From Meiothermus sp. Pnk-1 (GTDB lineage: Bacteria > Deinococcota > Deinococci > Deinococcales > Thermaceae): a DNA stretch of 64,000 nt. Both the position numbers and the translations under genes were made by a program. Below the pieces are notes generated by a model. It was not told where the DNA came from and ran no database searches. It saw only the letters and a list, made by a program, of their open reading frames with translations. This document shows, piece after piece, positions 1 through 64,000 of the stretch (positions within the stretch are counted from its first letter, which is position 1; each line of letters begins with the position of its first letter). Where the stretch lies: the NCBI RefSeq assembly GCF_003226535.1, contig NZ_QKOB01000001.1:310001-374000 (forward strand), written 5' to 3'.

Positions 1-1326
1 GTCTACGTAGCGGATACTTCCCCCGCTGATGATCCCCACCCTAAACCACACCTGCTCAGGGGCGATGAGCGCCCCTCCGCCGGTATAGCCCAACAACTGC
101 CCGCGGCGCACCCGCTGGCCCTCCTCGACCTGGAGGCCTTGCAGGTTGGTATAGAGGGTGATCAGGTTTTGGCTGTGCTGGAGGGTGACGGTGTAGCCGA
201 TATTGGCCACGTAGAGGATGGGAGGGATCACCACCCCGTCGGCGGCGGCTTGCACCGGGCTGCCAGGGGAGGGGCCGGAGATCTCCTGGAAGTCGTTGCC
301 ATCTTGCCCATACGGGGCCGAGATCCGCCCGCTCGGCACGGGGAAGAGCAGGCTTCCTACCAGTTCGCGGGGGATGCTCGAGAGATCCACCACCGGCCCG
401 GTGTTGGTAGCGGGGGTCTGCTCAGCCCGTGGTTGGGATTGTTGGCGGCGGGCTTCTTCCTGGCGGCGGCGGGCCTCCTCTTGCTGGCGGCGGATCTCGG
501 CCTGGCGGCGCTCCTCGGCTAGGATGGCGGCACTGATGCGGTTCAATTCCTGCCGCAGCTGTTGTTGTGAGACCAGCGTTTCGCGCAGGAGAACCCGGCG
601 GCCTGTCTGCTGCTGCCGTAAATCCGCCAGCACCCCCTGGAGGGCCTGGCGGCGGGCCGAGAGCGCCTGGATGCGCTTTTCTCGCTCGGCTTGCTTCTCG
701 TTGAGGTCTTTGACCAACAGGGTGAGCCGGGTGCGCTCGTCTTGCAAAGAGGCCACGGTGGCTTGGATGCGGTCGATCAGGTCGGTCTGGCGGGTGCCTA
801 GGGCGTTGGTCCAGCGCACCCGCACGGCCAAATCGGTGAAGGACTCGGCCCGCAACAGGGGCAAGTAACGGCTGGCCTGTTCACGGTGCAGGCTGTTGAT
901 GAGGGCGGCCAGGCGCTCCTTGAGCCCGGCCAGCTCGGCCTCGAGGGCCTTGATCTTGGCTTCGGTTTGGCTCACCTGAGCTTGCAGGAGCTTGATCTGG
1001 CGGGAGAGCTCAGCCCGCTCCCGCTCGAGCCGGGTGATCTCCCCCTCGAGCGCGCGCAACTCGGCCGTGCGGGCCTGGGTGGCGGCGTCGAGCTGCGCTA
1101 GCTCGCGGTTGAGACTCTGGATGCGTTGCTGCTGCACATTCTGCAGCCGCTCGGCCTCGCGCAGCTGTTGCTGTAGCTGGGTGAGGTTTTGCGAGAAGGC
1201 GGGAAGCGCGCAAAGAAGCAATAAGCCCAGCGCCCAGCGCAGGGCGCCGAGCGCAGCGGCCTTGGGATGAGAGGTGAGGGCCTTCCGCGCTTGGCGGCGG
1301 TGGGGGGCTAGGGGGTTGCCTTTCAT
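1..1326 (-). CDS. EnvC-like murein hydrolase regulator (degenerate M23/LytM domain), 3' end cut by window
   Basis: The minus-strand frame opens at ATG 1326 and runs off the left edge after 442 codons. A basic N-terminus is followed by a hydrophobic segment ending near ALPAFSQ, about residues 27-43, which is a probable signal peptide. A long Gln/Glu/Arg-rich coiled coil fills roughly residues 44-315. A LytM/peptidase M23 fold follows (SAPYGQDG, PVQAAADG, TVTLQHSQN, YTNLQ). The zinc ligands of active M23 enzymes are not intact: no His is seen in the first motif, and the HxH pair reads YTNL instead of YxHL. Family knowledge: EnvC has the same layout, a coiled coil plus a dead LytM domain, and activates amidases under FtsEX control. 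The start codon overlaps the ftsX stop in ATGA, which supports the pairing. Confidence in the type is good; the target amidase is unknown. Confidence 0.82.
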   Translation of the reverse strand, partial: MKGNPLAPHRRQARKALTSHPKAAALGALRWALGLLLLCALPAFSQNLTQLQQQLREAERLQNVQQQRIQSLNRELAQLDAATQARTAELRALEGEITRLERERAELSRQIKLLQAQVSQTEAKIKALEAELAGLKERLAALINSLHREQASRYLPLLRAESFTDLAVRVRWTNALGTRQTDLIDRIQATVASLQDERTRLTLLVKDLNEKQAEREKRIQALSARRQALQGVLADLRQQQTGRRVLLRETLVSQQQLRQELNRISAAILAEERRQAEIRRQQEEARRRQEEARRQQSQPRAEQTPATNTGPVVDLSSIPRELVGSLLFPVPSGRISAPYGQDGNDFQEISGPSPGSPVQAAADGVVIPPILYVANIGYTVTLQHSQNLITLYTNLQGLQVEEGQRVRRGQLLGYTGGGALIAPEQVWFRVGIISGGSIRYVD

Positions 1327-2183
1327 AACGCCGTCTCTCGCAGATGGCTGCGGGTAGCTAAAAAGGCCCCGCCTGCGCCTAAAACCAGGGCCAACAGGGC
1401 CAGCGCCGCTCCCGCTTTGAGGAGGTCTTGTCCACCCAGCACCGGCACAAAGGGCAGGAGCTTTTGCAGGGCACCAGAGACGAAGCGGTAGGCCAACGTT
1501 CCCAATCCCAACGCGACCCCCGCCGCCAGCAAGGTCAGCAGCAGCCCTTCCCAGACGAAAGGAGCCCGGGCGAAGCGCCGGGTAGCCCCCACCAACAACA
1601 TCACCCGCAGCTCGTCGCGGCGGCTTTGGATCGAGAGGCGGATGGTGCCCATCACGCTGAAGAGGGTGTCGGCCATCAGCAGCGCGATCAGCACGTTGGC
1701 CGCGACGCGCAAGCCCCCCAGCACCCGCACCAGCTGTTCGGTGATGGTCCCGCCGTACTCCACCCAGGCGATCCCCTCGAGCTTTTCCAGCCGCTCTGCT
1801 ACCTGCTTTACCTTTTGGGGGGTTACGAGTTTGAGCCGCAGCGTGTCGGGCAGAGGATTTTGGATGAGCTCATTGGCCTGGGAAAGATAGGGGTAGGAAA
1901 GCTGAAGCGCGGCGAGGGCCTGCTCTTTGGTCTCCAGCCGGGCCTCGGCGACCTCATTCCAGGTCTGGATCTGGGTCAGGATGGCTTCGGCGTCGGCGGT
2001 GGGTTTGAGTGCTGCGGCGATCTCCACGTTGCGCTCGAGCGAACTTACTACCCGGTCCAAGTTCCATAGCACCAGGCCGAGCAGGAAAAGCAGGGTGAAC
2101 GAAACTAGGGAAGTGGTAAAGGTGGCGAGGCTGCTGGTGGTGTGCTGCCGCAGCGCCCGCAAAGCCTGGAGAAAAGCGTACAC
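1323..2183 (-). CDS. ftsX: Cell-division permease FtsX
   Basis: The 286-residue protein has one N-terminal membrane helix (about residues 21-42), an extracellular domain to about residue 160, and three C-terminal membrane helices (near 158-178, 205-232 and 255-275). This is the FtsX/MacB permease topology and a usual FtsX length. FtsX normally pairs with the ATPase FtsE and passes its signal to a periplasmic coiled-coil hydrolase regulator. That regulator is the next gene here, overlapping by 4 bp. No ftsE lies upstream; the preceding gene is a glycerate kinase. The start is GTG 2183. A TAGAAT hexamer (2191-2196, minus strand) lies 7 nt before it with no Shine-Dalgarno, so the transcript is probably leaderless and independent of the kinase gene. 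Confidence 0.88.
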   Translation of the reverse strand: MYAFLQALRALRQHTTSSLATFTTSLVSFTLLFLLGLVLWNLDRVVSSLERNVEIAAALKPTADAEAILTQIQTWNEVAEARLETKEQALAALQLSYPYLSQANELIQNPLPDTLRLKLVTPQKVKQVAERLEKLEGIAWVEYGGTITEQLVRVLGGLRVAANVLIALLMADTLFSVMGTIRLSIQSRRDELRVMLLVGATRRFARAPFVWEGLLLTLLAAGVALGLGTLAYRFVSGALQKLLPFVPVLGGQDLLKAGAALALLALVLGAGGAFLATRSHLRETAL

Positions 2184-2223
2184 GCCCTTGATTCTACGGG
2201 GTCTGGGGTCAGATGCGTGAGGG

Positions 2224-3510
2224 CTATTCGAGCACGATCACCCGGTAGTCGTTGAGGTTGTTCTGGGTGGGGCCGGTAACCAGCAGGTCGCCCAGGCGGG
2301 AGAAAAAGCCATAGGCGTCGTTGCGCTCGAGGTATGCCTTGAGGCTTAGCCCCTGCGCTTGGGCCCTGCTCCAGGAGTCGGGGGCGAGGAATGCCCCGGC
2401 GGCTTCGGTGTTGCCGTCCAGGCCGTCGGTATCGGCGGCCAAGGCCCAGACCCCTTCCGGCCCCAGCCGCTGGAGCAAGCCCAGCAAGAACTCCTGGTTG
2501 CGCCCGCCCCGGCCTCCTCCCCGCACCGTCACGGTGGCCTCGCCCCCCGAGAGGAGCACCACCGGGGGGCGCACCGGGGTCCCGTGCGTGCGGATGCTCT
2601 GCACCAGGGCAGCGTGAAACCCGGCCAGCTCCCGCGCCTCCCCGCCGAAGCGGTCGGAGAGGAGCAGGGTCCGGTAACCGCGGGCTTCCCAGTAGGCCCG
2701 GGCCGCCTCCAGGAAGGTCTGATTTCCCCCCACCAGGCGATTTTCTACCCGCGCGAAGGCCGGGTCGCCGGGTTTGAGGGTCTCGGGAATCTCCCCCCGC
2801 AGGCCGCGCTCGAGGTGAGCCCGGGCGGCGGGGGCTTCGATCCGATAGCGCTCGAGCACCTCCAGCGCTTCGGCGAAGGTGGTGGGGTCGGGCACCGTCG
2901 GCCCCGAGGCGATCACCGCGGGGTCGTCGCCCGGCACGTCGGAGAGGAGCAGGGCCAGAACCCTGGCCTGGGTGGCCCGTACCAGCCCCCCGCCCTTGAT
3001 GCGCGAGAGGTGCTTGCGCACCGCGTTGATCTCTTGGATGCTGGCCCCCGAGCGCAGCAGGGCCTGGTTCAGGGCTTGCTTTTCGGCCAGCGAGATGCCC
3101 TCCGGGAGGCACCACAAAGCGCTCCCGCCCCCCGAGACCAGGACCAGCAGGAGATCTTGGGGCCGCAGCCGGGAGGCCAGCTCGAGCGCCCTCTCGGCGG
3201 CCCGCACGCTCCGCTCGTCGGGGATGGGGTGGGCGGCAGGGAGGATGGCTCCGCTGTTCGAGGGTTTAAGGGCGGGGTCGGCTTTGGGGGTGGCCAGGTA
3301 AGGGACGCCGGGGTAGCGCTCGCTGCCCCCGCGGGGCGAAACACACGCCTCGAGCATGGTCAGGGCAGCCTTCCCCACCGCCAGGATGAGGGCGGGCCGC
3401 TCCTCGGGCAGGGCGGCTCGGGTGAGGTCGGTGGGGTGGGTGGCGGCCAGGGCGTGGCGGAAGCTGGCTTCCAGAAGCGCGCGCATGTCCATAAGTTGAT
3501 TTTGGGGCAT
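2224..3510 (-). CDS. Glycerate 2-kinase, MOFRL/GckA family
   Basis: The 428-residue protein matches the glycerate kinase family with an N-terminal DUF4147-type domain and a C-terminal MOFRL domain. Visible marks are AVGKAALTM near residue 46, LVSGGGSALWCLPEG near 126, NAVRKHLSRIKGGGL near 160, LLSDVPGDDPAVIASGPT near 188, and LLSGGEATVTVRGGGRGGRNQEF near 318. Enzymes of this family phosphorylate D-glycerate to 2-phosphoglycerate in the cytoplasm, feeding C2/C3 acids into glycolysis. That fits the glycolate operon about 2 kb away, though the two are not contiguous. The chosen start is ATG 3510; ATG 3492 is an alternative, and neither has a clear ribosome site. The symbol is left blank because several names are used for this family. 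Confidence 0.88.
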   Translation of the reverse strand: MPQNQLMDMRALLEASFRHALAATHPTDLTRAALPEERPALILAVGKAALTMLEACVSPRGGSERYPGVPYLATPKADPALKPSNSGAILPAAHPIPDERSVRAAERALELASRLRPQDLLLVLVSGGGSALWCLPEGISLAEKQALNQALLRSGASIQEINAVRKHLSRIKGGGLVRATQARVLALLLSDVPGDDPAVIASGPTVPDPTTFAEALEVLERYRIEAPAARAHLERGLRGEIPETLKPGDPAFARVENRLVGGNQTFLEAARAYWEARGYRTLLLSDRFGGEARELAGFHAALVQSIRTHGTPVRPPVVLLSGGEATVTVRGGGRGGRNQEFLLGLLQRLGPEGVWALAADTDGLDGNTEAAGAFLAPDSWSRAQAQGLSLKAYLERNDAYGFFSRLGDLLVTGPTQNNLNDYRVIVLE

Positions 3511-3642
3511 CGGGCTTTACTCGCACCGTACGCAGAGCGTTAAACGCGGTGGATTATCGGGGTCGCTCCGAAGAGTACACCAGTCTTGTCATCCCCCTTT
3601 ATGCTGTACCCTCCAGGCTGAGGGCCAGGAAAGCTAAATACC

Positions 3643-3663
3643 CCCTCCCCTAGCAGGGGAGGG
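3643..3663 (-). terminator. Stem-loop downstream of the copper-oxidase-like gene
   Basis: A perfect 9-bp inverted repeat, CCCTCCCCT / AGGGGAGGG with a 3-nt loop, lies 42-63 bp past the stop of the lipoprotein gene. On the minus strand it is followed by GGTATTTA, so the T-tract is weak. The 195-bp gap (3511-3705) holds this element and the glycerate kinase leader; no gene is seen in it. Confidence 0.55.
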
Positions 3664-3705
3664 TTGTGGTGGGGTCTACGCCGTCCCAAGGGTATCGCCG
3701 GACCA

Positions 3706-5490
3706 CTAGGGAGCGATCTGGATGATCCTGCCGGTGGAGGGGACCCCGCTTTGGTCCACCGCAAACAGCAGGTAAAAGCCGGGAGGGGCCAGGTTGGGGC
3801 TGGCTGGGGTCCTGACGTAAAGGGAGTTTCCCCCGGCGCCGGTGAATTCCAGGTAGTTGATGCGCTGGTCGAAGTTCACCGAGTGGGTCACCGAGCCCAG
3901 GCGCAGCCAGGTCATCTTGACGATGGGTTGGTCGCCATTCACCTGCACCGAGAAGCGCTGGTTGTAGCGCACCCGGGTGGGGTAGCGGGTGATATCCGGG
4001 CGCCGGGCGAGGCTGCCGTCGGGGTTGAAGAGGTAGGGTGGCCAGTAGATCTCCACGTCGGCGTTGTCGTCCTCCGGGGCGCAGCCGTCGCAGCGGCCTC
4101 CCCCTCCGGTCATCACCCGGCCATCGGGCAGCAGCAGCGAGGTGGAGTGGTAGCTGCGGAACTTCTGGGCCTTGGCCGTAAGCTTCCACCCCTGGGTGTC
4201 GGGGTTCCACAGCTCGGAGTCGTAGACGCGGTTCGCGAGTTCCTGGTTATTTACCCCGGGGCCCTTGGTGCCGCCGTTGATCCAGACCGTGCCGTCCGGC
4301 AGGATGGTGGCGTTGTGGTGGCGGCGGGGAAAATGCATGGGGGAGATACTTTTTACGATGGGCTTGCCAGGCAGGTTGAGGTCTATGGTGAGGGCGGAGG
4401 CCACCGGGTAATCCTCCGCCCCGTCCCCGGGGCTACCCCCGGCCACCAGGATCTTGTCCGGGGCGTAGAGGGTGGCGGTGCCGCTGTTGCGGGTGAAGGT
4501 GTCGTAACCAGGAGGAGGGCTTTCGCGGGGCATCCCCCCGTCTGCGAGATCCTCCCACGCGCCGCGGCCGTCGGTGTTCAGGTAGACCAGGCGGTTATCC
4601 TGCCCGGCCACGAAGACCTTGCCGTTGGAGGCCACGAATAGCCAGGGGTACTGGTCGTGGGCGTAGGCCCGCTTGGGGGCGTTGAGGAGGAGGCGCTGGC
4701 TGGGGGTGTCGCCCTCAACCTTCCAGATCTCGATGACGTCCAGCGGTTCGTTGTTCCCCAGGCTGGGGTCGGGGAGGTGGGAGCTAGTCCGCGCGTCGAT
4801 GCCCCCGATGATGAGCACCTCCCCGCTGGGCAGGGCCAGGGAAGAGGGGTACCAGCGAAAGGCGGCCATCCGCCCCGAAAGCGTAAGCCAGCCGTTGCTC
4901 TGGTGATCGAAGAGGTTGATGTCCTTGGAGCCTAGGTAGGGGCCAGTGAGCGTATATAGCCGCCCCTCGTGTCCCCCGGCGATCAGGATGCGCCCGTCGG
5001 GCAAAGCCGATTGCCCCGAGCAGAAGAGCTCGGTGGAGGTATTGTCTATGACCTCGTGTTCCCCTGTTATGGGATCCCAGACGTCGGCGGAGATCTTCCC
5101 GCTGTTTACGATATCCGCCTCATCAGGGTAATAGCGGAAGGTATCGTCCCCGGCCCCGAAGGTGAACACCTTGCCGTTGGGCAGCAAGACGTTGTTGATG
5201 GGAATGATCCGCTTATTGCCGGTGAAACGATTCCACGCGTAGTGCCCCTCTGGCCACGCTAGGACTTTCCCGAAGCAGCCCTTCTCGTGCCGCTCGCTTG
5301 GGGTGTCGTTGGGGGTGCCGTCACAACCCTGCGCCCCCCAGACCGTACTCAGGTCCGGTCCCTGGGCGGTGGTGTACACCGACTCGTCGGGAGGGGGCGT
5401 GCCCCCTGACTTGGGAGAGCTACAAGCGGCCAAAAGGCTCATCACCACCAGCGCGCCGATCAGCCTGGGCGGGAGGAGGGTTGTGCGCAT
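3706..5490 (-). CDS. Lipoprotein of the galactose oxidase / glyoxal oxidase-like radical copper oxidase family
   Basis: The 594-residue protein starts with a lipoprotein signal peptide (lipobox SLLAAC, lipidated Cys23). Kelch-like blades (LPDGRILIAGG, LPSGEVLIIGG, LPDGTVWINGG) fill the middle, and a galactose-oxidase-type E-set domain ends it. All copper and radical positions of galactose oxidase can be matched by motif: Cys157 (ELFCSGQS) and Tyr214 (RWYPSS) as the thioether-linked pair, axial Tyr447 and His448 (RSYHST), and His536 (SVTHSV). The GGGGRC..C stretch after Tyr447 also matches. Family knowledge: these enzymes oxidise alcohols or aldehydes and release H2O2. Substrate and activity here are unknown. 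It would be anchored at the outer face of a membrane. ATG 5490 gives a proper signal peptide. The gene stands alone with a stem-loop downstream. Confidence 0.85.
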   Translation of the reverse strand: MRTTLLPPRLIGALVVMSLLAACSSPKSGGTPPPDESVYTTAQGPDLSTVWGAQGCDGTPNDTPSERHEKGCFGKVLAWPEGHYAWNRFTGNKRIIPINNVLLPNGKVFTFGAGDDTFRYYPDEADIVNSGKISADVWDPITGEHEVIDNTSTELFCSGQSALPDGRILIAGGHEGRLYTLTGPYLGSKDINLFDHQSNGWLTLSGRMAAFRWYPSSLALPSGEVLIIGGIDARTSSHLPDPSLGNNEPLDVIEIWKVEGDTPSQRLLLNAPKRAYAHDQYPWLFVASNGKVFVAGQDNRLVYLNTDGRGAWEDLADGGMPRESPPPGYDTFTRNSGTATLYAPDKILVAGGSPGDGAEDYPVASALTIDLNLPGKPIVKSISPMHFPRRHHNATILPDGTVWINGGTKGPGVNNQELANRVYDSELWNPDTQGWKLTAKAQKFRSYHSTSLLLPDGRVMTGGGGRCDGCAPEDDNADVEIYWPPYLFNPDGSLARRPDITRYPTRVRYNQRFSVQVNGDQPIVKMTWLRLGSVTHSVNFDQRINYLEFTGAGGNSLYVRTPASPNLAPPGFYLLFAVDQSGVPSTGRIIQIAP

Positions 5491-5625
5491 ACCCTAACAA
5501 GCCTAAAAACCCCCGCGTTACTTCGCAGTAAAGCCCTGAGGGTGGGCGGAGATGCGGCATTTCCTCGCTGCGTTATGGTTCGCCGGCCCTACTTTGGAGG
5601 CGAAACGCCGAGGTCACACCTGGGT

Positions 5626-6888
5626 TCACAGCTCGCCCCGGTACGCCCGGTCCAGCACCTCCAGCGTGTGCAGCACGGGCAGCTCCCGGCCCAGCCGCTT
5701 GAGGTGGGTCTGGATCTGGGTGAAGCAGCCGATGTTGCCGGTGGCCACCATTTGGGCCCCGGTAGCGAGGATGTTTTTGGCCTTGCGTTCGCCCAAAGCG
5801 GCGGCGATGGCGGGCTGCTCGAGGTTGTAGGTTCCGGCGCTGCCGCAGCACAGCTCGCCCTCGGGGATCTCGACCAGCTCGAGGCCCGGCACCGAGCGCA
5901 GCAGCTTGCGCGGTTCGGCGCGCACCCCCTGGGCGTGGGCCAGGTGGCAGGCGTCGTGGTAAGCCACCCGGAGAGGGTTTTTGAGGGGAGGCGGGGGGGT
6001 GATCCCCAGTTCGGCCAGGAAGACCGAGACGTCCCGGACCCGCCCGGCGAAGGCCTGGGCCTCGGCTTCCTCGGGCTCGCCGTGAAAGAGGAGGGGGTAT
6101 TCTTTCAATCCCGAACCGCAGCCCGCGGCGTTGGAGACGATCGCGTCCACGTCTTTAGGAAATGCCCGCAGGTTGTTCCGTGCGAAGCCCAAAGCCCGCT
6201 CCCGCTCTCCGGTATGCATAGCCAGCGCCCCGCAACAGCCCTGGCCCTTGGGGATGACCACCTCCACCCCGTTTTGGGCCAGCACCCGCAGGGTGGCGGC
6301 GTTGAAGCCGGGCTCGAGCACCTGCTGCACGCACCCCGCCAAAAAGGCGACCCGTGCCCGGCGGGTTCCCACCGCCGGGACGACCTCGGGCAGCGGCTCG
6401 GCCATGGGAAGCTGGTCCGGCAGGAGGTCGAGCGGGGCTTGCAGTACCCGGGGCAACAGCGGCCTGAGCAGCTTACCCAGCCTGCCCAGCGCCGCGGCCA
6501 TGCGGAAGCGGGGGGGGTAGGGTAGGGTTTCTTGGATAGCCAACCGGAAGACCCGCCGAAAGGGCGAGCGGTGGCGCTTGGGCTCGCTCCAGCCGCGGAA
6601 GGTGGTGATGAGCTCGCCGTAAGGCACTCCAGAGGGGCAGGCCGTGACGCAGCCCAGGCAACCCAGGCACCTGTCGAGGTAGGGGGCGGCTTCCTCGAGC
6701 TGCAGGTGGCCCTCGAGCACCTCCTTCATCAGAAAGATGCGCCCGCGGGGAGAGTCCATTTCCTCGCCCAGCACCTGATAGGTGGGGCAGGCCGGCAGGC
6801 AGAATCCGCAGTGGACGCAGGCCTCGACGGCGTGGGCCATCACCTCGCCCTGCGGGCCGATGGATTGGGTGTCGATCTTGTGCTGCAT
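5626..6888 (-). CDS. glcF: Glycolate oxidase iron-sulfur subunit GlcF
   Basis: The 420-residue protein begins at ATG 6888 (MQHKIDTQ). The reading frame stays open further upstream, but that part overlaps glcE and looks unrelated. Two 4Fe-4S ferredoxin motifs are visible, [12 protein letters not shown] near residue 22 and [12 protein letters not shown] near 72. They are followed by two CCG-type domains, [11 protein letters not shown] and [10 protein letters not shown]. This is the standard GlcF/LutA-like layout. The subunit passes electrons from the flavin subunits GlcD/GlcE to the quinone pool during oxidation of glycolate to glyoxylate. It is the last gene of the aceB-glcD-glcE-glcF operon, 5 bp after glcE. 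No convincing terminator was seen after its stop. Confidence 0.93.
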
Positions 6889-6893
6889 AGTTT

Positions 6894-7976
6894 TCAGGAG
6901 AAGCGGTGGTGGGGGTCGAGGGCCGCGGTGACTCGGCGCGCGAAGGCCTGCTCCCAGTCTACCCCGATCAGAGGAGACTTCAGCGTGGGTTTGGCCTCGC
7001 CCCGCAGCACCAGGCCGCGGAGCCCCTGGCGCTTGAGCAGGCCGTCCAGGTCTTCGATGGGGTCGGGCCAGTGGAGGTACAGCAGGTTTCCCGTGCCAAT
7101 ATAGCGGCGCATTCCCGCAGGGAGTTCGCGCTCGAGCCCGGCGATCTTGCCCGGCTGGATGGGCACCTTGACCAAGTAGCCGTGCCCCCACTCGAGCCGG
7201 CCTACCGAGCGCCAGTAGCCCCGTTCCTCTTCGCCTTCCAGCAAGTGGGTGCCGGGGGGGTGGCCCAGGAAGGCCCGCAGGCGCTCGAGACGAGCCGGCA
7301 GCGCTTCCGGCAGGCCGCCGATGCGCAGGGTGAGGGTGGCTGGAGGCTCGAGGTCCAGGGCGTAGAACTCGAGGGGGGAGGCGGCCAGCTTGTACATAGC
7401 TTCCAGGGCCTCCTCGAGGCGGCCCAAGCTCACCTTGAGCGTGGCGGTAGCCCTGGGGAAGGGGAAGACCTTGAAGGCCAGCTCCACCAGCACCCCCAGC
7501 CGCCCCAGGCTGCCCACCATCAGCTTGGGCAGGTCGAAGCCCGCCGCGTTCTTGACCACCTTGCCGCCCCCGCGCACCAGGTTGCCCTCCCCGTCCACGA
7601 ACTGCACACCCAGGATGAAGTCGCGCACCCCGCCGTAGCGCTGGCGCATGGGCCCGGAGAGCCCGGCGGCCACCGTCCCGCCCAGGGTGGCCCCCTGCGG
7701 GGCGAAGGGCGGGTCGAAGGGCAGGTACTGGCCGTGCCGGGCCAGCAGGGCCTCGACCTCGGCCAGAGGGGTCCCGGCCAGGGCCACCAGCACGTACTCG
7801 GCGGGGTCGTACTCCTTCACCCCGCGCAAGCCGGTCATGTCAAGTACGGTCCGGCCCTCCCGGGGGCTCGAGAGCGCGGTCTTGGTTCCGCCGCCCCTTG
7901 GCAGCAGCTTGGGAGTGGTTCGCACCGCCTCCTGCAGCTCGGCCGGGTTGGTCGGGCACAGGGCAGGTTCACTCAC
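6894..7976 (-). CDS. glcE: Glycolate oxidase FAD-binding subunit GlcE
   Basis: The 360-residue protein is a short FAD_binding_4 (VAO-type) flavoprotein. Marks are [13 protein letters not shown] near residue 23, the substrate-cover core [17 protein letters not shown], and [22 protein letters not shown], a hallmark of GlcE. GlcE forms a complex with GlcD and GlcF that oxidises glycolate to glyoxylate. The start is GTG 7976, inside an 8-bp overlap with the glcD stop (GTGAGTGA), so translation is probably coupled. The length matches usual GlcE (about 350 residues). Position between glcD and glcF confirms the assignment. Confidence 0.92.
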
Positions 7977-9411
7977 GTGAGATCACCCCCGCTCGCTCGA
8001 GCGGGTGGGGTCCGGAATGCCTGGGGGCCGGGGCCTCGTCGCCGGGGAACATCTTGCCCCGGTTGGCGAGCTCGTGGGGGTCTACGGAGAGGCGGATGCG
8101 CCGCATGCACTCGAGGTCGTCCTGGCTGAACATGGTGGGCATGTAGGCCCTTTTCTCCATGCCCACCCCGTGCTCGCCGGTGATGGAGCCGCCCAGCCCC
8201 ACGCACAGCCTGAGGATCTCCCCGGCCAGCGCCTCGGCCCGCTCGAGCTGCCCCTCCACCTTGCCGTCGTAGAGGATGAGGGGGTGGAGGTTGCCGTCGC
8301 CGGCGTGGAAGACGTTGGCTACCCGCAGCCCGTACCTCTCCGAAAGCCCTTCGATCGCCCCCAGGGCCTCCCCCAGCTTGCTGCGGGGCACCACCCCGTC
8401 TTGCACCAGGTAGTCCGGGGAGAGGCGGCCCACCGCCGAGAAGGCGGCCTTGCGGCCCTTCCAGATCTTCGCCCGCTCGTCGGCGTCCCGCGCCACCCGC
8501 ACCTCGTAGGCCCCGGAGGCGGCGATGACGGCCTCCAGGTGCTTTGCTTCGGCCTCGACCTGGGGGGCCTCGCCCTCGAGCTCCACGATCAAGAGGGCCC
8601 GCGCGTCCATGGGGTAACCCGCCCGCACCGCGGCCTCAGCAGCCTCGATGGCCAGGTGGTCCATGATCTCCATCGCCCCCGGCAAGAGGCCGCTGGCCAC
8701 CACCGCGGCCACCGCGTTTCCGGCCCGCTCGAGGCTGTCGTAGGCCGCCAGGACGGTGTGGTACTTCTCCGGCTTGGGCAGCAGGCGCAGGGTAATCTCC
8801 ACCGCGATACCCAACAGTCCCTCCGAGCCCACGAAGAGCCCCAGCCAGTCGGGGCCGACCGATTCCAAGCTCTCCCCGCCCAGCTCCACCACCTCGGCAT
8901 CGGGCAGCACCACCTTGGCCGCGAGCACGTGGTTGGAGGTCATGCCGTACTTCAAGCAGTGCGCCCCGCCGGAGTTGAAGGCCAGGTTGCCGCCGATGGT
9001 GCTCACGGGCTGGCTGGAGGGGTCGGGGGCGTAGTAGAGCCCGTAGGGTTCGGCGGCTCGGCTCACGTCCAGGTTGATGAAGCCGGGCTGCACCACCGCG
9101 AGGCGCTCTTTGGGCTCGAGCCTGAGCAGCCGGTTCATGCGGTTGAGCCCGATCACCAGACCGCCCTCGATGGGCAGCGATCCACCCGAGAGGCTGGTGC
9201 CCGAACCCCGGGCCACGAAGGGGACCTGGTGTCGGGCGCACCAGGCCACCGTCTGTACCACCTCGTCGGTGGTCTCGGGCAGCACCACCGCCAGGGGGCG
9301 GGCCCGGAAGGCGGTAAGGGCGTCCGACTCGTAGGGCACGAGCTGACCGGGCTGCACCAGCAGCCGTTCGGGCGGGTAGATGCGCCCCAACTCGCTCAAA
9401 GCGGGATTCAT
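7969..9411 (-). CDS. glcD: Glycolate oxidase catalytic subunit GlcD
   Basis: The 480-residue protein starts at ATG 9411 (MNPALSEL), chosen because AGGAG lies 7 nt upstream. An in-frame upstream start at 9435 lacks this support. It carries an FAD-binding PCMH domain ([16 protein letters not shown] near residue 70, [19 protein letters not shown] near 127) and a C-terminal FAD-oxidase domain with the conserved [10 protein letters not shown] and [12 protein letters not shown] motifs. This is the D-2-hydroxyacid dehydrogenase type that oxidises glycolate. A D-lactate dehydrogenase role would be possible from the sequence alone, but glcE, glcF and malate synthase beside it favour glycolate. It lies 78 bp after the malate synthase gene. 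Confidence 0.93.
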
Positions 9412-9489
9412 AGGGTTCTCCTGCGCAAGACCCACGCGGTCTTGTGTTCTAAGCTTAGCGCAAGACGCGGGGCGCTCCTGCGGGGGCCT

Positions 9490-11061
<1,572 letters not shown>

Positions 11062-11080
11062 GCTCACCTCTCTGTCGTAA

Positions 11081-11120
11081 GGGTATGGAAGGTGGTGTAG
11101 CCTTGTCAATGTGGTGTAGC
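11081..11120 (-). promoter_or_regulatory. Promoter of the aceB-glcDEF operon with tandem repeat operator
   Basis: On the minus strand a perfect TTGACA (11104-11109) is followed after 18 nt by TACCCT (11081-11086). Two identical 10-mers, GCTACACCAC on the minus strand (11111-11120 and 11092-11101), flank the -35 box with starts 19 bp apart. The identity extends slightly (TT one base further on). This looks like a binding site for a dimeric or tandem-binding regulator at the -35 box. The regulator is not known. Confidence 0.6.
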
Positions 11121-11154
11121 AAAGGGCTCGTACACCGCGCCCGCCTTTGCGCAA

Positions 11155-11181
11155 AAGACCTCTCCGGTATGGAGAGGTCTT
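11155..11181 (-). terminator. Terminator after speD
   Basis: There is an 11-bp perfect stem, AAGACCTCTCC / GGAGAGGTCTT with loop GGTAT, about 36 bp after the AdoMet decarboxylase stop. On the minus strand the stem ends in TTTT. It separates speD from the glc operon promoter. Confidence 0.7.
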
Positions 11182-11216
11182 GAGGGCTCGAGGCTCGTTG
11201 TACGCCGTACGCTAAC

Positions 11217-11657
11217 TTAGCCCAGCCGGGCCTGAAGATACTCCCGTTCTCCCATCACGATCTGCCGGGCTAGTTCGGGATCTTTGGGGAACTCCTTGCC
11301 CCGGTTGATCAAGTAGGTTTCGTAGCGACCGATCTCGAAACGCTCGATCACCGAACGCACGGCTTTCCCGAGGTCGAAGGGCTTGCAGGAGAAGATATCC
11401 ACACTGATGAACCTCTTGTCGGGAAAGGTGTGAATGGCGAGGTGGCTTTCGGCGATGATCACTACCCCGGTGACGCCCTCGGCCTGACCGGGCTTGCCCC
11501 CGTAGCGATAGATAAAAGGCGGCAGCACCTTGGTCATCTCCATCTCCACCGGGAGCTCGTCCAAAACACGTCGGACGAGCTCGGCATCGGCTAGTTTTTC
11601 GGGGTTGGCGTTGTAGCCATCAATCATCAGATGAGGGCCAAAGCCAAAGAGTTCCAA
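11217..11657 (-). CDS. speD: S-adenosylmethionine decarboxylase proenzyme (SpeD/SpeH type)
   Basis: The protein makes decarboxylated AdoMet, the aminopropyl donor for spermidine and longer polyamines. It is a self-cleaving proenzyme: Ser71 in IIAESHLAIHTFP becomes the pyruvoyl group, with cleavage between Glu70 and Ser71. The C-terminal half has FISVDIFSCK. I place the start at TTG 11657 (MELFGFGP, 146 residues) because GGAGG at 11666-11670 is 8 nt upstream. An in-frame TTG at 11672 would overlap that ribosome site. The gene is monocistronic, with its own promoter and terminator, and is divergent from sdhCDAB. Confidence 0.9.
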   Translation of the reverse strand: MELFGFGPHLMIDGYNANPEKLADAELVRRVLDELPVEMEMTKVLPPFIYRYGGKPGQAEGVTGVVIIAESHLAIHTFPDKRFISVDIFSCKPFDLGKAVRSVIERFEIGRYETYLINRGKEFPKDPELARQIVMGEREYLQARLG

Positions 11658-11732
11658 CGCATGATCCTCCAAGGGGTTGTCCCTGGGTTGGCCGTGCTTC
11701 GCCCGGCATTACCCCCCAGATGCCACGCCCCA

Positions 11733-11761
11733 ATTATGGGGAGGGGGGGTAGGGGTGTCAA
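11733..11761 (-). promoter_or_regulatory. Promoter of speD
   Basis: The minus strand has TTGACA (11756-11761), a 17-nt spacer, and CATAAT (11733-11738), a near-consensus sigma-A promoter. The spacer is almost entirely C on this strand. It implies a leader of about 70 nt. The 235-bp gap 11658-11892 contains this promoter and the sdh leader. Confidence 0.72.
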
Positions 11762-11892
11762 GACTTTGGCGCCCTGCGGCAACCGGTTTTTCGAGCGATT
11801 TTAGGGGGTGGGGCGCTCGAGCGCCGGCCCGGCTACAGTGGCCCATCTAGACGGTGTTATCATAATGGGCGTGAACGAACACGGGAGGAACC

Positions 11893-12264
11893 ATGTATCG
11901 TGGTAGGGAAGGGCAGTGGGCTTTTTTTCTCCACCGGCTCTCGGGCATCGCGCTGATGTTTTGGCTGCTGCTGCATACCCTGAACATCTCCTCGGCGATG
12001 TGGGGGCCGGAGGTATCGAACCGCCTGATGCGGTTTTTTCATATTCCGATTTTTCAAGTCGGGCTCTTGCTGGTGACGGCGGCGGCCCTCTATCACGCTT
12101 TTAATGGGCTGCGCATCATCCTGATGGACTTCACCAGCTGGGGGGTCAAGTACCAGAAAGAGCTGTGGTACGGGGTGCTCTTTCTGTGCATAGCCGCTGC
12201 TATTCCGGGTCTCATCATCACCGTGCCGCGCATCATCGCCGCCGCAACCAAACACGGAGGGTAA
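11893..12264 (+). CDS. sdhC: Succinate dehydrogenase cytochrome b subunit SdhC
   Basis: The 123-residue membrane protein has three hydrophobic segments (about 18-40, 52-76 and 94-115). It carries histidines suited to heme b and quinone binding, in FFLHRLSG, LLLHTLNI and ALYHAFNGLR. It anchors succinate:quinone oxidoreductase (complex II) in the cytoplasmic membrane. ATG 11893 follows GGGAGGAACC. It is the first gene of sdhCDAB; a TATCAT/CATAAT-like stretch near 11858-11866 may be the -10 box, with no clear -35. The next gene starts 2 bp after its stop. Confidence 0.9.
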   Translation: MYRGREGQWAFFLHRLSGIALMFWLLLHTLNISSAMWGPEVSNRLMRFFHIPIFQVGLLLVTAAALYHAFNGLRIILMDFTSWGVKYQKELWYGVLFLCIAAAIPGLIITVPRIIAAATKHGG

Positions 12265-12266
12265 AC

Positions 12267-12659
12267 ATGGCCATCCGCGCTCGCCGTTATCAGGAGGCCA
12301 AGGCACAAGCCGGAACCAACCTCGAGCTGGCCTGGTGGGTCTTCATGCGCCTTTCGGGGCTGGTGCTGGTGTTCTTGGTCCTTGGGCACATCTACATGAA
12401 CTTCGTGCTGGTCGATGTCAACACCATCAACTATGACTACGTGGCCCGAAGATTGTCCAACACCACCTGGAAGATCTACGATCTGGTGATTTTAGGCCTG
12501 GCCCTGCTCCATGGGCTCAACGGCACCCGGTACGTGATGGACGACTGGATCAAAGATCCGAGGTGGCGGTTTCTTACCAAGGCGGTCGTCTACAGCCTGG
12601 GGGTGTTGGTCTTCCTGGTCGGGAGCATCTCGCTCCTCAATCACGATTTTTCGAGGTAA
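12267..12659 (+). CDS. sdhD: Succinate dehydrogenase membrane anchor subunit SdhD
   Basis: The 130-residue protein begins at ATG 12267, after GGAGGG, and has three membrane segments (about 24-45, 72-88 and 104-124). The pattern WWVFMRLSGLVLVFLVLGHIY, with a histidine inside the first helix, and LLHGLNGTRYVMDD in the second are typical of the second complex II anchor. With SdhC it holds heme b and the quinone site. It lies between sdhC (2-bp gap) and sdhA (3-bp gap), so the four genes are one transcript. Start codons further upstream in the same frame overlap sdhC and are not credible. Confidence 0.9.
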   Translation: MAIRARRYQEAKAQAGTNLELAWWVFMRLSGLVLVFLVLGHIYMNFVLVDVNTINYDYVARRLSNTTWKIYDLVILGLALLHGLNGTRYVMDDWIKDPRWRFLTKAVVYSLGVLVFLVGSISLLNHDFSR

Positions 12660-12662
12660 TCT

Positions 12663-14396
<1,734 letters not shown>

Positions 14397-14443
14397 GGTC
14401 ATACCTCGAACGCCCCAGGCCCACTGCGTACGACGGAGAAACA

Positions 14444-15142
14444 ATGCAAGTAACCCTCAGAATCCTGCGCTACGACCCCAACAAGGATGCCAAGCCGCAC
14501 TGGGAGACCTACCAGGTCGAATCTGAGCCCATGGACCGGGTGCTGGACTTGCTGCACAAGGTCAAGTACTTCACCGACGGCAGCTTGGCTTTCCGCCGTA
14601 GCTGTGGTCACGGCATCTGCGGCTCGGACGCGATGGTGATCAATGGCAAGAACCGTCTGGCCTGTAAATCCCTGGTCAAAGACTTGGGGCCCAGCATCAG
14701 CGTGGAACCAATTCGCGGGTTGCCGGTGGAGAAGGATCTGGTAGTGGACATGGATCCTTTCTTTGCCGCGTACCGGGCGGTGAAGCCTTACCTCATCAAC
14801 GATGAGCCTCCGCCTGAGCGGGAGCGGCTGCAAAGCCCTGCCGAGCGCGAGATTTTCGACGCCTCCACCAAGTGCATTCTCTGTGCGGCCTGTACCACTA
14901 GCTGTCCGGTGTTCTGGGTCAACGGCACCTACATCGGCCCGGCGGCCATCGTGCAGGCCCACCGCTTTATCTTCGATAGCCGGGACAGGGGCGCCCGCGA
15001 GCGCTTTCAAGCGCTAGGGGCCAGCACCGGGGTATGGCGCTGCCGCACCGCCTACAACTGCACCGAGGCCTGTCCGCGCGAGATCCCGGTAACTCAAGCC
15101 ATCGAAGAGGTGAAGCGGGCGATTCTCTTCGACAAGTTTTGA
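14444..15142 (+). CDS. sdhB: Succinate dehydrogenase iron-sulfur subunit SdhB
   Basis: The 232-residue subunit carries electrons from FAD to quinone through three clusters, all of whose ligands are visible. The 2Fe-2S cysteines lie in SCGHGICGSDA plus RLAC (near residues 61-78), a 4Fe-4S set in CILCAACTTSCP (near 145), and a 3Fe-4S set in CRTAYNCTEACP (near 200). ATG 14444 (MQVTLRILRYDP) lies 47 bp after sdhA with a GGAG-type site. It ends the operon; the next gene converges 26 bp away and no strong terminator is seen between them. Confidence 0.95.
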   Translation: MQVTLRILRYDPNKDAKPHWETYQVESEPMDRVLDLLHKVKYFTDGSLAFRRSCGHGICGSDAMVINGKNRLACKSLVKDLGPSISVEPIRGLPVEKDLVVDMDPFFAAYRAVKPYLINDEPPPERERLQSPAEREIFDASTKCILCAACTTSCPVFWVNGTYIGPAAIVQAHRFIFDSRDRGARERFQALGASTGVWRCRTAYNCTEACPREIPVTQAIEEVKRAILFDKF

Positions 15143-15168
15143 CTGCCGGTGGGGTCGGAGGAGCCTAC

Positions 15169-16806
15169 CTACAAGCGTTCGCGCAGGCGTAGGGCTTCGC
15201 GCTCGAGCTCCTCGAGTTCTTGGATCTGCCGATTTAGCCGTTCCCGGGTCGCCTCGAGCCCGCTGCAAACGGGGCGGTAGAGGGCCCGGAAACGTTCGGC
15301 GGAGCGCTCGAGTTCCACCCGCAGGGCCTGCTCGAGCGCGGCTTCCAGGCTCGAGCCCACCTCACCGAGCCGCTCGCGCAAGCGGCTTTTGGCCCGGTCC
15401 TTACGGCGAGGCAGTATCGACAGGCCAAGGATAGCCGCCACCAAGCCAGCCACTATCCCGGTGATGTCGGCGGCTAGGCTTTGCAGAACGAGCACCAGCC
15501 CCGCGCCTAGCCCGACCCCGCCCAGGCTGGCCAGGGCGGTTTGTTGCAGGGCCAGCTGGATCTCTTCACGCAGCGCTACCGCCTCGTCGTCCGGGCGGTA
15601 ACGCTCGAGTGCCTTGTGAATGGCTTGTTCCACGCTCGCCTCGCCGTTTTCGCGACCCGGCAGGATTCCCGGTGCTTCGCGCAGGAGCGCCAAGGCGTCC
15701 TCGAGCAGTTCCTGATTTTTCCTGGCCAGCCAGTGCAGGGATTGCTGCACGCTGCGCTCCAAAACCTGGTTGCTGTTTTGCGCCACCTCGCGCATGAAGG
15801 AGTCCTGGATGCGGCTGGCGTTTATCAGCTCGAGGATGCGCGAAAGCCGCACGGTCTCGTCGAGCCAGCGTTCCCCGCGTTCGCGCACCTCGTCGAGGAC
15901 TTGTAGGGCGAGCGCGATCTGCCCGTCAAAATCTCGCCGGGTGCGCTCCACATGGCGCGCTAAAAGGGCCTCGAGTTCGCTGCAGGTCGCAAGCTGCTTG
16001 CGATTTTCCGCCAACTTTTGCTCGAGCTCCGGCTTGGCCTCACCCACCAGCTTGAGCAGCACCCCCAGCGGCGAACCCAGCTTGATCTTGGCCGATTCGT
16101 TGGTGAGCACCTTGCGGATATGGGCCTCGAGGTCGGCCAGACCGCTGCCTTGCTTTTCCCCTTGCTTGGCCCGCCGCGCAGAAAGGCCAAAGACCGGGAC
16201 GCTCTGGCCCAGGGTTTGCCCCGCGCTCTGGCGCACGTACTCGAGCACCTCTTTCTGCTCGTGGGGGGAGAGCAGATCGAGCTTGTTGACGAGCAGCACG
16301 ATTTTCTTGCCCCAAGCCTTGATCAGCTGCAAAAACTCCGCCTCGGACTGGGTGAAGGGGCGATCCGCGCTGGTGACAAAGAGGATCAGGTCGGCGCGGG
16401 GCAAAAAGCGTTCGGTGAGCACCTGATGGTGCTTGAGGATGGCGTTGGTGCCGGGGGTATCCACCATCCGCAGATCCTTGAGAAGCTCGTGCGGCAGGTA
16501 GATCAGCGTGAGATCCGGGCCTTGCGGTTCGAGCTTGGCTTGTTCCCCGTAGGTGAGGAGATGGATCCGATCCGTGGTCGGCGTGACCCCTTCTTTGAGC
16601 AGCTCCGCGCCCAAAAGCGCGTTGATAAGGCTCGACTTCCCGCTGTTGAACTCCCCGGTAACCACCAGCATAAATGGCCCCTCGAGGTCAGAAAGCGCTT
16701 GACGAATGGGCATCGGATCAATCGCGGTACGCGAGATGGCCTCGAGAGCTCTGGCCAGAAGGGCGCGGACATCCTGTGCCAGAGCAAGCGTTTTGGCGTC
16801 TAGCAT
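15169..16806 (-). CDS. Bacterial dynamin-like GTPase
   Basis: The 545-residue protein has a dynamin-type GTPase domain: G1 GEFNSGKSS (51-59), a threonine-containing switch (VTPTTDR, 75-81), G3 DTPG (116-119) and G4 NKLD (173-176). Long helices follow, then a two-pass hydrophobic hairpin near 425-463 and a charged coiled-coil tail. Bacterial dynamin-like proteins use this layout to bind and remodel membranes. The exact job here cannot be read; many such genes come in pairs, but this one is single. ATG 16806 is preceded by TAAACT (16813-16818, minus strand) 6 nt upstream and no Shine-Dalgarno, so it looks leaderless. It converges on sdhB. Confidence 0.85.
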   Translation of the reverse strand: MLDAKTLALAQDVRALLARALEAISRTAIDPMPIRQALSDLEGPFMLVVTGEFNSGKSSLINALLGAELLKEGVTPTTDRIHLLTYGEQAKLEPQGPDLTLIYLPHELLKDLRMVDTPGTNAILKHHQVLTERFLPRADLILFVTSADRPFTQSEAEFLQLIKAWGKKIVLLVNKLDLLSPHEQKEVLEYVRQSAGQTLGQSVPVFGLSARRAKQGEKQGSGLADLEAHIRKVLTNESAKIKLGSPLGVLLKLVGEAKPELEQKLAENRKQLATCSELEALLARHVERTRRDFDGQIALALQVLDEVRERGERWLDETVRLSRILELINASRIQDSFMREVAQNSNQVLERSVQQSLHWLARKNQELLEDALALLREAPGILPGRENGEASVEQAIHKALERYRPDDEAVALREEIQLALQQTALASLGGVGLGAGLVLVLQSLAADITGIVAGLVAAILGLSILPRRKDRAKSRLRERLGEVGSSLEAALEQALRVELERSAERFRALYRPVCSGLEATRERLNRQIQELEELEREALRLRERL

Positions 16807-16895
16807 GAGTGCAGTTTACATGCCGGAACGCTGTGGCGTGTGGGTTAGGCAATCCGGGGGTCGACGCCTATAGATGGTATTGGCGGGTGCAAAAT

Positions 16896-16916
16896 CCACA
16901 ATATGTGGTATATTGT
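16896..16916 (+). promoter_or_regulatory. Extended -10 promoter inside overlapping palindromes, upstream of the H1-like gene
   Basis: TATATT at 16909-16914 is preceded by TG one base upstream (TGGTATATT), an extended -10 element. The -35 region is weak. The same bases form two inverted repeats: ACAATAT / ATATTGT (16898-16904 and 16910-16916) and CCACA / TGTGG (16896-16900 and 16904-16908). A repressor or nucleoid protein could bind across the promoter. Its distance to the start codon leaves a leader of about 47 nt. Confidence 0.5.
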
Positions 16917-16968
16917 CCTTCAGGGATCATGAAAATTATCCCACTCCATTCGGAAAGGAGGTGACTTC

Positions 16969-17235
16969 ATGGCTGAGACGAAGACTGCAGCCAAGAAGCC
17001 TGCCGCTGCCAAAGCCCCGGCAAAGGCTGCCGCCAAGCCCGCGGCCAAAGCTCCGGCTAAAGCCACTGCCAAGGCCGAGGCAAAACCGGCTGCGGAAGCA
17101 GCCGCTAAGCCCGCTGCCAAGGCGGCTGCGGCCAAACCCGCCGCGAAGAAGGCCCCAGCAAAGGCAGCGGCCAAACCCGCCGCCAAGCCTGCCGCGAAGA
17201 AGACCACCACCAAGAAAGCGACCGCCAAGAAGTAG
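16969..17235 (+). CDS. Histone H1-like Lys/Ala/Pro-rich protein
   Basis: The 88-residue protein consists almost wholly of Lys, Ala and Pro in PAAK, APAK and KPAAKK-type repeats, with Thr near the tail (KKTTTKKATAKK). There is no hydrophobic core, so it should be disordered and strongly basic. This composition matches eukaryotic H1 tails and bacterial H1-like proteins (HctB/AlgP style), which bind DNA by charge. ATG 16969 follows AAGGAGGTGA at 6-nt spacing, a near-perfect anti-16S match, suggesting high expression. The codons vary within repeats (GCC/GCT/GCG, AAG/AAA), so the repeat is old or selected at protein level. A nucleoid role is inferred; binding to another polyanion is also possible. 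Confidence 0.78.
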   Translation: MAETKTAAKKPAAAKAPAKAAAKPAAKAPAKATAKAEAKPAAEAAAKPAAKAAAAKPAAKKAPAKAAAKPAAKPAAKKTTTKKATAKK

Positions 17236-17253
17236 TCGGCGGCAAAGGAAAAC

Positions 17254-17282
17254 ATCGGCCTCGAGAGGGGCCGATAATTATT
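17254..17282 (+). terminator. Terminator after the H1-like gene
   Basis: ATCGGCC / GGCCGAT arms (17254-17260 and 17269-17275) are followed by AATTATT. The rest of the gap to 17512 has an inverted repeat TACGGGG / CCCCGTA (near 17380-17404). I see no gene or recognisable RNA in it. Confidence 0.6.
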
Positions 17283-17512
17283 CGAGCGCTTGCCCGGCGG
17301 TCTAAATGCAAAAGGCCTGAGCGTTCTTGCCCTCTCCATGGCCAAGTAGACATACGCGGTGCAGCCGCTGCAAATCGGGTACGGGGGCGGCTTGGGCTAC
17401 CCCGTAATGTCCGAAAAGTTGCCCCCCATCGCCACCAGGGATTATTGGTCTGGGGCCTGTTTACCTCATAGCGGCTGGGGCGGAAGGCGGAATCGGTCCA
17501 AGCGCCGCCGTA

Positions 17513-19441
17513 TCATTGGTGGCTTTGTTGGATCGCCTCGACCGCTTTGGGGTTCTCGAGCGCCGACAGATCCCCCGGTTCTTGCCCCAAGTACGCTGCG
17601 CGGATCACCCGACGCATCACCTTGGCGTTGCGGGTTTTGGGCAGGTCGGGCACGAAGAGGATCTTCTCGGGCTTGAGGGCTTTCCCAAGCCCCGCGGCGA
17701 TCTGATCCTCGACGGACTTGGTCAGCTCCGGGCTCGGCTCATAGCCGGGCTTCAGCACGATGAAGACCACCGCCACCTCGCCTTTGACCTCGTGCGGAAC
17801 CCCGATGGCTGCGGCCTCTTTCACCGCCGGATGCGCCACGGCGGCGCTCTCGATCTCGGCAGGGCCTACCCGTTTGCCTGCGATCTTGAGGGTGTCGTCG
17901 CTCCGCCCGTGGATAGTCCAGTGCCCTTCGTTGTCCACCACGGCCCAGTCACCGTGCACCCAGACCCCAGGAAAGCGCGACCAGTAGGTGGCGAGGTAGC
18001 GGTCGGGGTCACGCCAGAACCCTTTGGTCATCCCCGGCCAAGGCCCCAGCACTGCGAGTTCGCCTACCCGGTCGGTGATGGCTTGGCCGTTCTCGTCGAG
18101 GACCGCGGCCTTAATGCCAGGAACTGCGGTGTTGAACCCCGCGGGCTTGATAGGGCGCCAGGCGGTGCAACCCAGGATGCCCCCACCGACCTCCGTGCCA
18201 CCCGAGTAGTTGATGATAGGGCAGCGGCTTCCGCCCACCACCCGGAAAAACCACCGGTAGGGTTCTTCGTTCCAGGGTTCGCCGGTGGAGCCGAGCATTC
18301 TCAACCTCGAGAGGTCGTGCCGGGTCACCGCCCCTTCGCCGTAGGGGATCAGCGCGCGAACCAGGGTAGGGGAGAGGCCCAGGTGGGTGATTCCATGGCG
18401 GGCGCACATGGCCCACAACCGGCTGGCGTCGGGAAAGTCAGGAGCCCCCTCGTAGAGAAACACCGCCCCGCCCACCGTGAGCCCGCCCAGGATGGCCCAC
18501 GGCCCCATCATCCACCCCATGTCGGTGAACCAGAAGAGGGTTTCGCCCGCGCGTAGGTCAAAGAGATGGGCAATGTCCTGGGCGGCTTTGATGGGAAAAC
18601 CGGCGTGGTAATGCACAGTTCCTTTAGGCTTGCCGGTGGTGCCCGAGGTGTAGATCAGCATGAAGGGATCCATGCTGTCCATCGCCTCGTAGGGGGCTGC
18701 TGGGCTTTGTTCGTCGATCAGGTCGTTCCAGGCGAGCTCGCCCGGTTGGAGCGTCGCTTCCCCGAAGCGCTGCACGACCAGGATCCTCTCCACGGAAGGA
18801 GAAGCTTGGGCTGCTTTTCGCGCTGTTTGGAGCAGGTTTACCTTTCCGCCGCGCCGGTAAAATCCGTCCGCCGTGATGAGCAGTTTGGCCTCGGCGTCGT
18901 TGAGTCGCGTCGCGGCGGCCTCAGCGGCGTAGCCGGAAAAAATCGGCACCAAGATGGCCCCCACGCGGGCTATTGCCAAGGCGCTGATGGCGGTTTCGGG
19001 GAGCATGGGAAGAAAGATCCCCACCCGGTCTCCCTTGGCGATGCCTAGGCTTCGGAGCCCGTTGGCTGTTTGGGCTACGGCGGCCTCGAGCGTTTGATAG
19101 CTGAGGCGAACGACTTGCCCGTCCTCACCTTCCCAGATGATGGCGGTCTCCTCGGCCCGGTGAGGGAGGTGCCGGGCTAGCGCGTTATAGGCCAGGTTGA
19201 GCTTGCTGCCGGGGAACCAGTGGGGCCACTCCGGGCCTTGGGAGGTATCCAGGACCCGCCGGTAGGGCTGCATCCACTCGAGGCCTAGCTCCTGCAAGGT
19301 GGCCTCCCAAAACCCCTCGAGGTCTTGGACGCTGTACTCGTAGAGGGCTTGGTAGGTGGAAAGCCCCAGCCGTTGCATAAGCCGCTCGAGATGGCTGCCT
19401 TGGGTATAGGCCGCCGAGGGATACCAGATGGGTTCGGACAT
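17513..19441 (-). CDS. Acetyl-CoA / acetoacetyl-CoA synthetase-like AMP-forming ligase
   Basis: The 642-residue adenylate-forming enzyme activates a carboxylic acid to acyl-AMP, then acyl-CoA. It has an N-terminal ACAS_N-like segment (YEYSVQDLEGFWEATLQELGLEW), the P-loop YTSGTTGKPKGTVH near residue 255, the A5 region NYSGGTEVGGG near 410, A7/A8 VHGDWAVVDNEGHWTIHGRSDDTLKIAGKRV near 515, and the C-terminal lysine in PKTRNAKVMRR. Size and the ACAS_N segment put it with acetyl-, propionyl- and acetoacetyl-CoA synthetases; the exact acid is not readable. ATG 19441 is chosen because GGAGGT precedes it by 6 nt. A start at 19468 is possible but lacks support. Confidence 0.85.
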   Translation of the reverse strand: MSEPIWYPSAAYTQGSHLERLMQRLGLSTYQALYEYSVQDLEGFWEATLQELGLEWMQPYRRVLDTSQGPEWPHWFPGSKLNLAYNALARHLPHRAEETAIIWEGEDGQVVRLSYQTLEAAVAQTANGLRSLGIAKGDRVGIFLPMLPETAISALAIARVGAILVPIFSGYAAEAAATRLNDAEAKLLITADGFYRRGGKVNLLQTARKAAQASPSVERILVVQRFGEATLQPGELAWNDLIDEQSPAAPYEAMDSMDPFMLIYTSGTTGKPKGTVHYHAGFPIKAAQDIAHLFDLRAGETLFWFTDMGWMMGPWAILGGLTVGGAVFLYEGAPDFPDASRLWAMCARHGITHLGLSPTLVRALIPYGEGAVTRHDLSRLRMLGSTGEPWNEEPYRWFFRVVGGSRCPIINYSGGTEVGGGILGCTAWRPIKPAGFNTAVPGIKAAVLDENGQAITDRVGELAVLGPWPGMTKGFWRDPDRYLATYWSRFPGVWVHGDWAVVDNEGHWTIHGRSDDTLKIAGKRVGPAEIESAAVAHPAVKEAAAIGVPHEVKGEVAVVFIVLKPGYEPSPELTKSVEDQIAAGLGKALKPEKILFVPDLPKTRNAKVMRRVIRAAYLGQEPGDLSALENPKAVEAIQQSHQ

Positions 19442-19510
19442 CCGTGACCTCCGCTTGTCGAAGAGCATAACCCTGCGGCGCTCTTTTCGTCTTGACCCGC
19501 CCGCGCGGGG

Positions 19511-20371
19511 CTACCCCTTTTTACGAAACAGCCCGAACAGCCCCTTGCCTTTGGCCGGAGGTTCGGGCGGTTTTTCCTTGGCTCGAGGCGGAACCTCGGG
19601 GTGGGCGAGCGTGGCCAGGAAGTCCTTAAGGGTCTTGCGCCGCTCGGGGTCCTTGTCGAGCAAGCCCCGTAAAACACGGTCTAGCGGTTGCGGGAGGTTG
19701 GTGGGGGCGGCGGGCAAGTGGAGGTGGGCGTATTCGAGCTGTTCATAGGTCTCGCCCTTGAAAGGTCGCCTGCCGGTGAGGAGTTCGTAGGCCAGTACCC
19801 CAAACGAGTAGGTGTCGGAGGCTGGGGTAGGGTCACCCCCGGCAAAAAGTTCGGGGGCCATGTAAAAAGGGCTCCCGGCCCGCTCGCCTGGGCGGTAGTT
19901 CTCGCGGGTGCGGGCTACGCCCAGGTCGCCCAGCTTGTAGACGCCCTGGTTGCGGTAGATGTTGGAGGGCTTGACGTCTTGGTGGATCACTCCCTGATCG
20001 TGCAAAAAGATCAAGGCCGCGGCAATCTGTTGTAGGCAGGTTTTGGCCTCGTCCGCCGGCAGGGTTCCGTGGCCAAGGCGGTCTTCCAGACTGCCCTCGG
20101 ACATGTACTCGAGGGCCAAGAACGCTTCCTCTCCAAAAGGTCTCCCGGCCAGACCCCGCACCAGGTATTTGTGGGAGAGGGCCAGCGAGAGGCCCACCTC
20201 CTGGGCGAAGCGCTCGGCCAGCTTGGGGTCGCCGCGTACTTCTTTGCGGGGAATTTTCATCGCCACCGGGGTGTCATCGGGGGCCTTGGCCAGGTACACC
20301 TGGGAGAAGCGCCCCAACCCCAAGAGCATCTCGAGCTTGAAGTCCTTGCGCGAGAGGTGGCGAAAACTCAT
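19511..20371 (-). CDS. Hanks-type serine/threonine protein kinase
   Basis: The 286-residue soluble kinase has the glycine loop LGRFSQVYLA (near residue 18), catalytic Lys in VAMKIPRK (near 37), HRD-equivalent loop VIHQDVKPSNIY (near 137), DLG in KLGDLGVART (near 155) and the APE-equivalent MAPELFAGG. The catalytic loop reads HQD rather than HRD, and the metal motif DLG rather than DFG; both occur in active kinases. A Pro/Lys-rich tail ends in LFGLFRKKG. No membrane or sensor domain is present. ATG 20371 overlaps the stop of the metallo-hydrolase gene in ATGA, so the two are translated together. Its target is unknown; the hydrolase is an obvious candidate partner. Confidence 0.88.
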   Translation of the reverse strand: MSFRHLSRKDFKLEMLLGLGRFSQVYLAKAPDDTPVAMKIPRKEVRGDPKLAERFAQEVGLSLALSHKYLVRGLAGRPFGEEAFLALEYMSEGSLEDRLGHGTLPADEAKTCLQQIAAALIFLHDQGVIHQDVKPSNIYRNQGVYKLGDLGVARTRENYRPGERAGSPFYMAPELFAGGDPTPASDTYSFGVLAYELLTGRRPFKGETYEQLEYAHLHLPAAPTNLPQPLDRVLRGLLDKDPERRKTLKDFLATLAHPEVPPRAKEKPPEPPAKGKGLFGLFRKKG

Positions 20372-21042
20372 CCTAGCGACCAAACCTCCCCTGGTTTCAG
20401 CGCGCGCCCTTCTATTCCCAAAAGCCGGGCTCGGGCCACGAAGGCCTCCCCGTCTTGCACGATGGGAGGGAAGGTATTGTAGTGGATGGGCAACACCGCC
20501 TTGGGTCGGATCAGCTCGAGGGCCTGGAGGGCCTCGTCGGGACCCATGGTGAAGTGGTCCCCGATGGGGAGGCAAGCCAAGTCAATTCCGTGTTTGCCGA
20601 TAAGGCTCATGTCGCTGAAGAGCGCGGTGTCCCCGGCGTGGTAGATCCTCTTCCCGCCCAACTCCAGGATTATCCCGGTGGGCATCCCGCCATAAGTTCC
20701 GTCGGGGAAAGAGGAAGAGTGCCAGGCTGGGGTGAGCTTGAGCGAACCCCACTCGGCCCTGAACTTCCCCCCGATGTTCATGGGGATAGCTTTGGCCCCT
20801 TTTCTCTCGGCGTAGTAGCCGATCTCGGCGGTGCCGATGATGGTGGCGCCTTTTTGTGCCAGCGCTAAGCTATCGCCCCAGTGGTCGCCGTGGGCGTGGG
20901 TAACCAGGACATAGTCGACCTCGAGCTCCTCGGCTTTGAGGCTGGCGGTGGGGTTGCCGCTCAAGAAGGGATCGACCACGATTCGGGTGGTGCCGTCGCT
21001 CAAGTAAACCGCCGAGTGTCCCAGGTAACGAAGTTCCAACAC
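20368..21042 (-). CDS. UPF0173-type metallo-beta-lactamase-fold hydrolase
   Basis: The 224-residue protein has the metal-binding motif THAHGDHWG (near residue 48), a downstream histidine in PAWHSSSFPDGTYGG, HAGDTALFSDM (near 135), and the final histidine in PIHYNTFPP (near 192). This is the complete ligand set of the UlaG-like UPF0173 family. The substrate is not known for most of this family. GTG 21042 follows GGAGGT at good spacing. A TATACT box at 21095-21100 (minus strand) may be its -10 element, with no clear -35. It precedes and overlaps the protein kinase gene by 4 bp. Confidence 0.87.
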   Translation of the reverse strand: MLELRYLGHSAVYLSDGTTRIVVDPFLSGNPTASLKAEELEVDYVLVTHAHGDHWGDSLALAQKGATIIGTAEIGYYAERKGAKAIPMNIGGKFRAEWGSLKLTPAWHSSSFPDGTYGGMPTGIILELGGKRIYHAGDTALFSDMSLIGKHGIDLACLPIGDHFTMGPDEALQALELIRPKAVLPIHYNTFPPIVQDGEAFVARARLLGIEGRALKPGEVWSLG

Positions 21043-21135
21043 GGTCTACCTCCTTTTCTCCTTGCAGCGTTCTTGGGGGGTCTAGGCTATTCCCAGTATA
21101 TCGAGGCTCGTGCCGAGCGTGGGGTTACCGACGAA

Positions 21136-21576
21136 CTATCTTTGGTTGAGGGCCTCCAGCGCCCGGCTGATGGTGCGCTGAAAAGCGGCTTCGGCCATGC
21201 GCCTGAGGGCCTTACCGCCCCATTTTTCTCCCTCCGGGAGCCGGGCGTGCAGCCGCACGGTGATGGTATAAGCGAGCGCGCCTCCTACCGCCGTCCCCTC
21301 CCCGGAGAGTTCCGCCCAAAATGCCGGGGGCGCACCTTCATCGAGGGGTAGCGCCGTTAAAGAGGCATGCTCTGCGTCTTCGGCCTGCAAGTGGCTGCGG
21401 AAGGGGAAGCGCAGTTCCCCCATCAACGGGGTATACGCGACGAGTTCGCCCACCAGGTGCTCACCCTCGCGGTGTAAGCCCTGGAAGGGAGGGCGTTCGC
21501 CGAACACCCGTTCGGGAGCCAGAAGCTCAGCGGGGCTGCCAGGAATGCGCAATTCGAAGGTCCGCTCCAGGGTCAT
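21136..21576 (-). CDS. Conserved hypothetical protein (DUF3809-like)
   Basis: The 146-residue soluble protein starts at ATG 21576 (MTLERTFELRIPGSPAELLAPERVF). It resembles a START-like or DUF3809 protein known to me from Deinococcus and Thermus; this is recall, not a search. The pattern of alternating hydrophobic strands (LVGELVAYTPLMGELRFPFRS, VGGALAYTITVRLHARLPE) and a C-terminal helix (GGKALRRMAEAAFQRTISRALEAL) suits a helix-grip fold that could bind a hydrophobic ligand. The open frame further upstream lacks any domain-like sequence. Neighbours on the same strand are a second small lineage protein and the kinase-hydrolase pair. No function is claimed. Confidence 0.7.
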   Translation of the reverse strand: MTLERTFELRIPGSPAELLAPERVFGERPPFQGLHREGEHLVGELVAYTPLMGELRFPFRSHLQAEDAEHASLTALPLDEGAPPAFWAELSGEGTAVGGALAYTITVRLHARLPEGEKWGGKALRRMAEAAFQRTISRALEALNQR

Positions 21577-21665
21577 ATGGCCGAAGCATCTTAACACCCC
21601 CAGGTGGGGCCAGGCTGCGCCCCCAATCACACAAGGAGCGGGGAGAGAGGCCCTCGCCGTTCTCC

Positions 21666-21881
21666 TCAGTCCACCCACTCCACCCGCACCGCGCCCGACT
21701 TTAGCAGCTCTTCAACCTCCTGGTCTTGTATGTTGCGCAGCCGCGGCAAATGAGCGAAGTGTGGGGTCGCGGTGGCCAGGCCTACCCGCACCACCAAGAC
21801 CTCTTCGCCCTCGGCCTTGCCGATTCGCCAGACCAGATGGTTGCCCAGTTTTCCTAAAAGGTCGTCGAGCGCAGCTTCCAT
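21666..21881 (-). CDS. Small conserved hypothetical protein (DUF3248-like)
   Basis: The 71-residue protein reads MEAALDDLLGKLGNHLVWRIGKAEGEEVLVVRVGLATATPHFAHLPRL and so on, ending VRVEWVD. It has mixed helix and strand character with no membrane segment. I recall a short Deinococcus-Thermus family (DUF3248) with this pattern, not verified here. ATG 21881 lacks a clear ribosome site. It lies 45 bp after rlmO and 89 bp before the DUF3809-like gene, probably in one transcript with both. Confidence 0.6.
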   Translation of the reverse strand: MEAALDDLLGKLGNHLVWRIGKAEGEEVLVVRVGLATATPHFAHLPRLRNIQDQEVEELLKSGAVRVEWVD

Positions 21882-21926
21882 AAGCCCATAGTGTTCGGGG
21901 TCTTGGGTAAAAGGGCAAGGGTAGCC

Positions 21927-23099
21927 TTAGGGTTGCACCTCGAGCAGGGCGAATTTCAAGTAAAAAGTCTCCGGTACGTTCAGCAGGATCGGGTGATCCC
22001 AGCCTTGGGTGCGCTTCTCGACGACCCGCAGGCTTTTATGGGCGTCGGCGGCTGCGTCGGAGAGCATTTGGTAGAACATCGCCTCGCTCAGGTGATGGCT
22101 GCACGAGGCCGTAGCCAGGATGCCGCCCGGCTTGAGGAGTTTCATAGCCCGCAGGTTGACCTCCTTGTAGGCGGCGTAGGCGCGCTCGAGGTCGCGCCGG
22201 CTTTTGGCGAAAGCTGGGGGATCCAGCACGATCAGGTCGTAGCGGTGGCGCTGTTTTTCCTGCTCGCGCAAAAACTCAAAAGCGTTGGCCTCCCGCGTCT
22301 CGAGCCCTAATCGGTTGGCCGCGGCATTCTCCTGGGCCCGCCTGAGCGCCTCCGCGGAGGAATCCACCGCCACCACCCGGCTGAAGTTTGTGGCCAGGTG
22401 CAGGGCGAAGGAGCCGTGGTAGCTGAACACATCGAGGGCCGATTCTCCGCGGAAGGCCGCCAGCCGCAGCCGGTTATCGCGCTGGTCGAGGAAAGCTCCG
22501 GTTTTCTGCCCCTCGCGAAGGTCTACCCGATAACGCACCGGACCCTCCTCGACCCAGACGTGATCCGGCACATCTCCATAGAGCGGCTTTACCTCTTGAG
22601 GGAGCCCCTCGAGCCTCCGGCTCCTTTGATCGTTCTTGGCCAGCACGCTCTGCACCGGGAGGGTCTCGAGCAGCGCCTTCAGCAGCTTATCGCTCAGCGG
22701 CTCCAAGGCGGCCGAGCCCACCTGCATCACCGCGTGCTGGGCGTAGATATCGAGCACCAGTGCGGGAAGGAAATCCCCCTCGGCATGGACCAGCCGGTAG
22801 CCCCCGGCGGGGTTTTGCTCCAGCGCTCCCCTACGGCGCTCGAGGGCCAGCCGGAGGTTGGTCAACAGGGCCGCTTCGGCATCCTCTACCTCGCCAAAGC
22901 AGAACGCCCGCACCGCGATCTCCGAGGTCGGGTTCCACAAGGCCCAGGCCAGGAGGCCCTTAGGGCCGTATACGGGGAACAGCCCCGGTTCTGGGGGGCC
23001 ATCTTGAACGTCGCTCTTGTAGACCCAAGGGTGCCGGGCTAACAGGCGGCTGGCCCCCTTGGGGCTCACGCGGATCTTCGCTTTGGCGGACAGCTCCAC
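21927..23099 (-). CDS. rlmO: 23S rRNA m5C methyltransferase, RlmI/RlmO family
   Basis: The 390-residue enzyme has an N-terminal PUA domain ([15 protein letters not shown] near residue 13), an EEHUD-like middle, and a class I methyltransferase domain: [48 protein letters not shown], and catalytic Cys in [12 protein letters not shown]. thermophilus RlmO of this family methylates 23S rRNA C1942, so the same target is inferred. I place the start at GTG 23099 because TAGACT lies 7 nt upstream and TTGCAA 18 nt before that, a leaderless promoter layout. The frame stays open to 23216, but that part does not look like PUA sequence. Confidence 0.85.
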
Positions 23100-23235
23100 T
23101 CTAGCGAGTCTAAGCAGCGGTCTTCGCGGTTTGCAAGCCAAGGAAACCCGTTGTCCCCGGAGCGGCGGCCTGTGAGAGCGCGCGAGTCCCGCCCCCTCGA
23201 TTGAGTAAAAGCGCACAAACTCTCCCGCGAATGCA

Positions 23236-23251
23236 TGTAACGATTGTTACA
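23236..23251. promoter_or_regulatory. CRP/FNR-type palindrome in the rlmO-ATPase divergent region
   Basis: TGTAAC-GATT-GTTACA is a perfect inverted repeat. Read as TGTAA-N6-TTACA it has the half-site and spacing of CRP/FNR-superfamily operators. It lies about 137 bp from both the rlmO start and the ATPase -35 box. A CRP/FNR-type regulator gene exists in this window (54892-55482), but no link is proven. Confidence 0.4.
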
Positions 23252-23387
23252 CAAATGACCTCGAGGGAACAGCGGGGGGCAAAACTGGGGGGCGGCAACA
23301 GGGGTTTTGGATTGCCTCCAATTAATAGCGGAGCCTACGGGGTAAACTCTCCCTTGACAGGCTCCTCATCCATCCCTGCGGTTCGCG

Positions 23388-23417
23388 TTGACACTAGCGT
23401 TTGCTGCCCGATACAAT
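23388..23417 (+). promoter_or_regulatory. Promoter of the V/A-ATPase operon
   Basis: TTGACA (23388-23393) and TACAAT (23412-23417) are separated by 18 nt. It predicts a leader of about 65 nt before the first ATPase gene. A second TTGACA at 23354-23359 has no good -10 partner. Confidence 0.75.
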
Positions 23418-23488
23418 ACCACGGGCGCTAAATTGCGCAGGTTTTCACGAAAGTAGCGGTTCACCGCGCAGGTTGCACGAGAGGAGGC

Positions 23489-23806
23489 ATGGTGGCTAGC
23501 CAAGGACTGATCAAAAGCCTTGCTGAGCAGGAACAGGAGCTGGCCCGGCGGTTGGAAGAGGCCCGCCGCACGGCTCAAGCCAAGCTCAGCGAGGCCGAAG
23601 CGGAAGCGGCCCGCATCGAGCAAGCAGCCCAGCAGAGCTTGCGCGAGCTGGAGAGTCGGTACCGCGCCGAGACCGCCGAGATGGTGGCCAGAATCGAAGC
23701 TGAAGCCCGGCAAAAGGCCGAGGCCGAAGCCCAGGCGATCAACTCTGCTGCGGCTTCTAAGATCGCGGGGGCGATTCAAGAGGTGCTCAAGGAGGTTCTA
23801 CCCTAA
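23489..23806 (+). CDS. V/A-type ATPase peripheral-stalk subunit G
   Basis: The 105-residue protein is a single long amphipathic coiled coil, rich in Ala, Glu, Gln and Arg, from LIKSLAEQEQELARRLEEAR to IQEVLKEVLP. Subunit G pairs with subunit E as the peripheral stalk that resists torque between the catalytic head and subunit I. It is the first gene of the operon, as in Thermus. AGGAGG lies directly before ATG 23489; GTG 23492 would have better spacing and differ by one residue. The GLIKSLAE and LKEVLP ends match my memory of the Thermus subunit. Confidence 0.82.
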   Translation: MVASQGLIKSLAEQEQELARRLEEARRTAQAKLSEAEAEAARIEQAAQQSLRELESRYRAETAEMVARIEAEARQKAEAEAQAINSAAASKIAGAIQEVLKEVLP

Positions 23807-23821
23807 GCAAGGAGGTATCCC

Positions 23822-25810
23822 CTGATTGCAACGATGGAAAAACTGATGGTGGCCGGACCCAAGCGGCTGGCCAAAGAGCTGCTGGCCGAACTCCAGAGGG
23901 CTGGGGTGGTGCATATCGAACCCTTGCGCACCGAGGAGCTGGGCGAATACCGCCTCAACGCCGACGAGGATGGCGAGCTGCGGCGCTGGGAGGCAGTGGC
24001 GGCGGGCGCCGAACATGCCCTGGGGATCTTGGGCAAAGCCCCCACCCCCACCAGGCCCTTTTCCGGCGGCCTCTCCGACGCCGAGGCCATCCTCAAGCCA
24101 TGGTCGGAGCGGGCGGAGGTGCTGGGCCGCGAGCGGGCCGCTTTGGAGGAAGAACTCCAGGCCATCCAGCTCTTCGGCTCGGTGGCCGAGCGGTTGGCTG
24201 GGCTCACCCACGGCCTGGATCAGAGCCAGCGCCTGGCGGTGATCCCCTTCCTGGTGAGCAAGCTCGAGGAGCTCGAGCCGCTGCGGGCCGCTTTACAGGC
24301 TAGCTTGGGGGAGCGCTTTTTGCTCGAGGCGGAAGCCCTGCCCAACCAGGTGGCGGCGGTGGTGGTGGTGCTCCGCCGCGACCTCGAGGCGGCTCGCGCG
24401 GCACTTTCGCGGCAAGGGCTGGCGGAGCTGCGCTTCCCCGGGGTCTACGGGAACCTCCCGCTGACCCAGGCCGCGGCCCGGATGCGCGAGCGTAGCCAGC
24501 TGGCTCCCGAGGAGCTGATGGGCATCCGCGAGGAGCTGGCCAAGCTCGCCAAGGAGTCCCAGGGGGCTTTAGAGGCGCTATGGACCCGTGCCAAGGACGA
24601 GGCGGCCCGCCTGCGTTCGCTTGCGGATATGGCCGCGGGCAAGTACGGCTTCGTCCTGATGGGATGGGTGCCCCAGGATGCCAAGGGGCAGGTGGAGGCC
24701 GCTTTGGGTCGGCTCAAGGACCAGATCATCTATAGCTTTGAGCCGGTAGATGAGCATCACGAGGCTCACCAGGTTCCCGTGACGCTCAAAAATCCCGCCT
24801 GGGCCAAGCCTTTCGAGCTGTTGCACGGCTTCCTTAACACCCCTCGCTACGGCGGCTATGACCCCACGGTGATGATCGCCTTGACCTTCCCCTTCTTCTT
24901 CGGCATGGTAGTGGGCGATATCGCCTTTGGGCTGTTGTTCTTCCTCCTGGCGCGGCTTTTCGCCGGGTACGCCCGTCGCGGTGAGACCCTCGAGATCGGC
25001 TTCCTGGGAGCAAAAATGGGGCCGGGGGTGCTCGGTCAGCTCTCCAAAGTGCTCAGCTGGATGGCTTTCTGGGCGGTGGTGTGGGGGTTCTTGTACGGCG
25101 AGTTCTTCGGGACTTTCCTCGAGAAGCTCCACGTCTTCTACGATCCTCACCACCACGGCGAAGCTGGCGAGGCGGCCAAGGGGCTGATCCCAATCCTTAT
25201 CAACCGCCTCGATTTCGAGCGCACCGCCAACTTCCTGATCGTGATCAGCTTGGCCTTCGGGGTGTTCCAGGTGCTTTACGCCTTCGGTATACGGGCTTAT
25301 TACGCCTACAAGCACCGGCACATGTCCCATTTCTGGGAGGGGTTGGGCTACCTGGCAGGGTTGGTAGGGTTGGTGGCTTTTGCCTACACCTTCCAAACCG
25401 GGAAGGGGGCGCCCCTCACCTACATCCTGCTCGCCGTGGGTCTAGCCATCTTCCTGGTGTCGGTGTTCCTGGCCCGCATCCCGCTGATGATCGCGGAGCT
25501 TCCCGGTAAGGGTGGGCAGATCCTCAGTTACATTCGTATCTACGCGGTAGGGGTAGCAGGGGCGGTGCTCTACGACCTGGCCAACCAGGTGGGCTTTGGC
25601 TTGGCCCACAGCATTGGCATCCTGGGCGTCCTGCTCGGCTTGCTGTTGGGCGGGTTGATGGTGATCCTCATCACCGCGGTCACGCTGTTGGGGCACGTGC
25701 TCCAGCCGATCCGTTTGCTGTGGATCGAGTTTGCTTCCAACTTCGGTTTCTACGATGAGAGCGGCAAACCCTACCGGCCTTTCCGGTCGGTGGGGAGCGA
25801 ATCCTCTTAG
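23822..25810 (+). CDS. V/A-type ATPase subunit I (proton-channel a-type subunit)
   Basis: Subunit I forms the proton half-channels next to the rotor ring. The N-terminal half is a soluble, coiled-coil stalk contact. The C-terminal half (from about residue 335) has eight membrane segments, including FPFFFGMVVGDIAFGLLFF and the conserved Arg region GQILSYIRIYAVGVAGAVL near residue 560. The first ATG is at 23834, but AAGGAGGT at 23809-23816 sits 17 nt before it. It is only 5 nt before an in-frame CTG at 23822 (reading M-I-A-T-M-E-K-L) and 8 nt before ATT at 23825. A non-AUG start is likely and gives 662 residues. Start from ATG gives 658. Confidence 0.9.
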   Translation: MIATMEKLMVAGPKRLAKELLAELQRAGVVHIEPLRTEELGEYRLNADEDGELRRWEAVAAGAEHALGILGKAPTPTRPFSGGLSDAEAILKPWSERAEVLGRERAALEEELQAIQLFGSVAERLAGLTHGLDQSQRLAVIPFLVSKLEELEPLRAALQASLGERFLLEAEALPNQVAAVVVVLRRDLEAARAALSRQGLAELRFPGVYGNLPLTQAAARMRERSQLAPEELMGIREELAKLAKESQGALEALWTRAKDEAARLRSLADMAAGKYGFVLMGWVPQDAKGQVEAALGRLKDQIIYSFEPVDEHHEAHQVPVTLKNPAWAKPFELLHGFLNTPRYGGYDPTVMIALTFPFFFGMVVGDIAFGLLFFLLARLFAGYARRGETLEIGFLGAKMGPGVLGQLSKVLSWMAFWAVVWGFLYGEFFGTFLEKLHVFYDPHHHGEAGEAAKGLIPILINRLDFERTANFLIVISLAFGVFQVLYAFGIRAYYAYKHRHMSHFWEGLGYLAGLVGLVAFAYTFQTGKGAPLTYILLAVGLAIFLVSVFLARIPLMIAELPGKGGQILSYIRIYAVGVAGAVLYDLANQVGFGLAHSIGILGVLLGLLLGGLMVILITAVTLLGHVLQPIRLLWIEFASNFGFYDESGKPYRPFRSVGSESS

Positions 25811-25846
25811 TCCATGGTTATCCAGATGAGAGAAGGAGCAAAAGAT

Positions 25847-26149
25847 ATGGCAAAGAAAGTTCTCACGGTGTTGGCGTTTGTTCTGGTTGCGGCGTTGGCT
25901 TTGGCGCAGGAGGCTGCCGGGGGCGCTTCGGCGGCGATGAAGGACGGCCTGAAGGCCATCGGCATGGGCTTGGCGCTGGGCTTAGGCGCCCTGGGTACCG
26001 GCGTGGCCCAGTCGGCCATCGGGGCGGCGGCTTTGGGAAGTGTAGTAGAAGACCGTCGCAACATCGGTTTTGCTTTCATCTTCTTCCTGCTGCCCGAAAC
26101 GCTGGTGATCTTCGGCTTCGTAGGCTTCTTCTTGCTGCGTGGTCTGTGA
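25847..26149 (+). CDS. V/A-type ATPase proteolipid rotor subunit (K/L)
   Basis: The 100-residue protein has a cleavable signal-like N-terminus (MAKKVLTVLAFVLVAALALA) followed by two membrane helices. The second carries the ion-binding glutamate in FFLLPETLVIFG. Glycine-rich first helix GMGLALGLGALGTG is typical of c-type rings. Copies form the rotor ring that carries protons. Thermus has a subunit of the same length with a cleaved leader. ATG 25847 follows GAAGGAG by 8 nt; upstream in-frame ATGs at 25814 and 25826 are less well placed. It lies between subunits I and E. Confidence 0.92.
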   Translation: MAKKVLTVLAFVLVAALALAQEAAGGASAAMKDGLKAIGMGLALGLGALGTGVAQSAIGAAALGSVVEDRRNIGFAFIFFLLPETLVIFGFVGFFLLRGL

Positions 26150-26174
26150 ATTAGGGGAACGGAGAGGCATTTGA

Positions 26175-26741
26175 ATGTCCAAACTCGAGGACATCCTCAA
26201 ACAAGAAGTAAGCTCGGAAATCGCCTCCATCACCGCAGAGGCCGAGGCCAAGGCCCGGGCTATTGTGGAGGAGGCCCAGGGCCGGGCTGAAGCCCTCAAG
26301 GCCAGCCGCCTAAAAGCCCTCGAGGTCGAACGTCAGGCAGCCCTGCGGCGGGCCGAAAGCGCGGCTGAACTGGTGGTGAACCAGGCCCGGATTCGCTCGC
26401 GTGGACAGATCGTAGACCAGGTAAAGGCCGGGGTGAGGCAGGCCTTGGCGGCCCTGCCCTCGCAGCCCGACTACCCCGCCATTCTTGCCAAGCTCGCCGA
26501 GGAGGCTTTGCGTGGGGTGGATAAGCCCGAGGCCCTGGTGGTCAACCCCGCCGATGCTCCGCATTTGGAGAGCTGGGCCAAGGACAAGGGGCTCGAGCTC
26601 AGGACCGACCCCTCGGTTCGCTTGGGGGTGCGCCTGACCTCGGCGGGGGAGAAGTTCTACGTGGAAAACACCCTCGCCGAGCGCCTCGAGCGGAGCTGGG
26701 AGGCTTTATCGGCCAAAGCCGTCAAGGCGATTTGGGGGTAG
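26175..26741 (+). CDS. V/A-type ATPase peripheral-stalk subunit E
   Basis: The 188-residue protein has a long N-terminal helix (SKLEDILKQEVSSEIASITAEAEAKARAIVEEAQ) and a C-terminal mixed domain (LVVNPADAPHLESW, GVRLTSAGEKFYVENTLAERLERSWEAL). This is the E-subunit layout. It dimerises with G to form the peripheral stalk and caps the A/B head. Its stop codon abuts the ATG of subunit C with no gap. The weak similarity to F-ATPase delta/b proteins is expected for this family. Confidence 0.9.
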   Translation: MSKLEDILKQEVSSEIASITAEAEAKARAIVEEAQGRAEALKASRLKALEVERQAALRRAESAAELVVNQARIRSRGQIVDQVKAGVRQALAALPSQPDYPAILAKLAEEALRGVDKPEALVVNPADAPHLESWAKDKGLELRTDPSVRLGVRLTSAGEKFYVENTLAERLERSWEALSAKAVKAIWG

Positions 26742-27719
26742 ATGGTGTCCTTTGCCTACCTCAACGCCCGGGTGCGCAACCGCCGGAGCCAGGTTCTTCC
26801 GGAGAGCTTTTTCCAGCAGGCGCTGAACCAGTCGTTCCCGGAGTTCGTGCGCGCCCTGGGGGACTCCATCTACGGCCCCGACCTGGTAGGGGATGGGCTA
26901 ACCGACGTGGACCGGGCGGTCTCCAGCCACCTGGCCCGCACCGTGGCCGATCTTCCCGAGATGGTCACCGGGAGCGAGCGCGAGGCGGTGGCGCTGGCCC
27001 TCCTCAGGGCTGACCTCACCAACCTCAAGGCCATCCTGCGCGGCAAGGCTATGGGGCAAAGCCCCGAGGAGATCAAGGCCCGGCTCTCCGGCGGCACCTT
27101 GCCGGAGGTGTTGGTAGGCGCCATGCTGCAAGCCCCGGATGTACCCTCGGTGGCCCAGGTGCTGCAGCTGCCCACCCACCCCCTGGCCAAGGCGCTGCGC
27201 GCCGCCGCCGCTCGAACCCAAGACCTCCTCGAGATCGAAGTGGCCCTAGACCGGGATTTCTTCGCCTATTCGCTGGAAAAGGCTCGGCGGCTGGGTCAGG
27301 CCTTTTTGGCCTCGTACTTCACGCTCGAGGTGGACGCGATCAACCTCTCCACCGCTTTCAAGCTGCAGGCTTTGGGGGTGTCGGCGGAGCCCGAGCGCTA
27401 TTTTGTGCCGGGGGGGAGCCTGGTCACCCCGGTGCTCTTTAGCCGGGTGGCCTCGGGGGACCTGGGCGCTATGGAGAGCTTGGCCGCGACGCCTTTGGCC
27501 CCGGCGGCTTCGGCCCGCGACCTGGCGGCTTTGGAGCGCGGGCTGCGCCGGGCGCTTTTGAACAAGGCCCTGCAGGGTGGGCGCGACACCCTGGGGGCGG
27601 GGATGGCGCTGGCCTATATCCGCGAGAAAGAGTGGGAGGCAGCCCGGGTGCGGCTTCTGGCCCGGCGGGCCTTTTACAACTTGCCGGTCGCGGCTATCGA
27701 AAAGGAGGTCTTCCTGTGA
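26742..27719 (+). CDS. V/A-type ATPase subunit C (d-type, rotor socket)
   Basis: The 325-residue, mainly helical protein matches archaeal/Thermus subunit C. This funnel-shaped subunit sits on the proteolipid ring and receives the D-F shaft. Visible marks are FAYLNARVRNRRSQVLP at the N-terminus and FFAYSLEKARRLGQAFLASYFTLEVDAINL near residue 168. The latter corresponds to the second of three pseudo-repeats. It starts at the base after subunit E's stop, and its own stop overlaps the GTG of subunit F. It should not be confused with the F-ATPase c ring protein. Confidence 0.9.
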   Translation: MVSFAYLNARVRNRRSQVLPESFFQQALNQSFPEFVRALGDSIYGPDLVGDGLTDVDRAVSSHLARTVADLPEMVTGSEREAVALALLRADLTNLKAILRGKAMGQSPEEIKARLSGGTLPEVLVGAMLQAPDVPSVAQVLQLPTHPLAKALRAAAARTQDLLEIEVALDRDFFAYSLEKARRLGQAFLASYFTLEVDAINLSTAFKLQALGVSAEPERYFVPGGSLVTPVLFSRVASGDLGAMESLAATPLAPAASARDLAALERGLRRALLNKALQGGRDTLGAGMALAYIREKEWEAARVRLLARRAFYNLPVAAIEKEVFL

Positions 27720-28036
27720 AGATTGCCGTGCTTACCGACCCCGATACCGCCACCGGTTTCCGCTTGGCGGGGCTCGAGGCGGTCTCGGCCAGCCCGGCTG
27801 ATGCGGTGGCCAAGCTTACCGAGATGATCACCTCCAACCGTTATGCGTTGATCGCGGTGGACGAGGGGCTGCTCCCTGATCCCAACCGCGCCGTCGAGCG
27901 GGTCATGCGCGCTCGCGAGGTGCCGGTACTCTTGTCCTTGCCCAACTTGCTCTCGGCCTTTAGCGGGGCGACCGACGCCAAGCTCTATATGCGCCGGTTG
28001 GTGCGGGATACCATCGGCTTTGACATCAAGCTGTAA
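27716..28036 (+). CDS. V/A-type ATPase central-shaft subunit F
   Basis: The 106-residue protein has the alternating strand-helix pattern of subunit F ([38 protein letters not shown]). It regulates and completes the central shaft with subunit D. GTG 27716 overlaps the subunit C stop and follows AAAGGAGGT. A 98-bp gap follows before subunit A, where a TACAAT at 28069-28074 could be an internal -10 box, though no -35 partner is seen. Confidence 0.92.
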
Positions 28037-28134
28037 GGGGACCCCCAGCGCAGCGCGCCGCAAACCGTTACAATCCTGTATCTCGGAACTTCGGCTTGGA
28101 CTTTTGGGAAACCCCACACGAGGAGGATAAGAAA

Positions 28135-29865
<1,731 letters not shown>

Positions 29866-29876
29866 GGAGGTAAGGC

Positions 29877-31277
<1,401 letters not shown>

Positions 31278-31301
31278 GGATGCGGCCATACGTCGCAGGT
31301 A

Positions 31302-31356
31302 GTACGTCGTACGCAAAAGCCGGAGGCGTAAGCCCTGGGGCGTATGACGTACGACG
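31302..31356. repeat. TACG-rich inverted repeat between ATPase B and D genes
   Basis: GTACG-T-CGTAC (31302-31312) is palindromic. CGTCGTACG (31305-31313) is inverted-repeated as CGTACGACG (31348-31356). Related CATACG and GTATGACG strings sit around it. Similar TACG-rich stretches lie between other genes of the window (see findings). Confidence 0.5.
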
Positions 31357-31370
31357 CACCGGAGGTGCCA

Positions 31371-32042
31371 ATGGCTGAGCAAGTCAGTCCTACCCGCTCT
31401 ACGCTCCTGGCCAAGCGCGACCAAAAGCGCCTGGCCCTGCAGGGAGTAGACCTCCTGAAGAACAAGCGGGACGCCCTCATCGCGGAGTTTTTCTCCTTGG
31501 TCAAGGACTCGCTCTCGGCCCGCGAGGCTTTGCAAAACGCGGCCAAGGAAGCCTATTTCCGTATCCTGCTGGCCAAGTCCTTTGACGGCCCCGAGGCGGT
31601 GGAGTCGCTCTCGCTCTCCGGCGGCCACATCGAGGTGGGGCTACAGGTGGAGAGCTTGTATGGGGTCAAGGTCCCTCGGATCAACCCGCCGCAAAGCGGC
31701 GGGGAGTTGGGCTTCAGCCCCATCGGGGTGGGCCCCTCCACCCTCGAGGCGGCCCGTCAGTTCCGCGCCCTGGCCGAGGCTATCCTGCAGGTCGCCAACA
31801 CCGAGAACCGCTTGCGCAAGATTGGGGAGGAGATCAAACGAACTTCCCGCCGGGTGAACGCCCTCGAGCAGATCACCATCCCCGAGATCAACGAGCAGAT
31901 CAAGTTTATCTCGGACACCCTCGACCAGCGGGCCTTGGAGGAGGTCACCACCCTCAAGCGCATCAAGAAGAAGATCGAGATGCGCAACGCCACCGAGCGC
32001 GGGGAGGTGCGGGCGGACCTCGAGGTTGGCGCTGGGTTGTAA
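31371..32042 (+). CDS. V/A-type ATPase central-shaft subunit D
   Basis: The 223-residue protein begins AEQVSPTRSTLLAKRDQKRLALQGVDLLKNKRDAL, the conserved N-terminal shaft helix. It ends with the long helix KKIGEEIKRTSRRVNALEQITIPEI-type region (here LRKIGEEIKRTSRRVNAL). D and F form the rotating shaft inside the A3B3 head. ATG 31371 follows CGGAGGTGCCA. It is the last gene of the operon; a clear terminator follows 18 bp after the stop. Confidence 0.94.
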   Translation: MAEQVSPTRSTLLAKRDQKRLALQGVDLLKNKRDALIAEFFSLVKDSLSAREALQNAAKEAYFRILLAKSFDGPEAVESLSLSGGHIEVGLQVESLYGVKVPRINPPQSGGELGFSPIGVGPSTLEAARQFRALAEAILQVANTENRLRKIGEEIKRTSRRVNALEQITIPEINEQIKFISDTLDQRALEEVTTLKRIKKKIEMRNATERGEVRADLEVGAGL

Positions 32043-32060
32043 GCGCATCCTTAGGCTTTT

Positions 32061-32084
32061 CCCCGCCGCTAGGCGGGGGTTTTT
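32061..32084 (+). terminator. Terminator of the ATPase operon
   Basis: CCCCGCC / GGCGGGG with loop GCTA (32061-32078) is followed by GTTTTTG. It is a textbook intrinsic terminator, 18 bp past subunit D. Confidence 0.9.
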
Positions 32085-32135
32085 GTCTTGCGCTACCTAC
32101 GGTAAACTGTAGGCGATTTTCGAGGAGGCGAAAAC

Positions 32136-33182
32136 ATGAAGCGACGGCTGCTCTTGATGCTCTTTGGATTTTTTCTCCTCGGTTTAGCTCAATCCCCCAA
32201 CCGCGTACCCCCTGGTTGGTTGGAGGTTCCTGGCCCCGAGGGAACGATGTGCTCGGATGGCTCACCGTGGAAGTTCTACGTGAGCCCTGGGGCCGCCAAC
32301 AAGGTGGTGCTGGACTTCCAAGGGGGCGGGGCCTGCTGGAACGAGGGCACCTGTAACCCCCAGACCGCGACCTATACCCGCACCGTGCAGGCGAACGAGC
32401 TCTTTTTGGCGCAGGGGATCTACAACCGCCTCAGCATCGCCAACCCCTTCTATGGCTGGACGCACATCTTCGTGCCCTACTGTACGGCGGACGTTCACTG
32501 GGGGGACGCGAGCGTACAGTACGGCCAGACCACCATCCAGCACAAGGGCGCGGTGAATGCTAAAGCGGCCCTGGAGTGGCTGTTTGCCAACCGGCCTAAC
32601 CCCGAGGTGGTGTTCGTGACCGGCTGTAGCGCAGGGGCTTACGGCGCGGTGATGTGGGCTCCCTACGTGATGCGGCATTACCCCGACGCCAAGGTGATTC
32701 AGCTGGGGGATGCCGGGGTGGGTGTAGTCAACGAGGCTTTCGCCAATAGCGGCTTCAAAAACTGGAAAGCGGAAGGAGCCCTACCCGACTGGATCCCCGA
32801 TCTGGCCGCAGCCAAGGCCGATGCCTCGAAGATTCGCCTACCCACCATCTATGCGGCCATCGCCAAGGCTTACCCCAAGGACGTGCTGGCGCAGTACACC
32901 ACCGCCCAGGACAACACCCAGATCTTCTTTTACGGCTTGATGAAGGGCGAGCGGCAGCCCAGCCAGGCCACGGCGGTGGAGTGGGTGCAAGGGGCCTTGG
33001 CCAACCTGGCCGCGATCAAGCAATCCAGCCCCAACTTTTTCAGCTTTGTGGCTCCCGGTGGGCAGCATTGCGTGATCCCGCGCCCGGAGTTTTACACCCT
33101 CAAGGTGGGAGACACCTCGCTTTTAGATTGGGTAAATAAACTGATCAAGACGGGAAACCCCGGCGATGTGGCCCCGCGTTAG
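32136..33182 (+). CDS. Secreted pectinacetylesterase/NOTUM-family hydrolase
   Basis: The 348-residue protein has a signal peptide (MKRRLLLMLFGFFLLGLAQS). The alpha/beta-hydrolase fold of the PAE family is marked by LDFQGGGACWNEGTC (oxyanion region, near residue 59), the nucleophile motif TGCSAGAYGA (near 165) and the catalytic histidine in GGQHCVI (near 310). Cysteines in the first and last motifs may form disulfides. Family members deacetylate polysaccharides or lipidated proteins, but the bacterial ones are poorly known; the substrate is open. ATG 32136 follows GAGGAGGCG. A TAAACT at 32103-32108 may be the -10 box. It is monocistronic. Confidence 0.83.
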   Translation: MKRRLLLMLFGFFLLGLAQSPNRVPPGWLEVPGPEGTMCSDGSPWKFYVSPGAANKVVLDFQGGGACWNEGTCNPQTATYTRTVQANELFLAQGIYNRLSIANPFYGWTHIFVPYCTADVHWGDASVQYGQTTIQHKGAVNAKAALEWLFANRPNPEVVFVTGCSAGAYGAVMWAPYVMRHYPDAKVIQLGDAGVGVVNEAFANSGFKNWKAEGALPDWIPDLAAAKADASKIRLPTIYAAIAKAYPKDVLAQYTTAQDNTQIFFYGLMKGERQPSQATAVEWVQGALANLAAIKQSSPNFFSFVAPGGQHCVIPRPEFYTLKVGDTSLLDWVNKLIKTGNPGDVAPR

Positions 33183-33269
33183 GCCTCCGACCCCGGCTTG
33201 GTCATTCGCCCGATGGTGAGGAGGGCTGGCTCCCGTGAGGCGTGCTATGCCTGGGGCGGGTCGCCGTAT

Positions 33270-34073
33270 CTACCCCAAATTCTCCCAGGTGACGTGCTCC
33301 CCTTGGATGGGTGGGGGTTGTTTCTTCGGCGCGAACTTGGTAAACCACTCGCGTAAGGAGGGCTCGAGGCCCACCAGCACCTTGTGCACGGTAGATCTCT
33401 TGAGCGGGGCGGCCCGTAAGAGGCCGGTGAGCAGCTGATCCCTGCCTGACTCCACCAAACGGGCGGCCTGGGTGGTGAACTGCCCCTGGAACCACAGCTG
33501 ATCGGAGAGGTTGTGCGGTTTGCGGCCATAACCGCCCAGGCTGGGTTTCTGCGGGGTCAGCCCGGCGATCAAGGCTCCCCAGGCCACCGCCTGTTCGTAT
33601 AACTCGGGGCGGGCTTGACAGAGGGCCAGCAGATACAAATAGTTGGCGACGAATTCGTCCACCCAGCGCACCCGGGTACGTAGGCCCCAGGCTACTTGCA
33701 CCGCGTGGGCGTACTCATGCCCTAAGTTGAGATCCAGGAAGTGCTCCACCCGTCCGGGGAGTGGCCTCGTCCGTTTGACGGCGGGCACCAACGCCTCGCG
33801 CAGCCGCCAGACCAAGCGTTCGGGGTAGCGGGCGGGGATGAACAGGTAAAGCCCCTCCTTGAGGCTGGTGCGCTGAAAGGGAAAACCATAGGGGTGGCGG
33901 GTGCGGGCGCGCCAATCCGCTTCGCCCAGCACCATCACCGTGACCGCCGGGATGGGTTGGTAGGTTTTGAGCGTTCGCTCGAGGTCGGCCAGATACTCCT
34001 GCAAAGCCCTGGCCCGCAAAACCGCCCCGCTGGAGGCCCAGGCGGGCACGGCGGGATGGGGGAGGGGTTGCAC
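33270..34073 (-). CDS. Putative zinc metallopeptidase (HExxH gluzincin-like)
   Basis: The 267-residue protein has LGHEYAHAVQV near residue 117, an HExxH motif. A glutamate follows about 18-20 residues later in WVDEFVANYLYLLALC, the spacing of gluzincin-type zinc proteases. It has no signal peptide, so it would act in the cytoplasm unless exported otherwise. Nothing else is recognised; the N-terminal half (VTVMVLGEADW, GLYLFIPARYPERLVWRL) looks like a small alpha/beta region. GTG 34073 has TACACT (34080-34085, minus strand) 6 nt upstream and no ribosome site, the leaderless layout seen elsewhere in this window. It converges on the PAE gene. Confidence 0.7.
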   Translation of the reverse strand: MQPLPHPAVPAWASSGAVLRARALQEYLADLERTLKTYQPIPAVTVMVLGEADWRARTRHPYGFPFQRTSLKEGLYLFIPARYPERLVWRLREALVPAVKRTRPLPGRVEHFLDLNLGHEYAHAVQVAWGLRTRVRWVDEFVANYLYLLALCQARPELYEQAVAWGALIAGLTPQKPSLGGYGRKPHNLSDQLWFQGQFTTQAARLVESGRDQLLTGLLRAAPLKRSTVHKVLVGLEPSLREWFTKFAPKKQPPPIQGEHVTWENLG

Positions 34074-34150
34074 GCCCTTAGTGTACGCGCTGCTTGTTAG
34101 AGTTTCCGCTAGGCCATCTGCTGCTGGGACTTGTCCGGCCCGGGGGGAAT

Positions 34151-34237
34151 CTAGCCCCGTGGGGCCCGTGGAGTGGCGACCCAGAAAAGCAGGGCCAGCA
34201 GCACGGCCAACAGGAAAAGGGTCAGTCCCAGGCCCAT
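34151..34237 (-). CDS. Micro-ORF, 28-residue single-pass membrane peptide
   Basis: The peptide reads MGLGLTLFLLAVLLALLFWV followed by ATPRAPRG: one membrane helix and a short basic tail. GAGGT lies 6 nt before ATG 34237, and the ORF overlaps the upstream micro-ORF by 16 bp in another frame. The shape is like tiny oxidase subunits or transporter accessory peptides, but no family is recognised. Confidence 0.45.
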   Translation of the reverse strand: MGLGLTLFLLAVLLALLFWVATPRAPRG

Positions 34238-34341
34238 TCGTCTACCTCGGTGGCCTCGCCTGAGCGCAGCCCTGCCCGCCACAGCCCGGCGATCGGTACG
34301 ATCAGCACCAGGCTGATCAGCAGCAGCAACAAGACCTCCAT
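34222..34341 (-). CDS. Micro-ORF, 39-residue membrane peptide (CcoS-like shape)
   Basis: The peptide reads MEVLLLLLISLVLIVPIAGL, then WRAGLRSGEATEVDEWAWD. A single N-terminal helix followed by a WRAGLRSG and acidic tail is reminiscent of the cbb3 oxidase maturation protein CcoS, by pattern only. TAGGCT (34348-34353, minus strand) lies 6 nt before ATG 34341, with TTGACA 20 nt further up, so it may be leaderless. No cytochrome oxidase genes are in the window. Confidence 0.45.
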   Translation of the reverse strand: MEVLLLLLISLVLIVPIAGLWRAGLRSGEATEVDEWAWD

Positions 34342-34376
34342 GGCTTCAGCCTAGCCGGGAGTGGTCAGTCGGGTGT

Positions 34377-34416
34377 CAAGAGACCGCTCCGGGGAGGCGT
34401 CCAGAGCGGTCTCTTG
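34377..34416. other. 13-bp perfect inverted repeat
   Basis: CAAGAGACCGCTC (34377-34389) and GAGCGGTCTCTTG (34404-34416) form a strong stem with a 14-nt loop. It lies about 130 bp past the recG stop and just upstream of the minus-strand TTGACA at 34374-34379. No T-run follows on either strand. It could end recG transcripts or act on the micro-ORF promoter. Confidence 0.55.
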
Positions 34417-34435
34417 GGGAGATTGCCCTTGAGCG

Positions 34436-34478
34436 TGGCTACGCTCATCCTACTGGTAGGGCCAACTTAGAGTAGCCA
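34436..34478. other. Nested inverted repeat downstream of recG
   Basis: Outer arms TGGCTAC / GTAGCCA (34436-34442 and 34472-34478) enclose an inner hairpin CCTAC-TG-GTAGG (34449-34460). A GCGTTAC direct repeat follows (34484-34490, 34495-34501). This could fold as a structured RNA or a complex terminator. The rest of 34479-34544 shows nothing else. Confidence 0.35.
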
Positions 34479-34544
34479 AAGGGGCGTTACCCCAGCGTTA
34501 CAGCCGGAAAGCCCTGCTCTACACGCCAAGACCTGGGTATGCGG

Positions 34545-36905
34545 CTAGATCACTTCCCTAAACCCGATGGCCTCTGCCCGGGCCTGGAGTTCGCGCTTCA
34601 ACAGGGTGTGCTTGGGATGTTCCAGGTAAGGGTCGGCCTCGAGGATGCGTTTGGCCAACTCCCGCGCCCGCTCGATGATCTCGCTATCGGAAGCGAGGTC
34701 GCCCAGCTTGAGGTCGGGCATCCCCGACTGGCGCACCCCGCGCAGCTCGCCGGGGCCGCGCAGTTCCAGGTCTTTCTCGGCGATGTAAAAGCCATCGGTG
34801 CTCTCCTCGATTACCCGCAGGCGGCTCATGGTTTTTTTGCTGGTCTCGCCTGCGATGAGGATGCAGTAGGCCTCGAGGCCGCCCCGCCCCACCCGCCCGC
34901 GCAGCTGGTGGAGCTGGGACAGCCCGAAACGCTCGGCGTTCTCGATGACCATCACCGTGGCCTGAGGGATGTCCACCCCCACCTCGATCACCGTGGTGGA
35001 GACCAGCAGGTCGAAGTGCCGGTAGCGGAAGCGCTCCATCACTGCGTCTTTTTCCTCAGGGCGCATCTTGCCGTGGAGGAGGTCGATCCGTACATCGGGC
35101 AGGAGTGCTTGCAGCTCCTGGGCGAGCCGGGTGGCGGCCTGGAGCTCGGCAGTGGCCTCCGAATCGCCTTCTTCGATCATCGGCGTGACCACGAAGACCT
35201 GATGCCCCTTGGCGATCTCCTGCCGGGCGAAGGCGTAGGCCTGGTGGCGTAGCTTATGGGGGAGCACCTTGGTTTTGACCGGGGTGCGGCCCGGCGGAAG
35301 TTCATCGATCTGTGAGACCTCGAGGTCGCCGTACATGGTCAGGGCCAGCGAGCGCGGGATCGGCGTAGCCGACATCACCAGCACGTCCGGGCGGCTTTTG
35401 AGCAGCTTGCGCCGCTGCATCACCCCGAAGCGGTGCTCTTCGTCGATGACCGCCAGACCCAAGTCCTTGAACTCCACCCCCTCCTGGATAAGCGCGTGGG
35501 TTCCCACCACCACATCGGTGTGCGCCGAACGGAGGCGTTCCAGGGCTTCGCGCTTTTCCCCGGCGCTCATCGAGCCCACCAGCAAGTCCACCGTCACCCC
35601 TAAGGGGAAGAGGTATTTTTGCAGGTTCGCGTAGTGCTGTTTGGCCAGGATCTCGGTGGGGGCCATCAGGGCGCCCTGGGCTCCGTTCTGAGCGGCTACG
35701 TACAGGGCCGCAGCTGCTACTGCGGTCTTCCCCGAGCCCACGTCGCCCTGCACCAGCCTGGCCATCTGCCGCTCGGATTGCATATCGGCTAAGATCTCGC
35801 CCAAAACGCGCTCTTGGGCCCGGGTGAGCTGGAAGGGGAGGGAAGAGCGGAACTTCTGGATCATTTCCGGTTCGACCCGGAACACACGCCCCAATAGCCC
35901 CGATCCGCCCGACTGGATCATGACCTTTAGCTCGAGCAGCACATACTCGTCAAACTTCAGGCGCTCGAGCGCCCGCGCCAAGCTTTCCTCCGAGTCAGGG
36001 AAATGGGCTTGCTGGAGCGACCAGCGCAAAGGGGGAAGGTCCAGGGGGGGCGTGTTGAGGTACGGCTCCAAGGGATCGGACAGGAAGGGGAAGGCCTCGA
36101 GCCCCCGCCACACCGAGCGCCTAAGGAAGGCCTGGCCGATTCCCTCCTTGGCCGGGTACACCGGCACGATTCGCCCGGTGGAGAGCGATTCCCCCTCTTC
36201 GTTCTCGAAGTACTCGACCAGCAGGCTGATCTGGCTGCCGCGCTTTTGCACCTTGCCCGAGATGATCACGCTCGAGCCCTCTTGAATGGACTTCAGCACC
36301 CACGGCTGGTTGAACCACACCGCGGTGAACCTCCAGCCCCAAGCGTCCATTAGCCGCACCTGCACCAGGGTGATGCCCTTGCGCGGGGTCTTGACCATTT
36401 CCTTGGCGAGCACCTTAGCCACCACGGTGGCTTTTTCCCCTGCTTGCACGTCACGGATGCTCACCAGGGCGCGGCGGTCCTCATAGCGGCGGGGATAGTT
36501 GTGCAAAAGATCGCGCAGCGTGCGGATGCCCAATTCGCTCATTTTTTTCTTGCCCCCGAGCCCAAGGGCGATGGATTCCACCGGGGAGTCGAGCGTAAGC
36601 CCTTCTGGCGGGGGCTTGGGCTGGAGGGCAGCAGCGAGCTGCGCTGGGAAAGCGGGCTCGTGGGCGGGGACCGGGGGTTGCCCGTCGAGCAGGGCGATTG
36701 CCTTGTGCAGCCGCCCCAGCCGTTCTTCTGGCGAGAGGTCCCGGTAGCCTGTGAGCAGCCTCCTGACCTCGGGGAACGCTCCGGCCAAGTTTTGTGCTAG
36801 CCTCTCCAGCCCTCCCGCCACCACCCGGTCTCGCGCTCCGTCGGCGAGTTCTCGCCGAAGTGGTCTGAGCAGGCGTTCTTTGAGTTCATCCCGCGTGGCC
36901 GCCAC
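34545..36905 (-). CDS. recG: ATP-dependent DNA helicase RecG
   Basis: The 786-residue enzyme reverses stalled replication forks and branch-migrates recombination intermediates. It has an N-terminal extension of about 100 residues (also present in other Deinococcota by memory), the wedge domain ([21 protein letters not shown], near 128), Walker [12 protein letters not shown] (near 402), DEEHRFG (near 497), [22 protein letters not shown], and the C-terminal [15 protein letters not shown] and [10 protein letters not shown] helicase motifs. GTG 36905 has CATGAT 6 nt upstream and a GGAG close by. It diverges from a small hypothetical gene. Confidence 0.95.
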
Positions 36906-36942
36906 AACTCCATCATGCCACGGGACGGCTATGCTGAGGGGG

Positions 36943-37200
36943 ATGTTTCATCCCACCCGCCTGACCCCCTACCTCGAGCTGCTCGAAGAGTTCATCGCGG
37001 ATAGGCTCCCCGCCGACGTGTTTCAGGCCCATTTGCGCACGCTCTGGGCCAGCGATACTACCCGATATCCCCTGGAGGTGCGCCGTCGGCTCGAGCACCT
37101 GGTGGCCTACCCCGATCCCGCCGAGGGTTCATCGGCGGTAGAACTCAAGCTCGAGGCGGACCGGGTGCGGCTCGAGCTGCAAGACCTTTTTCCCGGGTGA
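36943..37200 (+). CDS. Small acidic helical protein of unknown function
   Basis: The 85-residue protein reads [22 protein letters not shown], then [15 protein letters not shown], and a C-terminal [20 protein letters not shown]. It is all-helical and acidic. The layout (helix with [16 protein letters not shown], then a short loop with a proline-rich turn YPDPAEG) recalls small colicin-immunity-like proteins, but this is a pattern impression only. GAGGGGG directly precedes ATG 36943; ATG 36931 would add four residues. It starts about 40 bp from divergent recG and ends 81 bp before the M16 pair. Confidence 0.55.
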
Positions 37201-37281
37201 TGGTCGGGTTGCTTACTAGGCCAATGGGGATGGGCTTGCGTATACAATGCCCGCTCGAGGCAATCCGTATACTCGGGAGGT

Positions 37282-38523
37282 ATGGCTTTTGCCCAAGTGG
37301 AAACCCTAGCCAACGGCCTCACCCTCGCGGTCGAGGAGCAGCCTTGGAACCCTGGAATAGCCCTTCAATTGTTGGTTCCGGTGGGGGCTACCACCGATCC
37401 CCAAGAGCTAGAAGGTGCGGCCAATCTGCTCGAGGGCTGGCTTTGGAAAGGGGCCGGAGACCTCGATGCCCGGGCGCTGGCGGAGGCCTTCGACGAACTC
37501 GGGGTGCGCCGGGGGAGCGGGGTGGGGCTCGAGTACACCACCTTCGCGGCTTCGTTCTTGCCCGAGCACCTCGGTTCGGTGTTGGAACTCTACGCCCTGA
37601 TACTGCAAAAGCCGCGTTTCGAGGAAGCTTTGCTCGAGCCGGTGCGCCAGGTGGCCCTGCAGGAGCTGGCCGCCCTGGAGGACCAGCCCCCGCGCAAGAT
37701 GGGGGCGGCGCTGCGCCGGGCGGTGTTCGCCAGTACCCACGGGCGCTACGCGGGGGGGAGCAAAGAGGGGCTCATCTCGGCGACCGCCGAGGCGCTGCGG
37801 CGAGACTTCGAAAACCGCTACGGGGCCAAAGGCTCGATCTTGGCGGTGGCGGGTGGGGTGAGCTTTGCCGAGGTGCGCGCTGCGGTAGAGCGGTATCTGG
37901 GCGCGTGGGGTGGAAAGACGCCGGCTGCCCCTGAGCCGGTGTTGACCGTGCCGCGGACGCTTTGCCTTGAGCAAGATACCGCTCAGGTGCAGATCGGCCT
38001 CATCTACCCGGATGTGGGGCCCGCTCACCCCGAGTTTTACTCGGCCCGCCTGGCCGCCGAGGTGCTCTCGGGGGGGATGGGCTCGAGGCTATTCACCGAG
38101 GTGCGCGAGAAGCGCGGCCTGGTCTACTCGGTCTCGGCTAGCCCTCAAGGGGTGAAGGGGTTCAGCTATTTGCTCGCCTACGCCGGAACTACCCCCGAAC
38201 GCGCCTCGGTTACCCTGGAAGTCCTCCGGGCCGAGATCGAGCGCATGCAGCAAGGGGTCAGCATGGAGGAGCTCGAGCGGGCCAAGATCGGCCTGCGCAC
38301 GGCCCTGGTGATGCAGGAGGAGTCCGCCCGCAGCCGGGTAAGTAGCATGGCCCGCGATCTTTTCATGTTGGGCCGGATCCGCCCGCTCTCCGAGATCGAG
38401 GCCGAGATCGCCGCCGTGGATTTGGAGCGTATCAACCGCTTCTTGGCCGAGCACCCCTACCAAAACCCTTGGGTGGGGATGCTGGGGCCTAACCTGACCA
38501 AACATCAAGCCCAAAGCGCCTAG
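37282..38523 (+). CDS. M16 (insulinase-like) peptidase, non-catalytic partner
   Basis: The 413-residue protein has both M16 half-domains (residues about 1-210 and 215-405). The zinc motif HxxEH is missing; the matching place reads AANLLEGWLWKGAG. The C-terminal substrate-binding signature SRLFTEVREKRGLVYSV is kept. In M16B enzymes one partner keeps zinc and the other supplies the Arg/Tyr pair, so this should be the structural half of a heterodimer. ATG 37282 follows GGGAGGT; TACAAT at 37243-37248 may be its -10 box. The catalytic partner starts 21 bp after its stop. Confidence 0.88.
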   Translation: MAFAQVETLANGLTLAVEEQPWNPGIALQLLVPVGATTDPQELEGAANLLEGWLWKGAGDLDARALAEAFDELGVRRGSGVGLEYTTFAASFLPEHLGSVLELYALILQKPRFEEALLEPVRQVALQELAALEDQPPRKMGAALRRAVFASTHGRYAGGSKEGLISATAEALRRDFENRYGAKGSILAVAGGVSFAEVRAAVERYLGAWGGKTPAAPEPVLTVPRTLCLEQDTAQVQIGLIYPDVGPAHPEFYSARLAAEVLSGGMGSRLFTEVREKRGLVYSVSASPQGVKGFSYLLAYAGTTPERASVTLEVLRAEIERMQQGVSMEELERAKIGLRTALVMQEESARSRVSSMARDLFMLGRIRPLSEIEAEIAAVDLERINRFLAEHPYQNPWVGMLGPNLTKHQAQSA

Positions 38524-38544
38524 CGCCGCATTTGTGAGGAGCTC

Positions 38545-39783
38545 ATGACCCAAACCGCCACAGCCCTGGAATTCAAAGAGGCTACCCTGTCCAACGGCCT
38601 CACCGTGATCGCCGAGGTCAACCCCGAAGCCAAGAGCCTGGCCCTGGGGTACTTCGTCAAGACCGGCAGCCGCGACGAGACTCCCCAAGAGTCGGGGATT
38701 TCGCACTTTCTCGAGCACATGGTCTTCAAGGGGACGGCCCGCCGCGATGCCTTAGAGGTCAACCTCGAGTTTGACCGCATGGGGGCGCAGTACAACGCCT
38801 TCACCTCGGAGGAGAACACGGTCTACTACGGGGCAGTGCTGCCTGAGTTCGGCGGGCGGCTGCTAGAGCTGTTTACCGACCTCATGCGCCCGGCTTTGCG
38901 CCAGGAGGACTTCGATACCGAAAAGAGGGTAATCCTCGAGGAGATCGCCCTCTACGCCGACCGCCCCAATGCGATGCTCTTCGACTATGCCCGCTCCAGG
39001 TTCTTCCGCACCCATCCGTTGGGCAACAGCGTGCTCGGCACGCCTGGGTCCATCACCGCCATGACCCGCGAGCAGATGATCGCCTACCACGCCCGCCGCT
39101 ACGCCCCGACGAACATGGTGCTGGCGATGGCCGGAAGGGTGGATTGGGAGGCCGCGCTCGAGCGGGTCGCGCAGCTCACCGCTGACTGGCAACCCTACGC
39201 CGTCCATCGGGAGTATCCCCCGTTTGAGGCCTTGCCCGGGGATGTCCGCGAGTCCTACCCCAAAGCCACCCAGACCTACATAGCCCTGCTAGCCCCCGGC
39301 TTCTCTGCCCAGGATGAGCGTCGCTACGCTGCGGCGGTGCTGGCGAGCCTTTTGGGGGAGGAGGGGAATAGCCGCCTCTACTGGGCGCTTACCCACCGGG
39401 GCTTGGTGGAATCGGCCAGCGCTGGCCACGATGACTCCGACCGGGCCGGGCTTTTTTACATTTACGCCCAGACCGATCCGCAGAACGAGGCCCAGGTGGT
39501 GGATGTCTTACGCGAGGAACTGAACCGGCTCGAGGTCCATGGGGTGAGCGCAGAAGAGGTACGCCGGGCCAAGAACAAGCTCGCTACGGGAATCGTTTTT
39601 GCCGGGGAGACCCCCATGAACCGGCTGTTCAGCCTGGGTCTGAGCTACCAGTACAGCGGGGTGTATGAACCGCTTTCGGAGATGGCCCGCAAGGTCGAGG
39701 CCATCACGCCTGGGCAGGTCAATGCCCTGCTCGAGGCCAAACCCTTCAGCCGGGGATTCTTGTACCGGATGGTACCGCAGTAG
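38545..39783 (+). CDS. M16 (insulinase-like) zinc peptidase, catalytic partner
   Basis: The 412-residue protein has the intact inverted zinc motif in SGISHFLEHMVFKGT (near residue 50). The downstream glutamate is in the EKRVILEEIALYADRP region (near 128). FIYAQTDPQNEAQ and LATGIVFAGETPMNRLFSLG are typical M16B parts. It lies right after the zinc-less partner and should form an active heterodimer with it. The substrate is likely peptides released in the cytoplasm or cell envelope; no signal peptide is seen on either. GTGAGGAGC precedes ATG 38545. Confidence 0.93.
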   Translation: MTQTATALEFKEATLSNGLTVIAEVNPEAKSLALGYFVKTGSRDETPQESGISHFLEHMVFKGTARRDALEVNLEFDRMGAQYNAFTSEENTVYYGAVLPEFGGRLLELFTDLMRPALRQEDFDTEKRVILEEIALYADRPNAMLFDYARSRFFRTHPLGNSVLGTPGSITAMTREQMIAYHARRYAPTNMVLAMAGRVDWEAALERVAQLTADWQPYAVHREYPPFEALPGDVRESYPKATQTYIALLAPGFSAQDERRYAAAVLASLLGEEGNSRLYWALTHRGLVESASAGHDDSDRAGLFYIYAQTDPQNEAQVVDVLREELNRLEVHGVSAEEVRRAKNKLATGIVFAGETPMNRLFSLGLSYQYSGVYEPLSEMARKVEAITPGQVNALLEAKPFSRGFLYRMVPQ

Positions 39784-39835
39784 AGGGCTTCAAATCTCAC
39801 CGGGGGTCGCCCGTCAAAGTTGGAGAATAAGGCAC

Positions 39836-40786
39836 GTGCGATGGATTTGGGCGTGGATGCTCTTCTCTCTTGCCCTAGCCCAGAGCGCCCCTAGCGCGCT
39901 CGAGCTGGAGGTGCTGGCCCGTACCAACCAGGAGCGCGTGGCCCAGGGTTTAAGGCCCCTGGAGTGGGACAACTCGGCTGCTCAGGTGGCCCGTGCGCAC
40001 GGCTTGGACATGCTGCGGCGGGGCTACTTCGCCCACCTCAACCCCGAGGGGGAAAGCGCTGCCGATCGGTTACGCAAGGCCGGACTGGCGGAGGTAGAGG
40101 TGGGGGAAAACCTGGCCCTATACGAGAACTACCCTGATGCCAAAATCCCGGCCGAGGCCGTACGGGGCTGGATGAATAGCCCCCACCACCGCGATAACCT
40201 GCTCAAGCCCAGTTACACCCACCTGGGAGTGGGCTTGGTGCGGCAAGGTAACCGGGTGGTGGTGGTGCAGAACTTTTTGGCCCGGCCCTTTTCCCTGCGC
40301 TTTACCCGCCAGGCGTCTTGGGTGGAGGAAAATTCCCTCTCGCTGCGGGGCGAGGCGCTCGCTTCGGTGGGGGTGTTTATAGAGGGGAATCTATACGCCG
40401 AACTCGGCCGTCGCTTTGATACCACGCTCGAGCTTCCTCCGGGGACCAACCCGCGCTTTGGATGGCGCAGTGGGTCGCGCTGGCTGGAAGTTGCACCGGG
40501 GCAGCCGGGCTTTGACTTCGAAGTTCGCCAGGAGAAAGCCCAAGTCTTCGGTTACCGGCTGCAGTTGGTGCTGCCTGCAGGCCAGTACGCCCTGGCCGTG
40601 GGGAAAGAGCCTCGCTTTTGGCGTAGCGTGGATGGTCCTGCCACGCTCGAACTTCCGCTGCCCGCTGGTTTGGGGTCGCTCTGGGTAGGCCGCCGGCAAG
40701 GGGATTGGATCGACTACGCTTTTCGGATCCCCCTGGACCTGGAGCCGAGCGCGGCCACTCCTCGTGCTTACGTCACTGCACCCTAA
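39836..40786 (+). CDS. Secreted CAP/SCP-domain protein
   Basis: The protein starts at GTG 39836 with a signal peptide (MRWIWAWMLFSLALAQS) and has 316 residues. Residues about 22-155 form a CAP domain: LARTNQERVAQGLRPLEWD, HGLDMLRRGYFAHLNPEG, VGENLA, and WMNSPHHRDNLLKPSYTHLGVG. The rest (160-316) is a beta-rich region with no family I recognise. Bacterial CAP proteins are secreted and bind lipids or cell-wall material; the role here is unknown. A GGAG lies 10 nt before the GTG. An in-frame ATG at 39665 would lie inside the M16 gene and is rejected. Confidence 0.82.
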   Translation: MRWIWAWMLFSLALAQSAPSALELEVLARTNQERVAQGLRPLEWDNSAAQVARAHGLDMLRRGYFAHLNPEGESAADRLRKAGLAEVEVGENLALYENYPDAKIPAEAVRGWMNSPHHRDNLLKPSYTHLGVGLVRQGNRVVVVQNFLARPFSLRFTRQASWVEENSLSLRGEALASVGVFIEGNLYAELGRRFDTTLELPPGTNPRFGWRSGSRWLEVAPGQPGFDFEVRQEKAQVFGYRLQLVLPAGQYALAVGKEPRFWRSVDGPATLELPLPAGLGSLWVGRRQGDWIDYAFRIPLDLEPSAATPRAYVTAP

Positions 40787-40838
40787 GCAGCGAAAAGCGG
40801 ATAGCCGGGCCCCCCGTCGTAGGGCGTAAAATCCTTGG

Positions 40839-41732
40839 GTGGACGCAAGAGCCTTGATCGCTACGCTGCTCACCCTGATCCCCTGGGCCTCGGCCTTTCC
40901 CGCCATCCGCGCCGGGCTCGAGGGTTACTCCCCTGGCCACCTCACCCTGTTGCGCTTTTTGGTGGCCTCGATCATGCTCGCGGGGTATGCCTTGGTGGTG
41001 CGGATGCCCCTGCCCGAGCGCAAAGACTGGCCCGCCATCTTCGGCCTAGGCCTGCTGGGGATATTCCTTTACCATACCGCGCTCAACTACGGCGAGGTCA
41101 CCGTAGCCTCTGGCCCAGCGGCCTTGCTCATCGCCTGCGGCCCGGTGTTCACTGCGCTCCTCTCTTCCCGCTTTGCCAAAGAGCGCATCTCCCCCTGGGG
41201 CTGGCTGGGGATCGCAATCGCTTTTACCGGGGTCGCCCTGATCGCGCTGGGGCAGGAAGGGCGCTTGAAGCTAGCTCCAGGGGCGCTGCTGATCCTGCTG
41301 GCCGCATTTTCCACCTCGGTATACTTCGTCTTTCAAAGACTGCTGCTGAGGAAATATAACCCCCTGCACTTCACCGCCTACACCCTCTGGGCTGGAACTT
41401 TTCCGATGTTGATCTTTCTGCCTGGCTTTTGGCAGGAACTCCATACGGCGAAAGCCAACGCTACCCTGAGCGTCATCTACCTGGGGGTGTTTCCGGGTGC
41501 GCTGGCCTACCTCACTTGGACCTACGCCCTCTCGCGGGCCCCGGCCAGCCAGGTGACCAGCTTTCTCTACGTCAACCCGGTGATCGCCGCCGCCATCGCT
41601 TACTTTTGGTTAGGGGAGGTTCCTACCTCCTTGAGCATAATTGGAGGGGTCATGGCCTTGGCCGGGGTGGTGGTGGTGAATACCTTGGGCAAGGTCTCCA
41701 CCGCGCAAAGACACTCCCTCAAACAGGCGTAG
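40839..41732 (+). CDS. DMT-superfamily (EamA) membrane transporter
   Basis: The 297-residue protein has ten predicted membrane helices in two EamA repeats (about residues 5-135 and 150-285). Typical marks are PWASAFPAIRAGL at the first helix, ALNYGEVTVASGPAALLIACGPVFTALLS, and VFPGALAYLTWTYALSRAPASQVTSFLYVNPVIAAAIAYFWLGE. Such proteins export or take up amino acids, sugars or metabolites; the substrate cannot be read. GTG 40839 has TAAAAT (40827-40832) 6 nt upstream and no Shine-Dalgarno, so it is probably leaderless. Confidence 0.88.
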   Translation: MDARALIATLLTLIPWASAFPAIRAGLEGYSPGHLTLLRFLVASIMLAGYALVVRMPLPERKDWPAIFGLGLLGIFLYHTALNYGEVTVASGPAALLIACGPVFTALLSSRFAKERISPWGWLGIAIAFTGVALIALGQEGRLKLAPGALLILLAAFSTSVYFVFQRLLLRKYNPLHFTAYTLWAGTFPMLIFLPGFWQELHTAKANATLSVIYLGVFPGALAYLTWTYALSRAPASQVTSFLYVNPVIAAAIAYFWLGEVPTSLSIIGGVMALAGVVVVNTLGKVSTAQRHSLKQA

Positions 41733-41743
41733 AATAGCGGTGT

Positions 41744-42652
41744 ATGGAAATTCGCAAAATCGGCGTTGTCGGCGCGGGACAGATGGGCTCAGGGATTGCG
41801 CAGGTCGCGGCCCAGGCCGGGTACGAGGTAGTGCTGCGGGATGTGGAGCAGCGTTTTTTGGAGCGGGGTTTGGCGGGGATCCAGCGCTCGCTGGGGAAGC
41901 TTTTGGAAAAGGGGAGATTGACCCAAGAGCAGCACGATTCGGCCCTGGCCAACCTGAAGGCGACCCTCACCCTCGAGGCCTTTGAGGATTGCGACTTGGT
42001 GGTCGAGGCCATCGTGGAGAACGAAGCGCTCAAGGCCGAACTCTTCCAGGAACTCGACCGGATCGTCAAGCCGGGAGCTATCCTGGCCTCCAACACCTCC
42101 TCCATCCCTATCACCAAGCTCGCCGCCTATACCCAGCGTCCCGAGCGCTTCATCGGGATGCATTTTATGAACCCGGTTCCGCTGATGGAGCTGGTCGAGG
42201 TGATCCGCGGCTTCCTGACCTCCGACGAGACCGCCCGGATTGTGATGGAGATCGCCCGCCGGATGGGCAAAACCCCGGTGGAGGTCAATGACTTTCCCGG
42301 CTTTGTCTCCAACCGGGTGCTATTGCCCATGCTCAACGAGGCCATCCAGTGCGTGATGGAAGGGGTAGCTACCCCAGAGGCTATCGATCAGGTGATGAAG
42401 CTCGGCATGAACCATCCCATGGGACCTCTGACCCTGGCCGACTTTATCGGGCTGGACACCTGTCTTTCGATCATGGAAGTGCTGCACCAGGGCTTGGGCG
42501 ACGACAAGTACCGCCCCTCACCCCTCCTGCGCAAGATGGTGCAAGCGGGCCTTCTGGGGCGCAAGAGCGGGCGGGGGTTTTACCGCTACGATGAACGGGG
42601 CAACAAGATCCCAGGCTCGGGGGCGACGGCGTATAGAAACGCTTCCAGTTAG
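41744..42652 (+). CDS. 3-hydroxybutyryl-CoA dehydrogenase
   Basis: The 302-residue enzyme oxidises L-3-hydroxyacyl-CoA to 3-ketoacyl-CoA with NAD+. It has the Rossmann motif [20 protein letters not shown], the catalytic region [12 protein letters not shown] and [17 protein letters not shown] (His-Glu dyad), and [21 protein letters not shown] with [24 protein letters not shown] in the C-terminal domain. The length suits the stand-alone Hbd/PaaH type. TAGAAT (41730-41735) lies 8 nt before ATG 41744 with no ribosome site, so it looks leaderless. Neighbours do not form a clear beta-oxidation operon. Confidence 0.92.
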
Positions 42653-42668
42653 ACGGTAAGCTAAAGCC

Positions 42669-44171
42669 ATGGACCTACCCCGTTCATTTGGGATCCTGCT
42701 GCACCCGACGAGCCTCCCTGGCCGTTGGGGGATCGGCACCTTGGGTAACGAAGCCCGGCGCTTCGTGGACTGGTTGGCCTCTGCCGGGGCCCATTGGTGG
42801 CAGGTGTTGCCCCTGGGCCCGACCGGTTACGGCGATTCCCCCTACCAGTCCTTCTCGGCCTTCGCCGGAAACCCCTACCTGATCGACCCCGATACCCTCA
42901 TCGAGCAGGGCTGGCTCGAGCCTCAGGAGCCCCCGGCTTACCCCGCCGAAAGGGTGGACTACGGCTGGTTGTACACCACCCGTTGGGACTTGCTGCGGCG
43001 GGCCTACGACGGTTTTGTGGAGCGGGGTAAACCGGAGGAGCTCGAGGCTTTTGCCCGCTACCGCCAGCAGGAGGGAGGCTGGCTCGAGGACTACGCCCTT
43101 TTCATGACCCTCAAACACAAGTTCGGCGGCAAGCCCTGGAACGAGTGGACCGCCCCCCTGCGCAGCCGTGAGGCGGCGGCGCTCGAGCAGGCCCGCCAGG
43201 AGTACGCCGATGAGCTTGGTTTTCACGCGTGGACCCAGTGGGTGTTCTACCAGCAGTGGAGCGCCCTGCACGACTACGCCCGTGCCCGGGGGATCAAGCT
43301 GATCGGGGACATGCCTATCTTCGTGGCTTACGACTCTGCCGACGTATGGGCAAGCCCGCAGTACTTCCACTTAGACCCCCAAGGGCTTCCGACCGTGGTG
43401 GCGGGGGTCCCGCCCGACTATTTCTCCGAGACCGGCCAGCTGTGGGGCAACCCGCTCTACCGCTGGGAGGTGATGCAGGCGGAGGGGTTTGCTTGGTGGA
43501 TCCGGCGCATCCAGAAGGCGCTCGAGGCCTGTGACCTGGTGCGCATCGACCACTTCCGCGGCTTTGAGGCCTACTGGGAAGTTCCCTTTGGCGAGGCCAC
43601 CGCGGTCAAGGGGCGCTGGGTCAAGGCTCCGGGGAAGGAACTGTTTCAGGCGGTGCGCCTGGCCTTGGGCGATGCGGCGATCATCGCGGAGGATTTAGGA
43701 GTCATCACCCCGGAGGTGGAGGAACTCCGCGATTCCCATGGCTTCCCGGGCATGAAAATCCTTCAGTTCGCTTTCTCTGACGAGACCAACCCGTTTTTGC
43801 CCCACAACTACCCCGAGTCCGGGAACGTGGTCGTCTACACCGGTACCCACGACAACGACACCACCATCGGGTGGTACCAGACCGCCCCCAAGGAAGAGCT
43901 CGCGTTCATGGACAAGTACCTCGAGCGGCATGGCTTGAAGATCCAAAAGCCCGAGGATGCCCCCTGGGCGCTGGCCGAGCTGGGCTTCCGCTCGAGGGCC
44001 AAGCTGGTGATCCTGCCCTTGCAAGACGTGCTGCGGCTGGGCCCTGAGGCGCGCATGAACTTTCCCAGCAAGCTGGGCGGCAATTGGAGCTGGCGCTATG
44101 CCCCCGGGGACCTTACCCCAGAGTTGGCCCAGCAGCTGCGGGAACTGGCCCGCTCCAGCGACCGCTTGTAA
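42669..44171 (+). CDS. malQ: 4-alpha-glucanotransferase (amylomaltase, GH77)
   Basis: The 500-residue enzyme transfers maltodextrin segments between glucans. GH77 marks are FGILLHPTSLPGRWGIG near the N-terminus, GDSPYQSFSAFAGNPYLID, GDMPIFVAYDSADVW, the nucleophile Asp in VRIDHFRGFEAYW (near residue 290), the acid/base Glu in IIAEDLGVITPEV (near 338), and TGTHDNDT (third Asp, near 392). The length equals Thermus amylomaltase (about 500). ATG 42669 is preceded by TAAGCT (42657-42662) 6 nt upstream, so a leaderless start is likely. It follows the hydroxyacyl-CoA dehydrogenase gene by 16 bp. Confidence 0.95.
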   Translation: MDLPRSFGILLHPTSLPGRWGIGTLGNEARRFVDWLASAGAHWWQVLPLGPTGYGDSPYQSFSAFAGNPYLIDPDTLIEQGWLEPQEPPAYPAERVDYGWLYTTRWDLLRRAYDGFVERGKPEELEAFARYRQQEGGWLEDYALFMTLKHKFGGKPWNEWTAPLRSREAAALEQARQEYADELGFHAWTQWVFYQQWSALHDYARARGIKLIGDMPIFVAYDSADVWASPQYFHLDPQGLPTVVAGVPPDYFSETGQLWGNPLYRWEVMQAEGFAWWIRRIQKALEACDLVRIDHFRGFEAYWEVPFGEATAVKGRWVKAPGKELFQAVRLALGDAAIIAEDLGVITPEVEELRDSHGFPGMKILQFAFSDETNPFLPHNYPESGNVVVYTGTHDNDTTIGWYQTAPKEELAFMDKYLERHGLKIQKPEDAPWALAELGFRSRAKLVILPLQDVLRLGPEARMNFPSKLGGNWSWRYAPGDLTPELAQQLRELARSSDRL

Positions 44172-44210
44172 GCGCCAGCGGGTATACTCGAGGCCAAGCG
44201 GGAGGCCACG

Positions 44211-45809
44211 ATGCGGTTTCAGTCGTACATCTTGGGCGGCAACCACTTTGACCTAGACCCCGATCTATGGCCTGTGCTGCGGCACTTTTGCCCCCAAGCC
44301 GACACCTGGCGCGAGGATCTGCGGCGCTTTGGGGAGTTGGCGGGCGGAGCGGCTTACCGGGTGGCCGACCACGTGGACCGGGAAGCTCCGCCGGTGCTGG
44401 TCATGCACGACCTGGACGGCAGCCGCATCGACCGGGCGCGGCTATCTCCGGCCCAGGAGGCGCTCCTCGGCGAGCTGGCTACGGTGAATGCTCCCCCTTA
44501 CCAAGGGGGGAGCTGGCATCACCACTTCGCCCAGGGGTATCTGCTGGCCGACCCCGGCCTATACTGTATTCTGACCATCACCAACTGCGTAATTTACACC
44601 ATTCATAAATATGCCCCCCAGTTTTCGCCGTGGAAGGAAGAATTGCTTTCCGGCCGGGCCTGGGGGGCTACCTGGATGACCGAGGTGCAGGGCGGCAGCG
44701 ACTTGGGGGCGAACCTGACCCAAGCTCGCCCAGACGGTGAGGTATGGCGCCTGGATGGGGAAAAGTACTTTGCCAGCGGGGCGGGCCTCACCGATTACGC
44801 GCTGGTATCGGCTCGGCCCGAGGGAGCCCCGGCGGGGCCCAAGGGGCTGGCGCTGTTTTTGCTGCCCCGGTTGGATCGGGCGGGGAGGCTCAACTACCGG
44901 GTGCGGCGGTTGAAGCAGAAGCTGGCCACGCGGGCGGTACCCTCCGGCGAGGTCGAGCTGACTGGCAGCGAGGCATACCTGATCGGAAAGGCCGAGGAGG
45001 GGATTTATTACACCCTCGAGGTGCTCACCCTCTCGCGCCTGGCCAACGCCGCCGGAGCCATGGGGCTGGCCCGCAAGGCCCAGCTCGAGGCCCTGGCCCG
45101 CGCAAAGCGGCGCAAAGCCTTTGGCAAGAGTTTAGAGGCGCACCCGCTGATCCGCCGTGACCTCACCGATTTGGCTGTGCGCATCGCCGGGGGGCTGGCC
45201 CTCACCTTTCGCGCGGTGCAGGCTTGGGAGGGGGTTTGGCAGGAGCGCCCGCCCTATTCGCCCCGCTACCATTACGCCCGTTTGCTTACCCACCTGGCCA
45301 AGGCCCGCACCGCCGAGCACGGTACGCATTGCACCCAGCTGGCCATGGAACTCTTCGGTGGGGTAGGCTTCGTCGAGGATTTCGCTATCGCCCGGCTGGC
45401 GCGCGAGGCCCTCATCACCCCCATCTGGGAGGGTCCGGCCAACGTACAGGCCCTCGACACCCTGGAGGTGATCCGCAAGGGGGTGCTCGAGCCCTTCCTG
45501 GACGAGGTGGCCTCCACCCTTGGGCAGGTGGGAACCCCCTCGGGCCAAGCCGCCTTGGCTGTCCTTGGGAAGGCTTTGGGCCGGCTGCGCCAGGCCAGCC
45601 CGGAAGAGGCCCAGTGGCTGGCCAAGGCTTCCCTCAGAACCCTTGCGGACGTGGCCGCCACCGCTCTTTTGTACGAGCTGGCGAAAACCTCGGGCGAGCG
45701 CTATGCCAAGCTCGCCGAGCTGTACGCAGGCCGGTTTCTGCAAGGGGAAGAGTACCCTGCCTGGGCGTTATCTGCCCCCGAGGTGTGGGGGAGGGCGCCC
45801 GACGCGTAA
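44211..45809 (+). CDS. AidB-like acyl-CoA dehydrogenase family protein
   Basis: The 532-residue flavoprotein has an extended acyl-CoA dehydrogenase fold. TNCVIYTIHKYA, WGATWMTEVQGGSDLGANLTQA and GEKYFASGAGLTDYALV form the middle beta domain (near residues 120-205). RKAFGKSLEAHPLIRRDLTDL and QLAMELFGGVGFVEDFAIARLAREALITPIWEGPANVQALD form the C-terminal helices. The N-terminal tail and WEGPAN signature match the AidB branch, linked in E. coli to alkylation stress. Activity on acyl-CoA is not assured, since AidB itself has little. TATACT at 44183-44188 may be the -10 box; GGGAGG precedes ATG 44211. Confidence 0.85.
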   Translation: MRFQSYILGGNHFDLDPDLWPVLRHFCPQADTWREDLRRFGELAGGAAYRVADHVDREAPPVLVMHDLDGSRIDRARLSPAQEALLGELATVNAPPYQGGSWHHHFAQGYLLADPGLYCILTITNCVIYTIHKYAPQFSPWKEELLSGRAWGATWMTEVQGGSDLGANLTQARPDGEVWRLDGEKYFASGAGLTDYALVSARPEGAPAGPKGLALFLLPRLDRAGRLNYRVRRLKQKLATRAVPSGEVELTGSEAYLIGKAEEGIYYTLEVLTLSRLANAAGAMGLARKAQLEALARAKRRKAFGKSLEAHPLIRRDLTDLAVRIAGGLALTFRAVQAWEGVWQERPPYSPRYHYARLLTHLAKARTAEHGTHCTQLAMELFGGVGFVEDFAIARLAREALITPIWEGPANVQALDTLEVIRKGVLEPFLDEVASTLGQVGTPSGQAALAVLGKALGRLRQASPEEAQWLAKASLRTLADVAATALLYELAKTSGERYAKLAELYAGRFLQGEEYPAWALSAPEVWGRAPDA

Positions 45810-45816
45810 ACCAAAA

Positions 45817-45837
45817 CCCCTCCCGCCGGGGGAGGGG
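45817..45837 (-). terminator. Terminator of secDF, between convergent genes
   Basis: CCCCTCCC / GGGAGGGG with a 5-nt loop is followed by TTTTGG on the minus strand. It ends the secDF transcript and may also stop the plus-strand acyl-CoA dehydrogenase transcript. Confidence 0.75.
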
Positions 45838-45855
45838 TGGTGGAGAGGGGGCTTC

Positions 45856-48078
45856 CTAGCGGGCCTTGGCTGGTTGTTGCCGCTGGGCTTGGCGGGTTTT
45901 CCAGGCCACCACCAGGGCCGAGACCACGTAGATCGAGGAGTAGGTGCCTACGAAGATTCCCACCGTGATGGCCAACGAGAAGTCGCGCAGCACCGAGCCG
46001 CCTAAGAACAGCAAGGCGATCACCGGGAGCAAGGTGGTGAGGGTGGTCATGACGGTGCGGGAGAGGGTCTGGTTGATGGCCAAGTCGAAGATCTCCCGGT
46101 AGCTCTTGCCCCGGTTCTGCGGATCTTTGAGGTTCTCGCGAATCCGGTCGGAGATGATGATCGAGTCGTTGAGGGAGTAGCCGATGATGGTGAGCAGGGC
46201 CGCCACCGTGGGGATGGTGAACTCGAGCCTGAACAGGCTATACATCCCGGCCACGATGGCCACGTCGTGGGCCACCGCGATGATGCTGGCGAGGCCGAAC
46301 ATCCAGTCAAAGCGGAAGGCCACGTAGACCAGGATCAGCGCCAGCCCGATCAGCACCGCGTAGATGGTGTTGCGCTTCAGCTCCGACCCGACCGAGGGGC
46401 CTACCGTTTCGGACTGCAATACCTGGGCGGAGAGGCGCTGTTGGAAGAGGCGCTCGAGCTGGATGCGGTTCTCCTCGGTGAGCTGTCGCACCCGCACGGT
46501 GTACTCCCGGCCTTGCTGGGTGGCGAGGGCGGTGATGATGGCCTCGTTTCCGGCAGCCCCGGGGATACCCGCTTGGTTGAGGAAGCTGCGGATATCCTCG
46601 GTGGTGGTCTTGTCTCCGGTGCGCACGGTAAAGGCCGTGCCCCCGGTGAAGTCGATGCCGAGGTTGAAGCCTTTGACCAGGGCGATGCCGCCACCGATGG
46701 CGGCGAGGATCAGGCTAAACGTGGTGATGTACCGGGCCCACTTCATGAACTGGAAGCGCGAGCCCCAGACCCAGTACAGCGGTTTGACCTCGCGGCGCTC
46801 GGCGATGCGGTCCAAGAGCCACCGGCTGAACACCAGGTTGGAGAACACCGAGGCCACCACGCCCACCGCCAGCATCACCGCAAAGCCCTTGACCGGGCCG
46901 GTAGAATACTGGTACAAAGCCGCCGCCGCCAGGAGGTGGCAGGCGTTCACGTCCAAGATGGTGATGATCGAGTGCTGGAAACCCCCGGGAATGGCCTGGC
47001 GGAACCGCTTGCCGTGCTTGAGCTCCTCCTTGATGCGCTCGAAGGAGAGCACGTTGCCGTCTACAGCCGCGCCCAGGGTCAGGATCAGGCCGGCGATGCC
47101 CGGTAAGGTCAGGGTGGCGCTGAGCCCAGAGATGATGCCCAGGATCAGCACGCTGGTATAGATCAGGCCCAAGGCTGCCACCAGCCCCAACCAGAAGCCG
47201 TAGTAGGCGAAGATCAGCACGAAGATCAGCGCCGTTCCGACGATGCCCGCGTAGATGCCTGAGCGGATAGCATCCTGGCCCAGCGTGGGCCCGATGGCGC
47301 GGGTCTCGGCTTCGCGCAGGCTGATCGGTAGCGAGCCAGAGCGCAGCACCAGGGCGATCTCACTGGCCTCCTCGAGCCCCGAGAGCCCCTCGATCACCGC
47401 CTGGCCGCCGCTGATGGCGCTGCGGATGGTGGGGGCGGTGAAGACCTTGCCGTCGAGCACCACCGCCAGCCGGCGGCCTATGTTTTGCCGCGTGACCTCC
47501 TCAAACTTCTTGGCCCCTTCGCCGGTGAAGGTGAGCGAGACCTGAGGGCGACCGAACTGGTCGAAGGTGGCCTGGGCGTTGGCCAGGTCTTTACCGGTAA
47601 GTAGCACCGGGCCTAAATCGCTCTGTTTGAACAGCTGCTGTTCGAGCGGCTTGGTATCCAGGTTGGGGTTGGCCCGTTTCTGCTGGTTGATATCGGCGAC
47701 GGTGAGCCCCTGGGCGTTCTCATTGAGGATGCGGAACTCCAGCACCGCGGTCTGGCCGATGAGCCGGATGGCCCGGTCCTCGTCCGCCTTGGACAGCCCC
47801 GGCAGCTCCACCACGATGCGGCGGTTGCCTTGGATCTGCACCAAAGGCTCCGCCACCCCGAGGGCGTTCACCCGGTTTTCGATCACCGTGCGGGCCACGT
47901 CCAGGTCTTGGCGGGTGAACGAGGGGGTGGTGGGCTCGAGGACGATGCGTAGACCCCCTTGCAAGTCCAGGCCTAGCTTGATCTTGGGCTCACCCGGAGC
48001 CCAGGGCTTCCATAGCACGAGCAAAGAAGCCAAAAACAGCAAGAGTAAGAAAATTCCGGTTACCCATTTGCGCGACAC
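45856..48078 (-). CDS. secDF: Fused protein-export membrane protein SecDF
   Basis: The 740-residue protein fuses SecD and SecF, as in Thermus. One N-terminal helix is followed by the large P1 periplasmic domain (LGLDLQGGLRIVLEP, VIENRVNALGVAEPLVQIQG). The SecD membrane bundle has LTLGAAVDGNVLSFERIKEE (near residue 340-360), and the SecF half starts near 450 (GFNLGIDFTGGTAFTV, LLTIIGYSLNDSIIISDRIREN). It uses the proton gradient to pull secreted proteins through SecYEG. GGAGG overlaps an apparent TTG start at 48090, so I place the start at GTG 48078 (MSRKWVTGIF). Confidence 0.95.
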   Translation of the reverse strand: MSRKWVTGIFLLLLFLASLLVLWKPWAPGEPKIKLGLDLQGGLRIVLEPTTPSFTRQDLDVARTVIENRVNALGVAEPLVQIQGNRRIVVELPGLSKADEDRAIRLIGQTAVLEFRILNENAQGLTVADINQQKRANPNLDTKPLEQQLFKQSDLGPVLLTGKDLANAQATFDQFGRPQVSLTFTGEGAKKFEEVTRQNIGRRLAVVLDGKVFTAPTIRSAISGGQAVIEGLSGLEEASEIALVLRSGSLPISLREAETRAIGPTLGQDAIRSGIYAGIVGTALIFVLIFAYYGFWLGLVAALGLIYTSVLILGIISGLSATLTLPGIAGLILTLGAAVDGNVLSFERIKEELKHGKRFRQAIPGGFQHSIITILDVNACHLLAAAALYQYSTGPVKGFAVMLAVGVVASVFSNLVFSRWLLDRIAERREVKPLYWVWGSRFQFMKWARYITTFSLILAAIGGGIALVKGFNLGIDFTGGTAFTVRTGDKTTTEDIRSFLNQAGIPGAAGNEAIITALATQQGREYTVRVRQLTEENRIQLERLFQQRLSAQVLQSETVGPSVGSELKRNTIYAVLIGLALILVYVAFRFDWMFGLASIIAVAHDVAIVAGMYSLFRLEFTIPTVAALLTIIGYSLNDSIIISDRIRENLKDPQNRGKSYREIFDLAINQTLSRTVMTTLTTLLPVIALLFLGGSVLRDFSLAITVGIFVGTYSSIYVVSALVVAWKTRQAQRQQPAKAR

Positions 48079-48141
48079 GTTTACCTCCAAAAGCTAGAAG
48101 CTGATCGCCATCAACGACCGCCGACGGTACGCTACGGGTGA

Positions 48142-48459
48142 TTAGCCCCCTTCTAGCTGTAGGTGGCAGTAATGCAGGTAGAGCCTGGAAGCGAAAAACC
48201 CCCGAGCCGACTGGGCAGGGGCGAGGGCCAGCACCAAAGCCGCCGCCTGTCGCGCGCTTTCGCTCAAGGCAGGGATCGCCCCCGCCGATTGCAGCCCGGC
48301 CAGCTTGCCGCTCGCTTCGCCGAGTTGGGGCGGCGGGGTGACCGACCAAGCCCCCACCTTCTCTTTGCGGGTCGGGCCGGGATGAGCGAGGGCGGGCCCC
48401 GGCCCCAGGGTCAGGAGCATCAGGGCCAGGGCCGTGAGCAGGCGCTCGAGGCTGCGCAT
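48142..48459 (-). CDS. Small secreted protein of unknown function
   Basis: The 105-residue protein has a clear signal peptide (MRSLERLLTALALMLLTLGPGPALA) and a mature part of about 80 residues rich in Ala, Leu and Ser. The mature part contains LGEASGKLAGLQSAGAIPAL and ends SRLYLHYCHLQLEGG. No family is recognised. It lies between infB and secDF on the same strand, 68 bp after infB and 63 bp before secDF, so it may be co-transcribed with either. One cysteine near the end argues against a disulfide-rich toxin. Confidence 0.6.
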   Translation of the reverse strand: MRSLERLLTALALMLLTLGPGPALAHPGPTRKEKVGAWSVTPPPQLGEASGKLAGLQSAGAIPALSESARQAAALVLALAPAQSARGFFASRLYLHYCHLQLEGG

Positions 48460-48527
48460 GATCGTAAACCAGATTACACCGTGCTTAGGCCGCGCGTCTC
48501 CACCGGTCGCGACGGTGTTAGCAAGCT

Positions 48528-50285
48528 CTAGCCCTGCACGATCTCGACCTGCTGGCTAGCCTCAAAGACATCGCCTTCCTGGAATTCGGTGAACCCCTCG
48601 AGCTGGATGCCGCATTCGAAGCCCTGGGCCACCTCGCGCACGTCGTCCTTGAGGCGCTTGAGGCTGGCGATCTTGCCTTTCCAGATCTCCTTACCCTTGC
48701 GCAGAACGCGGATATCGGCATTGCGGAGGATCTTGCCCGAGGTGACCAGGCAACCCGCGATGATGCCCCGGCTGAGCTTGAACACCGCCCGTACCTCGGC
48801 CGTCCCCAGCACTTCTTCCTTGAAGACCGGTTCCTTTTGGTTGCGCACCATCTTGCGCACCTCGTCGATGAGTTCGTAGATGATGCGAAAACTCTGTAGC
48901 GGGACGCCCTTTTGCTCGGCCATCTTCTTCACCGAACCCGCTGGGTTGACCCCGAAGGTGAGAATCGCAGCGCCCGCGGTGCTCGCCAACAGCACATCCG
49001 ATTCCGCCGGGGCGCCCACCGCGGCAAACATCACGTTGATCTTGACCTCGTCGGTGGACTCCTTCGCCAGAATTTGCTGGATGGCTTCCAAAGAGCCCTG
49101 GGTATCGGCGCGTAGGATGAGGTGGATCTCCTTTTGCTCGGCCTCCTTCATGCTGCGCAGCAGGTCGGCTATGTTGCGCACCCGGGGAGCGGCCTCGGCC
49201 CCGGCCTCGCGGGCTTTGCGCTCGAGGATGCGCTCCTCGGCGATCTCCTTGGCGGCTATTTGGTCGGGAACCCAGTGGGCTACCTCCCCGGCGTGCGGCA
49301 GTTCGCTGAAGCCCAGCACCTGTACGGCGCTTCCGGGAGGGGCCTCCTTGCGCTGCTTATCGTCGGAGTCGCGCATGGCCCGGATCTTGCCCCAGACCTC
49401 GCCCGCCACCAGGTAATCCCCTACCCGGAAGGTCCCCTCCTGCACTAGCAGGTTGGCCAGCACCCCGGCTTGCTTGTCCACCCGAGCTTCGAGGATCACC
49501 CCCTTGGGCTCGGCCTCAGGATCGGCGCGCAGGTCCTCGAGCTCCGCGACCAGCAGGATCATCTCCAGCAGGTCGGCCACCCCCTGGCCGGTCTTGGCGC
49601 TGATCGGCACCACGATGGCGTCGCCGCCGTAAGCTTCCGGCACGAACTGCTCGCGCATGAGGTCCTGGTAGACCTTGTCCAGGTTGGCCTGGGGCAAGTC
49701 CATTTTGTTGGCGGCGAAGATGATCTTCGCCCCGGCGGCCTTGGCGTGGGCGATGGCCTCCTTGGTCTGGGGCATAATGCCATCATCGGCGGCGATTACG
49801 ATGACTGCGATGTCGGCTACCCGGGCTCCCCGCGCGCGGATGCTGGTGAAGGCCTCGTGGCCGGGGGTGTCGATGAAGACCACCGTCCCGCTATCGGCTC
49901 CACCCCGTGCCGCGGTCTTGACCTCGAACGCCCCCACGTGCTGGGTGATCCCGCCTGCTTCCCGCTCGGCGATGCGGCTTTTGCGCAGATAGTCGAGCAA
50001 GGTGGTCTTGCCGTGGTCCACGTGACCCATGATGACCACCACGGGGGGGCGGTGGGGCAGGGCCTTGCGGGCTTCCTCGGCCCGCCTGGCTTCTTCTTCT
50101 CGCCGCCGTTGCTCCTCGAGCCCGCGTTGCTCGGCGATGATCTCCTTGACGGCTTGGGCGGTCTCGTCCTCGAGGGTGCTGGCGTGAGACTTGTAGCTCA
50201 CCCCCATCTCGTCGAGGATCTCGAGGAGTTCCGCGTTTTCCATGCCCAGCTCTTTAGCGAGCTGATAAATACGAACTTTCGCCAT
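48528..50285 (-). CDS. infB: Translation initiation factor IF-2
   Basis: The 585-residue GTPase brings initiator tRNA to the 30S subunit. It is a short form as in Thermus. The IF2_N helical domain ([25 protein letters not shown]) leads almost directly to the G domain. G-motifs are [13 protein letters not shown] (near 83), DTPGHEAF (near 140) and NKMD (near 193). Domains II-IV follow, with a C-terminal IF2_C ending near [23 protein letters not shown] precedes ATG 50285. It is the last gene of rimP-nusA-ylxR-infB. Confidence 0.96.
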
Positions 50286-50349
50286 CCAAACCTCCTAAAA
50301 CCCTGGGCGCTCTGCACAAAGCGCTTCACGCCGTCGACTTGGCTGTAGT

Positions 50350-50652
50350 CTATCCGCCCCGGGCCTCCCGCGCGGTGAGGTCGCTCGGGTTTGCCCCGGT
50401 TTCTTGCGATCCAAGCAACGTCTGGAGCGCCTGGGAGAGCACCCCAGCTCCCGCCCCGGCAAAGCGGCGGAGCTTTTTCTCGGCCCAGCACTCGGGCTTA
50501 TCTGGGCAGACATAGGCCCCCCGGCCCGGCCTCCTGCCGCTGGGGTCGATCACCGCTCCCTGCTCGGTGAGCACGATGCGCAGCAGCTCGCGCTTGGGCC
50601 TGCGGGTACGACAGGCTACGCACATGCGCTGGGGAACATGTTTTACCGGCAT
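50350..50652 (-). CDS. ylxR: YlxR family RNA-binding protein
   Basis: The 100-residue basic protein has the YlxR signature VPQRMCVACRTRRPKRELLRIV and then GRRPGRGAYVCPDKPECWAEKKLRRF. YlxR proteins sit between nusA and infB in most bacteria and bind RNA; some regulate RNase P. ATG 50652 is chosen because GGGAGG lies 5 nt upstream. An in-frame start at 50712 would overlap a long inverted repeat and lacks such support. Its C-terminal tail after residue 75 (SQETGANPSDLTAREARGG) looks unstructured. Confidence 0.9.
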   Translation of the reverse strand: MPVKHVPQRMCVACRTRRPKRELLRIVLTEQGAVIDPSGRRPGRGAYVCPDKPECWAEKKLRRFAGAGAGVLSQALQTLLGSQETGANPSDLTAREARGG

Positions 50653-50667
50653 GAACGCCTCCCGCCC

Positions 50668-50745
50668 GATGCCACACGCCTTGCGCCATGCACCGGGCTC
50701 AACCAAAGCCAAGCGCGAGGCGTAGGGCGTAAGGCGTATGGCATC
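50668..50745. repeat. 20-bp imperfect inverted repeat of TACGCC type between nusA and ylxR
   Basis: 50668-50687 (GATGCCACACGCCTTGCGCC) and the reverse complement of 50726-50745 agree at 18 of 20 positions. The second arm includes TACGCC-like units repeated nearby (GTAGGGCGTAAGGCGTATG). The arms flank a 38-nt loop and the second arm runs into the nusA stop codon. It could fold in the nusA-ylxR mRNA. Confidence 0.6.
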
Positions 50746-51925
50746 ACCGCTCCTCGTCTTTTCCTTCGTCGGCGAACAGGCTCTCGAAGCGGCTCTTGGC
50801 GTCTTGGCTGATCGAGGAGCGCTCTTCTTTGCTGGCGGCTTTGGCTAGCGCCGTGTCGAGGTCGGTGATCTCTTCGGCCTCTTCGAAATCGATCTCGTAG
50901 CCGGTGAGCTTGCTGGCCAGCCGCACATTCTGCCCGGCCTTGCCGATGGCGAGGGAGTGCTGGTCTTTGGAGACCACCACCTTGGCCCGCTTAGCCTCGC
51001 TATCGGTCTCGATGCTGCCCACCTGAGCAGGAGAGAGGGCGTTGCGGATAAACTCGCGAGGGTTGGATGACCACTGGATGATATCTACCCGCTCGCGGCC
51101 CAACTCCGCCGAAACCGCCTGAATGCGCTGGCCCTTGTGCCCGATGCAGGCCCCGATAGGGTCCACGTTAGGGTTATGGCTCGTCACCGCGACCTTGCTG
51201 CGGCTGCCAGGCTCGCGGGCCACGGCTTTGACCTCTACGATTCCCTCGTTGATCTCGGGGACTTCCTGGCGCAAAAGGTACCTGAGAAGCTCCTCGTTGG
51301 CCCGGCTGACGATCAGGCTGGGCCCCTTGGACGAGCGCTGCACCTGCTTGAGGTAGACCTTGACCCGCTGGCCGGGGTGATACCGCTCGGAGGGGATCTG
51401 TTCCTTAGGGGGCATCAGGGCTTCGCCGCGGCCTAGGTCCACGTAGACGTTGCCGCGATTGTCCACCCGGGTAACTTGGCCGGTGACGACCTCGCCCTCT
51501 TTGTCTTTGTACTCGCTATGTACCCGGTTGCGCTCCGCCTCCTTGAGGCGCTGGGTGAGCACCTGTTTGGCGATCTGCACGGCGATGCGGGAGAACTCTT
51601 CGGGATCTACCGGGAATTCCATCTCCTCGCCGAGCTGCACCTCAGCATCGTAGGCCAGGGCGTCTGCCAGCGAGATCTCCTTGGCGGGGTCTTCGACCTT
51701 TTCTACTACGGTCTTGATCTCCAACACCTCGAGCCCCCCACCCTGGGGGTCCAGGTGCACCTCGACCACCGGCCCCAGCCCCTCCTCCACGTCCTTGGGT
51801 TTGTACCCCTTTTGTCGCAGGTAAGCCAGCCGCAACGATTCCTCGAAGGCGGTGATCAGTTCCTCAGCCGTCACCCCCCGCTCGAGGGCGACCTGCTGCA
51901 AAGCTTCTACGAAATCCTTGTTCAC
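50744..51925 (-). CDS. nusA: Transcription elongation/termination factor NusA
   Basis: The 393-residue protein has an N-terminal RNA-polymerase-binding domain, an S1 domain (GEVVTGQVTRVDNRGNVYVDLGRGEALMPPKEQIP, near residue 135), and two KH domains (VAVTSHNPNVDPIGACIGHKGQRIQ near 240 and VVSKDQHSLAIGKAGQNVRLASKLTGYEIDF near 310). It lacks the acidic repeats of E. coli NusA, as is usual outside proteobacteria. It controls pausing, termination and antitermination. GTG 51925 follows GGAGGAA. It lies between rimP and ylxR. Confidence 0.96.
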   Translation of the reverse strand: MNKDFVEALQQVALERGVTAEELITAFEESLRLAYLRQKGYKPKDVEEGLGPVVEVHLDPQGGGLEVLEIKTVVEKVEDPAKEISLADALAYDAEVQLGEEMEFPVDPEEFSRIAVQIAKQVLTQRLKEAERNRVHSEYKDKEGEVVTGQVTRVDNRGNVYVDLGRGEALMPPKEQIPSERYHPGQRVKVYLKQVQRSSKGPSLIVSRANEELLRYLLRQEVPEINEGIVEVKAVAREPGSRSKVAVTSHNPNVDPIGACIGHKGQRIQAVSAELGRERVDIIQWSSNPREFIRNALSPAQVGSIETDSEAKRAKVVVSKDQHSLAIGKAGQNVRLASKLTGYEIDFEEAEEITDLDTALAKAASKEERSSISQDAKSRFESLFADEGKDEER

Positions 51926-52004
51926 GCTTCCTCCTTTGTGCTAGGTCTCACGCCGAACTCAAAAGCGCCGGGCTATAGATGTAGCGGACGGCGCTTGAGA
52001 GGTT

Positions 52005-52445
52005 TCACCTTGGGGTTTCTGGCCACTCGGCCAGATTGGCCTTGAACTCTCCGATCTTGAGGGTGCGGAGTTCTTTGTCCACCAGGAAAGTCACGCTGTC
52101 CTGGCCGACCTCTTCGATCCGCCCGGTGAAGTTGCCCTTCGGGCTGCGTACCTTGGCCTTGAGCCCGGCAAAGCGTTCGAAGTGGCGAGGGGTGAGGAGG
52201 GGCCGGTCCGGGCCGGGAGACTCCACCTCGAGCCGATAGGTGCCTTGGATCAAGTCGAGCCGGTCTAGCTCGCCTTCGAGCACCCGGCTGGCCCGCTCGA
52301 GTTCCTCCACCGAGATCGGCACCTCGTCTTTGCGCTCGAGGCGCACCGTGAGGACTTTGTTATTCCCTGCGCCTTTGAGGCTTACCTCCAACACGTCGTA
52401 GCCCATCGGCCCTAGCAAATCTTGGGCTACTGCCATCAGATCCAC
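52005..52445 (-). CDS. rimP: Ribosome maturation factor RimP
   Basis: The 146-residue protein has the RimP_N domain (GYDVLEVSLKGAGNNKVLTVRLE, VSVEELERASRVLEGELD-type helix) with the signature YRLEVESPGPDRPL near residue 83. A C-terminal SH3-like domain follows (VRSPKGNFTGRIEEVGQDSVTFLVDKELRTLKIGEFKANLA). RimP assists 30S assembly. It opens the rimP-nusA-ylxR-infB operon. GTG 52445 is chosen with GAAGG just before it; ATG 52436 (three codons on) is possible. A weak TTGACC / TACTGG pair lies at 52551-52556 and 52528-52533 on the minus strand. Confidence 0.93.
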   Translation of the reverse strand: MDLMAVAQDLLGPMGYDVLEVSLKGAGNNKVLTVRLERKDEVPISVEELERASRVLEGELDRLDLIQGTYRLEVESPGPDRPLLTPRHFERFAGLKAKVRSPKGNFTGRIEEVGQDSVTFLVDKELRTLKIGEFKANLAEWPETPR

Positions 52446-52483
52446 TTGCCTTCACCCGCCTTCCGCATCTCCTCGCATGAACA

Positions 52484-52507
52484 GAGGGTGGGCTTGCACC
52501 CACCCTC
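52484..52507 (-). terminator. Stem-loop between mutM and rimP
   Basis: GAGGGTGGG / CCCACCCTC with loop CTTGCA is a perfect 9-bp stem, 51-74 bp past mutM and 39 bp before rimP. On the minus strand it is followed by TGTTCAT, a poor T-tract. It may end mutM transcripts or sit in the rimP operon leader. A further palindrome AGTAGT-CT-ACTACT lies at 52530-52543. Confidence 0.5.
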
Positions 52508-52557
52508 CGACACAGGAGAGATTGACACCAGTAGTCTACTACTCGCCGCCGGTCAAC

Positions 52558-53373
52558 TCAAGGGGCACGGGCCAAGCGCTGACAGTTGGGGCAAAGGTGG
52601 CTTCCCCGGCCTCCCACCACGATTCGGATGATTTTTCCCGTGCAACCGGAGCGTTTGCAACGCTCCCCCGCTCGGCCATAGGCGTTATGCTCGAGCTGGA
52701 AGTAACCGGGTTCACCGGTGGGTTGTTGATAGGAATTGTCGGAGAGGGTAGAACCCCCGGCTGCCACGGCCCGGCCTATCACGTCTCGGATAGCTCTATG
52801 AAGCCGCTTGACCTCGGCGGGGCTGAGGGTGTTGGCCGGGCGCTCAGGGTGGATTCTGCTTTGCCACAAGGACTCGTCGGCATAGATATTTCCGATGCCG
52901 GCCACGGCTTCTTGCCCTAGCAGGACTTCCTTGATCCGGCGGCGGGTTCTGGCCAGGGCTTGTTGAAACCGCGAGAGGGTGAACGCTTCAGAGAGCGGTT
53001 CGGGCCCCATCCGGCCCAGTAGATCTATCCCCCGGTAGTTTCCGGCTTCTACCACCCACCACTTTCCAAAGCGGCGCGGATCGGTGTAGTACAGGCTCCG
53101 CCCGGACAGCTCGACGGTCAGCCGGGTATGGCTGTGGGGCTCAAAACGAAAGCCGCCGGTCATGCCCAGGTGAATGACCGCCTCGAGCCCACCCTCGAGC
53201 TGCCAGAGGATGTACTTGCCGCGCCGGGCGGTGCCGAGCACCCTCCGTCCATGGGCCAGTTCGGTGTGGCGGTAGCGGGCGGGGTCGGAGTGGCTGAGCT
53301 GTCGGATGGTCTGCCCCAGCAGATAGGGTTCGAGGATGCGCCGGGTGGTCTCGACTTCGGGTAGTTCGGGCAC
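52558..53373 (-). CDS. mutM: Formamidopyrimidine-DNA glycosylase (Fpg/MutM)
   Basis: The 271-residue enzyme removes 8-oxoguanine and formamidopyrimidines and nicks the strand. The catalytic N-terminus MPELPEVETTRR (Pro2 nucleophile, Glu3) is intact. The beta-hairpin lysine is in TARRGKYILW (Lys53). The helix-two-turn-helix is QEAVAGIGNIYADESLW (near 153-169). The C-terminal zinc finger is complete: CKRSGC (C-x4-C) and CPNC. ATG 53373 fixes the start because Pro2 must follow Met. It stands alone before the translation operon. Confidence 0.96.
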   Translation of the reverse strand: MPELPEVETTRRILEPYLLGQTIRQLSHSDPARYRHTELAHGRRVLGTARRGKYILWQLEGGLEAVIHLGMTGGFRFEPHSHTRLTVELSGRSLYYTDPRRFGKWWVVEAGNYRGIDLLGRMGPEPLSEAFTLSRFQQALARTRRRIKEVLLGQEAVAGIGNIYADESLWQSRIHPERPANTLSPAEVKRLHRAIRDVIGRAVAAGGSTLSDNSYQQPTGEPGYFQLEHNAYGRAGERCKRSGCTGKIIRIVVGGRGSHLCPNCQRLARAP

Positions 53374-53551
53374 AGGGCATAGATTACATCAGCCCAGGGC
53401 ATGGTAGCCCTGTAAGCGGGCCTCGGCTAGACGCGGTGGATCATCCAGGACCTCACCTGGCCGAGGCCCGTATTTGGCGCGGGATATACGCCCGGGCCTT
53501 GGGCCAACGCCCAGAGCCGGGGTGAAGGGGAAGGCCGGTGGGGCCAAGGGT

Positions 53552-53827
53552 TCAGCGGGGGGCTTTTTCCGCCGGGAGTCTTTCTAGAGCCCGCCGTGCT
53601 TCGCGCAAAAAGTACGAGGCGAGCACCTCGAGCGGTAGATCCCGCAGGGCAAAGGCCTGGCATAGGGCCTGGTGGCGTTCGGGGCAGAGGGCCTTGATGC
53701 GCGGCGAGAGCTCTTCCCAGACTTGCTGCAACAGCTGTCGCGTCAGCGGAGAGGCTTCGACAAGGCGCTCCAGGGGGGGGAGGTCCATACGGTGGACATA
53801 GGCATAACGGGGAGCCGCTTTGAACAC
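53552..53827 (-). CDS. Small hypothetical protein
   Basis: The 91-residue helical protein reads MFKAAPRYAYVHRMDLPPL, with LTRQLLQQVWEELSPRIKALCPERHQALCQAFALRDLPLEVLASYFLREARRALERLP after it. Two cysteines are present and no membrane segment. No family is recognised. GTG 53827 has TAGGCT 6 nt upstream (minus strand) and no ribosome site, fitting the leaderless pattern. A perfect 20-bp palindrome lies 51-70 bp upstream and could control it. It sits at the edge of the carotenoid/light region. Confidence 0.55.
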   Translation of the reverse strand: MFKAAPRYAYVHRMDLPPLERLVEASPLTRQLLQQVWEELSPRIKALCPERHQALCQAFALRDLPLEVLASYFLREARRALERLPAEKAPR

Positions 53828-53877
53828 GACCTAAGCCTAGCATTCGCAAGATGGGGCATCGTAGCCTAGGCTAAGCA

Positions 53878-53897
53878 CTTACCAACCAGTTGGTAAG
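53878..53897. promoter_or_regulatory. 20-bp perfect palindrome, TetR-operator-like
   Basis: CTTACCAAC-CA-GTTGGTAAG has 9-bp arms and a 2-nt centre. The 2-nt centre makes it a better protein-binding site than an RNA hairpin. TACCAAC/GTTGGTA half-sites resemble those bound by TetR-family regulators. It lies just past the SDR gene stop and upstream of the small gene at 53552-53827. A shorter palindrome AGCCTAGGCT is at 53863-53872. Confidence 0.5.
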
Positions 53898-53904
53898 AGG
53901 GTAT

Positions 53905-54831
<927 letters not shown>

Positions 54832-54891
54832 ATCCACACCCTATCGGAGGCCCTCACCCGCCTGCCGGCATGAGCGCTTGGGCCTTCCGCC

Positions 54892-55482
54892 TCATACCGC
54901 CTCGAGCATCGGGGTGTCGGCCTCCAGCTCGAGGGAATGCCGGTCCATCAGGTAGATTTTGCGGTAGCCGGTATCCAAAAGGCCCTCCCGGCGCAAATCG
55001 GAGAGCAGCTTGGATACCGACTCGCGGGTGGAGGCGGTGGCGTCGGCTATCTCCTCGTGCGAGGCGGTGATGTAAGTACCCCGCTCGTCCCGGCCACAAG
55101 CGGCCGTCTCGGCGAGGTAGATCAGGTAGCGGCAGATCCGGCTGCGCAGTTCGCCCCACTGTAGGTGGGTTTCGTAAGCCTGCACCTGGGCCATCTGGGT
55201 GGCCAGGTTACCCGCCACCGCCCGCAAGTCCTCGGCGGACAGGCTGGCTACGTCAATACCCACGGCGCCCGCGTCGGTGAGGGCTTCGGCGGTGTAGCGG
55301 TAGTGGGTATTGGAGAGGGCTTCCTCGCCAAAGTAGTCCCCGGGCAGGACATGCCTGAGGGTGAGCTGGCGACCATCGGGCAGGATCTCTACGATCCGTA
55401 CCAGTCCCCGCTCTAGGTGGTAGAGGGCTTCGGCGCGGTCACCTGCCCGGTAGATGACCTCCTTGCGGCGTACCTTTTTCAT
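54892..55482 (-). CDS. ldrP: CRP/FNR-family transcriptional regulator, LdrP-like
   Basis: The 196-residue protein has a cyclic-nucleotide-binding-like beta barrel (VIYRAGDRAEALYHLERGLVRIVEILPDGRQLTLRHVLPGDYFGEEAL), a dimer helix, and a winged helix-turn-helix (ASHEEIADATASTRESVSKLLSDLRREGLL, near 139-168). The Arg-Ser pair of a cAMP phosphate cassette is not evident. T. thermophilus LdrP has the same size and the same place next to LitR/CarH, and activates light-inducible genes; I infer the same role. GGGAGGAGG precedes ATG 55482. It follows carH by 103 bp. Confidence 0.8.
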   Translation of the reverse strand: MKKVRRKEVIYRAGDRAEALYHLERGLVRIVEILPDGRQLTLRHVLPGDYFGEEALSNTHYRYTAEALTDAGAVGIDVASLSAEDLRAVAGNLATQMAQVQAYETHLQWGELRSRICRYLIYLAETAACGRDERGTYITASHEEIADATASTRESVSKLLSDLRREGLLDTGYRKIYLMDRHSLELEADTPMLEAV

Positions 55483-55585
55483 AGAGCCTCCTCCCTGCGA
55501 AAAACCGCCCCACCACAGACCGGTCGGGCATCGAGCCGGACTATGGATTCGGCGAGGAAAATGCTCGGGTAGCTTGGGTACAGCT

Positions 55586-56467
55586 TTACCATACGCCCAT
55601 CTCCTTCAATAGCGGGCCCAAAGTTTCCGCCAGCAGCCGGGGATCGTTGCCCAGGTATCGTCCCCCCAGTCGCTCGACCAACTCGGGGTGGTTCTTGGCC
55701 GCCCGGCCTCCGACCACCACCACCGGGGCAAGGCCCTCTAAGGCCCCGCGGGGGAGCGATTCAAGGCTGATAGGTTGCATGGCCGAGAGAACCGCGGCCT
55801 TGGCTCCAGTCCTTTCCACGAAGCTTTTGAGGTCGCCAAGAGGGGTGTTGGGACCCAGGTAGTGCACGGTATATCCCGCCCGGCGCAAAAAGAGGGCAGT
55901 GACCAAGCTGCCCAGCTCGTGCTGCTCCCCGGGGAGGGTAGAGACCACCACCCCAGGCCCCAGCGAGCCCCCCATGAGGCGCAGAAGCTCTTGTAGCCGC
56001 CCTCGTAGATAGGTGCTGGCCAGGTGTTCTTGGGCGGTAGTAATCCTTCCTAGGTGCCAGCCGTCCCCGATCCTCTGCAGGGTGGGGGAGATGATCTGCA
56101 GCACTACGGTCTCGAGCGGGTAGAGCCGGTGTGCCTCGGCCATAACGCGCTCGGCGGACTCGGTATCGGCGCGCACCAGGGCCTCCTCGAGCTCGGCCGA
56201 AAGGGTTTCAGGGGCCCGCGGACCCTCCTGGGTCAGGCTGTCCAGGTAGCGGCGTACTGCCTGGGAGGGGGCAATTCCCTCGCCGATCCAAGCCTTGATC
56301 TGCCGCAGCGCGGCCAGGTCGGCTTCGGAGTACAGGCGGTGGCCGCCGGGGGAGCGCTCGGGCTGGGGGAAGCCGTAGCGCCGCTCCCATTGGCGCAGCA
56401 GGGCGGAACTCAGCCCGGTGCGCTCCTCGACTTCGGCGATGGTGTAGACCCCTAAATCCCGTCGCAT
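55586..56467 (-). CDS. carH: B12-dependent photoreceptor repressor CarH/LitR (MerR family)
   Basis: The 293-residue protein has an N-terminal MerR winged-helix domain (YTIAEVEERTGLSSALLRQWERRYGFPQPERSPGGHRLYS, residues 8-46). A four-helix light-sensing bundle follows with the Wx9EH motif (Trp137, Glu147, His148). The C-terminal cobalamin domain has ExHxxG (Glu181, His183, Gly186). These are the hallmarks of CarH: adenosylcobalamin-bound tetramers repress in the dark and fall apart in light. ATG 56467 has GGAG upstream. Its own promoter overlaps the divergent carotenoid promoter, so autoregulation is likely. T. thermophilus has the same gene order with ldrP. Confidence 0.93.
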   Translation of the reverse strand: MRRDLGVYTIAEVEERTGLSSALLRQWERRYGFPQPERSPGGHRLYSEADLAALRQIKAWIGEGIAPSQAVRRYLDSLTQEGPRAPETLSAELEEALVRADTESAERVMAEAHRLYPLETVVLQIISPTLQRIGDGWHLGRITTAQEHLASTYLRGRLQELLRLMGGSLGPGVVVSTLPGEQHELGSLVTALFLRRAGYTVHYLGPNTPLGDLKSFVERTGAKAAVLSAMQPISLESLPRGALEGLAPVVVVGGRAAKNHPELVERLGGRYLGNDPRLLAETLGPLLKEMGVW

Positions 56468-56489
56468 CCTACCGCTCCGCTCGAGGTTT

Positions 56490-56551
56490 AGCTTAGCTTA
56501 CTGTCTAGGTTTTGTCAATAAAATGGGTCGCACCTTTACAAAAATTGAACA
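56490..56551. promoter_or_regulatory. Divergent carH / carotenoid promoter with 11-bp-spaced TNNACA repeats
   Basis: Minus strand: TTGACA (56513-56518), 17-nt spacer, TAAGCT (56490-56495), the carH promoter. Plus strand: TTGTCA (56512-56517) and TACAAA (56537-56542), a weaker promoter using the same -35 bases. On the minus strand TTGACA and TAGACA (56502-56507) are 11 bp apart. On the plus strand TTTACA (56535-56540) and TGAACA (56546-56551) are also 11 bp apart. CarH is known to bind 11-bp repeats across a -35 box. Confidence 0.65.
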
Positions 56552-56553
56552 AC

Positions 56554-57231
56554 ATGGTGAGATGGGTGGAGATGTCCCTCCCTGAGTCCCCGCCCCGGCC
56601 CCGCCTTAGCCTAGCGGTGGCCACCAACCTGCTCCCCCCTGTGGCCTGGGGATACGAGCTGTGGCGGGCGCGAGCGCTTACCTTGCTATCGGGGCGGAGG
56701 TTCCCCTTAGAGGAGGAATTCGCCCAGCTGGTTGCGGCCCTCGAGCCCGTACGGGGTGGCGTCTTCGCGGATCTGGGAACCTCCACCGGGCTCTACGCCC
56801 GGGCTTTGTTGTGCCGCGGAGCAGCTAGGGTATATGCCGTGGATCTCTCTTCCGCCATGTTGCGGGTGGCGGTGCGTAAAGCGCGGGGTCTGCCGGGGTT
56901 TGTACCCATGCGGGCGTGGGCAGAGAGCCTGCCGCTGCCTCCCCAAAGCTGCGACGGGGTAGCGGTGGGAGGGAGCTGGAATGAGTTTCCGCAGCCTGAG
57001 CGAGTCGCCGCCGAGATGGCGCGGGTACTGAAGCCGGGAGGGCGCTACTTTGTGATGTTCGCCCACGCTGGCCAAAGTCCCCTGCAGAGGCTCTTGGAGT
57101 TGAGTGGGCTGCGGTTTTCCAGCAGCGCAGAAGTGCAGGCCATCCTGGAAAAATTTGGGCTGAGGGGAAGAGCCTGGCGGGAAGGCGGGGTTGGCTTTGT
57201 GAGCGGAGCTAAGGTTGTGGAGGCGGTCTAG
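56554..57231 (+). CDS. Class I SAM-dependent methyltransferase of the carotenoid operon
   Basis: The 225-residue protein has the SAM-binding motif GGVFADLGTSTGLYARAL (near residue 65) and the acidic end of strand 2 in VYAVDLSSAMLR. CDGVAVGGSWNEFPQPERVAAEMARVLKPGGRYFVMF is motif IV/post-motif of UbiE/MenG-type enzymes. The substrate is not known; a quinone, lipid or carotenoid is possible. Starts are uncertain: ATG 56554, ATG 56572 or an upstream TTG 56512 inside the promoter. It is the first gene of the plus-strand run and lies 28 bp before crtB. Confidence 0.78.
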   Translation: MVRWVEMSLPESPPRPRLSLAVATNLLPPVAWGYELWRARALTLLSGRRFPLEEEFAQLVAALEPVRGGVFADLGTSTGLYARALLCRGAARVYAVDLSSAMLRVAVRKARGLPGFVPMRAWAESLPLPPQSCDGVAVGGSWNEFPQPERVAAEMARVLKPGGRYFVMFAHAGQSPLQRLLELSGLRFSSSAEVQAILEKFGLRGRAWREGGVGFVSGAKVVEAV

Positions 57232-57259
57232 CTACAGTCTTTGGTAAGGAGACCCCAAT

Positions 57260-58102
57260 ATGGAACCGGATTGGAAGGCTATAGCGGCGACTATCCGTCA
57301 CCACTCCGCCACTTTCTACTACGGTAGCCTCCTGTTCCGGGGAGCCGCCCGCAAGGGTGTTTGGGCGGTCTACGCCGCCTGCCGCACCGGGGACGACGCG
57401 GTGGATGAATCCTCTGATCCCGAGGGCGAGCTCGAGCGTTGGTGGGAGGGGATCGAACGGGCCTACCGGGCGCAGCCCCAAGAGGAGTGGGAGAAGGGGT
57501 TGGCCTGGGCCTTCGAGCGCTGGCCCATTCCCCAAGCCGCCTTCGCCGATATGCACCGAGGGTTTTTGGACGACCTCCGGCCTATGCGACCGCAAAACCT
57601 GGAGGAGCTTTTGCTCTACTGCTACCGGGTGGCGGGGACAGTGGGCCGCATGATCGCCCCCATCGCCGGGGTGTGGCCGGGAGCAGGAGGGGCGGAGGAG
57701 GCCGCCGTCAAGCTGGGCCAAGCGATGCAGCTGACCAACTGCTTGCGCGACGTGGGAGAAGACTTAGCCATAGGGCGGGTATACCTCCCTGCCGATCTCA
57801 TGGACCGTCATGGGGTGAGCCTGGAAGACCTCTACAGCGGCCGTATTCGCCAACCCTACATCGGCTTGATGCAGGAGTTGGCCGCGGCGGCGCGAAGGCT
57901 GTACCGCGAGGGGTTGAAGGGGCTTCCCTATCTGCGCCAGGGCCGGGCCGCCATCGCCCTGGCCGCCTTGCAATACGAGGGCATTCTGGACAAGCTCGAG
58001 CGTTCAGGATGGAACAACCTCTCGGGCCGGGCCTCGCTGCGCGCCTATGAGCGGCTGTTGCTGGTCCCGCGGGCGCTTTGGATGCGGACCGGCTCGTCGT
58101 AG
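57260..58102 (+). CDS. crtB: Phytoene synthase
   Basis: The 280-residue enzyme joins two geranylgeranyl diphosphates to phytoene, the first committed step of the pathway. Both Asp-rich motifs are visible, DDAVD (45-49) and DVGED (164-168), with the following GRVYLP. ATG 57260 follows AAGGAG at 9 nt. T. thermophilus crtB likewise lies next to litR and is its light-controlled target. Length and motifs are complete. Confidence 0.95.
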   Translation: MEPDWKAIAATIRHHSATFYYGSLLFRGAARKGVWAVYAACRTGDDAVDESSDPEGELERWWEGIERAYRAQPQEEWEKGLAWAFERWPIPQAAFADMHRGFLDDLRPMRPQNLEELLLYCYRVAGTVGRMIAPIAGVWPGAGGAEEAAVKLGQAMQLTNCLRDVGEDLAIGRVYLPADLMDRHGVSLEDLYSGRIRQPYIGLMQELAAAARRLYREGLKGLPYLRQGRAAIALAALQYEGILDKLERSGWNNLSGRASLRAYERLLLVPRALWMRTGSS

Positions 58103-58141
58103 CGGCGTTTTTACCCTACGCTGGTGGGGGAGGCGGCGAGA

Positions 58142-59674
58142 TTGTTTGACCTCGTGGTTATCGGAGCCGGACACAACGCCCTGGTCGCCGCTGCCTACGT
58201 GGCCCGAGCGGGGTATAAGGTAGGGGTGTTCGAACGGCGAGCGCTGGCGGGAGGAGCGGTCTCGACCGTGGAGATGGTGCCCGGTTACCGCTTCGACTTG
58301 GGCGGCAGCGCCCACATCCTCATCCGCCTGACCCCCATCGTGGAGGAGCTCGAGCTGCCTCGCTACGGGCTGGAGTACCTCGAGCTGGACCCCCTTTTTC
58401 ACGCCTCGGATGGCGAGGGGAGCTGGTTTGTCTGGCGCGACGCGGAGCGCACCGCCCACGAGCTCGAGGGGCGATTTCCCGGGCAGGGCGAGGCCTACCG
58501 GCGCTTCATTGGCGACTGGCTGCCCTTCAGCACGGCGGTCAAGGAGGCTTTCTTGAGCGTGCCGAGCCCCCTCGAGCTAGGGCGCAAGATGGTGTGGGGT
58601 TCCGGGCTCGGCAAAGACTGGCAGCGTCGCCTGCCGCGGATCCTAAGGCCCTACGGCGAGGTCGCCGCCGAGTATTTCCGCGAGGAGCGGGTCCGCGCCC
58701 CCCTGGTCTGGATGGCGGCCCAGTCCGGCCCGCCCCCTAGCGACCCCCTTTCGGCCCCCTTTCTGCTATGGCACCCGCTTTACCACGTGGGCGGGGTGGC
58801 CCGCCCGCGGGGGGGCTCGGGCGAACTCGCCCAAGCCCTGGTGCGGCTGATCGAGGCCCACGGCGGCGAGGTGCACCTCTCCACCCCGGTGGAACAGATC
58901 CTGATCGAAAACGGCAAAGCCGTCGGCATTCAAGCGGGCGGCGAGCGCATCCTGGGCGGAGCGGTGCTGGCCGGAAGCCACGTGCTCAAAACCGCGCAGA
59001 TGCTCCCTGCGGCCTACGTCCCGGAGGAGGCGCGAAGGGTGCGGGTTGGCAACGGATTCGGTGCGATCTTGCGGCTAGCCCTCAAGGAAAAGCTGCGCTA
59101 CCGGACCCATGCGGGGGACGAGGCCCGGATCGGGCTGGGGCTTCTGATCGGGGGTGAGCGCGAGCTTTACCGCGCGTACGGGGAGTACCTGGCGGGCGAA
59201 CCCACCTCCAACCCCCCCCTCGTCGCCATGAGCTTCAGCGCGGTGGACCCCAGCCTGGCCCCGCCCGGTGGGGAGGTGCTATGGCTGTGGGCGCAGTACT
59301 ACCCCTACCGGCTGGCCCGGGGGACCTGGGAGGAACGCGCGCAGGAGGTGCGAGAGGCGATCCTTCGCAGCTTCGAGCGCTGGGATCCGGACATCCGCAG
59401 CAAGATCGTGGGCGAACTCCTGCAGACTCCGGCCTGGCTCGAGTCCGAGTTTGCCATGCCGAGCGGGAACGTGATGCACCTGGAGATGAGCCTCGACCAG
59501 ATGTTCATGCTGCGCCCTTGGCTGGGGGCGGCCAACTACAGATGGCCCACGCTCAAAAGCCTCTACCTGTGCGGGGCCAGCACCCACCCCGGCGGGGGGA
59601 TCATGGGGGCTAGCGGGCGGAACGCGGCGCGGATTATCCTCAGGGATTTGAGCCGCCGCAGGGTAGGGGGGTGA
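58142..59674 (+). CDS. CrtO-type carotenoid FAD oxidoreductase (ketolase or desaturase)
   Basis: The roughly 510-residue flavoprotein has the N-terminal motif [20 protein letters not shown] and the C-terminal [23 protein letters not shown]. Both are of the CrtO type (COG1233), as in Deinococcus beta-carotene ketolase, rather than classical CrtI. CrtO enzymes add keto groups; Meiothermus pigments are reported to carry a 2-keto group, so a ketolase role is plausible. A desaturase role is not excluded. TTG 58142 is chosen because GGGAGG lies 8 nt upstream; GTG 58124 would add six residues without a ribosome site. Confidence 0.8.
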
Positions 59675-59692
59675 GGCGGCTATGGAAGACCG

Positions 59693-60856
59693 ATGAACGA
59701 TAGCTATGACTACATCATCGCCGGGGCGGGGGCTGCCGGGCTCAGCCTGGCCTACCACTTGGTCCAGGCCGGGCTGCGGGACAAGCGCGTGCTGCTCATC
59801 GACCGCGAGCGCAAGCGCCGCAACGACCGCACCTGGTGCTTTTGGGAAGTAGGGGAGGGGCCTTTCGAAGGGCTGGTTTTCCGCCGCTGGTCGAGGGTCT
59901 GGTTCCACGGCGAGGGGATCTCCGCGCGCTTGAACCTTTCGCCCTACCGCTACAAGATGATCCGCGGCATCGATTTCTATGCCTTCATGGACCGCTGGCT
60001 CGAGACCCAGCCGCAGATTACCCGGCTTTACGGTGAGGTAGACCGGGTGGAGGAGGGGCGGGTTTGGGTAGAGGGGCGGCCGTACGAGGCCAGGTGGATC
60101 TTCGACAGTATCCACCGCTCCATCCCTCGGCTACCTGGCTACCATTACCTGCTGCAGCACTTCAAGGGATGGGTGGTGTGCGCTGCCTCCCCGGCGTTTG
60201 ATCCCACCGCGGCCACCCTGATGGACTTTCGCCTCGAGCAGCGAGGAGCGGTGCGCTTTGCCTACGTGCTGCCCTACGACGAGCGGACGGCCTTGGTCGA
60301 GTACACCCTGTTCTCGCCCACACTTCTCCAGCCTGAAGAGTACGACCTGGGGCTCAAGGACTACCTCGAGCGCCTGCTACATATCCGGGAATACACAGTT
60401 CAGCACGAGGAATTTGGCATCATCCCAATGACCGATGTACCGGTGGTCTCTGCCGGTGACTCCCGCATCATCCGCATCGGCATAGCAGGTGGGCGGGCCA
60501 AGGCCTCTACCGGGTATACCTTTCAGCGCATTCAGCGCCACTCGCGGCAGATCGCCGCGAGCCTGGTCCGCTACGGACAGCCCCTGGCAGGCAAGCCCGG
60601 CTTTGACCGCCATCGCTGGATGGATAGCCTCTTCCTCAATGCCCTGAGCCGGGGGCGGGTAGAGGGCAAGCGCTTTTTTAGCCGCCTGTTCCAAAGGTGC
60701 CCGGCGGCCCAGGTGCTGCGTTTCCTCGATGAGGAGACCTCGCTAATGGACGACCTCAAGCTCATGTCGGCCGTTGACATCCCGGCTTTTCTCGCCTCGG
60801 GCTGGGATGTGCTGACCTCGAGGCTCAGGGCCCGGCGGCGCCCCGAGGATTTGTGA
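59693..60856 (+). CDS. crtY: Lycopene cyclase, CrtY type
   Basis: The 387-residue flavoprotein has the N-terminal NAD(P)/FAD motif YIIAGAGAAGLSLAYHL. The CrtY signatures are RNDRTWCFW (near residue 44), MDFRLEQ (near 182), FAYVLPYDERTALVEYT, and GIAGGRAKASTGYTFQRIQ (near 265). CrtY makes beta-ionone rings at lycopene ends. A monocyclic product such as gamma-carotene or torulene is inferred because the other end can be taken by CruF downstream. It starts 18 bp after the CrtO-type gene. The C-terminal FLDEETSLMDDLKLM is also conserved. Confidence 0.9.
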   Translation: MNDSYDYIIAGAGAAGLSLAYHLVQAGLRDKRVLLIDRERKRRNDRTWCFWEVGEGPFEGLVFRRWSRVWFHGEGISARLNLSPYRYKMIRGIDFYAFMDRWLETQPQITRLYGEVDRVEEGRVWVEGRPYEARWIFDSIHRSIPRLPGYHYLLQHFKGWVVCAASPAFDPTAATLMDFRLEQRGAVRFAYVLPYDERTALVEYTLFSPTLLQPEEYDLGLKDYLERLLHIREYTVQHEEFGIIPMTDVPVVSAGDSRIIRIGIAGGRAKASTGYTFQRIQRHSRQIAASLVRYGQPLAGKPGFDRHRWMDSLFLNALSRGRVEGKRFFSRLFQRCPAAQVLRFLDEETSLMDDLKLMSAVDIPAFLASGWDVLTSRLRARRRPEDL

Positions 60857-60902
60857 GGCGAGCTATTTCTAAGGCTTGCCCGCGGCGTAGCCTGAAGTAC
60901 GC

Positions 60903-62057
60903 ATGAGCTGGCTTCTACTAGCCCTGCTGGTGGCTTTGCCCCCCTGGTTTTTGCGGTGCTGGGCCGGTGTAGGTCTGGCGGCGCCGGGGCCTTCCAGGCT
61001 GCGCTGGTTGGGGGGGGGTGTTTGGCTAGGGCTGGCGCTGGTGGGGGCGGTGCTGTGGGTGGGCGGCTCGGAGCGGGTGCTGGCCGGTTCCCTGGCCCTC
61101 TTCGGATCGCTGTTGGCCTTGCTGGCGTTTTGGGGCGGAGACCTGCTGTGGACGGCTCGGGTCCAGATCGGTTGGACGATTGCGCTGGCCCTGCTGGTCG
61201 GGGGTGGGGCCACATCCCTCCTGGCCTTGCCCCCTTCAGCCTTGGCGCTGGCCGGTCTGCTAGGGGCATTCCTGGCCCAGGCGGTCTGGTTGATGGAGAA
61301 CCGGGAAGCTCGAGCCCGCCTTTCCCGGTTGTTGCGGCGAACCCGGTTGTGGATGGTGCCGTTGGCCCTTTCCGCCTTGGTGCGCGTCCCGGTTCCGCTC
61401 TGGCCCGAAGGCTTCGCTCTGATGAGCCTCCTCCAGATGAGCCTGGTCACCTTGGCCGCCGTCCTGTGGGCCTGGGAAAAGGTGGGGCCACGCATCTTGC
61501 TGATGGGCGGAGCGGCCTTTGTTCTGGGGCTGGGGGTAGAACTGCTGGGGAGCCGCAGCGGCTTTCCCTTTGGCCTCTACAGCTACGCCTCTGCGCCGCC
61601 CCCCACCCTGCTGGGCGTCCCCCTCATCGTCCTGCTGGGGTGGTTCGGCATGGTGCTGGCGGCGCACGTGCTGGCCGGGGGGCGCCCCTGGCTCACGGGC
61701 TGGCTGGTCGTGGCCTGGGACCTGGGCCTCGAGGCCCTGATGCCCTCCCAGGGGTACTGGGTCTGGCAGGATCCCCATCCGCTGTGGTATGGGGCGCCGC
61801 TGCAGAACTACCTCTCCTGGTTCGCTATGGGGGCCTTTTTGTCCTGGATCTACCGGAACCTCGCGCCGGAGCTGCCGCACGAATCGGGGTTGGCCTGGGC
61901 TTACCGCCTCGAAGGGCTGTTTCTGCCTATGGGCTTGGCGCTGTTTGGGCTTTGGCCCGCCGCTTTGGTGTGTGGGGTGGCCATGAACGCGCTGGCCTGG
62001 CGGGGGGTGCGCCGGGCTACCTGGTTCTCGCGTGATGGTCGGGAGGTTGTCCCTTGA
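60903..62057 (+). CDS. cruF: Carotenoid 1',2'-hydratase CruF with N-terminal extension
   Basis: The C-terminal half has the CruF/DUF422 marks: GVELLGSRSGFPFGLYSY (near 211), GVPLIVLLGWFGM (near 238), and WDLGLEALMPSQGYWVWQDPHPLWYGAPLQNYLSWF (near 275-310). CruF hydrates the psi end of a carotene to a 1'-hydroxyl, which can then be glycosylated. The 384-residue length exceeds the usual 280-300. The extra 130 or so residues form several further membrane helices. ATG 60903 has no clear ribosome site and lies 46 bp after crtY. Its stop overlaps the acyltransferase start (TTGA). Confidence 0.88.
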   Translation: MSWLLLALLVALPPWFLRCWAGVGLAAPGPSRLRWLGGGVWLGLALVGAVLWVGGSERVLAGSLALFGSLLALLAFWGGDLLWTARVQIGWTIALALLVGGGATSLLALPPSALALAGLLGAFLAQAVWLMENREARARLSRLLRRTRLWMVPLALSALVRVPVPLWPEGFALMSLLQMSLVTLAAVLWAWEKVGPRILLMGGAAFVLGLGVELLGSRSGFPFGLYSYASAPPPTLLGVPLIVLLGWFGMVLAAHVLAGGRPWLTGWLVVAWDLGLEALMPSQGYWVWQDPHPLWYGAPLQNYLSWFAMGAFLSWIYRNLAPELPHESGLAWAYRLEGLFLPMGLALFGLWPAALVCGVAMNALAWRGVRRATWFSRDGREVVP

Positions 62058-62740
62058 GCGCCGCCTTTCGCCAACGCCCCCGGGAAGTCCTCCTCGCTGG
62101 CCTATTGGCCGCGCTGTTTCGGCGCGCCGTGCGCCGAGGGTTGCGGGGGGTCTGGGTGCGGGGCGAACCCCCGGCGGGGCCTTGGGTGCTGGCCGCCAAC
62201 CACCACTCCTGGTGGGATGCCTATGTGCTTCCGGTGCTCCTCGACCGCTGGCGGGTGCGGTTTCGGATTGTGGTGAGCGATCGGCGCTTGGGTGAGTTTG
62301 GCTTTTTTCGCAGCTTGGGAGCGCTCGAGGCCTCCCGAGTGCGCCAAGCCCTCTATGCCCTGCGGCGAAAGGAGGCCCTGATCATCTTCCCGGAGGGCGA
62401 ACTCCGTCCTCCCGGGAGGGTGGGGCCACTACAGCGGGGGGCGGTTTGGTTGGCCGAAAGGGCGGGGGTCCCGCTTTTGCCGGTGGCGGTGCGGGTGGTG
62501 CTGCGCGGCCAGGAGTTGCCCGAGGCGTACGTGGTGTTTGGCGAACCGCTGGGGGCTGAGCCGGGGGGGCTCGAGCGTAGCCTAAACCGGATGCTATCCG
62601 ATCTGGATGGGCAGCTCTCGACGGCCCCGCCAGAGGAGCCGCTGCCGGGTTTTCGGCTGGTATTGCCGGGGCGAAAAAGCACCCACGAGCGCATGGCTTT
62701 TTGGGGGCTGGCCCTGGCCCGGCTCATGGGGGGGCGATGA
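62054..62740 (+). CDS. PlsC-family acyltransferase, probable carotenoid glycoside acylase
   Basis: The 228-residue protein has the HX4D catalytic motif in [13 protein letters not shown] (near residue 55). The substrate motif is [10 protein letters not shown] (near 110), with a PLLPVAVRV motif after it. General members acylate lysophosphatidate. Its place between CruF and the glycosyltransferase, with 4-bp overlaps on both sides, suggests it acylates the sugar of a carotenoid glycoside, as known for fatty-acid-esterified pigments. TTG 62054 overlaps the CruF stop. A lipid-synthesis role remains possible. Confidence 0.8.
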
Positions 62741-63804
62741 GCCTGCTGTACGCTGCTTTGGTGGCGGTGGGGCTCAGGCTCGCCGTGCTGCTGGTCAACC
62801 TGGGGAGTTTCCCCCGGTTGCGGCCTTCGGTTCCCCGTGGGAAGGCCCGGGTCTCGATCTTGCTTCCGGCCCGCAACGAGGCGCATAACCTCCCCCAAAC
62901 CCTGCCGCGGCTGCTGGCCCAGCCCGCCCAGGAAATCCTTTTGCTCGATGACCGCTCCAGCGACCCCACCGCCGCGGTCGCCTGCCGGCTCGCCGGGCAG
63001 GACCCCCGCTTTCGGCTGCTGCGGGGCCAGGAGCTGCCCGAGGGCTGGAAAGGCAAGAGCTGGGCCTGTCACCAGCTGGCCCAGGCGGCTTCGGGGGAGG
63101 TGCTCATATTTACCGATGCGGATGTGATCTGGAGGCCGGGGGCTTTGGAGGCGGTGTTGGCCCAGCTCGAGCGCGCCCCGGGCCTCCTCAGCGTCTACCC
63201 CCGTCAGCAGGTGGGCAGCCTGGCCGAGCGGGTGCTGGTGCCGCTCATCGACGTGGTGCTGCTGACGCTGCTGCCGTACCCGCTGGTGCGGACCCGCTTT
63301 CCTTTGGCCTCGGCGGCCAGCGGTCAGGTGATGGCGTTCACCCGCTCGGCCTACCAAGCCTGTGGAGGGCACCGGGCGGTGCGGGAAGAGGTGCTCGAGG
63401 ACGTGCGCCTAGCTCAGCGGGTCAAACAGGCCAGACAGCCCCTTCGCGTCGCCCTGGGCGGCGATTTGCTCGAGGTGCGGATGTACCGCAGCTATGCGGA
63501 AATCTTGGAGGGCTTCGGCAAGAACCTGGGGGCTTTTCACGGCGAGAACCCCTTTTTGTTGGCCCTTTCCGCCCTGTTTCACCTGTTCGCCTACACCGCG
63601 CCTTGGCTGCTGTCGTTCGTAGATACCCGCTGGCTTTTGGTGGGGGGGCTGGGGATGCTTGAGCGCCTGTTGGTCAACCGCAAAACCGGGCGGGAGCTCT
63701 GGGAGGCGGTACTGGTTCCCCTCGCCCCCCTAATGAGCTTGCCGATTTATCTGCGGGCTTGGCGCAAAACGTATACCTGGAAGGGGAGAAGATACACCCG
63801 ATGA
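62737..63804 (+). CDS. cruG: CruG-like family 2 glycosyltransferase
   Basis: The 355-residue GT2 enzyme begins at ATG 62737 inside the acyltransferase stop (ATGA). An N-terminal helix is followed by the GT2 core: [22 protein letters not shown] (near 38), [10 protein letters not shown] (near 68), [28 protein letters not shown] (DxD near 130) and [11 protein letters not shown] (near 225). Two C-terminal membrane segments are present. It matches carotenoid glucosyltransferases of the CruG/CrtQ group, next to CruF as in other pigment clusters. Glucose is the expected sugar. Confidence 0.85.
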
Positions 63805-64000
63805 AGGCGGTGGTGATTGGGGCGGGGTTTGCCGGGCTGGCCGCGGCGCTGCGGCTGCGCTTGGCGGGGCTCGAGGTCACCGTGCTGGACAAACAGGAAG
63901 CCCCCGGCGGCAAAGCCGTCGGCTGGAACGGGGGGCCTACCGGCCCCACCGTCCTCACCCTGCCTGAGGTTCCCTGGATGATCTTTCAAGCTCTGGGGGC
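63801..64000 (+). CDS. CrtD/CrtI-like carotenoid desaturase, 5' part only
   Basis: The gene runs off the right edge after 66 codons. The visible part has [36 protein letters not shown] and then [11 protein letters not shown], marks of the CrtI/CrtD desaturase family. A CrtD-type 3',4'-desaturase acting on the hydroxylated end is the best guess, since CruF and CruG precede it. A main phytoene desaturase is also possible. ATG 63801 overlaps the CruG stop by 4 bp. Confidence 0.75.

Follow-up and report, generated by a model that had tools for sequence, protein, structure and literature searches.

Genes and boxes around carH

The window analysed here is a 64 kb stretch of DNA that derives from a Thermaceae genome. 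It contains a carotenoid (crt) operon on the plus strand and, divergent from it, genes for a B12-dependent light-sensing repressor, CarH, and the CRP/FNR-family regulator LdrP (Table 1). CarH is a structurally well-understood green-light switch that has been used in optogenetics. The protein encoded in the window carries the Pfam domain MerR_1 followed by B12-binding_2 and B12-binding, all above cut-off, is 52% identical to CarH of Thermus thermophilus HB8, and matches solved CarH chains at an E value of about 1e-76. Its signature motifs, W137-x9-E147-H148 (Wx9EH) and E181-x-H183 (ExH), are invariant with those of T. thermophilus CarH. The NCBIfam CarH equivalog is by far its best family at 384.5 bits, narrowly below the family's cut-off of 400 bits, which is a score threshold and represents no biochemical feature. 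A scan of viral contigs found no relatives of CarH. On the minus side, carH, ldrP and an NDUFA9-like gene follow one another in the same order as on T. thermophilus pTT27.

At all Thermaceae loci examined except one, carH and the carotenoid operon are divergent. The methyltransferase gene that separates carH from crtB is present in this genus, Meiothermus and Calidithermus; none of the five Thermus loci checked has it, and there crtB and carH are direct divergent neighbours. We place its start at the ATG at 56572, because this codon aligns with the Meiothermus starts and because the upstream ATG at 56554 is followed by an in-frame TAG in the sister genome (G023). A TTG at 56512 was likewise rejected as the start.

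Table 1. Coordinates of the genes, promoter element and 11-bp units discussed in the text.
Feature	Position	Strand	Basis or score
ldrP, CRP/FNR-family regulator, next gene after carH	54892..55482	-	NCBIfam LdrP equivalog, 339.6 bits (cut-off 300)
carH, B12-dependent light-sensing repressor, 293 aa	55586..56467	-	Pfam, NCBIfam, identity
Candidate -10 box of carH promoter, TAAGCT, 17 bp from TTGACA	56490..56495	-	Position conserved
Putative CarH box AACCTAGACAG, carH strand, in promoter spacer	56501..56511	-	12.1 bits, Thermus matrix
Putative CarH box TTTATTGACAA, holding carH -35 TTGACA (56518-56513)	56512..56522	-	4.8 bits, Thermus matrix
Degenerate third unit, GACCCA replacing TNNACA, at dyad centre	56523..56533	-	-8.0 bits, Thermus matrix
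Putative CarH box CACCTTTACAA, crt strand	56531..56541	+	12.8 bits; -1.5 read on other strand
Putative CarH box AAATTGAACAA, crt strand	56542..56552	+	13.0 bits; 10.4 read on other strand
Methyltransferase gene, first of crt operon	56572..57231	+	Pfam Methyltransf_11; start from comparison
crtB, phytoene synthase	57260..58102	+	Pfam SQS_PSY; divergent from carH across family
Further carotenoid genes: CrtO/CrtI-type oxidoreductase, lycopene cyclase, CruF-like protein	58124..62057	+	
Four-box array before FAS1, this genome	G000:C1:277531-277568 (L136 1490-1527)	sense	
Four-box array before FAS1, sister genome	G023:C1:1373920-1373957 (L137)	sense	
Four-box array before FAS1, Meiothermus	G030:C1:2223095-2223132	sense	

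The intergenic region between the start codons of carH (56467) and the methyltransferase gene spans 104 bp at 45% GC. The first-pass annotation had described TNNACA twice on each strand at exactly 11-bp spacing and pointing outward, and the coordinates bear this out. The minus strand carries TTGACA and TAGACA (56507-56502), the plus strand TTTACA (56535-56540) and TGAACA (56546-56551), and all starts share a single 11-bp register (56502, 56513, 56524, 56535, 56546). Against the three or four same-direction boxes or pseudo-boxes looked for in a CarH operator, there are two complete boxes in each direction; a third carH-strand unit, which keeps two of the four key bases, overlaps four bases that differ from the sister species. 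Two properties expected of a CarH operator were found here: at least two complete tandem 11-bp TnnACA repeats (two on each strand), and a box that overlaps a promoter element (on the carH side, where TTGACA lies inside the box).

Chance expectation and promoters

The repeats between carH and the methyltransferase gene are real, and it is very unlikely that they arose by chance. The 3.51 Mb genome has 16 occurrences of the pattern TNNACA-N5-TNNACA, the two intergenic pairs among them. Among 40,000 dinucleotide shuffles of the 104-bp region, the plus-strand pair appeared 39 times and the minus-strand pair 87 times, while both together never appeared. A search of 111 genomes from the order found the complete two-sided pattern in just two, this genome and that of the sister species; each has a single copy, located at carH. 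We also built a position matrix from 53 distinct Thermus boxes, with no sequences from the genus studied here, and used it to score individual loci and, throughout the window, all pairs of units spaced 11 bp apart. The crt-strand pair (56531-56552) ranked first at 25.8 bits, a score reached by one of 40,000 shuffles, and the carH-strand pair (56502-56518) second at 16.9 bits; the next-best pair scored 12.0 bits.

The other exact two-box matches in the genome were set aside as CarH sites: some contain a DnaA-box-like sequence, TTATCCACA, and the seven whose surroundings were inspected all lie inside stop-free frames of at least 80 codons and score at most about 14 bits. Neither species of the genus has an exact three-box array. 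Two similar sequences of the form TTTACA-N5-TTAACA (G000:C4:240989 and C4:248404), both within stop-free frames, are probably unrelated to CarH; an identical 17-bp copy of one of them is present in the sister genome (G023:C1:140621).

On the carH side, the minus-strand TTGACA, with a -10 box of the TAnnnT type 17 bp further on, makes a convincing candidate promoter: the -10 position reads TAAGCT here, TAGACT in the sister species and TATCCT in Meiothermus. A sigma-70 consensus scan returned no promoter-like sites on either strand. The first reading of the sequence had proposed overlapping divergent -35 boxes, and the minus-strand TTGACA and plus-strand TTGTCA (56512-56517) do share five bases; the scan did not confirm TTGTCA as a -35 box in use, and the case for it as the crt-side -35 is weak. 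A possible crt promoter, as originally suggested, would pair TTGTCA with TTTACA at 56535-56540. We lean weakly toward a second placement, in which the same TTTACA, a match to the -35 box at five of six bases, would be paired with TGAGAT (56558-56563); this arrangement mirrors the spacing of the carH promoter, with a box pair over the -35 and spacer. Under either placement, the crt-strand pair lies on the crt core promoter.

Comparative context and a candidate CarH operator

In T. thermophilus, CarH binds three tandem boxes of the form nAnnTnnACAn, and the -35 element lies within one of them (PMC8156234; PMC9304148). Boxes of this form lie on the carH strand in the carH-crtB regions of Thermus, and the TTGACA box is invariant in the Thermus operators used. 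The carH-strand pair in the window corresponds in position to the T. thermophilus operator and has retained TTGACA and its spacer partner; the third box is degenerate. The two systems share the gene-pair context, the 11-bp box, the TTGACA -35 within a box and the partner box in the spacer (PMC8156234; PMC9304148). They differ in that the T. thermophilus operator on pTT27 consists of three boxes facing one direction on the carH strand, with no crt-strand pair, and in that crtB itself, without a methyltransferase gene, is divergent from carH.

Similarities extend to more distant systems. In the crtI-carH and crtE-crtD operators of Sorangium cellulosum, one CarH-bound region spans two overlapping divergent promoters, so the idea of one site shared by divergent promoters is not new; the boxes there, however, are described as tandem direct repeats and not as opposed pairs (PMC9304148). 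The P_crt operators of Myxococcus and Cystobacter resemble the intergenic site in covering about 55 bp with five 11-bp units, complete and degenerate boxes mixed, but they serve a single promoter and their repeats face one direction (PMC9304148). CarH operators with few complete boxes are also known (PMC9304148). In the literature searched, mapped CarH operators were one-directional and none with opposed pairs was described. The unusual feature of the intergenic site is the inverted orientation of its second pair.

The genus is sampled by two genomes, this one and that of the sister species. They agree at every base of 30 bp covering the carH-strand pair and of 20 bp covering the crt-strand pair; the four bases between these conserved blocks all differ, and the flanks vary. 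Most Meiothermus genomes resemble the intergenic site in having a pair over the carH promoter and a second pair 32-34 bp away; they differ from it in the direction of the second pair, which faces carH in most and scores near-symmetrically in three (L012, L016 and L021). This genus shares a crt-facing second pair with one separate lineage, L019. Thermus lacks a crt-strand pair that scores comparably, and Calidithermus lacks a second pair that does so. Mapped onto a CarH tree, the crt-facing state requires two changes, with L019 pairing with the near-symmetric L021. The L019/L084 locus (Thermaceae MAG015) has a carH without an adjoining methyltransferase-crtB operon; its second pair points away from carH, and a frame resembling an ABC-transporter ATPase is found upstream, oriented as carH is. 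Since no crt operon adjoins carH there, the direction of its second pair cannot serve one.

Because the Meiothermus second pair lies equally far from the first but usually faces carH, we read the mirror layout as a genus-specific orientation switch of a conserved putative second CarH site. In boxes such as TGTACA, which read identically on either strand, one substitution can be enough to favour one direction or the other, and the genome series suggests that the switch may have passed through such near-palindromic boxes. We tentatively extend this to a broader proposal, which we regard as somewhat doubtful: that CarH boxes are usable in either orientation, that the direction of the second site, about 33 bp away, switched via TGTACA-like intermediates, and that the result is a dyad operator in which each pair is sense to its own operon and the DNA-binding domains lie antiparallel, possibly in a single bridging tetramer.

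Predicted binding of CarH to the intergenic boxes is well supported by comparison, and the intergenic stretch is very probably where CarH sits in the dark, silencing both sides. We consider it likely that the two outward-facing 11-bp box pairs form a CarH operator controlling both carH-ldrP and the methyltransferase-crtB carotenoid operon. The operator reading put forward in the first-pass annotation thus holds in its main part, given the adjoining carH, the positional counterpart in Thermus and the Thermus-like score of the crt-strand pair in the direction that annotation gave it, while its use of TTGTCA as the crt -35 box is weak. In this model, whose binding, repression, light response and crt promoter position we infer, CarH with adenosylcobalamin would form tetramers in the dark. 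These would occupy both pairs: the carH-strand pair, which spans the -35 and spacer of the carH promoter, and the crt-strand pair at the proposed core promoter of the crt operon. RNA polymerase would thereby be kept off both sides. Occupancy could take the form of a single tetramer bridging both pairs or of two tetramers side by side. Light would break the cobalt-carbon bond, the tetramer would fall apart and both operons would be expressed; LdrP, encoded together with CarH, probably helps on the crt side.

Other explanations of the repeats appear less probable. Only the carH-strand pair might be a CarH site, as in Thermus, with the TNNACA pair on the crt strand forming part of the crt promoter and 5' end and resembling CarH boxes by chance; one tetramer on the carH side would then block both promoters sterically. 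Thermus does control a divergent crtB without a crt-strand pair. The consensus scan located no crt promoter, which leaves room for the crt-strand pair to have been conserved as promoter or 5' end; TTTACA is close to a -35 box, and identity with a single sister species does not tell promoter and operator apart. We nevertheless judge this explanation unlikely: no other pair in the window scores as high, 1 in 40,000 shuffles reaches that score, and a second pair at this distance recurs in most Meiothermus genomes. It is considerably less probable still that the second pair is the end of a continuous five-unit carH-strand array, as in Meiothermus, and that its crt-facing appearance is a by-product of near-palindromic boxes. 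The five units do share one register, Meiothermus second pairs are mostly carH-facing, and the last unit (56542..56552) scores 10.4 bits on the carH strand too. Against this, the crt-strand pair as a whole scores 8.9 bits when read on the carH strand versus 25.8 on its own, the unit at 56535 loses on the carH strand a C present in every Thermus box used, and the preference for the crt strand persists under a stricter matrix.

The least probable explanation, which we give very little credence, treats the region mainly as an activator site for LdrP (CRP/FNR), with the repeats incidental. The adjoining ldrP gene would fit, as would TGTCTAGGTTTTGTCA at 56502-56517, which has the 16-bp frame of the LdrP/TTHB099 motif, a palindrome of the form TGT(A/g)-N8-(T/c)ACA (PMC7662524). 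This sequence, although the best candidate, departs from the conserved motif at positions 4, 13 and 14, with C at position 4, G at 13 and TCA for ACA, and an LdrP site leaves both the 11-bp direct repeats and the crt-strand pair unexplained. The TTHB099 study found no site near the gene's own operon (PMC7662524). We rejected LdrP as the reader of the intergenic repeats. A natural operator of opposed pairs, set beside relatives whose second pair is same-facing, near-symmetric or opposed, offers a direct test of whether a CarH tetramer requires one box direction.

A second array before fasciclin genes

A search for four tandem TNNAC boxes at 11-bp steps gave exactly one match per genome in three genomes: this one, its sister and one Meiothermus. 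Each match lies upstream of a fasciclin (FAS1) gene, on the sense strand. Among the FAS1 loci of the family, all four boxes are present in 18 of 21 and a partial array in one more; in the 18 complete arrays, each unit keeps its T, A and C, and variation is confined to the n positions. In 19 FAS1 loci, the sense strand is the one favoured by the Thermus CarH matrix. In this genus, the FAS1 gene comes after a photolyase gene. We found no link between CarH and fasciclins in the open-licence literature; an algal FAS1 domain protein has been reported to bind carotenoids (PMC10147662). We predict that CarH binds the FAS1 array, which would place FAS1 under light and B12 control by CarH and make it a light-controlled protein outside pigment synthesis.
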